Source of the DNA: Atherix ibis
Lineage: Eukaryota; Arthropoda; Insecta; Diptera; Athericidae
Length of the DNA stretch: 64,000 nt
Assembly: GCA_958298945.1 (NCBI GenBank)
Contig: OY282610.1
Location: forward strand, 24,886,233 to 24,950,232
Reading direction: 5' to 3'
How positions within the stretch are numbered: position 1 is the first letter of the stretch; each line of letters opens with the position of its first letter. The position numbers and the translations under genes are program-made. Under the pieces are notes generated by a model. The model saw only the letters and a program-made list of their open reading frames with translations. It did no database searches and had not been told where the DNA came from. Of the stretch, positions 1 to 64,000 are shown in pieces.

Positions 1-316
1 GAGTGTAGTTGGGGGATGCCAGTATCCATTGGCGATGTTAAATATGAACACTCATGACGATATGGATTCCCATGGCAATGTGGCAACTCATCCCGGTGCA
101 GATGTCACTATTGATAGTCGCCTGTGTCAATACCTTCTGATTGTACATTGCCACCCGCTGGTAGCCCTAGCCACAGCGGATGATACCATTGCCGATGCTG
201 TTACCGTTTCCATACCTATTGCCGATGTGTGTCGATGTGGCGTCCCATTTCATCTTTACAGTAAGATCCGCAATACATTTCTAGTTCGCTTTGTGCTCGT
301 ATTTTTGCCATCATGA
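1..316 (+). other. GC-rich exon-like island at the window edge
   Basis: This stretch is close to 50% GC while the next several kilobases are far more AT-rich. The plus strand is open for about 95 codons from the ATG at 29. The encoded peptide has no motif I recognise. It is not obviously compositionally trivial, but the DNA repeats the motif ATTGCCGATG (around 34, 190 and 218), which suggests an imperfect internal repeat rather than ordinary coding sequence. The minus strand is open only in shorter pieces. It could be the edge of a host exon or the GC-rich part of a decayed repeat. No start context, splice pair or homologue could be fixed. Confidence 0.25.
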
Positions 317-2230
317 AATTAAAATATTGCATTTATTTATTTATAAACTGCTACAAAATATCTTCAAAAACTAAAAATATAGCATTTTCGAATGCTCGAA
401 GCTAAGGGAAAAGAAACACATTTGCTGATGCATGGCAATATCGCCACGTCCATATCGTACAATAACTAAAAAGTGGGGGCACTTTCTGTCTATTGGGTTC
501 TGTTCGTACATTATTCGGTGCCCGCCCTGACCAGGAGTGCTGCCATCAAAATGGAAATTTTTTTGGCGCGTGCAGATAAATTTTGTACAAATGCCGGCGC
601 ACATATGGACAAATAGAAATGTGTTCTTGGCGAAAAATGCCGGCATGCCAAATGGATAGACTCACACACAAATGCTTTGCCGGGGGATCTGGTGCCAGTA
701 ATACTAGCGCGAATCGAATGCAGCCAATTCGGCTAAAACACATTTTATCTTCTAATCAAATTCTCCCCGTTTTCAGATTAAATTCTTTCTTCGGGTACCG
801 ATTTATGTGCACCTCACAATTTACTTTTTGCTCCCTTCTCCGGCAAAAACACGTTATTCTCTTTAATCTTTTTTCTTTCATTTAGTTTTTAAGACACTTT
901 GTACTCTTGTTTCTATCTTTTCTTCTTTTTCTTCTTTGTAGTAGCAAAAGATGAGATTTTACCTACCAACTTCTTGGCCTCCCAGCCTGATTACTGTTTC
1001 CTATTATCATCTCCCCTATGCCTAATATGTACACGTATATCAGACGATTTATATTTATGGCTTGTTCTTTTCGTTCACCCCCTTCTGCTGATACATAAGA
1101 CGCCAGCACTAGCTAAATTTATTCAAACTGAAATTCCGCAATAGAAATTTTTTTTTCTTTAACTTTTATGTTGTGTAGTGTCGGAAGATCTAAAAATTGA
1201 TTTTCATGTCTCGTGGTTAGCAGCTAATGTTTAGATAAATCTAAATATTGAATTTTTCCTAATTTTCTATATTTTGTTTTTTGTATATAGTTTTTCGGGG
1301 CAGGGTTTTTTTGTTTTTCGGGGAAGCAGATGTATTTAAAATGTCTCATGAAAATGTGGATATTTTTTTTTTCTTTACTATACACTATTTGGTTAATGAG
1401 TTTTACGAAATAGATAACTTTTTCGAAAAATCTGCATCCCAAAAGTAATGATATGTAATGGACCGCAAACGTTTTATTCTCTTTTGTAGAAGTTTTCTGA
1501 AAAATTGTCCAAAAGTGAATACTTTTTATTTCGATTATTTCTGAATATAGAACAGATTCTGCAGGAAAGGGAGGATTTTTTTTCCCATACAGCATCTCAT
1601 CTGGAATTGAGCCGATTGGTATTGAGCTGAAGTGATTATTCCTGGGACAATTTTTCTCTAAATGCTAATGGAAAATTCTCCTGAAGTATTTATTATCCAC
1701 AATTGCAAATTTGTTGTTTTCGTTTTGTTTTTAAATTGAATAAAATTTTAACAACAGCAAATTGATCTTAACGATGGTATTTATTTATGCTTAAAAATAT
1801 GTAAAAATTTCGGATGATAATTGAGTCGATGTTTTTGTCCAATTTTTTTTTAAATACTTTTTTTTTTAACATAAGAAAAATCTAATTTTGATAAATAAAA
1901 AACAATTTTGATCGAGAAAAAAACCAACAAAACTGCACAAATATTTGCAATAATTTTTATGGAAAAGTTTGTTTTCTTCAAACATATTTTTATTTTTGTT
2001 TCAAAAGTTTTCAAATGTTTTTTTGTTTTGTTTAAAGAGTAGTTTAGCTATAGGAGGAGAGGGTTGAAAAAAATATTCTAAGTCCAAACGTGCCGAAGTT
2101 GCTGAATAGTTGGTTAATTTTTTTTGATATTCGGTGGTTTTTTTGTGTGCTTATTATAAAGTGGTTATTTTTGAAAGCCAATGCATGGGGCTTTAATACA
2201 CTAAGATCACCTTGCTAGAATACATTTCTA
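317..2230. other. AT-rich non-coding stretch, no gene seen
   Basis: Between 371 and 900 the composition is moderate and there are overlapping short open frames on both strands, none of which resembles a known protein. From 900 onward it is low-complexity A/T sequence with many homopolymer runs. I see no RNA gene, TIR or tandem array. Confidence 0.5.
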
Positions 2231-2236
2231 TGTTTC

Positions 2237-2475
2237 CTTGATATAAAGTATCGCGAATTTTGTTGGTACACATGTCTCTCACTTATGCCGACAAGTTCGG
2301 CCATTTTGAATGTTCAGTTAATTGTTGACAGCTGCTTTGCTTGCGCGTGTTTTGGCTCGTCTTCGATTTTTTGCCCATTAAAAATGGCCGAACTTGTCGG
2401 CATTAATGAGAGACATGAGTACCAACATAACGCCACGGAAATTCGAAATTTCACATACTTTTTGAGCAGACCTCA
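2237..2475. mobile_element. Mariner-derived fold-back MITE
   Basis: A non-autonomous derivative of the mariner family found at 6678, 14763, 49522 and 57368. Both ends are related to that family's 5' end. The left arm (about 2255-2307) and right arm (about 2380-2440) are inverted copies of the block that begins GTTGGTACtCATGTCTCTCA and runs to GACAAGTTCGGCCATTTT. The spacer is only about 70 bases of the same 5' leader. The right end matches the family TIR (ACTTTTTGAGCAGACCTCA) followed by TA. The left TIR is eroded. It encodes no transposase and would have needed the enzyme in trans. Confidence 0.8.
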
Positions 2476-2559
2476 TATTTTCGTGGGCTAGGAATTGACC
2501 GGTATCACCACTCTGTTGGATTTGTAATGCCGTCCTGCGTCCTGCTCATATAGCCGATG

Positions 2560-3940
2560 TTAATTAAGGACTATTGTCACGAAGATATCGATAGTCTCCT
2601 AACCCGCCTGCAAGTCCAACATCTAGTTCATGGTGTTTTCTGGCATCTGGGGTCTGTCAACAAACTTTTGATTTTCCACTTCGGAATCAAATGCAGTAAA
2701 ACTTCGGAATCAAATGCAGTAAAATACGACGTTCTGCGCTCTCTATCACCCAGTCACAATAAGAGTACATTAGGCTTATACCAAAAGATGTATTATCACG
2801 TTAACAATATGGATTCTTTTAATATTTTGGATGAACACCTTAGCCATTCGTCCGCTAAGATTTTGATCGGTCTGATTCTCACAACAACACATATGGCCTC
2901 GTGTGACACTGTGCGGAATATGTAAGCTTCCCTAAACAGTCACCTTTGCTTAGGCGGATACATCTTACGTTTGCAGGTTGCTTGATTTATAGGGAATAGA
3001 GTAATACCAACCTGGCATTACTCTACATTAAGGTCCTCCTAATTTGTCTAGGTCCCTCTATGTTCATAACTAACCCTAACAGTACTATCGTTACTTACTG
3101 ATTTTTCCTATATTTATAAAAGTGGTCCTGAAATCGCAGCCTTACGTCAATTATTACTCCCATACTGTACTTCCTACTTGTGATTAACAGTCCCTCTTTG
3201 CCACCATTAATAAAGCAACGGTTCTCGTATTCGCAGGGACATGAATCTTGAGCATTCCATTATACATTATATTTTACAATAGAGGGCGCAAGATGAAGCT
3301 TCATGTGCAGTACTAAGGACTAGATTAATAGCATCCAAAGTGGAGCGAGCCCTCCTGAAGCCATATAGACTTTCAGATAAGTCCATATGCTTTCGGGTGT
3401 ATTCCTCCAATCGGTCGCATAAAATACGCTTGAGGATTTTTTCACCGCGTCCGGAAGATAAATAGGTGGTAGGATGAAGTGCCTTCGAGTCCCTTCGTAA
3501 GTAGTGCATGGCCTCGTATCTTCGAAATGTTGCCTCTTTTAAATATATATTAAATACCTGCAAAAATAAATTTCTACAACACCACCCCCCCCCCACCCCA
3601 CAAGAGCTCATCCTCGGTAATATTTGGAATCTTCTCCTTATCAGATGTCGAGCCTCTCCTTGAATATAGCTACCGGTTGTTGGGAAAATAATTTGATGAT
3701 AATTCTGTTCAGAAGGCCAGGGCATGTATGAGCCGCCCTTGGAGAACCTTTCAGTCTTTACATGACTGTGCTATATGTCCTACCTCATATGTCGTTATTG
3801 ACTCTACTACATAGTTTCCTCCAACATAAGCATCTCCTCTTCTTGATAGATCATTCCAACTGTCTTCTTGCTACCTTATGCTGCTGGGACAGCAAAAGGT
3901 GCTGAGGTTTACTCCTGGAGCGTAGGCTCAGTCTTTTTTT
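2560..3940 (-). pseudogene. R1-type non-LTR retrotransposon fragment (RT region)
   Basis: Read on the minus strand from about 3930, the translation gives the pre-RT segment typical of R1 elements (WRKLC..VNNDIWGR.Y.TVM.RLKG, then AHTCP.LLNRII). The RT start follows around 3450-3300 (GEKILKRILCDRLEEYT, then YGFRRARSTLDAI). A gap removes the catalytic core. The post-RT segment resumes near 3190 (GVIIDVRLRFQDH, then a region like GPRQTRRTLM) and continues to about 2870. Several frameshifts and stops show it is dead. A C-rich run at 3582-3600 lies within it. R1-clade elements are typical of arthropods, which supports the host assignment. An exact 23-bp tandem duplication lies at 2678-2723. Confidence 0.75.
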
Positions 3941-6385
3941 ATGAATGAAACTCTTCCAAAATTCAGCCAACTCATTATCCTACCAATAAATAGCTGCTAT
4001 GCTCCTTGTCATCGGCATATCGCAGGTATAGTTGATAAGTATGTATGCGCGTATACTTGTGTAGAGGCTGACTTCTTGGAATGGGGATCAGTAGTGATGA
4101 TTTATAGCTTACAGTGTTTTTACTTGCTTTTTTGCTATTGTTGCAAGATCTCTGAGACAAGAGTCACGACCATGAGGCCATTTGGCTACTTCATGTTTGG
4201 TGTAGGTTGGCATTGTCAACTTCCCAAATAAAACTGGTCGATTGTTATTTGTAGGGAAAAATCAGGCATTGTTTAATTCTATGGAGCAAATTAGGATGTT
4301 TAATATATTTAAAAAGAGGGCTTAGAAATGGTATTGTAGGATTTAGGAGCTCCACAATGGAATGGGTCATATTTAGAAAGAAATTCTGGGTTACATGCCA
4401 TTCCGGTGAAATATGTGGAATGGCGAGTTCAACGCTATAGGAATGTCATGAAGTTGCCGTTGGTTGGTTACCGAATTCTGAGAAGAGTCCGTGCCCAAAA
4501 TTTCGGAATGGTTGTTGCGTAGACTAGTTTTGCGGTGTCAGGAGAAAACTTCTACTTTCGGACGCATGGCTAAAGATGTTACATGCCATTTGGTGAGCAG
4601 ATGCGGTGAGTTTGGAATTTCAGTGGGAACAGGACTGTGAAGTGACTCCTCTGCTAGTTGATCATCTGGCACCCAACTCAACTCAACGTTTCTATTGTTT
4701 AATAGATAACGACGAATCGCGTTGATCACCGGATCACTTGATGTGCCACAAATTTTAGACTTTCGGTAAAAATTATGACGCTGAGATATTTGGTGAGATT
4801 AATTTCAGTCTCAACTACCATCCTAATTGGTCACAGTTCTACCTGGTAGAATTCTACACTTGATCTCGCGATATTTACCGCCAGCTACGTCTGTGAACAA
4901 AATTGTGGAACAGGAACAATTTTCTAGAGCTAGATGGATCGGTATTTGCCTTACTGTGTCACACACATACACACTCATCAACTTGATGGATTGCACCGAT
5001 TTTGATCTAAGCGCATAACACAAGCATCAAATTTACCAAATTTGAACTAATTTTTAATCCTGTACCCTCACAGTTATATTGACTACATTTAAGGTTTTTA
5101 AAATATCAAATTAATGTCGTTAAAAGAATTTTTCTCCAATCAATTTTTCCATAAATTTTTCGAAACTTTTTTGAATAACTTATTGCCAATTTACTAATAG
5201 TTGTAATTGAAAGGTTTAAGCAACCCTTAAAGAAAATAGCGTTTTTCTGTTTTTATGTATATGTAATAGTGTAATATGCAGCGAATTTTTAGAGTATTAT
5301 AAGTGAACTCTTATTTACTTTGAAAAAATTACATTAATATATGCTTTTGTTCAGTTTCCCTTGCTCCATTTTCTTTAGCCTGACTCGAGCACCCTTCAAT
5401 TCGACCAAACATATTTATTTATGGTACTTTTACTAAAGTCAAATCTTTACTACACAAAGTGCAGAAATAATTTTTTATATATTGTATTTTTACCTTGATT
5501 ATATGAGAAATATGAACGCGGTAGCATCTGTGGTAATTTACGAAAATGGTACTCGTATTTACCACAATCAGCTCAAAGTTAAATGAATAGGGAAGTTCTC
5601 GTATCGAATATGGGAAGTTTTGCTGACATTGAAGGAGGGTAACTTTTCGAATGAAATTACTTTGGAAATTGATGAACACTATTAAAATGCGGTATTATTC
5701 AGTAAACACAATTCAGCACGTACCGTAGATATTACGAAAACTGTTTTATATCAAATCTTACCAAAAATTTATCGCTAACACTTACAAATTGTAGACTGCC
5801 CGATTATATTCATTAGACTGCGAAGGTACACGAGTACATATTGGGAAATGTTGCAATTTTTACTCATTAAATGAGTACATTTTTCTTGTACTCAAATATA
5901 ATGGAAAATTGTATAATATCAATTAGGCTACACTACATGGACTCATGTGGAAATGGACAATTAGAGCAGCCACAAAAAAAAAACACATTTAATCCACTAT
6001 GGAGACGATTCAAATTAAGTCGAATCAATTAACTAATTTACCTTTTTCATTATTTGTATGGTATTTATATTCAAACAGAAAAGAACGTACTTCAATTTCA
6101 AATTAATTACTAAATAAATAAATATGAGCAGTTAACGTTTTAAGTATTTATATTTTGTGTAATTTAATTTAATTATTTCGCATTATTATTGTGTATTTAA
6201 ATTTTATTTGGAAATAAAATTTGGAATACTCATAGTTGCTCGAATGTAATATTTTACGAAAATTAGGATTAAAACTAATTATTGAAAAAGGATCTACTAT
6301 CGGCTAAGGACTAAAAAGTGTTTTTATTAAAAGAAATTAACTCGTAATTTTTTTTTTTGGATATTGTTAATTATTTTTGCATGGG
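3941..6385. other. Unassigned sequence, no supported gene
   Basis: The part from 3941 to 5020 has moderate GC and scattered short open frames on both strands (for example 4538-4729 minus and 4827-5018 plus). None resembles a known protein, and both strands are open together at 4823-5023, as expected by chance. From 5040 to 6380 it is AT-rich and contains nothing I can name. Confidence 0.5.
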
Positions 6386-6389
6386 GGTC

Positions 6390-6676
6390 ACTTCTGGGTG
6401 AATGATCCAGCTATAGGATCTATACCAGAAGGGCCTATGGGTGTTGGCGAACTCACAGTACTGAGCCGGTCTAGTAGTGCTAGAAAATTATAAGTTTCCG
6501 TACTGTAGCTCTTTGAGTAAGCTCTTAGAGTGAACAGTAAGACCAGTTACTCTATAAAGAATGGCTGATACCAAGGCATTCGGCAGCCCACGGTGGGTCG
6601 TCCGCTGTGCGCGGTTGGGGTGAGGTGCCTTTTGGCTGAAATGTGAGTGCCTGTGGTTGTTATCTACGGTTATAAT
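6390..6676 (+). repeat. Dispersed repeat A, partial copy interrupted by a mariner
   Basis: This GC-richer block shares a series of short blocks, in the same order, with 8650-8870 on the plus strand and 32110-32250 on the minus strand. They include CCGGTCTAGTAGTGCT, TAGCTCTTTGAGTAAGCT, CCACGGTGGGTCGTC and GGCTGAAATGTG. It ends at the TA where the mariner at 6678 begins, so the mariner probably inserted into it. No coding capacity is seen. Confidence 0.6.
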
Positions 6677-6677
6677 A

Positions 6678-7482
6678 CGAGGTCTGTTGAAAAAGTATCG
6701 TGAATTTTCGAATTTCCGCGAGTTACGTATATTCGATTTCCGATTTTTTTTGTAGCGTTATGTTGGTACTCATGTCTCTCACTTATGCTGACAAGTTCAG
6801 CCATTTAAAGGAGCTATTGGACTCTGTTCGCGATGACCCAAATTTGCTCCAGAGGGTCATAACTGGTGACGAATCATGGGTTTATGGTTATGACGTGGAA
6901 ACCAAAGCTCAATCATCCCAATGGAAGCTGCTGCACGAGCCAAGACCAAAAAAAGTGCGCCAAGTTCGGTCGATTGTGAAGGTTTTGCTTACAGTTTTAT
7001 TCGATTGCAGGGGCGTGGTGCATCATGAGTTCTTGCCACAGGGTAGAACGGTCAATAAGGAATATTAACTGCAAGTTATGCGCAAGTTCCGCGAAGCAAT
7101 CCGCCAGAAACACCCGGATTTGTGGAAGAACAAAAATTGGCTTTTGGCATTTTTGGCTAAAAACAACACATTAATAATGCCGCAGCCATTGTATTTCTCA
7201 TATCCGCCCCCCTGTGACTTTTTCTTGTTCCTGAAACTGAAGAGCCCCATGAAAGGATGACACTATGCTAAGATTGAGGAGATAAAGACGGCATCGAAGG
7301 AGGAGCTGAACAAGATCACAAAAAATGATTTTTTGAAGTACTTCGAGGATTGGCAAAAACGTTGGCATAAGTGTATAATATCTGGTGGGGATTACTTTGA
7401 AGGGGACAAAATAGATATTCATGAATAAATAAATAATTTTTGAAAAAACAGAAAATTCGCGATACTTTTTGAACAGACCTCG
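6678..7482 (+). mobile_element. Mariner element, internally deleted
   Basis: The termini are inverted repeats (CGAGGTCTGTTgAAAAAGTAT at the left; its complement ends at 7482) flanked by TA (6676-6677 and 7483-7484), the mariner target duplication. The plus strand encodes a transposase relic: LLDSVRDDPNLLQRVITGDESWVYGYD carries the first catalytic Asp, followed by VETKAQSSQWK, VHHEFLPQGRTVNKEY and CDFFLF (third catalytic Asp). The N-terminal helix-turn-helix half is absent. An in-frame stop lies at 7066. The segment that would hold the second Asp (HHDNAPAH...REF) is cleanly missing near 7145. The C-terminal tail to YFEGDKIDIHE is preserved to about 7427. It cannot be autonomous. Confidence 0.9.
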
Positions 7483-7484
7483 TA

Positions 7485-8440
7485 TATTATTCAATGTGAC
7501 TTATCTGTCCTAAAACATAAAACCACGAGTCGCCTACGAGCTTAGGGACTGAGTTACGGTCAGTCAACGGTACCACCATTACTGGCAGTTTACAGTCAGT
7601 AACCATTTATAAGCTGACTATTCCAACTGTAAGTAGCGAGGACTATCCAAACCTCTACTGTCCGTAAACCGTACCCGCGATATTGGTATCAACCACAGCT
7701 ACTACGTTGCTGCCTAAAGCGCCTCACCATTGTCGCGCACAGTGTGTTCCAACACTATGGGGCACCCCGCCTCCCGTAGTACCAATTTTTCTGTTAAGAG
7801 TACTTCGGTTTGTACTCCGCTCAGTGAGCTACGGTAAGGAATCTTGTAAATCTCTAAGCACCACTAAGCCAGGTCAGGTACGCGGCTTCGCAAAGATCCG
7901 AAAGTACAACAAGCATCGACCTTGGTCTTTCACTCGGTTGTAGCCACCTTGGGTTGCCACCTACAATGCAGGTACAGCTTTAGTACTGGAGCTGAGAAAT
8001 GACAGTATTCCGGGTGGTAGAAGTTTCAGTACGCCTTTCTACCAACAGTTTCAGTAACTAGCTTGTAACTGGCTACTGACAGTGAGAAAATGGACCTACC
8101 TGTGGTTAGAGGTAGGACCAGGTAGTTGCACAAATGAGGCTAGAGGAATGAGGGACTAGTACGATGGTTGAAACCGCTCAGCATAAGAATTATATAAATA
8201 GAAAGATTGAATATTTGTCTGCTTCATGAGTGGGGCATGAAAGATGGCTAAGAAAAAGTAGAGCAAGAAAACGAAGAAGAGAAAATTATAGCGTTGAAAC
8301 TTTCCATGGCTTATGCTAGTGTGAGTGGAGTCATACCTTAAAGAAGAGGAATCAGATAAAAAAGATGAAGTTGATGATGTGGAAGTGACGAAAAGGGGAA
8401 AAAATAGAACCTTAAAGAATGTTCCATACATGAGAAGATA
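7485..8440 (+). repeat. Dispersed repeat A, older diverged copy
   Basis: Immediately right of the mariner is a near match to the terminal block seen at 56490 and, inverted, at 9170 (ACCACGAGTCGCCTACGA). Near 7960-8010 there is a match to the central block (GCAGGTACAGCTTTAGTACTGGAGCTGAG). A degenerate GAA/GAT-rich tract follows at 8235-8400, then GAATGTTCCATACATGAGA, the sequence that abuts the hexanucleotide array in the copies at 31530 and 56640. The DNA is close to 50% GC in places. It is short of coding sequence: the 86-codon frame at 7683 has no recognisable features. Confidence 0.5.
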
Positions 8441-8639
8441 CTTTTGAAGAACTCAATCTTTTCAAGAACGCCTTCCCGAACAAGGTTTGCTTTCCACAAG
8501 GCTTTTTGGCAGTTTAAAAATGCTTTATGCCGCCGAAAAACGAGTGGGCTTAATAACGAATGTTCCTCGTACGCAAGTCAAACTCGTCGATTCACCAAAC
8601 TTAAGACATCGCTGTACCATATTTCACTATTCCCACTTT

Positions 8640-9255
8640 CTCCTGCGGTCCTAAGCTGGTCTAGCAGTATCAGGAAAAAGTCCATATTGTAGCTCTCCGA
8701 GCATAGCTATTTGAATAAAAAATACTCACCAAATACTTTTAAGAGCCGAACTGCCTGATACTAGGACGTTCTGGAGCCTCACGGTGGTTCGTCAACTGTG
8801 CTCGGCCAAGATAAGGACACTTTCGCTGAAATGTGGCTGGCTGCGCTTCTCACATACATCGCACGTACAGTCTTAGGACTGGAACTGAGGGATAACAGAA
8901 TCATGGATGCTATCACTGCAGATGCATTGGGAACAAAAGGCTAATAAGAAGATGAAGCAGAAGAAGAAGAAGAAAAGAAGAAAATAGAAAATCTGTGAGT
9001 ATGTCCCATGCAATGAAGTGGCTCGAGCAAGAGACCAAAGACTAATGCGTTAGATTTGTGCGAACTGGGCTATCGATTGAGATGGCTGCAACTGCCTGGA
9101 TCTATTCAGTTGAGCTGGTAAAATCGATGACTGGGCAGGTTCGTTTGTGCGTTGATTGGGCACATCTTAATCCCTAGGGTCGTAGGCGGCTCGTGATATT
9201 ATATCTAACGACCGGTGTGCCACGTTAAATAACATTAGACTAATATTGTTAATTA
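8640..9255 (+). repeat. Dispersed repeat A copy with internal GAA-rich tract
   Basis: Blocks in order are GCTGGTCTAGCAGTATC, TAGCTCTCCGAGCAT, CTCACGGTGGTTCGTC, GCTGAAATGTGG, GATGCTATCACTGCAGATGC, then an AAGAAGATGAAGCAGAAGAAG tract (8943-8985), TCCCATGCAATGAAGT, and the terminal block GTCGTAGGCGGCTCGTGATA near 9185. Similar blocks occur on the minus strand at 31500-32250 and 56440-57365. The terminal block at 9170-9215 is inverted relative to the one at 7515, so 7.5-9.2 kb could also be read as one element with inverted ends. Confidence 0.6.
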
Positions 9256-10254
9256 GATAATTCTTATATAGTTTTGACAATATTTGGTTATGTTTGGGAA
9301 ACAAATATTTATCTTTAAAAATTTTAACAATTTTTTATTAAATAATAAAAGGGACAAAATTTTTTTTTTAATGGAGAATAAATTTGTTTAAATTAGGAAC
9401 TTAAAAGGAAAAATTTGGAAATATATTACCATATATTTTTGTACGTTTATTTGAGATAAATAAAAACTTTTTTTTTATGAAAGATAATTCAATAATAATT
9501 ACTTATGTGAAAAATTTTCTTCCCTAAAATACCATCTTTCCTTCATATGCTCAATCCGAATAATGTTTTCAATGCAATTATTTATCCATAAATAAAATTA
9601 CAATTAGAAGGTATGTCTTTTAATTCCAAATGTAGACATAATAGGTCAGCCTAAATGGCCACTAATAATAGGTTATATTTTGATAGAGTAGACACAAAAA
9701 GATATATTATAGATCTGGAAAGAAAGAAAAAACTAAAACCAATTAAGTATATTTATTTTTTATAGGTACGGGATAGTAGCAGGAATGGGAAAAGAGAAGG
9801 ACAGATGGAGAAAGAGTTAATCATTTATTAAAATAGAACAATAATGAGAAAAAAGCAATACTATTAGATAAATAAAAAGGAATCATCAGGAAAGAATTTC
9901 TACTATTAAATCAAAATTTCTACTATAAATTAGTAGACAAACTAAATGCGAGCCTTGGTAATAGATTATCGATTTTACTTTACGGAAACTAAAGCTTTGT
10001 TTTTTAATAGTTAATAAATATATTTAACACTTAAAATAATATTTGTTCAGTTTTAAGTTTGCCATTTTATATAATGAATATATCAATACTAATATGGAAA
10101 TTTAAAAGTTGTTCTTAAAAAAGTGCGTATGTGTATCATTTAAGGATTATTCACTAATTGCTGAATTAGCAGAAGTTCTGCTGGGATCCTAATAAAAAGT
10201 ATCTTTTGCATACAATTTTATGTACTTTATAGATTTGCATATAATAAATTGATT
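9256..10254. other. AT-rich stretch, nothing identified
   Basis: Low-complexity A/T sequence with stops in all frames. No inverted termini, tandem array or RNA gene is visible. Confidence 0.5.
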
Positions 10255-10445
10255 AATTATCTATAGAGTACGCAAAAGATTCTCCGATTGGGTGGTGGAA
10301 CAGCACACTTTGGATGGGATTTTTCTAATAAATTTTCTTCAACGATGAGGTTTATTTCTTGCTCGGTGAATATATCAATAAGAAAAGTTTTCATGTCAGT
10401 GGCTTTGAAAACCCACAAGATACTGTATAGTAGCTATTGCTTAGG
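10255..10445 (+). pseudogene. Tc1/mariner transposase fragment
   Basis: The plus-strand translation gives WVVEQ.TLDG.F..KI.F..DE.YFLL.EYINKK.F, the segment around the first catalytic Asp of the transposase family better preserved at 10985-11236 on the minus strand. Only about 60 codons survive, with frameshifts and stops. This is a fossil copy of a family that occurs at least seven times in the window. Confidence 0.5.
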
Positions 10446-10811
10446 CGAAAATTAACATAATTTTTCAGAATTGTGTAAATATATACTAATTTTTCGTCTG
10501 TGGCTTTTTTTTGCCAGCTTGAATAAAAATAAATAAAATAAAAATCTCTATTCACACCTACATTATTCTAAATTTATTTATTTATCTATTTGATAATAAA
10601 AACTTTCAAATTACAAAAATAAAAATACAATCCTCTCATTTTGGATAAAAAAAATTAATTTTGCGAAAAAAATTGACAACTTGAGAAATGAAGAAAAAAT
10701 CAAAGAAAATGACAACATTTGCAATTCGAAAATATCTACTTCCTTTTTTGGTATTTCGAAATACGGTATCATTTTTTTGAGTAAATCAATTCGTTTTGCT
10801 AATAAATATAG

Positions 10812-11635
10812 GTTGTTCAAAAATCACGCAAGATGTAATTGTTTCGCGGGCTGTATGGCATGTGGCACCGTCTTGTTGAAACCACATGTCGTTCACATTC
10901 ATATCTTGCAATTTAGCTTCAAAAAAAGGTGGATTATTATGTCGCGATAGCGTATACCATCAAGTGTTATTGCCGGACCAGCTGCTATTTCGAAGAAGAT
11001 AATGCCTTTAACCTTAAAATCCGAACCAAACATTGTTTCTTAACAATCACTCGTCGATTTTCTGAACCCCAAATGCTACAATTTTTTCGATTAACCAAGC
11101 CATCGAGATGAAAATGAGCCTCATTGCTGAAGATGATTTTGTTCAAAAAATCAGCGTCCACTTGTTGTTGTTCCATAATCCATTTAACAACTCCATTCGC
11201 TGTGCGTGGTCGATATGGTTCAGTTCTTGAGTTCATTGAACTCTGTAAGCATGAAGATATAAATTTTTTGTGAGTATATGCTGTAGAGAGCTTCTCAAAA
11301 TTGTCAATTTCTGGACTCTTAGCAACATTCTCACAAACCGCTTCGATGATTTGTGTTGAACGATTTGTTGAAGGACGGTCACAGCCTCCCTAATTTTTTA
11401 AATTAATCTCTTCACAGTTGATGAAGTAAAGAAAATTCCAAACAATAGCTGCCAACACCTTCATTATTCTTAAAATATAACTAAACAATGGAAACGCATT
11501 ATTCTTTCGTGTAGCGCTCATATTTTAATTGTCTTAAATTGTCAGCTGTCACGCTGTCTTTTTTTTCGTGTGTGTGGCAACACTTTACCGCACAAATGGC
11601 GCAAAATTCAAATCTTGCGTGTAGTTTGGGGCATC
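10812..11635 (-). mobile_element. Tc1/mariner-superfamily element, degenerate
   Basis: The minus strand encodes part of an IS630/Tc1-like transposase (best frame 11236-10985): RTANGVVKWIMEQQQVDADF, then IIFSNEAHFHLDGLVNRKNC and IWGSENRRVI. The first catalytic Asp of FSDEAHF is replaced by Asn here. Upstream frames with stops carry the N-terminal region (about 11450-11240). The end of the transposase is lost, leaving a C-terminal fragment around 10830-10985 that includes CGTGGTTTCAACAAGACGG-like sequence, the QQDGA motif region read on the minus strand. The outer sequences at 10812 (GGTTGTTCAAAAATCACGCAAG) and 11610-11635 are imperfect inverted repeats. The element is dead. Confidence 0.7.
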
Positions 11636-11639
11636 CACA

Positions 11640-12310
11640 AATTATAATATAAAATCAACCCCTTATTAATAGGAATTAAAATAAAAAAGTTGAAGTAAAT
11701 CAATCAGAACTATTTAAGTATATTTCGATAAGATTTTAATTTAATGAAATTTAAGGAGTATATTTATTATTGAAAATATCCACTGGATTTTTATGTATTT
11801 TGGAAGGTAAAAAAATAATCTTATGAACTTTAAGTTCTACAGGAGTATGGGCAGTAACGACCATACTCGGAGAGAATATTATCCTGGTAGGCCTGCTTGT
11901 TGCTAGCTTTAACCGTAGATTATAGGGAGTTTCAAAGTTTTTGTATAATTATACTTCCACACCAACCATAAGCAGAAACAAAATTATGCCAAAACATATA
12001 GGGGAAAATGGAGACACCCAGAGGTGTTAAGTTTTCCTTGAAAGAGGAAGAAGAAGAATGAAGAATAAGTGGTGAAAAATAATAGAAGAGAAAATCAAAT
12101 TGCCCCCAAAGAAAACCATTTAGGAAAAAAGGAGGGAATAGGAATTGAAGAGGAATGTATTAAAATTGGGACAGAGAAGATTTGTCGAAAAAAATATTTA
12201 AAAAAATTGAAAAATATTTTAAAATAATTTAAAAGAAGAAAAAAAATGAAATTGCAGAAAGAAACTAATTAAATGAAAATGGGGATGAAACCGACCGTTG
12301 ACGTAACTCT
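11640..12310. other. AT-rich stretch with purine-rich tract
   Basis: No gene seen. A GAAGAAGAA-rich purine tract occupies about 12040-12260. A partial unrecognised block of moderate GC lies at 11840-11930. Confidence 0.4.
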
Positions 12311-12915
12311 CTGGCCTTTCCTCGGCCAAATAATTTTGGAGTGTCCCTATTCATGCCTTGACGATGATCTCATTTAGCGCTTTTTAGTCTCGAAGCTCTT
12401 ACATAGCACCGGGTTACCTGTGGGGAGGAGGCACCTTAAATAATAATTTCAAATTAGCTAAAATTATTTTTATAGTCTACCTCTGCTGGTGTCCCTCAGG
12501 GAAGTTTTCTAAGTCCAATTCTTTACAATATTTACAACCATACAACATATCCTTACACATCACACAGATCCTTCCGCAACCATCAAAATCCTACTGAACC
12601 ACGACAACTCCTTAGAAACCTGGTTAAGAAGGTGGGGAGTGGGGGTAAATGTTTCTTTCATACTCTGCCGAGAACAGATTTTGATATAATACTAAATGGT
12701 TGTAATGGTCCACGAAAAATAAGCGTGTGTTACCTTGGAATCACTCACATAAAAACTAAAAGAAGTGAACTTAACGGACGGCACAAACAATTACTACGAG
12801 ACTCCTAGACAGTATGACAAAACTGACAATAAAAATCATACTTTTACTATACAATATGATATTAAAAACGATATGGGCTTATGGACTCGAACTTTGTAGT
12901 TCGACTAAGCATTCC
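12310..12915 (+). pseudogene. Jockey-type RT fragment
   Basis: At 12488 the plus strand reads A-GVPQGSFLSPILYNIYNH, the block that precedes the catalytic YADD region in jockey-clade reverse transcriptases. The active-site segment itself is deleted. Downstream are remnants of the thumb region (CYLGITHIKTKRSELNGRHKQLL near 12730) and of the later TYG-type segment (around 12860-12900). Multiple stops and frameshifts are present. Because jockey relatives at 41.9, 42.6, 52.1, 54.3 and 58.2 kb share these blocks, one LINE lineage has been seeding this locus. Confidence 0.65.
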
Positions 12916-12954
12916 AGTTCCCATCTAATCAAAACCCTACTCTGTAGAAAAATT

Positions 12955-13104
12955 GTCAATACCCTCTTTTATGGATGAAATACTGTTATCTACAAGAATA
13001 TTGATAAAAGGGGTTATTGACCCCCATCAATACCCCCCTTTTATGAACGAAACACTATTATTTATCGTTATAGATAACAGAAGTATTGATAAAAGGGAGT
13101 ATGA
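12955..13104. repeat. Two tandem, related hairpins
   Basis: Hairpin 1 has 18-base arms with one or two mismatches, GTCAATACCCTCTTTTAT at 12955-12972 and ATAAAAGGGGTTATTGAC at 13004-13021. Hairpin 2 has arms at about 13026-13044 and 13089-13104. The sequences inside the loops are also related (GAAATACTGTTATCTACAAG and GAAACACTATTATTTATCGT). The units look like tandem copies of one about 70-bp palindromic unit. A third partial unit starts near 13105 (CAAAACACTGTTATATATCG). Confidence 0.7.
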
Positions 13105-13111
13105 CAAAACA

Positions 13112-14760
13112 CTGTTATATATCGTGATCTAAATGTTTTATTTACGTTCGCAAACTGTGCATCTCTCGTTATAAAAAAGTTACAGTTCGTGTCTATTCTA
13201 CCATCCTAATCTTTAAGCATAAGAACTGTTCACTCCCACCCTTTCTCTATACATCCATCGGTGATTTTTTGAACATATAAAATAATTAATCTCGTTCTTG
13301 TGCAGATATCGATGGGTATCTTTATAATCTGCTTATTACAAATTAGATAACATTTAAATTAATAAATAAATTTAAAAAAAATATCAATCGTTTAAAAGAA
13401 TATATGAGATGGATTTCGTTCCGCTCTATTCAAATAGACGATGGTGAAAATGGACTAGTCAAAACTGCATTATCGATCACTTAATTTGTACACAATTCAA
13501 CACGCTAAGCTCGCGACCGCCCTTGATTGATAGGCAAATATTTACACTATTTATGAGTATTTATTTATTATAGAAAAAGAAGAGAAACAAATCATTTTAA
13601 TATATAATTTTAAAAATAGTTTTAGTTTGAAAGAAAAAGTAGACTTCATTTGACAACAGCGATGGTTCGTGGTGAAAATATTCAAAGAGAATTAACTGGA
13701 ATGTGGTGAAATTCAGAAAAGAGTTCTGAAAATATGTTCATTCGATGGATTCTCGTATAAATTATGTCATCAGATAAAGTGTGTCAGTTGGCCTTATTGT
13801 GTAATATTTCGAAATTTATTATTGTTCATGTTCTACGAGTATGTGTATTAATTTTCTTTATCTATTATATATGTTATAGAGTGTTTATGTTTGTATTTTA
13901 TACCAAATCGAAGTTGCCCTCTTCTTTTTTATTGCTTTTTCACCTCTTTTTTTTTAATATTACAATTACATTTTCATCGAATTCAAGTACATGAAATGTG
14001 CATAGAATAAGTATAACAAGAAAATATTATTAAAAAAAAAAAAAGTAAAAGACGGTATTGAGGAAGGGAGGAGGACCATGGATAGAAAGAATTTTATCGA
14101 AAATCAATAAATCAAATATTGTATTATAGTTTAAGTAGTATTATTATTATTAAACTAACTTTAGTCTATATCGAATATTTAATAATAACTTATATGGAAT
14201 AAGACGAAAAAGAAATGAACTAATTACAAATAAAATTTTATAAATAAGTAATTAATTGAAAAATCTATATTTAATAAAATAAAATGTCAACGTTTCATTA
14301 CTAATGATATCCATATTGGGGATCTTAATAAAAATTAATAAAATATTGTAAAAATTATTCCATTTCTTATAGTAATTTTATTTTATTTTTATACAATTTC
14401 TATTTCCAATATTATATTTTTTTCTTTTGTTTTTAAAAAATTTTTTTAATAAGATTAAAGACACCTTGAATAATAATATTGAGTATAAAAGAGAATTTTT
14501 TTTAATGTACAAAAATTACTCCCCATAAATTTGATCGAAACTAAGTGTCCATTTAATCATAAAAATTATCTAAATATTTATAAAAATTAATAATTAATTA
14601 CGGCAAAATACTCGTAGTTGAGAAAAAAATGCAGTTCGTTCAAGAAACTTCCAAATGAATTTATATACTTTTTAACCAGATTATACAGATTATATTGTAG
14701 AAAGTATAGACCTATTATTTCATATCTGTTAATTATACAATATATATTTTTTAAGGTGAC
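13112..14760. other. AT-rich stretch, nothing identified
   Basis: Short hydrophobic open frames such as 13764-13994 arise from T-rich sequence. I see no motif, splice pair or repeat structure. Confidence 0.5.
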
Positions 14761-14762
14761 TA

Positions 14763-15579
14763 CGAAGTCTGTTCAAAAAGTATCGCGAATTTTGTGTTTT
14801 TTCAAAAATTATTTATTTATTCATAAATATCTATTTTGTCCCCTTCAAAGAAATCCCCACCAGATATTATACACTTGTGCCCCACCATTTTTTCCAATCC
14901 TCGAAGCACTCTTTATCTCCTCAATCTTAGCGTAGCGTCATCTTTTCATGGGGCTCTTCAGTTTCGGGAACAAGAAAAAGTCACAGGGGGCCAGATCTGG
15001 GGAATACGGTGGCTGCAGTATTATTAGTGTGTTATTTTTGGTCAAAAATGGCAAAAGCCAATTTTTGTTCTTCCACAAATCCGGGCGTTTCTGGCGGATT
15101 GCTTCATGCAACTTACGCATACCTTGCAAGTAATATTCCTTATTGATCGTTCTACCCTGTGGCAAGAACTCATGATATACCGTACCCCTGCAATCGAACA
15201 AAACTTTAAGCAAAACCTTCACATTCGACCGAACTTGGCGCTTTTTTCAGTCTTCGCTCGTGCAGCAGCTTCCATTGGGACGATTGAGCTATGGTTTCCA
15301 CGTCATAACCATAACCCATTATTCGTCACCAGTTATGACCCTTTGGAGCAAATTTGGGTCATCGCGGTCAGAGTCCAACAGCTTTTTAGCAATGTTAATG
15401 CTATGCTGTTTTTGGTCAAAATTGAGCAAAAATCGAAGACGACCCAAAACACATGGAAGCAAAGCAGCTGTCAAAAATTAACTGAACATTTAAAATTGCC
15501 GAACTTTTCAGCATAAGTTAGAGACATGAGTACAAACATAACGCTACAAAAAATCCAAAATCGAATATACGTAACCCGA
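14763..15579 (-). mobile_element. Mariner element, minus strand, 5' end truncated
   Basis: The left end (CGAAGTCTGTTCAAAAAGTA, preceded by TA at 14761-14762) is the 3' TIR. Read on the minus strand, the transposase contains VKVLLKVLFDCRGTVYHEFLPQGRT, REAIRQKRPDLWKNKNW and PYSPDLAPCDFFLFPKLK. The first catalytic segment (GDE.WV.GYDVETIAQSSQWK) lies at about 15360-15260 but is frameshifted. The segment with the second catalytic Asp (HHDNAPAH) is missing exactly as in the copy at 6678. No N-terminal DNA-binding half is present. The 5' TIR is lost: homology stops about 15579. Confidence 0.9.
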
Positions 15580-17845
15580 CATTTTATATTATTTATTTAA
15601 AAATATTTATAAGGCCCACACGACTTTTATTTGAATAAAAAAAAATTCTTCTACGGTGAGGGTCATTAATAATCATAAGTGCCATATTTGGGGCTCTAAA
15701 AATACACAAGTTATTATGAAAAAAGCTTTTATATCTACAAAAATAGAAGCTTTTATATCTAATTGTATTTTCAGTAATAGTTTTTATAATATATTTTAAC
15801 CTTAAAATAATTTCTGTTTGTATTTTCAAAAATTTTTTTATTCAAATTCGATTAACTCTTAGATGTGCATTAATTTTTCTAATTGAAAATCATTATTTTC
15901 TAGATGTAATATTATTAATAACATAATAAGTAAAAGGCCTCCTGATAAAAATAAATATCCTTTTACTTAAAATTTTGCAAATCAGTGAAAAAGTAGCGAT
16001 AAATTGTTTATTAAAAATTAGTAAAAAAAAAGTAAATTTTATTAATACAAATTAATAAAATTTATTTTTATTAAAATTAATCGCTTAAATTGAAATATAG
16101 TGATTTGATCCTTTCTATATATTTGACTGTGTAAATTTTACTTTAATTTCAACTATCTTACACATAAATGTAAGGTCTGTAAGATAAGAGGCATAGGCTA
16201 TTTTGTAGCGCCACAACCAATGAGGGTATTCAGCTTCCTTAATATTAAAAAAATGTGCGTTAGAGATTCTGATGACTTGACATTTGGAAAATTACATATT
16301 CTTTTTGAACTATTAATCAGAATAAAATTCACTGATAGAATGTGCATTTCATTTGTTAATTTTTACATAAGATCACTAAGCCAGAGGCTACTTTGACATG
16401 TGCTAGGAGCCTCCTCAACCATGTGGTTATTTGGCAAAGAATGTGATTTTTTTTCAAACTTTCTATTAGCTGATTTGATTTACAGTAGATTTACTGTAAG
16501 CATATATAAATAACATTATTTACAAAAAATCTACTATAAATAATGTCCAAAAATACAAATTTTTTTTTGATATAAAATAGAGTTTTTAGCTAATTTTACA
16601 GAAATAGTACAGCTTCTCAGGACTTTTTTTTTTCAATATATTTCCAATAAGTTATTAGAGAATTTTCAGAAATATGATTTAAATTGTTCCTTAAAAACTG
16701 TTTCTTAAAATTTTATATAACTCAAAAAAGAAAAAGAAAATGTGCTTTCTACTACAAAATAATTTTATTTATTTCAAGAAATTTTTTTGAATAAAACTTT
16801 TATCATACAAGAAACTTGATAGAAATTATTACAAAAATATTTATGAAATTAAAAGAAAGTGAAATTTTGGTATACCTAATAAATATTGGTAAAAAAAATA
16901 TTATCATAAATTTATTTAACTATAATTTTTTTTTGCAAATATTAAAGATAATAACCGTTTTATAATTGACAGCTTACATGTGCTCCCTCTATGTACAAAA
17001 GAGGAAACTTCTCCCAGCACTCCTGTTCACTATCGTCAATTTCCGTTTGCGCTTATTTATAATTTTTTTTCGTTTATAAAATAAATTCTATTTTTCACAT
17101 CGATTAACACTTGAAAATCATTTCGTTATTTATTTTCTTTTTCACTTATATTTATTTATCCTTTTTTTTTTTTGTTTTAAAATAAAATACCAAAAAGAAT
17201 ATCTGCTTTTTAAATAATAAAATTTAAAAAATATTTTTTAAACGTATTTTATTTAAAGATGAACCATTTTTGCTATTAGCAATTTAATTAAATTTAAAAC
17301 TGGTTGGTATTTGGTAAATAAATTGCACAATATTTTTAAGGCTTTTATTTTGGACTATATTTGGTGTTAGTTTTGATCGTGAAGAAAACTACTATGATTA
17401 CACCGTTGATTTTTCTAATCAAAATAATTTCTTATTAAATTTTTAGTTTTTTTTTCTTTTTCAATAATATACAATATATTTTTTACATATATGTTAATTT
17501 ATTTTATTTTTTTTTCTATTTAATTTTAATTGTTTTCAATAAAAGTTTTTTTTTCAATTTTAAAGAATTTTCATTACGTTTTCGTTTTATGTAAATCTAG
17601 TTAAGGGTAGAAATAATGTATTTTCCCAAAATAAATACAATCTAATCTATGTACTATTAGATATCTTTATAAAATACTTTATTATAAGAAATAAACTTTT
17701 CAATTTCCTTCTAAAAATAATGAAGATTTTTAATAACAATGTTAAAAATAGAAACAAAAACAAAACAAAACTAAAAACAAATAAGCAAAAAATTGAATAA
17801 AATAAAAAGCATAAGAAAACCAAATAATATTAAATGGTATAAATC
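15580..17845. other. AT desert, no gene seen
   Basis: Extremely A/T-rich with long homopolymer runs. Small islands of moderate GC at 16160-16240, 16380-16440 and 16970-17045 show no open frame of note. Confidence 0.5.
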
Positions 17846-17975
17846 CTTTTTAAGTTCGAAAAAGGAATACTCTCTGGTACCGGAAGTGTGAATGGGCTGT
17901 GAATGGGAATGGCGCCGGTAATTTCTTGCCATTTCAAATAGGAAATGATAGGCAAAATGGTTTTTTCCTTCTTTT
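17846..17975 (-). other. Isolated exon-like GC island
   Basis: Within an AT desert about 130 bases have near-normal GC. On the minus strand they are open from an ATG near 17932 and read MARNYRRHSHSQPIHTSGTR, then EYSFFELKK, before running into a hydrophobic AT-derived tail ending at 17771. I recognise no family and see no convincing splice pair. It could be a small host exon or a repeat fragment. Confidence 0.2.
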
Positions 17976-18740
17976 CCCTTTTGCCCGTGAAATAATTTCA
18001 ATACAAAAAATATAAATAATAATAACAAGTATGTATAAATATATATATGCAGATATATTTATAAAAATAAAATCGACAACAAAAACAATGACAGAAACTT
18101 AGCATTTTAAACGTTAAGTGATAAAATTTATCAGTTTTAAGTGCAGCTTTTATGTTTGTATGTATGTTGAGTATGAGAATGGAAAAAAAATGTATAAGGA
18201 TGTATAAATATCGAGATAGAAAGGAAAAAACCAAAACAGTAAAAATGAATAAAGTTTTAAGTGATTAGAAGTGATCTGTGAAAGCAATTTCCATCAAGGA
18301 CAAACCATTCTATACTATTGGAAAGCAGAAAAAAATATTTAATGTTGTATGTTTGCCACTGATTAGGAGTGATGTAAGAAGGAAATAGAGAAAAGTCGAT
18401 TTTATGATTAAGTATTTTTTTCAAGTAATCCTTCGTAAAAAAAATGTATTAATATCAAACATCTTCAAGAATAATGGATAAAATTGCGTTATCTTGTAAT
18501 CTCTTTAAAAAGGACAAATTTTCTAATTTTCTTATTTCGTTAAAAAGTCTTCAGTATAAAACTTTTAAGTGTTAAGTCAACATTTCATAAATCATCAAAA
18601 ATACGAGTGTGTAATAATAATAACTTTATTAGTGGTTATTTTTTGTTGTAATTTCTTAGTCAATAAGGACTAAATGAAAATCTTATTTTCGTTAGTAGAT
18701 TTTGAAAATATTTTATATGAAAAAATGCTGCTTTTTTTAA
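17976..18740. other. AT-rich stretch, nothing identified
   Basis: No gene, RNA or repeat structure could be supported here. Open frames on the minus strand are T-rich hydrophobic artefacts. Confidence 0.45.
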
Positions 18741-18749
18741 AGGAGTTTT

Positions 18750-20900
18750 GTTGAAGAATTTTTGTTTGTTTGCAAAATAAGAATGTATTAAAAACTAAAA
18801 TAATTTTCTCTCTTACGCGATTGTTTGAAAAATTTTCGAAATTATTTAAAAATCTTCGAAATTATTTGAAAACTCATCAAGATTATTTAGAAAATGTTCT
18901 TAAAGTTCTTATAGATATTTTCGAAATAATTAAAAAAAATTATTTATTATAATATCTTTAATCTTATTTAAGAAATTTTCGAAATTGTTCTTAAAATCTT
19001 ATTTATAAAATTTTTGAAATAATTTTTTTGGAAAATTTTTGATACTATTTCTAAAAGTACAATAATATTTTGAAATATTTTCAAATATATTTTCCAGTGA
19101 AATTTTTTGAAATAATTATAAATTGTTTTAGAAATCTTCGAACATGTTTAAGAAAATGTCCACAAATTTTATTCGAAAAATTTTAAAATAATATTTCGAA
19201 ATTGTTTAAATATTTTTGAAATTGTTTTAATAAAAAATTTTCGTATTATAAAAAAACTTTGAAATTATAAAAAAAGCTGTTAAAAAATAATACTGTGAAA
19301 TTGTTTAAAGAATTTTCGATAATATTTTTATGATAGAAATTTTTGAATTCTAGAAAAATTCTTTCAAATTATTTTAAACATTTTAGAACTTATTGAAAAA
19401 ATTTCGATATTATTAATAAAATATTCGAACTCATTTTAAAAATATTCAATATTATTTTAAAAATCTACAAAATCGCTCAAAAAATTTATTTAATTATTTT
19501 GTCATGAAATCTTTGGAATTATTTTGGAAATAATTAGAAATTACTCAAAAAATTTGGCAATTAGTTTTCTGAAACAACGTCGATATTATTTTAAAAATCT
19601 TCAAAATTATTTTGTTGTAGAATTTTCAAAATTATTAATAACAACCTATTTTGAAATTATTTAAAAAATAATTGAAATTATTTGAAAAATCTTCCAACTT
19701 ACTTCGAAATTTTCTAAAGATCTTCTAATTTTTTTAAAAAAATTTCGAAATTATTATTTTATAAAATAATTGAAATAATTTTCTCGCAAAAAATTTGTAA
19801 TTGTTTTAAAAATAATATTTCGAAATATTATAAAAAAAATATTTTCAAATTGTTTACTCATCGAAATATTTCGAAATTGTTTAAAATATTTTCGAAAATA
19901 TTTTTATGAAAAATATTCGATTTATAATAAAAATCATCAAGTTTATTTGAAATATTATTGAGAAAATCTACAAAATTATTTAAAAAATCTTCGAAATTAT
20001 TTAAGAAATTAAAATTCTTTGAAACTATTATTAAAATTTTGTAACTTATAAAAATCTTCGAAATTTTCTAAAAATCTTCTAATTTTTTTAAAAATCTTTC
20101 AATTTTTTTAAAAAAATTTCGAAATTATTTTAAAAATAAACGAAATTAATTTTGTCTTAAATTTTCGAAATTATTTAAAAAAAATATTTCGAAATTGTTT
20201 AAGAAATTTTCGAGTGTATTTTTCAGTAAAATTTTCGATTTTTTTTCTAATAAAAATATTTTGAAATTGTTTACTCGTCGAAATATTTCGAAATTGTTTA
20301 AAATATTTTCGAAAATATTTTTATGAAAACTATTCGATTTATAATTAAAATCATCAAGTTTATTTAAAATAATTTACAACTTATTGAGAAAATCTATGAA
20401 ATTATTTAAAAAATCTTCTAAATTGTTTAAGAAATTAAAATTCTTCGAAATTATTATTAAAATTTTGTAACTTATAAAACTCTTCGAAATTTTCTAAAAA
20501 TCTTCTAATTTTTTTAAAAATCTTTCAATTTTTTTAAAATTGTTTTAAAAATAAACGAAATTAATTTTGTCTTAAATTTTCGAAATTGTTTTAAAAAAAT
20601 ATTTCGAAATTGTTTAAAAATATTTTCGAAAATATTTTTATGAAAAATATTCGATTTATAATTAAAATCATCAAGTTTATTTGAAATATTATTGAGAAAA
20701 TCTACAAAATCATATAAAAAATTTTCGAAACTGTTTAAGAAATGAAATTGTCGAAATTATTTTTATGAAAAATCTTGCAATTACAATAAAATTCTTAAAA
20801 TTTCTTTGAAATATTTTGTAATTTATTAAAAAAATGTATTTTTCAAAAAATTATTATGAAAATCTTTTAACCATTATTATGAAAATCTTTTTAATAAATT
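18750..20900. repeat. Degenerate TTCGAAATT-type tandem array
   Basis: The 2.1-kb tract is built of degenerate units around TTCGAAATTATTTAAAAAATC, recurring roughly every 20-40 bases. The core TTCGAA is itself palindromic. A larger duplication sits on top of it. The segment starting TTTACTCATCGAAATATTTC at 19853 recurs at about 20270 (offset about 417) and is matched again from about 20604 (offset about 330), each copy carrying ATTCGATTTATAATtAAAAT and ATCATCAAGTTTATTT. There is no coding sequence. Confidence 0.75.
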
Positions 20901-22530
20901 AAAAATCGTATGTTTTTAAGCGATTCCTTCAATTAAGCGGAACATTTCTTATTCTCTCACATAAAATAACATTTGAAAAATATTTGAACAGAATCTAATT
21001 TCCAAGAAAAAACTGTTGATATTATTTGTTTAAAAAAATTCAACTGTTCGCAAAAAATATGAAAATTAAATAAATTTTGCCGTTTTTTTAATAGAAATAC
21101 TTCTTTTTAAAGTATCCCTAAAATAATGACAAAATAAGGATCTTTAGTCCCTCATTTTCATATCAAGATATGGTGATTAATAAAAACCAGTTTTATGTGA
21201 AAAAATTTCAGATTAGTATGACTTAAATTTAGGTTGGTTTTTATTTTGCTAATTTTTAATAAAAAATCATTTAGTTGTATTATTTTTAGAATCAATCCAA
21301 AAATAAATAGAAAAAATATGTTGAATTTTTTATAGTTTATTTCATTAGTGAATTCCGAGATTTAGATTAAAAATTAGTGAAATCTTCAGATTAACGCGCT
21401 GAAAGTTTGATTAAGTTTATTTCTTTTCAACTAAGACAAATTGTATTATGAAAAAAATATAAGACATATTTGCAGAAAAAAAAACCTTCAAGAATTTATA
21501 AGTTTTATTAATATTTAGAAATTATTTCTCCATTTTGCTATGAATGATTATATGAAAATCAAATAAAGAAACCGGAAGTGTATATTGCATGACGTCTTTC
21601 ATATCCATCAGAGAAGTGGTGATACAATTAACGTGAACAAAAATAATTAGGCTAATAAAAAAAAGACTCTATTTAATTAGATAATATTTTTATAAATAAT
21701 TTCAAATTTAAAATATCCCCCAATTTTTATTCGATTTTTTTTTCTCTAAACTATTAATATTTTGTCGAATTCTACAAATAAATTATGATAAAATGATAAT
21801 AATTTTTTTTCGAATTTTCTTCTTAAAAAAAATATTTTTTTTAGAATTTATTGTGAAAAAAGTTTTTTTCTCTCTACAAATTTACGAATAGATGCAAAAT
21901 TTTCTACTCTCTTCGAAATGTATGCTTTGCTCGTAATAATCTCTTCATTCTCTTAGAAATGTTTACTTTTCTCTTAATGTTGTTTTATTTATGTAAGTTA
22001 TTTTTTTCTATCTTTAAAAAATCAGTTTTTTTTTCAAAATATTTTTGCTTTATTTTATTGCAGAATTATTTCTGAATACAAGAATATTTTGGCATTGTAT
22101 GGGACGACATTTTACAAGAATTTATTCTAAGATATTTTTACTCTGTTTTATTATACAATATATTTGTTCTTATAATTTTTGTAATTTAAGTTGTTTATCT
22201 GTCATTATTTATGTTATTTTTTTTCGTCTGTAAAATGATTTTTTTATTTTTATTTTTGAAAAATTCACCCTGACATTAATTTTATTTGCAACCTTTTTTT
22301 TTCTTAAATAAAGAAATAGTATTTCCTCTAAAAGAATGGGGAAGTTTCGATTGAATGAAAATATATGTATGTATATGCTTCGATGAGAAATTATTTTGTT
22401 TTGACAATACTTCAAAGTGAAATTGTTTATTTACAACTGAAATTTGTTAACCAAAAATAATTTAAAAAAAAAAAAAAACAAACAGAATATTACGAAAATA
22501 ATTTTACATTTTTATTTTTGGTTCTTAACA
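20901..22530. other. AT desert, no gene seen
   Basis: A/T-rich sequence with homopolymer runs. One block at 21570-21630 has moderate GC without features. Confidence 0.5.
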
Positions 22531-22534
22531 AAAT

Positions 22535-23790
22535 ACTATAGATATTTTTTTTAAAAATATTAAATATAGTAAATTGTTATAAAATTTAAATAAAAATATT
22601 TTTTTTAACTATTAAAATTTAAAAATTTTGAAATAGGTCTCATAGGAAAAACCAAATTTACCGAAATTCATTGTAAGTATTCCATTTATTACCATGAATA
22701 CGTTAAAAATTTTATGGAAAAAATTATGATAATTTTTTAAATAATATTTCAAATCTGGAAGAGTATTTTCCATCTTCCAAAATATTTTAAGAAACTATTT
22801 ATAAAAAATTAATTTTCGTAGGAAATTATAAAATATTCTAATAAATTTTAAATAATTATGCTTTTTTGGAATTTTTTTTCATAAAAATTCTTAAATTTAT
22901 TTTTGTTATTGAAATTTGAGTGCAGAAACATTTTTAATAATTATAAAAACAAACCAAAATCACTATCGAATATAGAATATTTTTTATATAGTAAATTATT
23001 AAAAAATATAAATAAAAATATTTTATCTGTTAAAAAAAATTATTTTTACCATTAAAATTTAAAATTTTAGAAATAGACCTCATGAAAAAAAGATATTTGC
23101 GGAAATTCAATGTGAGCATTCCTGTTTTTTACTACGAATAATTTAAAACTTTAATGGAAAAAATTATGATAATTTTTTTAATAATATTTCAAAAATATTT
23201 CTATCCAAAAAAAAGGACAAAGTCATCCAAAAAAAAAAAAATTAAAATTTCAGGGAGAGTATTTTATCCTCCAAAATATTTTAAGAGATTATTAATAAAA
23301 AATATTCTAATAAACTTGAAATAGTTTTATTTTTTTGGAATTTTTTTTCATAAAAATTCTTAAATTTATTTTTGTTAATGAAATTTGAGTGCAGAAAAAT
23401 TTTTAATAATTATAAAAACAAACAAAAATCACTATCGAATATAGAATATTTTTTTTATATAGTAAATTGTTAAAAAAAAAAGAAAATTTTTAACTATTAA
23501 AATTTAAAATTTTAGAAATAGACCTCATGAAAAAAAGAAATTTGTGTAAATTCAATGTGAGTATTCCACTTGTTACTATGACAATTTTAATGGAAAAAAC
23601 TATGACAATTTTTTTAATAATATTTCAAAAACATTTCTATCCAAAAAAAAGGACGAAATCATCCAAAAAAAAAAATTCTACATCAGGGAGAGTATTTCAT
23701 ACTTTTACGAAATTGTTAATAAAAAATATTCTAATAAATTTGAAATATAATTTTCTTTTTTGGAATTTTTCTCATAAAAATCCTTAAATT
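22535..23790. repeat. Tandem triplication of a roughly 470-bp AT-rich unit
   Basis: Three consecutive units share ATAGTAAATTGTTA, ATTAAAATTTAAAATTTTAG, AAATAGaCCTCATgaaAAA, TTCAaTGTgAGtATTCC, AAAATTATGATAATTTTTT and, in units 1 and 2, GGAATTTTTTTTCATAAAAA followed by TTTGAGTGCAGAAA. The GGAATTTTTTTTCATAAAAA block is at 22868 and 23338 and, shortened, at 23761. Units 2 and 3 are more alike than either is to unit 1, and both carry an inserted CATCCAAAAAAAA stretch (23210 and 23650). This indicates a stepwise tandem duplication. Confidence 0.75.
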
Positions 23791-26700
23791 TATTTTTAAT
23801 TTTTAATTGTTATTGAAATTTGACTGCCTTTTCGAATATAAATTTGAGCGCACTATGGAATATAATATTTTTTTAAAAATAACGCAAATCACTAACGAAT
23901 ATAAAATATTTCTTATCTGATAAATTCTTCTGAATATTTTGTTAAGGAAAAACAACCTCAATTGAAGATTTGTAAAAAAAAAAAACTTTTGACAATAATT
24001 CAATAAAAACCATATGGTATATAAAATCAAAAAAAAAAAAAAAACAAATTAAAAACAAAAATTAATCACAAATATGTTGGTAAATTTTACAATCAGTTAA
24101 GAAATAATTAAAATAATTTAATTAAAAACGTATACTAATAAAATATCGAGAAAAAAAAACAGATGAAACTCAGAGGAAAGATATAAATTTTCGACAGATC
24201 CTTAAAGTGAAATCTGAACCATAGAATGGAAAAGAGGACACAACTTTTCATCAAATAACATATGACATTTGGTTTTTGTTTTTTTCTTTTATTGTAATGT
24301 TGAGTAAAACTCTTCCATTGCTGTTTTTTTTTTATGTAAATTTTATTTTATTATTAAGATTATAATTATATATTTTTTCGGTTTGAAAAGTAAGAATAGA
24401 TGTTTGAGTAAAATTTATCATAAAAATCGATTTCTTAAAGATTAAAGACCTTTTCTTATTATCTCTTCTGTATATAGTAAATCTTATTTGCCCACTTATT
24501 TACTCGTATTTATTTGATTTTTATTTACTTAATATTTATGCACTTTTATATATTGTATATAGAATATATAATCATATTTCTGAGACTATGCATTCGTCTC
24601 TATTAAGTATAGCTTATTTATTTAGTAATTTTTATCTTTTTGTTTACACTTATTTTTGTTTATTTTTTTCATTTACGATGGTGTAATCATAGTAGTTTCT
24701 CCCTTTGGTAAAATATTCAAAACAAATCAAATTAAAGAAAATTTACTCTCTCTCTCAACCAAAAAAAAAATCTTATAATTAAAAAAATTAGTTTTTTTAT
24801 TCTTTTCTTACATTTTTTTAATAAAATTATTTTCTTAGAAAGAATTTCTTTTAAAAAATATTTTGATACAATATATTTGCAAAAAAAAAAAAAATTATCT
24901 TTAAGAAAAATATATATTTATAAAATATTTCTTAAGAAAAAAGAAAAAAAAAAGAAAAATTTTATTTAAATATTTAAAAAAAAAAAAAATCTCATCATTT
25001 TAATATTATTTAATGTTTTTTTTTTTAAAAAAAAGTATCTTAGTTTACTATGTTATATTTGAAATAGATTCATTTCGATAAATTGAAATAAAATAAAATC
25101 CTTTTTAATATGAAAATATTTTTTATAATTTTAATTTGAATTTTGAATAGATTTTATTTCGACTATCACTTCTGTTGATATTTAATAGTTTTGTTGTTGT
25201 TTTTTTTTAGATTTTTATTTTTTTGATTATTGATTGTAATATTTATTGATAGTTTATTATGGCAGCATGTGTTTATTTACCGTGTGCGTGTTTATTTATC
25301 GACTCGTTTGATTGGTTTATTAACTAAAAAACTATTCTTCTGTTTTTCTTTACACCATTATATACAATTATCTAGATTATTTATTTATATATATATTGTA
25401 TATTTTTTGTTGTTGTGCTTCTACTATTTACTATTATTTATTATTTATAAATAGATAGATTGTGATTTTTCTATATTATATCGATACAGATGGAAACACA
25501 AACACGAATACATCTTTTTTTAAATACGAATACGTACACCTAGTATTATGGTTTATTTACCTTCGATATTGAGTCAAAATCTTCTAATACAACAATATAT
25601 GTGTATTATCAAATGTTTTATTTAAAAAAAAAAAAAAATTCTAAATAATAATTATAGAAAAATTAAAAGGAGAAATTCATTTTCACAGAATATTTTTATT
25701 GGTTATTTGCACAAAGACTTGTTGGCTGATGTCAAAAATTGTATCTTATCGTCTATCAAACCACTTTAAAACACTATCAATCAAAAACTTTAATACGATT
25801 TGCTTATTATCATTCATATAATTGATATGATAGTCCTTAACTATATGTGTATATGTGCATATATTCTGGTTATATGCATTTATTTGGTAATATTAAGTAA
25901 TTGTACTCGTGCACACATCAAAACACGGAGGGAGGACGATACTATTTTCATTTTGACATTTACTATATGGCATATTAAATTTTATACGAAAAGAGTGATT
26001 ATTTTCCTCTTCTAAATATTATTATTATTAGTTTTCATAAAGAAAATTAATTTGATTAAAATTAATATTAATAGAAAATGTATAATTTTAATTTTTGTTT
26101 ATCCAAAAATTTTAACTAATAAACATCAATACTTATCAACATATATAAGATAGGACAGGATATAGGAAAGGATAGGATATAGGATACTATTGACAAGTAT
26201 CTGATATATAAAAAGCAAAATAAACTGAATTTTTAATTTAATCAAAAATATAACAAACAAAAAAATTGTATTTTGTAGAAAAAATAATTAATTTAGAATT
26301 TATTTTATTTAAGAGTGTAAGGACTTAAAAAAAACATTGTTTTTTTTTCGATAAAAACTTTAAAAATACTTTTCTACTAATTATAAATATTTACGCACAT
26401 GTTATTTTTTTCCCCCTTTTTTTTAATAATATTTAATTATGATTCAAATTTTTCTAGTAGAATTTTGTGAATTATTTTGTTGTTTTTTTTTAGTTCTTTT
26501 TTGATTTTTTATAATAATTTTTTTTTTGTCAATAATTATTTTAGAATATTTTATTTTGTGAAATTTTCTTAGAACAATTTTTCTTTAAAATTATTATTAT
26601 TATTAATTTTGTTTTGTTTGTTTAAATTTTAAACATTTTTTTTAAAACTATTATTTATTATAATTAGTTTTTAGTTTATATTAGTGGAATTTTGTTATTA

Positions 26701-27282
26701 TTATTATTTTTTGCTCGAAATAGTGTGGTTGGATTTTCAAAATTCATTTTTGTTTACTATTTATTTTTCGCTAATATTTGATCTTCAATTTGAACAGAAT
26801 TAATAGTATTTATTATTCAATTTTTATATTAACAATAATATATTATAATAATATAATTGATTAATAAATATAATTAATGACAACAAAATAATCAATCATG
26901 TTCATAATAATAATAATAATAATAACAAAGAATACAAGATATTTTTGTTATAGTAATAATAATAAGAATTTATTAAATTAAATCCCGCCGTTTTGTATAA
27001 ATTAAATATATTTATTATTATTTATTTATTTATTTTTTTTGTTATTTTATAATTTGAATACTTTTCGAATAATATGTAAAATATATTATTTTAATATACA
27101 ATAATATATTTATAATAATTAGATTTTTTGTTATTGTTTTAACATAAAATTTTAACGTTTTTGAACGTTTTTTTTTTTTTTTTAATTTTTTTTATTTAAC
27201 AAAAAAAACAAACAATGTATTAACGTAAAAAAATTTTTTTTATAGCTGGAAACAAACTGTACGATCGAAATTTTTATTTGAA
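23791..27282. other. AT desert, no gene supported
   Basis: About 3.5 kb of sequence well above 80% A+T with many poly-A, poly-T and TTATTA runs, including an AATAAT run at 26908-26925. If the minus-strand exon at 27283-27427 is real, the part next to it would be its 3' UTR on the minus strand. I see no independent support for any gene here. Confidence 0.4.
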
Positions 27283-27427
27283 CTATAAAGACCTAAGGAT
27301 GACGGCGTTGTTGTCGGTATAGCTCGCCGAACGAAGTTTAATGGCATCACGACGTCTGACAACTAATGCGGCCGCCAACAATATACTTCCAACATATTTG
27401 TTAATGCACAATAGAATGATAGAAGAA
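27283..27427 (-). CDS. Candidate terminal exon of an unidentified host gene
   Basis: On the minus strand this GC-rich island in an AT desert reads through to a TAG at 27285-27283 in a coding-like frame. It begins with a hydrophobic stretch (SIILLCINKYVGSILLAAAL), followed by VVRRRDAIKLRSASYTDNN and a C-terminus AVILRSL. This looks like a membrane segment followed by a basic cytoplasmic tail. The frame is closed upstream by a stop at 27433-27435, so if real it must begin at a splice acceptor. TTTAG (exon from 27427) or GGAAG (exon from about 27372, preceded by a C/T-rich tract and a branch-like CATTAAC) are possible. I do not recognise the family, and no neighbouring exon was found. Confidence 0.35.
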
Positions 27428-27612
27428 CTAAACTATATTGTGGAATATTTCAATTTCAATACTATTCATCTATAGGGTTGATTATTTCTAAATTGTGAAA
27501 CAATATTCGTCTCTGTTCCACTGTCATGACCAAATGCAAATGTTCAATATGATTTTCTACACTCACTGGGTCATTCTCAATCTCTCATGGTCTCCTTTTT
27601 GGCACTCACACT

Positions 27613-27631
27613 CACACACACACACACACAG
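27613..27631. repeat. CA microsatellite
   Basis: About nine uninterrupted CA units preceded by CACTCACACTCA. Confidence 0.9.
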
Positions 27632-27762
27632 TTGGTCTTTATGAATTTCTCTCCTCCTTTTGCTCTTCACCCAACACGCATGTAATACAAAAACTTGGGA
27701 AAAAAAAGCTTTCATTATCCAAATTCTTCTTCTTTTTTCGTCCATTCAATATCTTATTCATC

Positions 27763-27763
27763 G

Positions 27764-27797
<34 letters not shown>
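27763..27797. repeat. CT microsatellite
   Basis: An almost pure TC run of roughly 16 units with one TCTG interruption. A G run follows at 27957-27968. Confidence 0.9.
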
Positions 27798-27798
<1 letters not shown>

Positions 27799-27969
27799 AA
27801 TCAGTCTATCACTCTCTATTTTTATATCTATAGAGCCCTTCACCCCATCCCCCACTCAACCCAATTGAATAATTTTTTTTTTTTTGGTTTTTATAGAAAT
27901 TCTTAAAATTTGTACAAATTTGTTGTAATTATTGCTGTTGTTGTTGTCTCAAAAGTGGGGGGGGGGGGT

Positions 27970-28770
27970 GTTAAAAGTAGATTTTTTGCAATATTCTTTT
28001 TCTCACTATTCACATATTATCTATTACCTACTATATATCCCACATATAGTATGTCATGTTGCTGGCTCATATGGTAGAGTGTTCAATTTTCTCGATGAAT
28101 TAGAATTAAAAAAAATAGAAACGATATAAACAACAACACCAACAATAATAATAATAACAAAAATGACCAGACTATCCCTTCTGACAGTTTCAATACCAAT
28201 GCAAATATAATCAACCAACCACCAGTGACTGTCAACAGCACAACATTGATAACGACAATAACAACAACACAACACCACCATTGATAATATTCTGTACTCC
28301 TGCTCGCACGAGAGTATCTATATCTAATAACATTCATCCTATACACTGGCAGTGAGGGGTTGATATTTTTCGTATCAATATTTATTTATATGTATTTGTA
28401 TTAATAATTTTATTTTTTTTTTTGAATAAACATAATTTTGATGATTTTTTTTTTTGATTATGTAATTTTTTTTTGGGGGAATTTTTAAGAATAATTTAAA
28501 AAAAAAAAAAAAATCTTGTCTTCAATAACGAACATATCAATCATCAATTTTACAATCGCACAAACATACTTATATGCACACATACTTGTATAAAAGTGCG
28601 CATACATCGAGTCGATTAGGCAATTTCGAATATGTTGTGCTATTTTTTGAATGAAAAATCTAACATGAAGATGGATTTTCTGTAAATAAATTCGTATTTA
28701 GATATGCGTATTGGTATAGACAATTCCAATTCTTATATGGGTAGATAGATGAGTAGATAGACAGATAGAT
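27970..28770. other. Simple-sequence-rich intergenic DNA
   Basis: It contains an ATA/ACA-rich stretch (28125-28270) whose minus strand translates to runs of Val, Leu and Ile, poly-T and poly-A runs at 28410-28515, and TAGATAGA repeats at 28742-28770. No gene is supported. Confidence 0.5.
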
Positions 28771-28775
28771 AACTA

Positions 28776-29812
28776 CAGGGTGGGTCAACTTGAACTGACT
28801 AATCTAAAATGCACATAACTTTTGTCTCTATTTTTTTTCTTTCTTTTCTCTAAATGAAAGTGTAATTTTTGAATTTTTTTTTGGATTTAAGTGTGAAAAA
28901 TAATATCCTGTAAATGACTTCAATTGTATTTTCCTTTTTGGCAGCTAATAGCTTTTTTTTAAGGCATTTTGCATTTCGAAATTTGCAATTTCTGTTCGAA
29001 TATTCTCATTTAGTTCCCGAATATTTTGTGGTTTGTTGACGTAAAGCAGTTCCTACCAAGAAACTCCACAACAACAAAAATTAGAGGTCATCAAATCTGT
29101 AGAACGAGGTGGCCAACAAAGGACATTTGAATTTTTTTGAAATTATTTGATCATCGAAAAGTTTTTGCGATATGAGCACTAGCGCCATCTTGCTGGAACC
29201 ATATGCCAGGGTGGTTATTGGAAACTGGCGGACGTAAGAAATTTTCTAACGTGATCCGGTATATCGCCGCAGAGATAGTTTATAACTCTATCGGTCATAA
29301 TTCCATAGTAGGAGGGTGTAATTGACGCCGGAGCAACGCCCAAATTCGGCGGTTCTGTTTATTGGCATAATCATTTAAAAGAAAATGTGCTTCCTCGCTC
29401 ATAATGAGATTGTTTGAAAAGGTGGCATCATCTGTCGTAAGCTGAATGAATTTTTTTGGTATATTGCAGTCGTTATGCTGCATCCTCGATTTATGTAGAA
29501 ACATTCTTAAATCCAGTTTCAAAATGCGTCGTAGCGATGTTCTGGACATGCTGAATTGAGTAGCACGTCGACGAAAAACAGCTTCCACAGCTTGTTGGTT
29601 GCGAACACAGATCGCTTAGAATGTGTTCGTGGCTCATCAAATACAGCACCACGCTCCTCATAAAGAATTACTCAGCTTCTTATCATACTTATCTATTTGT
29701 CTCTTTGAAGCTGTGACAGTATTGCAATGCTGACGATAAAATTCTTTATAATTTGCACACACAAAAATAAATAAAAAAATTTAAATCAGTTAGTCCAAGT
29801 TGATCCGCCCTG
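28776..29812 (-). mobile_element. Tc1/mariner element with intact TIRs and TA duplication
   Basis: The ends are CAGGGTGGGTCAACTTGAAC at 28776 and the inverted equivalent CAAGTTGATCCGCCCTG ending at 29812. Each is flanked by TA (28774-28775 and 29813-29814). The 1,037-bp element carries a minus-strand transposase in pieces. The best part is 29588-29295: FRRRATQFSMSRTSLRRILK, then NIPKKFIQLTTDD and MSEEAHFLLNDYANKQNRRI. The expected FSDEAHF is SEEAHF, so the first catalytic Asp has become Glu. The following QQDGA region is visible around 29205-29160 in another frame. Full-length relatives would be longer, so it is also internally shortened. Confidence 0.85.
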
Positions 29813-29859
29813 TAGCTGAACAGATTCCACATGTGTACATGAGCATTGTTCGTATTTGT

Positions 29860-30181
29860 CGGCAGTTTAGTGGCGAAAAGAGTGTACAAAGGTAGAGAAA
29901 AAGAGAAAGAGTGTAAGTGTTTGAGAGTGTATCAACAGAGAAAGGAGAACGCGCGATATTCGTTTTTCGAAAGATACTAAAAAACCGTACAAAAATCCAT
30001 CGTCAATCGTCGACAGGCGATTTCAGGCCCAAAGGAAAGTGGGTGACGATTTCAGAGAGCTGTGCGTACAGTGGTTGTGATTATGTCGGTCGTTCCGGGT
30101 GGCGGTACTCTGTGTGGGGTGACAGCCGGGCGATCAGAGGGAATTATTCCACCTTACGCTAAACGTCAAGTCGACTGTTAA
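29860..30181 (+). other. Exon-like GC island with small ORF
   Basis: After a purine-rich leader (29880-29945) the composition rises to about 50% GC. The frame from the ATG at 30083 to the TAA at 30181 gives a 32-residue peptide, MSVVPGGGTLCGVTAGRSEG then IIPPYAKRQVDC, and is open upstream to 30047. A TTTCAG lies just before, at 30048-30053, so a terminal exon beginning at 30054 is possible. A second frame (29917-30162) is also open, so the coding frame is uncertain. GAGTGTAAGTG near 29910 resembles a splice donor. It sits about 0.6 kb upstream of the two-exon candidate on the same strand and could belong to the same gene, but no in-phase splice was found. Confidence 0.3.
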
Positions 30182-30762
30182 TGCACATGCATACACACAC
30201 ACAAAAATACATCGCCAACTATTTATACATTTGAGTATATTTATAGATAGTTTTTTTTTTGTCTCAAAATTCATTTAGTTTGAATTTCTCTTTCGCTCTT
30301 TTGAAAAATACATAATTTTTTGTTTTAGTTTTTATCTTTTGTTTTTGGTAACTTTTTGAACAAAAATATTCAAAATATTCGGTTGTCCTATCGTAAACAT
30401 GTGTATGTACACACGATATAAATCTTCTATGTGTGGTTATATTTTTAAATGACTTTATTTTGGTTCGGCAGCGGTGGGAAGAAGGGGATGGCATGAAGCG
30501 CGCACTCATTTTCACGTGTTCGGCGCACGAACAAATTCTCTCTTTTCATTATAGAAAAGGATACGACTAGATATGCTTGCGTTGACAACAGAATAGAGCA
30601 GAGGTAAATTTCACTTATTGCGGAAATGAGACCATAATACAAACAAGACAGTGACAGTAATAATAATAATAATAATAACAAAAGTGGCATGTGTAAGAAC
30701 ATTTTTTTGAGAAAACAAAAAAAAACAAATGGCAAAATTCGACATTTTTCCAAACGTTTCAG
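30182..30762. other. Intergenic or intronic sequence
   Basis: Contains poly-T, an AATAAT run (30658-30677) and no supported coding sequence. It ends in a C/T-rich tract and TTTCAG at 30757-30762, a good splice acceptor for the exon that follows. Confidence 0.4.
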
Positions 30763-31230
30763 GAGATTTTGTATAGAAAATTATTGATGTATTTGGTGAA
30801 AACGAAGACTGGAGATTTTGGTGAAATATGTAATACTAACCATGATAACGGCTTGAATGCAATAGAAAGGGAAGGCTATAGTGGCCGGTCAACCGAAATT
30901 ATTCCCAACCACTACACATTTAGTCAACGGGAAGGCGTGCGATTCCCCAACGGTCGGCTGTAAGTGCTGAATATTGGAATGACCGAAACTTCACTGCATC
31001 CGAATTGGTTCGATTGCAGTGAAATTATCGACAGCGACCATGATGGCTGCAGCGCAAACATTAAAGGTGGCATAAAGTCTGAAGTTGAATGTGCTCTCAA
31101 GAAATTGTTCAAGCCACAGACACACACGTCGCCGTTAATTAGAACTTTTGACACGAGATACAGAGCGACAACACAAAGCAGATCCTCCCGGCATAAAGGG
31201 ACTAATCCTTTTATGGAGGCAATAATAATT
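30763..31230 (+). CDS. Candidate host gene segment: two exons and a 59-bp intron
   Basis: Exon 1 (30763-30959) follows a strong acceptor (ACGTTTCAG) and ends at CT|GTAAGTG. Exon 2 begins at 31019 after GATTGCAG. Removing the 59-base intron (30960-31018) deletes an in-frame TAA and keeps one open frame across the junction. It reads TFSQREGVRFPNGRL, then EIIDSDHDGCSANIKGGIKS, VECALKKLFKPQ and DTRYRATTQSRSSRHKG. Both exons are far richer in GC than their surroundings. The intron has the size and signals of short fly introns. Exon 2 may end near a GTAAAT at 31231 or run on to a stop at 31324. I recognise no domain. About 50 bases near 31170-31220 resemble 32370-32420, so a decayed repeat remains an alternative. 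Confidence 0.4.
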
Positions 31231-31489
31231 GTAAATGAAAAAATTGCACAAAATTTGATGATAATTTCAACTATTTTATTTGCAAAAAAAAATACGAATT
31301 ACAAAAAAAAAATATTTTCCATTTAAAATTTTCAATTAATATTTTTGAAAATATTTTATATAGAATATTTTAATTATTATTATAATTTTTTATTGTTTTC
31401 GTTTTGTTTATATTAGGAAATATATTTTAAGCAAAATTATTTATAATTCTTTACAGATAATGTGTAAAATATTAGTGCAATATTGCATT

Positions 31490-32258
31490 CTTCTTTGATT
31501 TCCTGCTTGGACAACTTCATGCGTGCAACATTCTATTAGGTTCCCTCCTTTTCTTCTTCTTCTTCTAATTCTTCATCTTCTTCATTTAACTTCTTCATCT
31601 TCTGCATCTTCCTCATCGTCGTCATTTTCTTCAGCTTCTTCATCTTCTTCCTATTCTTCAACTTCATTTTCTTCATCGTTTTCGTCTTCTTCGTTTTCTT
31701 CCTTTTCTTCATCTTCATCTGCTTCATCTTCTTAATCTTCTCGATTTTCTTCATCTGCTTCCTCGTCTTCATCTTCATCTTCTTCATCTTCTTCCTATTC
31801 TTCACTTTCTTCTTCTTCATCTTCTTTAGCTTCTTTATCTTCTTCATCTTCTTCATCTTCCTCATTTTCTTCATCTTCTTCATCTTCTTCTGTTCTTCAT
31901 CTTCATCTTCTTCATTTTTTCATATTCTTGATCTTCTTCTTCTTCATTTGCTTCATCTTCTTTCTATTCTTCTTCTACTTCATCCTTTTCCTATTCTTCA
32001 TTTTCTTCACTTTCTTCAGCTTCTTCTTATTCTTCTTCTTCTTCATCTTCTTCTTCTTCTTCGTATTAATTACTTTTCGTTAGCAGCAAGCCCTTCCTAC
32101 ACCTCTACTATCATTTGCAGTGATAGCACCCAGAATCCAGCCAACCCTCAGCTTCAGTCCTTTGGAGACAACTACAGATACACACGTTTCAGCCAAAGGC
32201 TCCTCAGCTTGACCGGGCATAGCGGATGAACCACCGTGGGGCTCCCAAGATAATTTCC
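31490..32258 (-). repeat. Dispersed repeat A copy with internal TTCATC array
   Basis: The order is the reverse of the copy at 8640. It opens with the flank CTTCATGCGTGCAACATTCT and GGTTCCC, then the array, then TTTGCAGTGATAGCACCC, CAGCTTCAGTCCTTTGGAG, ACGTTTCAGCCAAAGGCTCC and GCGGATGAACCACCGTGGGG. The matching flanks show that the microsatellite is an internal part of the mobile repeat and not an independent expansion. No coding capacity. Confidence 0.65.
31548..32066. repeat. TTC / TTCATC microsatellite array
   Basis: About 520 bases of CTTCTTCATCTT-type units with point interruptions. All frames translate as low-complexity Ser, Leu/His or Lys/Met runs, so the open frames here are not genes. 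Confidence 0.95.
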
Positions 32259-32261
32259 CTC

Positions 32262-32362
32262 TATACTTTTGCTGCTGATTATAATTTTTACCATTCGGAC
32301 CATAGTGTCAAATTAACACTATTCTCCGAATGGTAAAAATAATAGTCAGCATTAAAAGTATA
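32262..32362. repeat. 101-bp near-perfect palindrome
   Basis: The left arm starts TATACTTTTGCTGCTGATTA and the complement of the right arm starts TATACTTTTAATGCTGACTA. Both continue TTTTTACCATTCGGA and reach ATAGTGTcAA at the centre with almost no spacer. Only a handful of mismatches separate the two roughly 50-base arms. It abuts the end of the repeat A copy. It may be a solo fold-back MITE or an inverted duplication formed by template switching. Confidence 0.9.
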
Positions 32363-32379
32363 GTAAGACAAAGCGGAGC

Positions 32380-32790
32380 TTTGATAAGGGACTAACGCCC
32401 TTTTGGATGGAACCTTACTCTATTTTCTCATTATATATGTCGGTGTTCCAATAGTAGGGAAAAAGTGAGTCGAGACAGCGGTAAATCATTGCATCAACCT
32501 ATCTGGTTCCGTCTAAACTTAATTTACAAGAACAAATGCCCTTCTAATTACCCCCTCTACACTTTAACCAAAAACGCTATTAACTCCCCCAGTTCAAAAA
32601 GGAATTTATCATCCCTATCCTTATTGATATTCCACCTGGTAAGAAATTCCTCCATCAACTTCCAAACTTCCCTTCCACACCCAGATTGGAAACCGTGGTT
32701 GGGAGCAAAGTTAAAAGTCTCTGCTTCTTTTGATAGGTTTAAGAAGACTAGTATTGAGCTCGTTCACATGTAGGATAATTTTCCTTGAAC
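32380..32790 (+). other. Unrecognised 102-codon open frame
   Basis: The frame 32465-32773 gives a hydrophilic 102-residue product with no motif I recognise (for example FHLVRNSSINFQTSLP and HPDWKPWLGAKLK). Composition is closer to that of the LINE remnants than to the AT background, so a decayed retroelement ORF is more likely than a host exon. Confidence 0.2.
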
Positions 32791-32794
32791 TGTT

Positions 32795-33440
32795 CGATGG
32801 ATCAAAAGATCATCACATAAAAATTAAAGCTGCTGGACGATCACAAACGCTGCGAATTTGTTAATTTTGCTCTGGATCCATAATAATGCTGATTTTTCCA
32901 AGATCAATCATCGTCTCCGATAAGGCGCACTTTCGTTTCTTTAGATCGATGAATAAACAAAATTATCGTTAGTGGAATGAAGGCAATCTATAAATTATTT
33001 ACGAGGAATCTTTACATTCTGAAAAAGTGATCATTTGGTTTGGTTTATCATCGGTCCTCATTTTTCAGAATCCTCCTTTACCGTCAATGGTGGGTGATAC
33101 AGATCAAGGATAATGAACTTTTAGTAACCTCAATTGGAAGATATTGATTTACCGATTATGTGGCGCTATGTGCCGCATAGCCCTTGCCAAATCGGGTTTA
33201 TTGCAGGAAAAAGTTTGGTGAGTCGTTTATTTCAAGAAATGCAGGTATGCAATGGCCTCCAAGAAGTTATGATCTAATACTTTGGACCTCTTCTTGTATG
33301 GTTATTTGCAATCACTGATCTATGCCAATAAACCACTAACCGTTGATGCAATAAAATTGAATATTGAACTACGGGAAATAGGGTGGAATTTATTGCTCGG
33401 TTCTGTAAAAGGAGCCGAGCCGATCATTTGAATTATGTCA
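32795..33440 (+). pseudogene. Tc1/mariner-superfamily transposase remnant
   Basis: Plus-strand translation across frameshifts gives IIISDKAHFRFF.SMNKQNYR (first catalytic region), ESLHSEKVIIWFGLSS, then MASKKL.S.TLDLFLYGYLQ and SLIYANKPLTVDAIKLNIE. This order is that of the family with PLDFFLWGYLK.KVYA near its end. Stops interrupt it throughout. It is the same family as at 10812, 40760, 43147, 60700 and 61730. Confidence 0.7.
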
Positions 33441-35890
33441 TTTTTAAAACAAAATAACAAGGACAACGTAAAAAAAAATTTCCTCTGCTACATTTCGTTT
33501 TTGTTTTAGTTGAAAAAAAAATAACATATCACTCTTAGTGAACAATTTCATAATTACGACATAATTAGAAGCATCGATAGTATATAAATTATGGATATCA
33601 TTAAAAAACAAACAAAATGTAAGGCCTAAAAAATTCAGTTCTCAAACGCAATTGATACTAACAGGTCTCTTCTTTTCCATTAATCAAAGAAATACGGATC
33701 ACAGACATCTTCATACTAAAATGGACACCAAAGAGTCAGTTTCTTTTTGAATATAATGGCTTTGTTGAAAAATTTAAATTGGTTAATCCTGTACCAACGA
33801 TAGTCGATAAATAAAATAGAAAACTTGCTGCACGAAGAGTAAAGGATTTTTAAAAGGAACTCATACTATTTTTTATGAAAATGAAATGTGGATAAAAGTG
33901 GAGTTATCAATGATAGTAAAAACGGGCATTTATAATGTTTGAAAAATTTGCAAGAAAACGAATTTATCTTACAACAAAAAAAAACCTCCAAAACAATTAA
34001 TATTTAATATCATTAATCTCTGTTTAAATAAAATTTATCATCCTTTCTGCATAGACAATCTCTATCCAGATTTAATTTTGAAATGGATTCATTTTGAAAA
34101 ATTTACCAAAATATTTATGTTGGCTATTAAAGTCGAAAAAAAAAATCCGTTCAAAAGAAAAATGAAATTAGAAAATTCTTTCATTTAAGATATTTCAATG
34201 GTAAGAATTGCTTTGCAATTATTCCCGGGGGCCAGTTATATTCCGTTTCGAAATTGAAATTCCATTGAACTGAGCTGAAACTACCGAATAAATTTTTATT
34301 CAAAAAAACAGGGGAGGGGGAGTGGTGGTTTGACGGAATTCTTTTTCATAATCAATGCAATTTAGAAATTTATGAATAATTTAAGATAATAGAAAAGGAT
34401 ATCAAATAAAGGACAATAAATGGTAATAGTGAACAAATCAGTTTCGGCAAAGCGTATTGTCTATTCGTTTCTCATCGTTACTGTAAAGGACTTAATTTCG
34501 AATTTTCGAAAGGGACCCAAATCAATTCTGAAAAGGGTGAAAAAATTATGAAATAAATAAAAGCCGATTTTTCTGGATTTGTAGAATGAGTTATTCAAAT
34601 GTTCGATGAGGTTTAAAAGGAAAGTGGTAAGGGATGGGAGATGTGAAGACTACAATTGAGTCCATTGTGCATGTCCATAAAAAAAAGTGGATCCAGTTTT
34701 GGTTGGCCAATCCCTTCGAGTGTATCCATGTTCCGAGACAATCGTGAATTGCCTACGAATATGAACATAAGCTAAGAAATTGCCTAGAAGAGAGCGTATT
34801 ATACTCGCACTTGGGGCTATGAATTGGTGGCAACCGATGTGGAATTGCCTATCCGACTATCTGGCACAAGTTTCTTCTATGAGTGCCGGTATATACTCGT
34901 AGCATGAACACAATACACGAAATAGCCCGAAGACGAATACACATTCAGTTGCGTTGTTCATTCATTAATAATTTCCTGCCGGGTAAACGAGAGCCGCCAA
35001 ATCGTAAAAGGAAAATAGTAAAAGCTTATCCGATGGTGGTTAATATTTGTTGGAGGGCTAAGGGACTGCTAGATACCCTCCCAAATGGGGATGTATAAAA
35101 CCGATGCAAGAAAGATGATAATGGGTAGTGGGCCGAATGGTTGGCGTTTTAACATATGAGACTAATGAAGTGCTTTGCGGTCTCCTTCATGCCAACAAAG
35201 TGTCCTCTTGTATTCACATTTTCCTTGTATTTTGCATATTTTTTTCTTTATAAAATGCAGAAAATTAGCTGTTATTATTTTACTTAATATGTTGACGATG
35301 CAATGTTAAATTCTGAATTGCAGTACTCTAAACAAAAATGGATGGAAACAGGATATGTAAACTATTTAGTTATAATGATCAAATGGAGAAAAATCAAATA
35401 CTAACGAGACAAATGGCCAAGGAAGCCCTTTTGTACAATATCCTTGCATAAGCACTGTTCATATAATAGAGTAAATGTTATCATACTCGTATTCTGTTTA
35501 TTTATATTATTGTTTCTATTGCAAAAGTTATCATTATTATTATTATTTGTTATTTTTTTCTTCTATTTCCTTTCGTGTATAAATAAGTCGTATGATAACA
35601 TCAGCATATGTTCAAATATTGGGTATATATTCGCTTAAGGCGACATGCTTACAGTCTAACGGATATTTGGTCCTTGCGGATGAATGTTATTTTGATGTTG
35701 AACTATGAAAGATGGCAATTAGAAAAAATTAAGAGATCCTTTCCGATAGGCAAAATAAATATTTATCGATTTTTGTTTGCTTGGGAAAATAAAGTCAAAC
35801 AAGAAAAAAATTTTATTTTATTATACGAGTATTGATTGCTTCAGCTTTGCTATTATGCAAAAAATATTATTTTTACTTTTTATTTCATAG
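33441..35890. other. Unassigned stretch, no supported gene
   Basis: Mostly A/T-rich. A moderately GC block at 34630-35100 contains a 71-codon plus-strand frame (34883-35098) of unknown nature, rich in basic residues (PPNRKRKIVK). Nothing else stands out. Confidence 0.45.
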
Positions 35891-35894
35891 TTTC

Positions 35895-36396
35895 GATTGT
35901 CCGATTTGGGTAAATATGTTCCGATAATTTGTTGCCATTTTAAAGGTTACTTCCAAATGCCTCTCTCATATAGAAGGCCCTAGTCCCTATTGGTGAAATT
36001 AAGTGATTTTCACAATCTTCTCTCGATACCGATTTCTTACCAAAAATGGATGTTTTACAATGATAAAAAAATATGAAAATCGATTGGTGACAGGTCCGGA
36101 TAAAAACTGCCCAATCAAGCTCCCAGAGTTTCTGGCGAGTCATTATAGACGTGTGTAGCTTGGCTTTGTCCTAATGGAATTAGGTCAATCGTTAGCTTCA
36201 AATGGTCCAATTGTTGACAGTATAGGTCCGGATTTAGTGTTTTTGGTCATATGGAAGTAGCTCATAGTAGATGAATCCCTTCCAGTCTCACCAAATGCAT
36301 AGCAAAACCTTCCTGACCATTAGTCCTGGTTTGGCCACCGTTTAAGCCAATTCACCGCAATTTAACCACGATCATTTTTACACAATATTATCGTAC
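35895..36396 (-). pseudogene. Mariner fragment, Ammar/mellifera-like
   Basis: Minus-strand translation gives EGIHYELLPYDQ, TSIMTRQKLWELDWAVFIR, SIFIFFYHCKTSIFGKKSVS and REDCENHLISPI, ending around GSNL. These match the C-terminal half of mariners in which TRQKLWELGWEVL, YSPDLAPSDYHLF and SREDCENRL are standard. The second and third catalytic Asp positions are degraded. The N-terminal half is missing and the right side is cut by or abuts the next mariner at about 36396. Confidence 0.75.
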
Positions 36397-37700
36397 CAGG
36401 TGTATAAGCTTAAATCAGTTTTTTTTTTTTATAGAAAGCGAAAACAAATTTATTCAAAGTACTTGCCCTCGCAAGCTACACATTTTTTCCATCTCTCGGC
36501 CAATTTGTGGGTACCATGCCAAAAAAATTGGCATGGTACCTCTCATCAAGCCATGTTCGGACGTCTTCGTAAGAATCGAAGTGCTGCTTAGCGAGCGCGT
36601 GACCCATCGACGAAAACAAGTGGTAGTCGGAAGGGGCCAGGTCTGATTAATAAGCGGGGTGGGGTAGCACCTCCCAGTTGAGTGTCTCCAAGAAGTTTCG
36701 GACCATTTTTGATGTGTGCGATGGTGCGTTTTCGTGGAGGAAAATCAGCTTGTCATGTCTTTGTTGATAATTCGTCCTTTTTTCACGTAGAGCATGGTGC
36801 AATTTGATCAGTTGTTAGTGGTAGCGGTGGGCATTGACAGTTTCACCAGGTTTCAACATCTCATAGTAAACGATACCCTGCTGATCCCACCGAACGCACA
36901 GCATCGTCTCCCGTCCGAAGCGATTTGGTCTTGGGGAAGATGTTGATCGTTGGCAGGGATCAACCCACGATTTCTTGTGTTCAGGATTTTCGAAATATAT
37001 CCACTTTTCATCGCCTATCACAATCCGATGCAGGAGCTATTTTTTTTCTTGCGAGCAAGATTTCGCATGTGTTTTGGCGTTGCTCCATCTGCTTATCTAT
37101 CAATTCATGCGGCACCCATTTTCCGAACTTTTCAATCTTCCCCATGGCACGCAGACACATGGAAATGGCTGGTTGAGTAACACCCAATTGCTCCGCGAGC
37201 ATTTTTTACGATTGGGTATCGTCTTCATCCAAAATTGCCTGAAATTGATGGTCCTCAACTTTTCTGAGCCGATTTTCACGCTTCTTGTCCCACAAGTCAA
37301 AATTGCCATCTTTGAACCGACGAAACCAATCTCGGCACGTTGTTTCCAATAAAGCACTGTCACCATAGGCCTTCATAAGCATTCGATGCGATTCGGCAGC
37401 CGATTTCTTCAAATTGAAGCAGAAAAACAGAGCATAATTGGCTATGCCAGTTTTGCGACCATAAACACTATTCATAATTTCAGCCACCTGACTTGCATTT
37501 TCACTTTTATCAATCCAATATTATAAAATATACCAAATTTTCTCTTTGTTAACTTCCACCATTTACACCCTATAACTCACAACTGAATCGATAAGCAAAA
37601 AAGCTATAAAAGAATTTTTTTTTTTGGTTCGGAATGTCACTTTTCCAATGAGCACAAGTTTCAACTTACGAGTTATATAACACTACCGCCATCTAACGAA
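36397..37700 (-). pseudogene. Mariner transposase of the Hsmar1/cecropia-like type, inactivated
   Basis: The minus-strand coding remnant runs from an ATG at 37487 to a stop at 36450. In order it shows the helix-turn-helix region (IANYALFFCFNLKKSAAESH, then TCRDWFRRFKDGNFDL), AEQLGVTQPAISMCLRAMGK, IGDEKWIYFENPEHKKSWVD with the first catalytic Asp, YYEMLKPGETVNAHRY, a second catalytic motif altered to FLHENAPSHT (Asp to Glu), and SDLAPSDYHLF with the third Asp. The C-terminus is ERWKKCVACEGKYFE. Several frameshifts exist, and a 31-base hairpin at 36510-36540 replaces part of the C-terminal domain. The outer sequences near 36395 and 37680 may be eroded TIRs. Confidence 0.85.
36510..36540. repeat. 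Perfect 13-bp inverted repeat inside the mariner
   Basis: GGTACCATGCCAA, five A, then TTGGCATGGTACC. The right-hand arm is new relative to the family and displaces coding sequence, as expected from template switching. Confidence 0.95.
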
Positions 37701-38029
37701 AAAATAATATATCTCTTTTTATTCCCCCATTTTTAAATTTAAGTTTATCAAAAATATATTGAAATTGTAGTAAGAAAAAAATAAAATTAAATGATTGAAC
37801 AAAAACACAAAATAAAATATTTAAAAGAAAATTAAAAAGGATCAAGGAAAACATAAATTAAAAATTATTGATGATGGTTTCCGTTTTTTTTCAAAATAAA
37901 AAATTTTAGTATTGCTTTTAAAATAAAAGAGAAAATTTTTTTCTTTAGAAATTTTATAACAAAAAATTATTATAAAAAAATATTTTTTTTTTTGCTTTCA
38001 CCCCCTTTCCTGAGTTCTTACAGATCGTC
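37701..38029. other. AT-rich spacer
   Basis: A/T-rich, featureless sequence between the mariner and the satellite array. Confidence 0.6.
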
Positions 38030-38034
38030 TCGTC

Positions 38035-38900
38035 AACCATGGGCTAAGACTACTAAGGTAAGTCGTCAAGTTCAAAAGAGGCACTTCCAACACCAGAACG
38101 GGCCGAAGAATTGCCATGTGTAAAGTAAGTTGTCATGTGCCAAAGCGGCAGTTCCAAAGTTGGAACGAGCCGAAGAAGTGCTAAACGTAAAGTAAGTCGT
38201 TAAGTACAAAAGGGGCACTTTTAATACCAGAATGGGCCGAAGAAGTGCCAAGCGTAAAATAAGTTGTCAAGTACAAAAGGGGCACTTCCAACATCAAAAC
38301 GGGCTGAAGAAGTGCCAAGCGTAAAGTAAGTTGCCAAGTGCAAAAGGGGCACTTCCAACACCAGAACGGGCCGAAGAAGTGCCAAGCGTAAAGTAAGTTG
38401 TCATGTGCCAAAGGGGCAGTTCCAAAGTTAGAACGAGCCGAAGAAGTGCTAAACGTACAGTAAGTCGTTAAGTACAAAAGGGGCACTTTTAATACCAGAA
38501 TGGGCCGGAGAAGTGCCAAGCGTAAAATAAGTTGTCAAGTACAAAAGGGGCACTTCCAACATCAAAACGGGCTGAAGAAGTGCCAAGCGTAAAGTAAGTT
38601 GCCAAGTGCAAAAGGGGCACATCCAACACCAGAACGGGCCGAAGAAGTGCCAAGCGTAAAGTAAGTTGTCAAGTTCAAAAGGGACACTTCCAACATCAAA
38701 ACGGGCTGAAGAAGTGCCAAGCGTAAAGTAAGTCCTCAAGTGCAAAAGGGCCACTTCCAATATTAGAATGGGCCGAAGAAGTGACAAGCATAAACTAAGT
38801 CCTCAAGTGCAAAAGGGGCAGTTTCAATATCAGAACGGGCCAAAGAAGTGCCAAAGTAAGTCATCAAGTACGAAAGAGGCACTTCCAACACCATAGTGCC
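38035..38900. repeat. 67-bp satellite array with 268-bp higher-order period
   Basis: Thirteen or so units of about 67 bp, each containing GGGCCGAAGAAGTGCCAAGC, GTAAAGTAAGTtGtCAAGTg and CAAAAGGGGCACTTCCAAC. The unit type changes along the array. A block of four units starting near 38155 recurs exactly 268 bases later, with the same variants (AAGTTGGAACGAGCC, TTTTAATACCAGAATGGGCC, ATCAAAACGGGCTG). Hence two identical 112-codon minus-strand open frames at 38181-38519 and 38449-38787. These frames are by-products of the array: 67 is not a multiple of three, so the reading frame rotates from unit to unit. Confidence 0.95.
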
Positions 38901-40755
38901 AATCGTAGATTTGGGGATGGCCATGAAGCAGCATTTACCACCAAGACTGCTTCCGAAATGGCGCTCTCTCCATCGAATTATTTTCCGTTTTTATCTTGAC
39001 CTTCTCATTCTCTAGCGTACCTGCTTTCCCTCTGGAGAAGTTCACACCTTTGAAGTCAACAGTTTAAATATACCTCACGGCATGTATTTTTTTGTTCTTA
39101 TGTTTGGGTGCGAAGACGATAAAGAACACCTTCTGCAATCCCGCAAGGCTAGCCTGCCACCATGTCCTGTTAGTCTCTCGTCTTCTAGAGATTCTGATTA
39201 ACCTGTCAGAGCCATCACTCTAGGTCTTCACGTCCGCACACACCACCACCCAATGTTCTAACTCTCTTGGAGGTAGGCGTACAACAACATAAAACTTCTT
39301 CATTTTCAAAGCAGCACGCATCACTGACACCTTCAGACTATTGATGAACACTAACCACTAATTTTTCGTGGATACAATGGCTTCTTCATATTAGGTTGTA
39401 GGTTTTTAGAGCCCCATATATCTCAATTTTGATTATTTATGTAACCACCGAATGTGAAAAAAGCCGCATTGCTGAAGAAAATTTTGCTAATAAGAATTTA
39501 GAAAATATATTTTGCCCACATCCAATAACAAATATGCTAATTTGGACCTTTTTATTAGTTGTATAATTTTAAGACCTTTTGATTATTCATTTCGATAGTT
39601 AATAGCATTTGAGGATATGCTCTTAAAATAAACAGATTCTCAATTTGAATCTTTTTAATCTGGGAATATTATTAAGAAAATATCTCATTAATTTTTATAT
39701 ATTTTTTTCTCTCCATTTAATTTAAATATGCATAAAATCCTCCTTATTGCAAGTAAACAAGTGTAAAATTAATTTAGCATTTAATAATATTAAATGATTA
39801 ACGATTATTATATTATGTGAAAATAAAGAAAGGAAAAATGATAATTGATTTTTCCGCTATACCATAGTGTCCTGTGTGCGTTTCCTCTATACATTATAAA
39901 GGATATAGGAACAAATATTCCATTAATTTTATTATTAAACTAATAAATAAATTTTAATTATAATTTGATTTTTTGATTTTAATTAAAATTTACTCATAAA
40001 CTTGAGTATCTTTTGCATAATATTATTAATATTAAACTGGTTCGAATTGGATTTTAGCGCATTCGTATGATTAATATACGAGCAGCTTTACAATTTTATA
40101 ATTATATAATATTGAAAATTATTATAAGCAATTATTGAATTATGATTTTCTCAAATAGAAAATATTATCTTTTTTCATATGAAAATTATTCATAAAAATT
40201 AGTAATGTGGTAGTGGATTTTTTTATAAACTTTTGTGTAAGTAAATTGTTCGTAAAATAAATATTTTACCAAAAAATATGCATTGTTATTTATTTAAGGA
40301 TCTTCTGGAAAATTATAGACAATATTCCAAAATTATACTAAATATTTAAAGTGTATTTCTTGATGTATAATTTGATGAGAAAATTCGTTTCAATACCATA
40401 ATTTAATTTAAATTATATTTTTTCCTTAAATTCATTCGGAATGTGCTATTTGTTGCCATTTTGGTGACCTATCATTTTTTTAGTTGATATTTAACATTCA
40501 TAAAGAGTAGACGTGGCACAATTATTATTAAGCGTTATAACTTTCAATAATGTGTAATTATTGTAAAAATATATTTTACGGAAATTATTCATTAATTATA
40601 ATGAATAATTTCAATGGTCATAGTTAGGGATTTGATGGACCAAAACCTGGATGTCTTAGAACCAGCCGTACAATCGAGAAAAAACAGTCTGGAAATTTCC
40701 ATAAAGAAAATGCGCAGAAATTCTGAATCTTTCTCAAACGGTTTTTTGGTATATT
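38901..40755. other. Unassigned stretch, no supported gene
   Basis: The part to 39400 has near-normal GC with no long open frame and may be a decayed LINE tail. The rest is A/T-rich and featureless. Confidence 0.45.
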
Positions 40756-40759
40756 TTCC

Positions 40760-41560
40760 ATAAAAAAATGCATTCATAGCCGTAGAAGACTGAGGTGTTA
40801 CAGGACCTTCAGGCTACAGATCTTATGAGTATTTGAGCGGAAAAATTTAAGGTCTCCTTAGACAAGATCCGGGTTTAAACAAGAAATTTATAATCAGTGA
40901 CGAAGCTGATTTTGGTTTAGGGGGCTTCGTCAATAGACAAAAAATCCGCTTCTGAGGACGTGAAAATCCATAGGCAATTTACGGACGACCTCTTTACCCT
41001 CGTAGAGTAACTGTGTGGTGAAGTGTTAGGGCTGGAGGTGTCATTGATCCGAATTTCTTCGACGATTCTACTGCTAATGATGTTATGGTGATTGTTACCC
41101 TTAATTGGTATTCATCCTTGAATTGGACCATGTGCTTCCAATAGAACGGCACCACGTCTTACACTGAACGCGCGACAATGGAAATTCTATGATCGATGTT
41201 TCCTGACCGAAAAAGTATCAATGTTGATTGTTTTATTTTCCTTTTTTATGAAAAATTGAAAGCACTAAGGTCTATGCTAATAGACAGAAGACAATTGGGT
41301 AACTTTATGAAAATATACACAACCAAATCAATAAAGTTAGCCCGGTAATGCGTGAAAGCATGCCGAAAGATATCATCCAAAAGGCAGATAATTGGCACAA
41401 TGTCAGAGGCAATAATTTAGTGAATATTATTTTCCATACATAATTCAAAAATCTATATTAAAGAATAGATTTACCAATAAATTACCATTTTTTTTTCAAT
41501 TCTGGAAAATTATGTGCGAACAATGTTATTGTATAAAGTTATCTTTAGACCACCCTGTAA
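40760..41560 (+). pseudogene. Tc1/mariner-superfamily transposase remnant
   Basis: Across frameshifts the plus strand reads TEVLQDLQATDLMS.WAEKF, the segment before the first Asp, then SDEADFGLGGFVNRQKIRF. A later segment matches the QQDGA region in corrupted form (VLPIERHHVLH.TRDNG). It matches the family at 32795 and 61730. No TIR pair is clear, and numerous stops show it is inactive. Confidence 0.65.
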
Positions 41561-41895
41561 AAGATATCGTGAACTATTTAAATATAATAACAAGCAAATT
41601 TATTGCAATTCTTAAATTTTTAAATTAAAATTCTTAATTTTTAACAATTCTTCAATTCGATCCTTCTCCAGAATTAATAAGGCTTATTTGAGCTAACCTT
41701 AATAAGTTTCGTGGCCATTACCAATTTAAGTTATGAGGGGTATTACTAGGTAGGGTCACTGAGAATAATTATTTTGCAAGGGAATTATGCATGAAACTTT
41801 TTATAACGAGCAACAGCCAAAACAAGAAAATTATAAGAAGTAATCACAATATAACGAAAGATTTTTATTTGAATAGATGCGATACGATGAGAGTT
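41561..41895. other. AT-rich spacer
   Basis: Nothing identified between the transposase remnant and the LINE remnants. Confidence 0.5.
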
Positions 41896-41899
41896 GAAA

Positions 41900-42560
41900 A
41901 GCTTAGTATAACACCATAGTTCGAGTCGGTAAGTCTAGATCGATTAAACGATGGTATTATATATAAGTAATTCGCTGTCAGTTGTAAGATTTCAGATGTT
42001 CTAAGTAGTTTTTTATACTATCTACTCACTTTGAGTCCTTTTAGTGTTCGAGGATATAATTTTGTAAAATATTTGGGGTACAGACAAACTTTTTGTAGGT
42101 TGTAATTATTGCTGTATTGTCTGCGTAAATTGCAGTGAGGATGTAACTATACTCAGGAATGTCCGCGTCATAGATACTATAGGGGATAGGCCCAAAGATT
42201 CTGTTCTTAGGTATGTTAGATATAACTGAAAATTTTGTGGAGTATTTATGATTAATGGTAGATTGTAAATATTGTCATAAGAGGTTTTTATAGTAGAATA
42301 AGGAAAGAAGAAATGGTTTCAGTTTTCAGAAATGTGTCTAGAAACACACCTGGATAATACCCTTTTATCTGAAATGAGTATGCAATTTAATCTATAAGAT
42401 GATAGGTTTGTATAATAGTGGAATATTCTGCTCTAAAGCTAAACTGATGATCTTAAAATATGCTGGACGATTCAAGTATATGACAGGATCGTTTAAGGAT
42501 CAGTTTCTCAAAAAATTTACACATAATTAGGAGTAAGTTAACTTTTAGATGTGAATTGCA
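41900..42560 (-). pseudogene. Jockey-type RT fragment
   Basis: Read on the minus strand: FEKLILKR near 42505, DHQFSFRAEYSTI near 42440, YYPGVFLD near 42350, then SIFGPIPYSIYDADIPE and ILTAIYADNTAIIT near 42130. The last block is the catalytic motif, with YADD changed to YADN. The order is right for a jockey-clade reverse transcriptase. Stops and a deletion between 42300 and 42230 make it dead. Confidence 0.75.
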
Positions 42561-42569
42561 TAAACGGAT

Positions 42570-44460
42570 AGAATTTAAATAATTTTATCTTTTTTACAGA
42601 TATCTACAATTATACCATAGTAACAATGAGATCTATATAATAGTTCACATTTACATGAATGGTTATAAGGAGTAAACATCTATTGAAGCTTTTCCTGGTA
42701 GACTGTACTTGTGTTAAGACTCAGTATTTTAATAAATGACAGGACCAATGACGCCTAAGTCTTCTATGGGTATTTCTAGAAAATTGCACGAGGGGATTAG
42801 TATGAAACTTTTTATAATGAAACACAGCCACATCAAAATCAAATGGGACTCTAAGATACCGATAACTAGCAGTATTGCGTACATAAAAAAGAGCGTCAAA
42901 ACTTGTGCGGAATATATTTGATTGGAAGGATTAAATTCGACGTGAATTGGTAGGCTTCGAAGAACTCCAGTGTTCTAGTCCATAAGTCCAAATTATAAAC
43001 AAAAAGAAGAAAAACGTTTATTCTACAACGAATATAAAAAAAAGCATTGAACAATTTCCAAAGTCTTTTTGAGTGAAAGAACTAAATTCGACGAGAATTG
43101 GTAGGCTTAGTAGAGCCTTCGAATTCTAGTCCGTAAGTTCAAATTATAGGGTGGACCATAAATATGGTGCAAATTTAAAAGTTGCATTTTAAAAAGTAAA
43201 TTTAAAAATATGAGTGCTTATTTTTTCAAATTTCTGGTTTTATTAGAAAGATTGAAACTTGAAATTTACGAACGAAACTCAACATCATTTAAATGATGGC
43301 TGGCCTTACAGTACCCCATTCGCTCGATCCAATTTTTCAGTACATTTTCGATTGTCTGGGCCTGTATCTCTTTAATGACAACTTTGATTTCGTGTTTCAA
43401 GGCGTCAATTCTCTCTGGATGGCTTGCGTAACATTTATCCTTAATGGCTCCCCACAGAAAATAATCCAACGTGCTCTAATTATAACTCCGAGCCGGCCAA
43501 TTGATATCAGAATTTCGGCTGATTATTCGGTTTTTGAAAGTTCTCGAACTATTTCCCAGTTTTCTGGGAATGATGTTGTGTTTCATTCTTAAATTTCAAG
43601 GTTCAATCTTTCTTATAAAATCGGAAATTTGAAAAAATGTGCACTTAACTTTTATTAACAAAAAAAAGAAAAACTTTAATTCTACAACGAATATAAAAAT
43701 AAGCATTGAAAATTTTCCAAAGTCTTTTTGAGTAAAACGACTGAATTCGAGGGTAATTGGATGGGTTAGTAGAGCCCCAGAATTCTAGTCCGTAAGTCCA
43801 AATTATTAAAAAAAAATTAACATCAACAATTTTTGGAAGTATTTTTGAATGAAAGAATTGGATTCGACAGAAATTAAAAGGCTTTTAGAGCCCCAGAGTT
43901 CTAGTGCGTAAGTTCATATGGGTTTCAGTAGGGCATTATCTAAAAGTACTTTGCTGTCTATTATAAGTGTAAAACGTTTGCTTAGAAGTCCAAATAGTTG
44001 TAAATATCATCTTTTTAGTTCTTGTTTTTTTAGTCTTCTGCGTGGATTCCAGGTCAAGCTTTTGGGTAAGATCAGTCCGAGGTACCAAACTAAAAAATTA
44101 TGTATTGGTATAATACTGTCATTAAAGAATATGGGAGGACATGGTTCGTGGATAGATTTATGTTCATAGGGTTTTTATTTAGTTTTGGAGAATTTCAGGA
44201 GCATGTTGGGGATTTTTGCTAGATGCAAGATGGTCCGTATCATCAACGTATATAGCAAAGAAGGTATTAGGACAGATTGGGATGTCGGATATTGTAGAGG
44301 TGGGTTCAAGTTTTCTACCCTGTGGAACACCGGCCAATATCGGAGAGATATTGGAGAGTTGGTTGGATTTGTTTACTTGGAAGTGTCAAGTGAAAAAGTT
44401 GAAAACCTTACGACTACTAAATAGACGAAAGGATGAATCCTCTTAAGTTTTCAGAGTAAG
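42570..44460 (-). pseudogene. Jockey-type LINE 3' part with tandem internal repeats
   Basis: On the minus strand it begins with an RT block near 44330 (GVPQGRKLEP region) and continues through thumb and post-RT sequence (44130-43920). It then enters a tandem array of about 150-bp units (43915-42930), each encoding TYGLELWGS.-like sequence. The 3' end near 42735-42570 matches the plus-strand copy ending at 54200 (TACTGAGTaCAAG..AACTCTACCAGGA). A Tc1/mariner remnant (43147-43656) interrupts the array. The element is inactive. Confidence 0.75.
43147..43656 (-). mobile_element. Internally deleted Tc1/mariner nested in the LINE
   Basis: About 510 bases split an otherwise continuous LINE repeat unit (CAAATTAT left, TAACAAAAAAAAGAAAAAC right). 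On the minus strand they encode the transposase C-terminus: DYFLWGAIKDKCYASHPERI and DALKHEIKVVIKEIQAQTIE. The start is AGGGTGGACCATAAATATGG with a TA just outside. The right TIR is weak. Confidence 0.75.
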
Positions 44461-45548
44461 CCCGAATGTCAAACTCTATCCAAAGCAAATTAAATTCTTA
44501 GTGAAATTTTTTTTTATCTATGATCTATGAACATATTCAAAATGTTACTAATCTCAAAATTTAAAGAATATTTTCAACTAATGAAAAGAGAATTTAGTTT
44601 TTGATTATTTTTTTAATTTTCTTTTTATTTAATTATTTTTATATTCATTTGGGAGAGGGCAGTAGGGAAGAAACGAAAATAATATTCTGAAAATTTTTAG
44701 ATTAACTCGAAAATTTTTCCACTGACATTTGTAAGGTTTTTCGTGATAAAATTTAAACACAAGAAAAACAAACTGAAAATAATTCTGTACTGGTTAAGAC
44801 TTCTTATTATTTTGTGCATCCTTTTATTCAATTACAAGAAGAATAGGATTCAAAGAACAATTGCAAGTATCCCCAGTGAATGAATATTGTTGAAAGGACC
44901 ATAAAAGCAGAGGGCTTCAAGTGCATATTGTGAGAGTGGATCAAGTCAAATTGGTGCAATGGTGTACAAGTGCTGGTCTTTGTGATATCGTTTTCTCTCT
45001 TTTTACTTATTTATGTGCTCCTTAAAGTTTAAATATCTTGTAGAATCTGCCATCTGTAAAAGTTTCGAGATTAACAATTGTGTGAATTATCCTAAAATGC
45101 TCCCAGGTACAACTTGTACATGTACGAGTATTCTGGTGCACACATCAACTGATTCTTAATTCGTCCTGCTGGCACTACAAGTAGATGAGACTGTCCATAT
45201 AATCTTTTGTAAGTTTTCCTTTTATTTTCTGCAATATTCAAGGTGCATTTCTAAACAAAATCTACTATAACAGTATTCGGTGTTTTTATTTGGTTTCTTT
45301 TCAGGTTTATTTCATTACTTACAGTCTAATTGTTAGACTTTGTTATAAATTTATTGTTATTTTTGAATTTTTTTTATTTTCGCAAAACTTACCTTTTAGT
45401 GCAGATATAAGGATTAATTTGTATAAATAATTTTTTTAAAAAAATAAAATCAAGGATTTAATTAGATTTTTTTTTATAGATTCGTTAGTTTTACTCTTGG
45501 TTAATAGTTAGTTTCATATTTATCAAAATGTATTAATTAGATTTTTCA
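44461..45548. other. Unassigned stretch, no supported gene
   Basis: A/T-rich with a moderate-GC block at 44860-45210 that has no open frame of note. Confidence 0.5.
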
Positions 45549-45563
45549 AAAATCTTTTTAATT
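45549..45563. repeat. Target-site duplication of the RTE-like LINE, 3' copy
   Basis: AAAATCTTTTTAATT, identical to 47741-47755. The two copies define the element boundaries. Confidence 0.85.
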
Positions 45564-45622
45564 TTTTATTTGACAGGTTTTTTATTTCTATGTTACACAT
45601 AGACATGAGAACACAGTCACTC

Positions 45623-47494
45623 CTATGGAGCATATAGCGGCACTAGAGCCTCTGTGAACTCTCTCCATCTGCTTCTGTCTTGAGCCAGCCTTTTTACTTC
45701 CGACCATGATTTGCCAGTTTGTTGGTGTTCGCGCTCGACTGATCTTCTCCAAGTGGTCCTTGGACGTCCTCTGCTGCGATTGCCCTGTGGGTTCCAATCT
45801 AGCGCCATCCTTGCTATGTCCATAGGTGGTTTTCGCAAGGTGTGGCCAATCCAACTCCATTTCCTGCGTTTGATGTTATCTAGCAGGGGTATTTGCTTCG
45901 TGAGAAGTAACACCTCATCGTTCGTTATCCAGTTTGGCCAGAAGAACTTGCTTATACGCCTCAAGCATCTGTTCACAAATGCCTGAGGCTTACGAGTCGT
46001 GCTGTCTGTTACTTTCCATGTTTCGCAGCCGTACAGTAGGACTGGCTTGACGTTTGAGTTGAATATTCGAAGTTTGAGTGCTATGGAGAGATGATTGGAA
46101 CGCCATACGTTCCCAAGTGAGGTGTACGCTTGTCGCGCCTTGTTGATGCGCGTTTGGATGTCTATTTCAGTTCCACCATCCTTGCTGAGCATGCTGCCAA
46201 GGTAACAGAACTTTTCGACATCTTCAACTTGGGTAAGTGGTGGCAGTGAGGGTGTTATATTTCCGGATAGTTTTCGAATTGATGCATAGACACTGCAGAT
46301 ATCGCTCCGGTGTGCAGCGGCTTCTGCTTCGCTCGCTATTTCGTTGAAGTAGTTCCTCTTGTCATCCCTTGCCATGCGTTTGACCATCTTTTGAGCAAGG
46401 TCGTACCTCGTCTGTAGATGGTGCCTTTCCTCGCGAGTTTGAGCAGTTTGGAGTAGACCTTTCAGCTTTCTTCGTTTTCTCTTGTAGTTCCGAAAGCCCG
46501 TTGCTTCCTCTGCAGCGGACTTTAGTTTGCCCAGTAGAGAAGGCCATGCCAGCCTTTCGGCATTGTGGCTAACTTCCTCCAGCTTGTTCGCAAATAACTC
46601 GGCTGTCTCTGGATTCTGCAGACGTTGGATGTCGTGCCTGCGTTCTGCGCGATCTTGTTGTTTCTTGGTTGCCGCAGGCCTTAGTCTGACCACCCCAAGT
46701 AACAGCTGATGGTCGCTGTATATGTCAGCTCCTCGGATTGTCTTGACGTCCAGGAGCGATCCGAGGAATTTTTTGCTTATTAGGATGTGGTCTATCTGGT
46801 TGCGGGTCACGCGATCCGGAGACTGTCAGGTGTATTTGTGGATGTTCTTGTGAGGAAACTTGGTGCCACCAATGAATAGTTGATGAGTTGAGCAGAGGTC
46901 AGTGAGACGGTTCCCGTTGTCATTTCCCTCTGCATGAAGGCTGTGTGTTCCAATGATCGAGCGAAGATCAGTGTTATCCCGGCCTATTTTAGCGTTAAAG
47001 TCGCCCATTACAATTTTGATGTCGCTCTTTGGGGCAGATTGAATGCACGTCTCTAATTGGTGGTAGAAGGCTTCTTTATTGGCGTCATCATCTACTTCAG
47101 TTGGGGCATAGCATTGCACGATGGTGATGTTTCGGAACTTCGAGCGGAACCTGGCTGTCAGAGGGCGGTCGGAGACCGGTTTGTAGCCCATGAGAGATCT
47201 CTTTGCGTTGGCTGATAGGATTAATCCGACTCCACAGTGGTGCCCACTGTCGTTGCCGCTGTAGATGAAGTGCTCACCCGTCTGCGTTGCGAGGAATCCT
47301 TGATGTTTCCATCTTGTTTCGGAGATTCCCAGTATGTCGAGATTGTAGCGTCGCATTTCGGAAGTAGCTTGCGCCAGACGAGAAGTTTGGGAGAGAGTTC
47401 GCACGTTCCAGGTACCTATTCGGGTTGTTCGGTGAAAGCCAAATGTCGTTTTGCCTGAGGTGTTGTCCGGATGATTACTCTTGTGCTGTTTCAT
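45623..47494 (-). pseudogene. RTE-like endonuclease/reverse transcriptase ORF, RT core deleted, one nonsense codon
   Basis: The ATG at 47494 opens a frame that runs to 45623 with a single TGA at 46828-46826, where relatives usually have Trp (HKYTW). Residues 20-220 form the endonuclease: RIGTWNVRTL, LDILGISETRW (catalytic Glu), VQCYAPTEVD, IVMGDFNAKIG, then QIDHILIS and SDHQLLLG. A basic, helical linker follows (RNYKRKRRKLKGL). At about 46235 the sequence jumps from SGNITPSLPPL to VEDVEKFCYLGSM, so the whole RT palm with its YxDD motif is missing, in frame. The C-terminal domain is intact, with VLLYGCETWKVT, RCLRRISKFFWPNWITN, RRKWSWIGHTLRK and RSRGRPRTTWRR, a basic nucleic-acid-binding stretch. 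Confidence 0.9.
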
Positions 47495-47601
47495 GATAAG
47501 ATATTTTCTTATGGCTTGCGGCTTATCAGGGACCCTACGGACTACATATGTAAGGCTTGTAGTCGGCCTCTCACCCCGGCACCAATGCCGAAATGGCGGC
47601 A

Positions 47602-47618
47602 GCGGGAATCGAACCCGC
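47602..47618 (-). promoter_or_regulatory. tRNA T-arm with perfect polymerase III B box
   Basis: On the minus strand GCGGG-TTCGATT-CCCGC forms a five-pair stem and seven-base loop. The embedded GGTTCGATTCC (47605-47615) matches the B-box consensus. It lies ten bases after the end of the 5S-like segment. No complete tRNA fold surrounds it. Confidence 0.85.
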
Positions 47619-47625
47619 TACCTAC

Positions 47626-47738
47626 CTGCGACATGCGGTTTTCCAAGTGGTCACCCATCCGAGTACTAACCACGCCCAGTCCTGCTTAACTTCGGTGATC
47701 TGACGAGAACCGGTGGATCCAGGATGGCACGGTCGCAG
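47626..47738 (-). ncRNA. 5S rRNA-derived head of the LINE
   Basis: This 113-base minus-strand segment aligns along its whole length with animal 5S rRNA. It shows ACCGGTTCTCGTC, GATCACCGAAGTTAAGCA, GGGCGTGGTTAGTAC and CGGATGGGTGACCACTTGG in the right order and spacing. Its ends, CTGCGAC and GTCGCAG, pair perfectly, so the terminal helix of 5S rRNA is retained although its bases differ from those I know in insect 5S. The positions of the internal control region (A box, intermediate element, C box) are all present. It is not an ordinary 5S gene: it lacks a T-run terminator and continues into the LINE. Its probable role is as an internal polymerase III promoter that would start transcription at the element's first base. 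Confidence 0.9.
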
Positions 47739-47740
47739 AT

Positions 47741-47755
47741 AAAATCTTTTTAATT
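47741..47755. repeat. Target-site duplication of the RTE-like LINE, 5' copy
   Basis: AAAATCTTTTTAATT, matching 45549-45563 exactly and starting two bases outside the 5S-like segment. Confidence 0.85.
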
Positions 47756-47829
47756 AATAACACAATTTTCTTATTGTAAAATTAATCCTATTTAGCCCAA
47801 TTGTTGCATTGACGATTTGATATCATTCA

Positions 47830-48545
47830 AGAAAAGCGACAGAAACAAGGTACTAAGCCATACTGCACTATGGTTCGCCACCTCAAAATTTCGGTGTATA
47901 CGTGTATTAGGAGGATAATCGGAGACTACCGATAGAACGCTAATATACGACACTGAAAATGCGATGGAAACAGTATCAGTGGGGGAGTTCCTCAGGGCGC
48001 GGTGCTCGGCCCATTATTGTGGACGTTTATGGATGATGCGCTGCTCGAACTCCCGAAGCAAAAAGGAGTAACTTTGGTTGTATTTGTAGATGAATTTGCG
48101 CTGCTCGAATCCCAATGCCAAAAGGAGTAACTTTGGCTGTATTTATACAATAGATGACATTGCATCGATCGTTGTCGATAATTTCATAGGTGACATCACT
48201 CAAACCACAAATGGTGCAGTTCACATTATCTGGCACTGGCTATCGTTAGTGGATGTTGAACTTGCTGATAAAAAAACATAGGCAGTACAATTGACCAGTA
48301 GGATAGTTAAGGAGACAATTACTCTCACTATAGATACCTGGGCGTTCAGATAGACGTCAGGTTGAGCTTCGGCTGCTGAAAAGGCTAGTCAGGTTGTGAA
48401 TGCCTTTGCAAGGGTGATACCTAACTATGGACGTCTAAGTCAGAGCCAACGTAGGCTTATATTTATAGTTATCAGCATGATATCTCTATGCAACCCCTAT
48501 CAGGGTAAAAGTAATAGTGACAGCAACGTACAAGCGTCAAATGGC
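47830..48545 (+). pseudogene. R1-type RT fragment
   Basis: The plus strand shows GGVPQGAVLGPLLWTFMDDAL at 47978, VTLVVFVDEFALL (catalytic FADD changed to FVDE) near 48070, then TNGAVHIIWHWLSLVDVELA and YLGVQIDVRLSF near 48330, and ALARVIPNYGR near 48410. This is the order of R1-clade reverse transcriptases. Frameshifts separate the blocks. The segment at 48040-48090 is tandemly repeated at 48095-48150 (GCGCTGCTCGAA...AAAAGGAGTAACTTTGG), an internal duplication absent from normal R1 proteins. Confidence 0.8.
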
Positions 48546-49519
48546 AAAGTATATTTGGTAATATAATTAAGTTTTCGATTATTATTTGAATAATAGGCCG
48601 AAGAGAAAGAAATATTTATTAATTTGTGTTTCTATTGAATTGATTTTTTTTTGCATAGTCCGAAAAGAGGAAAGAACATTTTCTCATCAAATAATCAAAC
48701 AAATAAAAAACAAGCATTTTCTGAAAAATAGATGTTCATGATGAGGGGTGGTGTGGGGCGTTTGTCGGCAGATTTGTGAATGCAGCATAAATACACGAAT
48801 TTGTATAGCCAACACGCAGAAAAGTATAAAATGTGATAACACTCACACATGGTCAGAAAAGTTACATTTCAATATTAATAATTTGTTGTGTAAACAGTGA
48901 ACACATAGAATGACATCTACCACAGTCTACCACCATCTTATCTCTACCATAAGTCTACTCAACAATTAAATGTCATCAAAATTTTTCAAATTGCACGTGC
49001 GTTAACATTTATAATCAGCGTTGTGGAATTATTGGAAAGGTGGAGAGGTGGGGGGGGGGTTGTTTGAGAGATGTGTGTTTATAAGCGAACGCATATATAT
49101 GTGTAAATATGGACAAACATATGCAAAAGTTAACGCACGCTGCATTATCAAAAATACGCATTCAGAAATTTTCTTTTGGGGATATTTTTTTATAGTAAAA
49201 TTGTGAAGAAAATTACTACGCCTACGCTAGCCTTCAGGTATAAATCTGAAATACACCTAACAATTGTACCTTTTGAAAAAGGATACTTTTAGTTTATATT
49301 TTTTGGTATTTAATTTTAATTTTTTGTTGTTTTTGTAAATATAATCAAAAAAAATTGAAAAAAAAACCCCGAATATAACCAAAATATCCACAATAAAAAT
49401 AAATTGAAAATAGTGCGCGCTTCTCCATACTTCCTGTTATGCATTTCTGTCGCATTCACGAAATTAGTCCCACATACCAACAGTTAAGATGTTACACATT
49501 AAGAAAAAAATACCTCATA
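48546..49519. other. Intergenic stretch, nothing identified
   Basis: Moderately A/T-rich. A short G run lies at 49052-49060. No motif-bearing open frame. Confidence 0.5.
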
Positions 49520-49521
49520 TA

Positions 49522-50399
49522 CGAGGTCTGTTCAAAAAGTATCGCAAATTTTGAATTTCCGCGGGTTATGTATTTTCGATTTTTTGTGGCGTTATGTTGG
49601 TACTCATGTCTTCGGCCATTTTGAATGTTCAGTTAATTTTTGACAGCTACTTTGCCTGCACGTGTTTTGGCTCGTCTTCGATTTTTGCCCATTCCAAAAA
49701 ATGGATCAAAGATTCTGTTTCGGGAATAAGAAAAAGTCAGTGGAGGCCAGATCTGGGGAATACGGTGGATGCGGCATTATTAGTGTGTTGGTTTTGGCCA
49801 AAAATTCGCGCACAAGCAACGATGCGTGAGCAGGGGCGTTATCATGGTGCAAAAGACAATTTTTGTTCTTCCGCAAATCCGGGCGTTTCTGGCGGATAAC
49901 TTGCAGGTAATATTCCTTATTGATCGTTCTACCATGTGGCAAGAATTCATGGTGCACTACACCCCTGAAATCGAACAAAACTGTAAGCAAAACCTTCACA
50001 TTCGACCGAACTTGGCGCGCTTTTTTCGGTTTTCGCACGTGCGGCAGCTTTCATTGGGATGATTAAACTTTAGTTTCCACGTCATAACCACAAACCCATG
50101 ATTCGCCATTAGTTATGACCTTCTAGAGCGAATTTGGGTCGTCGCGGACTTAGTTCAACAGCTACTTAGCAATGTTAATGTGATGCTGTTTTTGGTCGAA
50201 AATGGGCAAAAATCGAAGACGAGCCAAAACACGTGCAAGCAAAGCAGCTGTCAAAAATTAACTGAACATTCCAAATGGCCGAACTTGTCAGCATAAGTGA
50301 AAGACATGAGTACTAATATAACGCTATAAAAAAACTGAAAATCGAATATACGTAACCAGCGAAAATTCAAAATTCGCAATACTTTTTCAACAGACCTCG
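49522..50399 (-). mobile_element. Mariner derivative with 5' ends at both termini
   Basis: Both ends carry the same roughly 175-base 5' region in inverted orientation: the TIR CGAGGTCTGTTCAAAAAGTA, GTTGGTACTCATGTCT, GGCCATTTTGAATGTTCAG, and ACGTGTTTTGGCTCGTCTTC. TA flanks both sides (49520-49521 and 50400-50401). Between them the minus strand carries a transposase fragment: VKVLLTVLFDFRGVVHHEFLPH, CLLHHDNAPAHASLLVREF with the second catalytic Asp, and YSPDLASTDFFLF with the third. The fragment stops just after FLFPK, where the inverted 5' end begins. The normal 3' end and the N-terminal half are absent, so this is a non-autonomous rearranged form. Confidence 0.9.
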
Positions 50400-50401
50400 T
50401 A

Positions 50402-52055
50402 TAAGATTTTAAATTAAATAATCAAATAAGTTTTCACTATTTAACTTAAACAACCAATAATGATGACCTTATGTGATAGGATATTTTATTCAATCAATAA
50501 AAATAATTTGACTTTAAATGACACTAGTTTAAAAATTTCATAAAATTACATCAATTTTTCTTTCTAAATAATGGTCTTAAATCCAATTATGCGAAAAGGT
50601 GATTTTTCTCTTGATTCTTTAATGGATTCATACATTAACCTTTTATGCTGCCATTATTATTTTATAAATTACATCGCATAGAATCTGAATGCTTATTTTA
50701 ATTGAAGCACCTTCTTAATAACAACTATTTTTAATGATATAAAAATATGTGCACCTATAGACACTCATTGTGAAAAGGTTGGCTGCCATTTATTTAAGTT
50801 ATTCTCTTCTTTATTCTTGATCCTTTTCATTAAATATACTTTTTTATAGTTTTAATTTCTCATTATTTACTAAAATAGAATAAACACCCTTACCCTCTTA
50901 TGTTAAGTACTCCCAACGCTTTTGATATACACGTTCATGCATTATAAATTCACTTGACAACACAACTCTTGACCTCATTTAAAGCATCTGTTATGGAAAA
51001 TTCTCCTGTTAACTATACTCAATTAGAATATAGAATAGCAATGAATAACACTGACTGTTGATACTGTAATAATAAATTCAATTATTGAAATGATCGTAAT
51101 AATAATAATAATAAAAATAATAATAATGGCAAGAACATTAATAAAGAAATTTTTTCCTTTTCCAAACGAATCCGTCTCTCATCAGCAAGAATTCTGTCCT
51201 TTTATTAACAGAGATTCGATAGCAAATAATTCTAGAATTTTATTTATTATCGAAATGTGAGAAAATTCGATGTTATTTGGAATTCTTGTCTTATTATTTA
51301 TTATTTTTTTCGTTCATTCAATTGTTAAGACAAAATTAATCAGTGCATTTTCATCAGACAACATTCCTTTTAGTATCCTTCATTTTTGTAATCTTATTTC
51401 CTATTCATACAATTCGATTGCACAATAATGCCTTCAATTTTTAGTTGTGATGCAATCTGTGCACTGCTATAGACACCAGTCTATACTTGTATTTATGTTG
51501 GATCTCATGGCGATGGGCAACTTTTAGAATCCTTCAGTAACATTCTCTTGTATCATCTAAACGCGCTCATTCAACTTCTTTATCTATCGGAATCCTTCTA
51601 TCGTTTAAATTACTCTTTTTTAAAATATTTTTTTCATATTCATGTTCAAAGTTTAATTTACGCAGTATTTATTTATAGTCCAATTCATGTACAATTCTAT
51701 TATTTCTACTCTCGTTGTAAGACTCGAAATCAATATTTTATCCTTTTCCCCCCGATTATATACATCCTAGAATATCGAATTGAATTAATGTAGAAGACAT
51801 AATATTATCTATAATTGAATAACACTGTCATCAATATTCAATCTCCTTTTTCGTGACTCCCCCTTCTGGGTATTTTCGAGAAAGAAGATTTGATTATGCA
51901 ATTTACATAAAGAAGATTTTATTTTGCTGGCAATTTCGTACAAATATATTTTTTTTGTATATAATACAGAGAATGAAAAACAATTTAATAATAATGGCAG
52001 ATTTACAATAAAGTTGAGAAATAGAACAAGAATTTGATAAGGTCATATATAATTT
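50402..52055. other. AT-rich stretch, nothing identified
   Basis: A/T-rich sequence with an AATAAT run at 51092-51126. No supported gene. Confidence 0.5.
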
Positions 52056-52059
52056 CACT

Positions 52060-54260
52060 TATATACTACAAGACGCTATAACCTCTTCATATAAAAATAT
52101 TAACAATAAATGACCGCAAAACGAACCAAATCAACTGTCAATAATCATGCGAATAATCGCGATGAAACGCAAGGTATAAGACCGTTGGCATCCTTTTATG
52201 GAACGGTAACGGACTAAGCCTCCATCGACAGGAACTAGACATACTTCATTATAGTAACCGTATTGAGATAGCAGTCATAACAGAGACGCACTTTACGTCA
52301 GGAGCATACTTTACTATACGAGACTACAACACATTTCCCTTCCACTATTGCTTCCACATATCACCCCCCGAAGAAACCCACAAACTCCTATGAATTTATA
52401 TCAAGCTCTAAACTAAACAAACTGCAAAGAGAACCACATGACAATATCTTAAAATAAAAAACAGAACGCTTTCAAAACTCACGACAAATAGAACTCCATG
52501 GATTATTACAAGACAAATATTATAACATAAAAAAATGCACCCTTTACGGAAAATTGCCGAAACCTGGATCAAGATGAACAAAAATGAAGCAGACCCATTT
52601 ACCCTACAAAAGGACATACTAGACAGGACTCATTTTACTAAATCGAAACAGAACTATCCATTCCGTTACCCATGAGTCTTCGCCAAGCATATGACTATTA
52701 TCTAATTACCTCTAATATACTCCAATAACCCCCTAAAAGAGCAATATTATTTCTTGCTTTACTGTATAATTCCATCCTTCGAACAATATATTTCCTATTG
52801 TTCTGAAAATTTGCCATTAAACCAAATAAACTAATTAACCGCCCCACTTCCTACAGACCAATAAGTCTCCTTCCAATCCTTTCTAAAATCTTTGCAAAAA
52901 TAGTCGTCCATTTCTCACATCCCTAGTCGAATCCTCAAATTTAATTCCCAACCAGTAATTTGGTTTTTGTTCCGAACTCTCCACTACCCAGCAAGTCCTT
53001 AATTTAATTGCATCCTCTTAAGAAAGAAAAGAGTACTGTCCCGGTGTGTTTATTGATATAAGACAAGATTTTTATAGATTATGGCACCCGGGCTTACGCA
53101 GAAAACTCGAGAGGATCCATCCTTTCCAACCGATACTTCCAAGTAAACGAATCTAAAGAACTCTCCAATATCTCTCCGATATTGGTTGGTGTTCCACAAG
53201 GAAGTAAGCTTGAACCCATCCTCTACAACATTTACACACGTGATATCCAAATCTATTCCGATACCTTCTTTGCTACATACTCTGATGATACGGCCTGTTT
53301 TGCATCTGGCGTAAATACCCAACATACTTCCAAAATTCTCCAAATCCAAATCAAAATCTTCTAGAACTGGTTTACCACGTGGAGAGGAAAAGTCATTGAA
53401 TAAAAACTACTCATGAACCATGCATGTCCTCTCATAAATCTTAATGACAGTACTATACCATAACATAATAAAGTTCGGTATCTCGGACTGAACTTAGCCA
53501 AACGCTTGACATGGAATCCACGCAGAAGACTCAAAAGACAAGAACTAAAAAGAAAATACGAACAATAACTTCAACTTCTAGACAAACGTTCTAAGCTTAC
53601 TATAGATAGCAAAGTACTCTTAGATAATGCCCTACTGAAACCCATATGAACTTACGCACTAGAACTCTGGGGCTCTGAAAGCCTTTCAATTTCTGTCGAA
53701 TCCAATTCTTTCAGTCAAAAATACTTCCGAAAATTGTTGATGCTAATTTTTTTGTTCTTAATTTGGACTTACGGACTAGAATTCTGGGGCTCTACTAACC
53801 CTTCCAATTCCCGTCGAAATCAATCCTTTCACTCAAAAAAAAATTCATAAAATTTTCAATGCTTCTTTTTATATTCGTCTTTTCTTCTTTTTGTTTATAA
53901 TTTGGATCTTTAAGTCACATTTGTTGTTAATGTGGCTGTGTCTCATTATAAAAAAGTTCCATTTCCGTACCTCAAATCATACTAATCCTCTCGTACAAAA
54001 ACTATCCCCCACTTCCTTTCTTAGAAACACTACTTCAGCATGACTGGTCTCATGATTTATTAAAATACTGAGTACAAGCAAACTCTACCAGGAGAACCTT
54101 CAATGGATGTTTACTCCCCATAAACAGCCATAAAAATTATTACTATTAGATAAATCTACTTGTTACTATAGTGTAGTTGTAGATATTGGTAAAAATTTTA
54201 AAATAATTATTATCAAAAGAAAGAAAAAAAAACAACAAGAACAATATAAAAATTAGAAAA
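52060..54260 (+). pseudogene. Jockey-type LINE, internally deleted
   Basis: The endonuclease start is recognisable at 52190-52340 (LWNGNGLSLHRQELDIL, then VITETHFTSGAYFTIRDYN). Most of the endonuclease is deleted. Remnants of the pre-RT region run from 52440 to 52860, followed by the RT start (SYRPISL-like, 52850-52890). The RT core is at 53180-53370: VGVPQGSKLEPILYNIYTRD and ATYSDDTACFASG, with YADD changed to YSDD. The thumb region (YLGLNLAKRLTWNPRRRLKR) follows. From 53640 the segment TYALELWGSESLS is tandemly repeated as TYGLEFWGSTNPS. The 3' end (54060-54200) matches the minus-strand copy at 42570-42735. Confidence 0.8.
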
Positions 54261-54289
54261 GGAAAAAAAAAGATAATTTACGTTGAGGT

Positions 54290-55270
54290 ACGATGATACC
54301 TGGGTAAAATCGGATATACAATAGAAAAGCCTGAGGTATGTACTTTTTCCCGGAAATTCTGAGGCCTTAGAAGATAAGACTCTCTTACAGAAAATTTATT
54401 ACGAATTCACAATTCTACTTCCTATGAAGTCCTCCTCCCAAAAGTTATGCTCCAAACGAAATTAAAAATCTCATCCATTATATTCCCTTTAAAAAAAAAA
54501 ACCCCTGTTTCAGCTTTAATATCCACCCCTATCCTCAAATAAATCTCGAAGAAAACTCTTCTGTTCATCATCCAAATGATATTTTCAGTTATTAAAATGA
54601 TATCCTTGAAGTTGATAAAATTATTCCCGATCACCAATTTGGTTTTCGATGAGAACACTCCGCAATCCAACAATGTCATCATCTTGTCGATTACATTGCG
54701 TCTTCTTTTAAGAGCTTTGATCGAGTGTGGCACCCTGAACTGCTCTTGAAACTCAAAGGCTTGCTTCTCTTCATAGACTTTCTTCTTTTAAAGTCATATC
54801 TCTTTCAACGTCATTCCCAAGTAGCAGTTAATACTGACCAATTTCGAAATATCCCCTATACACAGCTGGTGTTCCTCAAGGTAGTATCCTCGGTCCAATC
54901 CTATACAATATTTATACCGTTGACATCGCAACTAATCTCGAAACTATAACAACTACCTATGGTGACGAAACAGCCTCAAAATATCTACAATCACGTATCA
55001 ATAATATCCAATACTCTTTTACGAGGTGGAGAGTGAATGTAAATGAGTAGAAAACCTGGGACTTAATCTAGATAAGATACCTGTAAAATAAAGACTTATT
55101 CGCCTTACTTTTTAGAGAAATTATAAAATTATTCGTTGCAAATCAGTTGAAATTTTAGGACTCCACCTCGTCATTTAGCTTCCAAAACTGATATACAATT
55201 TGCCTCCAAAAATGCCTAAGAAACTGATATGCTCTTTATTCTACGTAAAGTTGACTGTCGTCGGCAAAAT
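54290..55270 (+). pseudogene. Second jockey-type RT fragment
   Basis: Plus-strand blocks in order: DHQFGFR.EHSAIQQ near 54640, HLVDYIASSF, SFDRVWHPELLLKLK at 54713, AGVPQGSILGPILYNIYTVD near 54865 and TTYGDETASKYL near 54955 (catalytic YADD changed to YGDE), then FTRWRVNVNE. Frameshifts are frequent. It lies directly after another jockey copy in the same orientation. Confidence 0.75.
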
Positions 55271-56435
55271 TATTTTCACCCCAAAATAATAGAAGACATG
55301 ATGCTTTTTTCGGTTTTATTTATATTATTTAAATATATACAATAAAAAATAAATAAATGTAAATTTAATAAAGGCAGCAGAGTTAAGTGCTTTTCTAGTA
55401 GAAAATATTGAATTTGGAAATTACTTCTACGCGAATAGATTTAGTCGTCAATTTTCAAATGGAAACCTGATAATCAAAAGTTGATAAATGATTTTTTGAC
55501 TTCTCCTTTAATTCCATTTAGTTTCTAGCCTTCAATTTGGGGATATTTTTTTTGTTGAGGAAAATAAAAATTCTAATTTATTTCTAGAGTTTAGGCATTT
55601 TGAATTTTTCCATGTAGAAATGATCAGATTCTCTTCGATTAACTAAATTCAATTGTAGGCATCGGATATGAGCCGGAAAAGCGCGAATGTTTATTTTATC
55701 ACCTTCTGAATTATGCATTTGTCGTTGAATTGGAATATTGTTGAATTCCATTCGTCTATTTTTTCTATAGGTTCCGGTGTGCTATTAACCCCAAACCACA
55801 AAGACAAAATGTTCGTGATTTCGATGGTAAATAGTTCATTCGATTCCTGCTTGTACGTTCCATTATTATTGACTAAAAGCCTTTTTATTATTCATTCCAA
55901 ACAATTTATTTAGATTTGTTCTATTGTATATACTCGAACAAGTCTTATCTACACTCAATTTAATGTTCGAGTCTAAACTAAGTTCGTTTATCTGGAAAAT
56001 TTCAAAAAAATTCTGCTATTATTATTTTTCATTGAAATTTATTTATTTACTTTCATTTAAATAAATAGAAAAACAATAATTTACTTTTTATGTCATACAA
56101 TATTAAATTAAATCTCTTGAAAATTTTAGAAAAATTCATAGTTAAAAAATTTTGTCAATATTGGAGCTGTGATATTTATCAAAAATTCAATAATTCATTA
56201 ATATTGAAAAACTCTTCAAAATAATAACCAAAAAAGTAGTTCAAAAGCCTTACATTAGAGGTTAATTAATTATGTGGTGTGGCATGGAAGCAATAGGATT
56301 ACTAAGAGTAATCTGGCAACACTGCTGACTTTTTTTTCAAGATATTTTGTGCTCTAGTCGCTACTCCACGTGTCATGCAAGTTTTAATCTCATCTGGAAA
56401 CTATATGACCATATAGAACGTATTCTTGTTGGTGT
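55271..56435. other. AT-rich stretch, nothing identified
   Basis: No gene is supported. The segment 56270-56440 has moderate GC and may be an outer part of the repeat A copy that follows. Confidence 0.45.
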
Positions 56436-56439
56436 GTAA

Positions 56440-57365
56440 CATTAGTGTAATGTTATTTAACGTGGCTTACTTATCGTTAGACATAATCCCACGGCTCGCC
56501 TACGACCTCAGGGATTTAGATACGCCCAAACAAGAAGCAAAACAGACCTGTTCAGTAATGGATTTCCCCAGCTCAGCTTTATCGACCCAATCCGCTTGAG
56601 TCAAACGCTTTCATCTTTTATTTCTTGCTTAGAACACTTCATGCATGGAACATTCTCTCAGGTTCCCACTTTTTTGCTTTTCTTCTTCTTTTTCTTCAAT
56701 TCCTTCTTTACCTTCTTCATCTTTTTCATCTTCTTCATCTTCTTCATCTTCTTCATTTTCTTCATCTTCTTCATCTTCTTCATCTTATTTATCTTTTTCG
56801 TCTCCTTCATCTTTTTCATCTTCTTCATCTTTTTCATCTTCTTCGTCTTCTTCATCTTCTTCATCTTCTTCATTTTCTTCATTTTCTTCATGTTCTTCAT
56901 CTTCTTCATCTTCTTCATCTTCTTCATCTTCTTCATCTTATTCATTTTCTTGATCTTATTTATCTTCTTCATCTTATTTATCTTTTTCGTCTCCTTCATC
57001 TTTTTCATCTTCTTCATCTTTTTCATCTTCTTCATCTTTTTCATCTTCTTCGTCTTCTTCATCTTCTTCATCTTTTTCATCTTCTTCATCTTCTTCATCT
57101 TCTTCATCCTCTTCATCTTCTTCATCTTCTTCATCTTATTCATTTTCTTCATCTTATTTATCTTCTTCATCTTATTTATCTTTTTCGTCTTCTTCATCTT
57201 TTTCATCTTCTTCATCTTTTTCATCTTCTTCGTCTTCTTCATCTTCTTCATCTTTTTCATCTTCTTCATCTTCTTTATCTTCTTCATCTTCTTCATCTTC
57301 TTCATCTTCTTCATCTTATTCATTTTCTTCATCTTATTTATCTTTTTCGTCTTCTTCTTCTTCTA
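56440..57365 (-). repeat. Dispersed repeat A copy ending in a TTCATC array
   Basis: The terminal blocks GTAATGTTATTTAACGTGGC and CACGGCTCGCCTACGACC match the inverse of 9170-9250. CTTCATGCATGGAACATTCT and GGTTCCC match the copy at 31520. The array then runs directly into a mariner copy, so the other half of repeat A is missing. Confidence 0.7.
56672..57365. repeat. TTC / TTCATC microsatellite array
   Basis: About 690 bases of CTTCATCTT-type units with a secondary pattern (TTATTTATCTTTTTCGTC recurs at 56787, 56975 and 57172). This shows larger blocks of about 190 bases duplicated inside the array. All open frames across it are low-complexity artefacts. Confidence 0.95.
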
Positions 57366-58108
57366 TATTGGTACTCATATCTCTTACTTATGCCGACAAG
57401 TTTGGCCATTTTGAATGTTCAGTTAATTTTTGACAGCTGCTTTGCTTGCACGTGTTTTGGCTCGTCTTCGGTTTTTGCCTATTCCAAAATATCTGTTTCG
57501 GGAACAAGAAAAAGTCACAGTGGCTCAGATCTAGGGGAATACAATGGCTGCGACATTATTGGTGTGTTAGTTTTAGCCAAAAATTCGCGCATAAGCAACG
57601 ATGCGTGAGCAGGGGCGTAATCATGGTGTAAAAGACAATTTTTGTTCTTCCACAAATCCGGGCGTTTCTTGCGAATAACTTGCAGGTAATATTCCTTATT
57701 GACCGTTCTACCCTGTGGTAAGAACTCATGGTATACCACACCCCTGTAATCGAAGAAAACTGTAAGCAAAACCTTCACGTTCGACCGAACTTGGCGCGCT
57801 TTTTTCGGTCTTGGCTCGTGGGCCAGCTTCCATTGGGATGATTGAGCTTTGGTTTCCACGTCTTAATCATAAACCCATGATTCGTCATTAGTTATGACTC
57901 TGTGGATCAAATTTGGGTCGTCGCGAACAGAGTCCAACAGCTACTTAGCAATGTTAATGCGATGCTGTTTTTGGTCGAAAATGGGCAAAAATCGAAGACG
58001 AGGCAAAACACGTGCAAGCAAAGCAGTTGTCAAAAATTAACTGAACATTCAAAATGGCCGAACTTGTCGGTATTTTCAAAATTCGCGATACTTCTTGAAC
58101 AGACCTCG
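57366..58108 (-). mobile_element. Mariner derivative with inverted 5' ends, left end cut
   Basis: The left side starts inside the 5' leader (TTGGTACTCATATCTCT) straight after the hexanucleotide array, without TIR or TA. The right end has the TIR (GAACAGACCTCG, then TA). The minus strand carries METKAQSSQWKLAHEPRPKK, VVYHEFLPQGRTVNKEYYLQ and CLLHHDYAPAHASLL (second Asp kept). The junction to the inverted 5' end (ATTCCAAAA then TCTGTTTCGGGAA) is the same as in the copy at 49522, so both descend from one rearranged progenitor. The right 5' leader has lost an internal piece near 58068. Confidence 0.9.
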
Positions 58109-58139
58109 TACAGATTCAGTTCTTTGTCTAATTACATAC

Positions 58140-58575
58140 ATCGTCACTTGTTCGTTGAAGTTTCTTTGTAGTTTTGCTTATGTTTAGACCCTTGGCTAAT
58201 AATACTGTGTCATCTGCAAACATGGCATTAGATACATTTTCAAATTTTGAAATGTCGCTGGTGAACAGCACGTATAGTATAGGTGTAAGAAAGCTTCCCT
58301 ATGGTGCTTCCGCTTCTATTTATCTTAAATCAGAATAATCATCCTCTTACTTTACTCTAAATAATCTTTCCGATTTCTTACTCTAAATAATCTTTCTTCA
58401 GGAGCATTTATGTCAGGTTGTAGATTAGACCTTTATACTAAACCACATCTAGGAATTTTATTGAACTTATCTGTTTTTTCTCCAATGCCTTTTCTATTAT
58501 ATCTGTTATACCGTGGACTTGATTTAATGTGGAATGCTTTCCTCGAAATCTAAATTGATGAATTAATGGAATTAA
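58140..58575 (-). pseudogene. Jockey-type RT fragment
   Basis: Minus strand: GKHSTLNQVHGITDIIEKAL and ISSIKFLDVV around 58540-58430, then EAPQGSFLTPILYVLFTSD and NAMFADDTVLLAKGLNISK near 58310-58180. The catalytic FADD motif is intact, but the fragment is only about 140 codons and frameshifted. It differs more from the other jockey remnants than they do from each other. Confidence 0.75.
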
Positions 58576-60695
58576 TTAAAAATAAAGAATTGGCACGGTG
58601 CAATCGAAGCTTAAGGTTCGTTCAATGATAAATAATACGAACTGTGAGAGGACGAAAGGATCATACATAGTCAAATAATATCAAACTTATCCGTTAATGC
58701 AAATATTTTTGGAAAAGGTTTTTTCAAAAATATGACCACTATTACCTTTGCTAATCTGCAATTATACTCGTAGTTTACGTCGGCATGTATATGAAATTGC
58801 CATTAGCTACCTTAATTGAAAAACCTTTACATTAAATGATTTTTATTATAAATTATGTTAAAATAAGAAAAAATTATTTTCAAAAATAAGATCACTACGA
58901 TTGAATTTTATATGAAAAATATTGAATTGGGGATGAAAACCCTATAAAATTTTTACCTAAAAAAGGATTAATTTTTTATATATTTTTTTTTTGGTTTATA
59001 GTAAATATTTATTTAAAAGAAAATATTTAAGAAAATATTCAAAACTAAAGAAAATCGTTAGGCATTCGTACTGTTTCGATGGTGAGATTTAGTTGTAGTA
59101 GAACTTGTTGAGAAATAATTGCATAAAATTATTTTTTCTTCTATCATTGTTGGAAATCAGTTCGGTTCGCTTAGATTAGCAACGTAGAATAATAAATAGA
59201 AAATGAAGAAAGGAATAGTTTCAAAGTACCAGATAATGTTTTTCTTTTAATATGAAAATAGTCGGAAACTTTTGATGGATAATGAAAAATCGCCGGCAAG
59301 AATCAGGGACGAAACGAAACGAAATAAGAAACTCTAACGAAAACGTTTCAGATTGGATTTTTGGCAAAACAAATAAACGCAAATAGCCGAAAAACTTTAT
59401 GCAAATATTTAGAATTGTCAAATTTGTTAAGAATTTCCTCTTATATGGAAAGTTGAATATGGAAGAGGATTTATTATTGGAAATGTGTGTGTATATCGTT
59501 CTCTAGTGTTTCGTACATAAATTAGAACCGACAAGGTAAATGCAACGAAACACGGTGTATAATTTCCAAGTTAAATTGGAACATTTTTCATCGTCTTTGA
59601 CAAAAAATTTCCATTCGATTGAAATTTTTCTCTTTTCTCAACTTAGTCATGAGATATTTGTTATTTTCTTTTTATCTTATTTGGATTTTTTTTTTTAATT
59701 CAGCATTTTGATTTGAAAAATAATTTTCTATTGAAAAGATTTTAATTTGTTTGCATTTATCATCGTCGAAACCTAAAATATGAGCGATAGTTGAAATGTT
59801 GAAATTCTGCAAAAATTCTCTGTCTGCCGTCAGCTATTTATCATGATAATTACGGTAGTCCTCATCCTTGGAATATGGAATATTATGACTATTAGTGCAT
59901 TTAGAGGCACGACCAGATGAGATATTCGCTTAGTGGCATCGGCTACGAGAAAGGGATTGTTTTGAACAATCGCATTGGAATAAGCAAAGTGGCAGCGAAC
60001 TTTTGGTCATACTAATCCCTCCTCGATAAAATTAAAAAGATGGACGCCTGGATCTGAATCTATAATTGTGAGATGGTAAAATGCAGTTGCAACGTTCGAT
60101 TTAGTTTTAAAATTTCTCCATGCCAATATCGATCGTTTAATGTTTGGCACACGTCCATCGTGGAATTTATTATCCATAGTCGTCTATCATCAATCAGTTC
60201 CTATAGAAATTCCTTTTGAAAATAGTTTTGCAAATGATTTCGTTTTGATGTGCACCGAAGCAAATTTTGAATAGTTTTGAAAAGTGGCTATAGTCTAGTT
60301 GCTGCTAAAAAAAGATATCCTTTCTATTCCGAAACAAATGCTGAATACTTTTTATGAATAACAACAATTTTGATACGAATTTTCAGAGTTGCAAATATGA
60401 ATAACTCAACAACAAAAAAAAATATGCCGAATTCCAAAAAGGCTGAAATTTTATTAATCAACGGAAAAGAATTTTTTTTAACTTTTATTTGATATCCAAA
60501 ACTACGAGTACATGAACATTGGAACAAGCAGATTTTATTACAAAGCCATTATAATGACAGCAGGGGAATATATGAAAGCAAAACACCCATCGGTGTTTCT
60601 CTAATCAACGTGTCATATTATAACTAGTTTGGTTTTAAAACTCTAAAAAAAATACAGAAAAATTGCAAGAGTGTATAAATTTTTTATTATAATCG
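58576..60695. other. Unassigned stretch, no supported gene
   Basis: A/T-rich. A moderate-GC block at 59860-60080 has no sizeable open frame. Short frames on the minus strand (59221-59421, 60324-60527) have no motif. Confidence 0.45.
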
Positions 60696-60699
60696 ATAA

Positions 60700-61430
60700 A
60701 TCAATGCTTGCCATTTAGTTTTTAAAGTGATCCATGAAAGAAGTCCAATATTTTTTCATCATCTCGGCTGATATTGCGCTGTCTTCTAAGACTGCAAATA
60801 AGGCTGGTTTCTTGGCATAGACGAGTGGCTTCATGTAGCCCCATAAAAAATAGACTAGAGGCGTTAAATCACATGATCTAGACGGCCAACCCATCGTCGG
60901 AAAACGTGAGGTAAATTGCTCACCGAACCCATCTCTCAATATGTCCATTGTTTCGCGTGCTGTGAGGGATGTAGCGCCGTCTTATTGAAATCACGTGCCC
61001 AGCAGATGCATTTCAGCATTTTGGGCAAAAAAAAGTTCGAAATTATCGAGCGATATTGGGCGCCATTGACGGTATTTATAGAAATACGGACTGATGGTAA
61101 ACCGACACCAATGACAGTTCTTATTTTGCTTGTGGTTATTAATCAGACCAAATGCGAAAATTTTTCTTCTTCAAATACCCATTCAACCAGAAACAAATGC
61201 AATTTTTTGGTTCTCAAAAAAAGCGGCTTTTCTTCAAGTTGTTCTAAGGGTTAGTGGTTTAATATCCAATAGCGTTAAATTGCTGCGAAACTTTCTTACT
61301 ATGGCTTGAATTGCTTGCTTAGCATGTCGATTATTACCTGCTGAGCAAGCAAAATCGATCATAAAATGGTCGAATTGCGTGAAAAACATTTTTCACAGAG
61401 CAAGAATTTTGATAATAAAATTTAATGATA
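60700..61430 (-). pseudogene. Tc1/mariner-superfamily transposase remnant
   Basis: Minus strand: the first-Asp region is badly worn (61200-61130, NGYLKKKNFRIWSD). Then Q-DGATSLTARETMDILRDGF near 60980, RFPTMGWPSRSCDLTPLVY and FLWGYMKPLVYAKKPALFAV, ending YWTSFMDHFKN at about 60715. The second and third catalytic region is thus the best preserved of this family in the window. There are stops in the N-terminal half and no TIR pair I can define. Confidence 0.75.
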
Positions 61431-61729
61431 TGTAAGCGTTTTTTTGAAACTAAGTCTTTTTATGATAAAATGGTAATGCTAACTTAACATTTTTAATTTA
61501 AGAGAATGTCACGCGTCATGCGTGATCTATTAAAAATTAAAATATGAAAAACGAAACAGCAAAAAAATCAGTCTCGGTATTAATAACGCAAGAGCTCTTT
61601 TCGGCAATTGCTCTTTAAACGTCGATGAGTGTTTATGGGAAAAGTAACGGAGCGGAGTTTTATAAGAAGAGGATTATTGTGGTTGGGTAGTCACGAATGA
61701 AACTTTTTATAACGAGAAAAACATAAGTT

Positions 61730-62300
61730 ATGAACGAGGGGAAGGGATTACTTTGTTACGAATATAAAATGGAGCTTCAGCGATTTTTCGGAAGATTTCG
61801 GTTTGAAGGAATTAGATTAGACCAAAGTCTGGCCATCCTAGAATTGGATGTTCAACCGAAAATATTACTGCGGTGCTTGAATTTGCAGATTCCAGTCAGA
61901 CAATCTCCATTAAGTATCGCGCACGAGAAAATAATCTTTTCTCAAACAGTTGTGTGGAATATTTTAGATAAAAAATTCGGCTGACACATGAACTTCAGAC
62001 CAGAGATTATATGAGCCTCCGACAGTGGATCAAAAGCGTTTTAGGCAAGCCTCTGATTTTTACAGGAAATTATTAATGGGTGACGAAGCGGATTTACGTT
62101 TAAGTGGCTTTGTATGGAAATCCAAAGCCAATTCACAAACGACATTTACACTTCTGTTTTGTCACTGTTTCTTTTTTTCCGCATCGATAGGAGACAATCT
62201 TTTTGCGACGCTGTAGAGATACCGAGTCCGACAGTGTATGGGACATTTCCCTATAAAACACCAGCTGTCTGCTCTTTAAATATCACCGTCAGGTATTAGG
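61730..62300 (+). pseudogene. Tc1/mariner-superfamily transposase remnant, N-terminal part
   Basis: Around 61970-62040 the plus strand reads KIRLTHELQTRDYMSLRQWI, the segment preceding the first Asp. At 62065-62120 it reads FYRKLLMGDEADLRLSGFVW, the first-Asp region. Upstream (61880-61960) is a helix-turn-helix-like remnant (IPVRQSPLSIAHE). It is followed by unrelated sequence. Confidence 0.6.
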
Positions 62301-62399
62301 GTTGTCTTTTCTCTTTTTTTTTGCTCATAACGGAGCTTCCTTTTTACTCGGGATTAATATTCAGCATGCCTGCAATGCTATCTGTTTTGTTATGATGCA

Positions 62400-63720
62400 C
62401 TTTCGGGTCACGCGTTGTCTATGATTTTTGCCAGATTCTTTATATTGTCGATAATACGTGAACAGTGGAAAAATAAATGATTCGCCTTTCCTCAATTGTG
62501 AGCCAACAAGTGGGTCATGGCGCATCAACGTCTACTTTAAAACGTTATGGGAATGCTCTGACGTACTTATGCCCTGTCAGAAATTGGGTCACATTGTTTT
62601 CCTCTTCTCTATGACTTCATGTAGCTATGTCTGGATTGAAGTGATTTGTTCATCTTACTTAAGTCGATAAGCCCTTATGTCACTACTGTCTCGTTTCTGT
62701 CCTGCTTGCTGACGCTGTGGCGATGGATATCATTTCCCTCCCAACGTCGAATTGATCCTGACTCTCTTATTCACCGAGGGCTCGATTAGTGACATACTAG
62801 CGATTACGCAAACAGTGTCACAATACGGCATGCTCTTGAAGCTTTGAATGTGCTCCAATGGTATACCGCTATCGCCCAACCCTTATAAGATTTAGTCGCC
62901 ATAGCTTCTTATCAGATAGAGGCTGCCTTGAGTATCAGAGATCTGAAAACAATAGATAGAAGCCTGATTAATCTCTGTTAGGGCTGTTTGTTGAGAGGCA
63001 TGACATTCACAACCCGACTTGTCCTTTCAGCAGCGATTCACAAATGCCCTCAAAGCTTAACCTAGCATCTATCTGAACTCTCAGGTATCGAAGCTATGTC
63101 TGTGAAGTAATATGGCAGTCACTGGTGGTGAGAGTGATAGCCTGCTTTACTTCCCTAGTAGTCACTAGGACTTCCTTAATTTTTTGATCAGTAAGTTCCA
63201 CGCCCACTGATAATGGAGAATGGAGGATAATATGGATCATCTCATTTGCAGTTTGAATGATATGATCTAGGAATGTCTCGAAAATAGTCACCGTAACGTC
63301 ATCTGATGTTTCATCTTTTAACATCGGTAGTTTGAGCAGTCACAATGGACCTTGCGAGACTCCCCAACTGACGGCATACTGCTCCATCTCGTTCAGTTAA
63401 ACCCATTCTTGACATCAAGTATAACTATGGTGCAGTATTTCCTAGCACTTTATGGCTTTACTTGTCATATCGATGACACTGTGTACATATCATCCACCGT
63501 TGTTATAGCCTTTCTAAGTCCATATTGGTTTCAGAAGTGTCTGAGTTTCTTAGCGACTGATATTGCAAAAAATCAGTTACCATTCTGGGTCATTGATCCG
63601 TATTACTTTAAGAATTCTATTGGAAATGCTGTTATGGTGACTGCTGAGTGGTGCTAGTAAATTTGTTCATAGCGGATTTGGACCAATTGGCATGTAGTAC
63701 CAACAGGACGGCGCCAGGTC
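62400..63720 (-). pseudogene. R1-type RT fragment
   Basis: Minus strand: a SWGVSQGPL block near 63370 precedes DETSDDVTVTIFETFLDHII at 63310, IHIILHSPLSVGVELTDQKI, VLVTTREVKQAITLTTSDCH and a thumb region near 63060. The order matches R1 elements (FADDVAVTV, VGLELADHKTEAVLVTSRK). Continuation toward 62500 includes HDPLVGSQLRKGE, reminiscent of the R1 C-terminal zinc-knuckle region. It is frameshifted and inactive. The region 63420-63720 is the weakly preserved upstream RT. Confidence 0.75.
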
Positions 63721-64000
63721 GCATACTGACTAGGTGTTGTCTGATCGAGTTCAGATTTAAACCGCTTCTAATTTTATCGTTTAGGGATACTTACAGAATA
63801 ACTAAAAGGAAATATATACAACGAAATCAAGCAAATCATTCTGGAAATGCCTGCAAGCGAGTTGAAAAATGTCATCAAAAATCGATTACAATCCAAATCA
63901 TACAGAATCTTCCAAAGGTAAGTTCACAACTTTTTATTTCAATTTATTTGTTTTATTAATTAGATTTATTAGATACGTGTCGATTAAGATATTATAGGAA
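63721..64000. other. Window end, nothing identified
   Basis: A plus-strand frame of about 100 codons (63648-63959) overlaps the retroelement remnant and shows no motif. Confidence 0.4.

Follow-up and report, generated by a model that had tools for sequence, protein, structure and literature searches.

The window, i.e. the whole 64,000-nucleotide stretch of Atherix ibis DNA analysed here, contains a 2177-nt element on the minus strand whose first base lies at 47740. The element is enclosed by an exact 15-bp direct repeat, AAAATCTTTTTAATT, with one copy on the LINE 3' end side (45549-45563) and the other on the 5' end side (47741-47755); the repeat is absent from the rest of the window on both strands. 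When the two flanks (100 and 50 nt) were Markov-shuffled, a shared word of 15 was never obtained (0/5000 shuffles; maximum 12), which argues against a chance repeat and upholds the target-site duplication proposed in the initial annotation of this DNA. Read along the minus strand, the 5S rRNA-derived head (47623-47740) is followed by a tRNA T-arm with B box (47602-47618), the remaining 5' UTR from the T-arm to the ORF (47495-47601, without ~30 nt that are found in locus L048 and in the short copies described below) and a single reading frame that runs from 47494 to 45623 and is interrupted once, by an in-frame TGA at 46828-46826. The N-terminal part of this ORF (46235-47494) contains the endonuclease domain (PF03372), and the C-terminal part (45623-46234), delimited by the ORF, a domain match and comparison with relatives, contains DUF6451 and the C-terminal region; the element closes with a 3' UTR and A-rich end (45564-45622), recognised from the sequence and from relatives with similar 3' ends. 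A domain search of the window ORF found no reverse transcriptase match, and comparison with loci L001, L002, L034, L041, L047 and L048 showed that the reverse transcriptase core, ~1.05 kb, is missing at one junction near 46235/46234. The window copy is a defective member of an RTE-type LINE family from which this core has been deleted; the endonuclease, DUF6451 and single frame agree with the RTE-like LINE first described here, for which the missing core went unmentioned. Elsewhere in the window there are ORFs that, from their motifs, we take to be pieces of mariner transposase (6700-7068 on the plus strand, 49706-50038 and 57515-57859 on the minus strand), a 67-bp minisatellite with a longer period of 268 bp (38054-38893), and 9-bp TTC/TCA-rich arrays giving long low-complexity ORFs (31551-32062 and 56681-57364).

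The start of the element matches the complete Rfam 5S rRNA model (RF00001, model positions 1-120) from 47740 to 47623 on the minus strand, with 98.2 bits against a gathering score of 38. A 5S sequence therefore does begin the element as initially annotated, although its length is 118 nt by Rfam and not 113. The T-arm, GCGGG-TTCGATT-CCCGC (47618 to 47602; 5-bp stem, 7-nt loop, B box at 47605-47615), is perfect, as had been claimed, and begins 4 nt past the Rfam 5S end, the spacing of 10 bases given earlier depending on where the 5S part was taken to stop. A fragment of the Rfam tmRNA model also matches this site (17 bits, under its gathering score), and ARAGORN found no tRNA anywhere in the window; the tRNA likeness of the window head is limited to the T-arm/B box, with no A box established. 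The T-arm hairpin is present in the predicted fold of the head. Four related loci were scored with RF00001, giving 103.6 bits each for L041, L048 and the short copy L016, and 99.8 bits for L034. The 5S fold is kept in L041 and L048, with two non-standard pairs.

We searched the 670-Mb genome for coding copies, the query being most of that part of the window ORF which lies 3' of the endonuclease. This gave 1198 first-look candidates, 40 of which were scored; in this and all other genome searches, numbers of first-look candidates are not numbers of confirmed copies. Thirty loci were cut out: the window copy itself, nine that continue upstream of the reverse transcriptase region, one (L051) that is internally joined, and 19 with no upstream match within the locus. 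In L051, element position 562 is joined to 1506, i.e. there is another internal deletion, so internal deletion recurs in the LINE family. In seven of the nine loci that continue upstream the match runs to the locus end; in L035 and L045 it breaks off at element positions 1387 and 1262. Tracing the 5' ends of these seven showed that three, L041, L048 and L034, begin with the first base of the 5S (L034 has a G there and so matches from base 2), one (L047) matches from 5S base 16 at an odd junction, and three (L040, L055 and L057) are 5'-truncated at 538, 858 and 731 respectively. The first 15 bases of L047 are replaced by letters seemingly complementary to part of its 5' flank, perhaps through a strand switch at integration. 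In L041 the duplicated flank is separated from 5S base 1 by six bases.

Among the four long copies examined (L034, L041, L047 and L048), L034 and L048 contain an uninterrupted 987-aa ORF encoding endonuclease and reverse transcriptase (EN-RT), the frame of L041 ends after 693 aa and that of L047 after 278, and all four have an AATAAA-containing, A-rich 3' end. In the L048 protein, of which 957 aa were searched (as L070), PF03372, PF00078 and PF20049 were matched, i.e. it combines endonuclease and reverse transcriptase in a single ORF. The best 120 of 338 related proteins are 39-63% identical to it, with named sources that include Musca, Choristoneura, Lutzomyia, Schistosoma, Littorina, Batillaria and Erpetoichthys; the Schistosoma proteins have 40-41% identity.

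A search of the same genome with the head region gave 1214 first-look candidates, of which 40 were scored (41 rows), with 100% identity for the window and 93-99% for the other rows. In 38 of the 41 rows the match ends at query position 232, ~212 nt into the element, where the window copy misses ~30 nt; the starts of these 38 range from 15 nt upstream of 5S base 1 to 2 nt downstream of it, those upstream extending into the flank. Twenty head-picked places were fetched with their flanks, and all 20 proved to be short elements of 798-835 bp that consist of LINE nt 1-740 and 3217-3300 of L048 (to 738 in one; from 2 in three; from 3222 in two). Seventeen match from 5S base 1; the other three have T, T or G at this base and match from base 2. 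Their 5' flanks differ, except for L024 and L025, which share theirs and are therefore probably one insertion that was duplicated. Three short-element heads also lie in the same orientation within ~4.3 kb (L006, L007; G000:C2:54019763-54024034), perhaps through local duplication. The short copies and the LINE have in common the first 462 nt of the coding region (to nt 740). Median identity between L048 and the 20 short copies is 100% for the 5S, 100% for the T-arm, 99.3% for the rest of the 5' UTR and 97.7% for the coding part, and because these copies were picked by their head, its high identity is not readable as selection on the head. The 3' tail of the short copies is ~81-82% like that of L048, compared with 95-98% for the 5' part, and with such low identity the tail may derive from a sister LINE. 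This ~820-bp bipartite derivative is apparently abundant in the genome.

These results support part of what the initial annotation had inferred. It had asked whether most full-length copies start at the first base of the head, as L041, L048, L034 (with its G) and the short copies do, and it had named other copies without the head as the observation that would speak against it; L034, L041, L048 and the short copies carry the head. It had also suggested looking for short elements that unite this head with the tail of the LINE, and of these the headed short copies exist, with a tail that resembles the L048 tail only to the extent given above.

A second sample was not chosen by its head. With the 3' junction of a short copy as the query, 1668 first-look candidates were obtained. 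Forty of them were scored (41 rows), and among the 40 full-length junction rows 13 were already in the head list; 18 of the other 27 were fetched around the expected 5' end. Since the 13 rows in the head list were excluded, complete heads are, if anything, under-represented in this sample. Five of the 18 copies match from base 1-2, three from base 3, four from base 9-14 and three from base 94-129 (two of which share flanks), and in the remaining three there is no head within the fetched stretch; most of the 5S is present in 12. The 5' flanks differ, L074 and L075 apart. These starts fit target-primed reverse transcription of an RNA that begins at or near base 1, with ordinary 5' truncation. 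We also compared the 5' flank of each element with its own 3' region. At least 9 nt were shared in 18 of 25 elements (20 short, four long and the window copy) versus 13 of 600 mismatched flank pairs, which indicates that the mobile unit spans the first base of the 5S to the A-rich 3' end. Target-site duplications and frequent 5' truncation, both of which characterise the RTE clade, were found. As the head is present in the coding 3.3-kb copies and in the short copies, it belongs to the LINE family. The genome contains a coding RTE-type LINE family with a 5S rRNA and B-box head, plus a bipartite derivative of it.

The reading that we favour, and consider reasonably probable, is that the window holds a defective copy of this 5S/B-box-headed RTE-type LINE family and that the head is a putative internal Pol III promoter with its start at 5S +1. 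The head would act through the 5S-type boxes A, IE and C, perhaps aided by the B box. RNA would start at the first base of the element, so that each insertion would bring its own promoter, and this RNA, or one made by Pol II from that site, would be translated. By target-primed reverse transcription, EN-RT would then copy both the LINE RNA and the short derivative. The head itself was probably captured once, by a template switch or by recombination with 5S RNA or a 5S-headed SINE. Counted against the promoter reading are the three of the 18 junction-picked copies without a head and the three with only its end, as well as the negative ARAGORN result and the fold of the whole 247-nt leader, which is little better than that of shuffles.

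We used the frequency of TTTT, the Pol III terminator, to assess this reading. The sense strand contains no TTTT in the window copy (2177 nt; 14 antisense) or in any of the 20 short copies (4-6 antisense). Each of the four 3.3-kb copies has a single sense TTTT, at nt 773 (772 in L047), and 18-21 on the antisense strand. The sense strand of the LINE is T-poor, so this scarcity is largely as expected. Synonymous-codon shuffles predicted 2.8 TTTT for the window ORF (P 0.02) and 3.7-3.8 for L034 and L048 versus the one observed (P 0.06). In L001, used as a control, there were 8 sense TTTT versus 10.2 expected; on the antisense strand, for which there is no Pol III reason, there were 13 versus 24.6 expected (0/2000 shuffles), and because this deficit is far stronger the TTTT test is unclean. 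The case for a strong TTTT depletion was weakened by the TTTT that each coding copy does contain, by the codon shuffles and by the antisense result in L001. Sense-strand TTTT scarcity therefore supports a Pol III promoter weakly. Pol III transcripts are normally uncapped and poorly translated, and translating a Pol III transcript is the main difficulty of the Pol III reading; the A-rich, AATAAA-containing 3' ends of the four long copies would equally suit Pol II. We take the overall evidence as favouring a Pol III promoter.

The same observations enter into an alternative that we regard as unlikely, in which the head is a passenger: a single template switch would have fused a 5S-bearing RNA to the LINE, Pol II signals would lie in or near the head, and the 5S would have no promoter role. 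The AATAAA-containing A-rich ends and the unclean control of the weak TTTT shortage would suit such an origin, and 5S/LINE-1 chimeras do occur in mammals, according to the part of PMC13174262 available. However, the mammalian chimeras are typically antisense and truncated in that account, whereas the 5S described here is complete and in the sense orientation, keeps its fold apart from the two non-standard pairs of L041 and L048, and starts coding and short copies alike.

Improbable too, in our view, is the reverse order of events, in which recombination gave the coding LINE the head of a 5S/tRNA SINE or of its own short derivative, i.e. the short element was the donor. A published model in which bipartite RTE derivatives gain small-RNA heads (PMC7245038, available in part) provides a precedent, and the lower similarity to L048 of the short-copy tail than of the 5' part is in keeping with it; against it, the 462 nt of LINE coding region in the short copies are not expected in an independent SINE.

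We give a rather low probability to the head acting mainly as RNA, with a 5S-like fold that would bind ribosomal protein L5, TFIIIA or ribosomes and would aid export, stability or access to nascent LINE protein, like the Alu domain via SRP9/14; a comparable function of the Alu domain is described in the accessible part of PMC7245038. The nearly intact 5S fold is consistent with such a role, and the 151-nt head is predicted to fold better than most of its shuffles (z -2.25, equalled by 5 of 200), but for the whole 247-nt leader the advantage is slight (z -1.33). Moreover, the promoter boxes lie inside the same fold, so its conservation does not separate the two roles, and an RNA role is compatible with the promoter role. 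A single fusion of a 5S retrocopy with a LINE, confined to the window copy and of a kind that exists for LINE-1 (PMC13174262, available portion), was rejected with hardly any residual probability, because L034, L041, L048 and the short copies have the same head and start.

Returning to the Pol III promoter reading, a second RTE-like LINE, L002, has a tRNA-like head. It has an Rfam tRNA match at nt 58-130 (30.8 bits; gathering 29), no tRNA by ARAGORN with the bacterial code, and an intact 988-aa ORF (nt 304-3270). Its sense strand contains no TTTT in 3213 nt, where codon shuffling gives 2.0 expected (P 0.11). No target-site duplication was identified for L002. The contig is filed under a Breoghania MAG and is probably eukaryotic contamination; the 5' flank of the LINE resembles what we presume, from a motif, to be a Gypsy fragment. 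Beside a match resembling a Type-P1 twister (L002:5959-6026, minus strand; 42 bits, below the gathering score of 67.2; 5' end cut off), a second LINE ORF begins on the same strand. L001 has neither a 5S nor a tRNA match, but its 5' end may extend past its contig. Ahead of this RTE-like LINE lies a perfect 41-nt inverted repeat with 32 nt between the arms (L001:1-114), which may be an assembly artefact.

Viral contigs yielded no relatives with the EN protein, the EN alignment, the EN-RT alignment or the head DNA pattern as query. The head DNA pattern gave 0 matches in the genome contig collection, the antisense ORF of the head gave none as a protein query, and no match was found in phages. The plasmid search returned three records, two of which are group II intron reverse transcriptases. 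The third, NZ_CP104070.1 (L003/L004), contains an RTE-like LINE fragment at which the PLSDB table enters no gene. This record is classed as a plasmid of Alicyclobacillus and carries catA1 and an IncFIA replicon; it is perhaps a cloning vector with a eukaryotic insert and was set aside.

In its overall organisation the family resembles the RTE-clade LINEs, e.g. BovB and the Schistosoma RTE, in having one ORF with endonuclease, reverse transcriptase and DUF6451, a length of ~3.3 kb, short UTRs, target-site duplications and internally deleted bipartite derivatives, and differs from them in that its 5' end is a complete 5S rRNA with a B box. Some RTEs carry HDV-like ribozymes at the 5' end. AmnSINE1 is a vertebrate SINE with a 5S part followed by a tRNA part; the order is the same here, but of the tRNA part only the T-arm/B box was found, and the element encodes EN-RT. 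SINE bodies have reportedly been derived from RTE 5' regions (Kojima 2018).

A 5S-derived, Pol III-type head, seen here in the RF00001 match, is shared with SINE3, HaSE3, PxSE4 and PxSE5, which unlike the present LINE are short SINEs with heads diverged from 5S. As described in the available part of PMC3272025, the 5S-headed SINE HaSE3 (Helicoverpa) has its body and tail in common with a tRNA-headed SINE and is partnered by an RTE. PxSE4 and PxSE5 resemble HaSE3, their heads are ~63% identical to Bombyx 5S, and PxSE5 has a LINE tail (PMC8010984, portion available). Where SINE3 is defined by having no coding capacity, the ~820-bp derivative is a deleted LINE that retains part of the ORF and has coding relatives of 987 aa. 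It is of the same type as the bipartite non-autonomous RTEs, having RTE 5' and 3' ends joined with the middle lost. Such elements are common and some gain tRNA or 5S heads, which in the published model join the RTE after internal deletion (PMC7245038, same portion); here, in contrast, the undeleted coding LINE is already headed. SINEs with an RTE 5' end as promoter include MAR4, RTESINE1, RTE1-N1_LA and Bov-A2 (Table 1 of PMC3747384, seen in part). Capture of a 5S-derived promoter by a retrotransposon is also known from Cassandra and Ajax, which are non-autonomous LTR elements with the 5S in the LTR (PMC10886601, likewise in part). No coding LINE with a 5S head was found in the literature searched, which lay outside Repbase and most subscription papers, where one may be known, and the accessible sections of PMC13295347 and PMC9191728 contain no mention of a 5S-headed LINE.

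More generally, we tentatively suggest, as a possibility to which we would not yet commit ourselves, that some RTE-type LINEs are protein-coding Pol III units with their own small-RNA 5' end (5S and B box here, tRNA in L002), which would make RNA from their first base and avoid terminators over ~3.3 kb of sense strand. Internal deletion would turn such LINEs into ready-headed SINE-like families, and some SINE heads would thus come from LINEs and not be added later. The finding touches two open questions, the retention of a promoter by LINEs from one round of copying to the next and the origin of SINE heads. This genome, which contains both a coding LINE headed by a complete 5S and its headed short derivative, offers a direct case for working out the order of head capture, deletion and amplification. 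If the LINE RNA is made by Pol III, translation of 987 aa from such a transcript would be required, a very unusual situation. The head probably gives each new copy of the LINE its own on-switch, and it hints at the origin of short 5S-headed elements.
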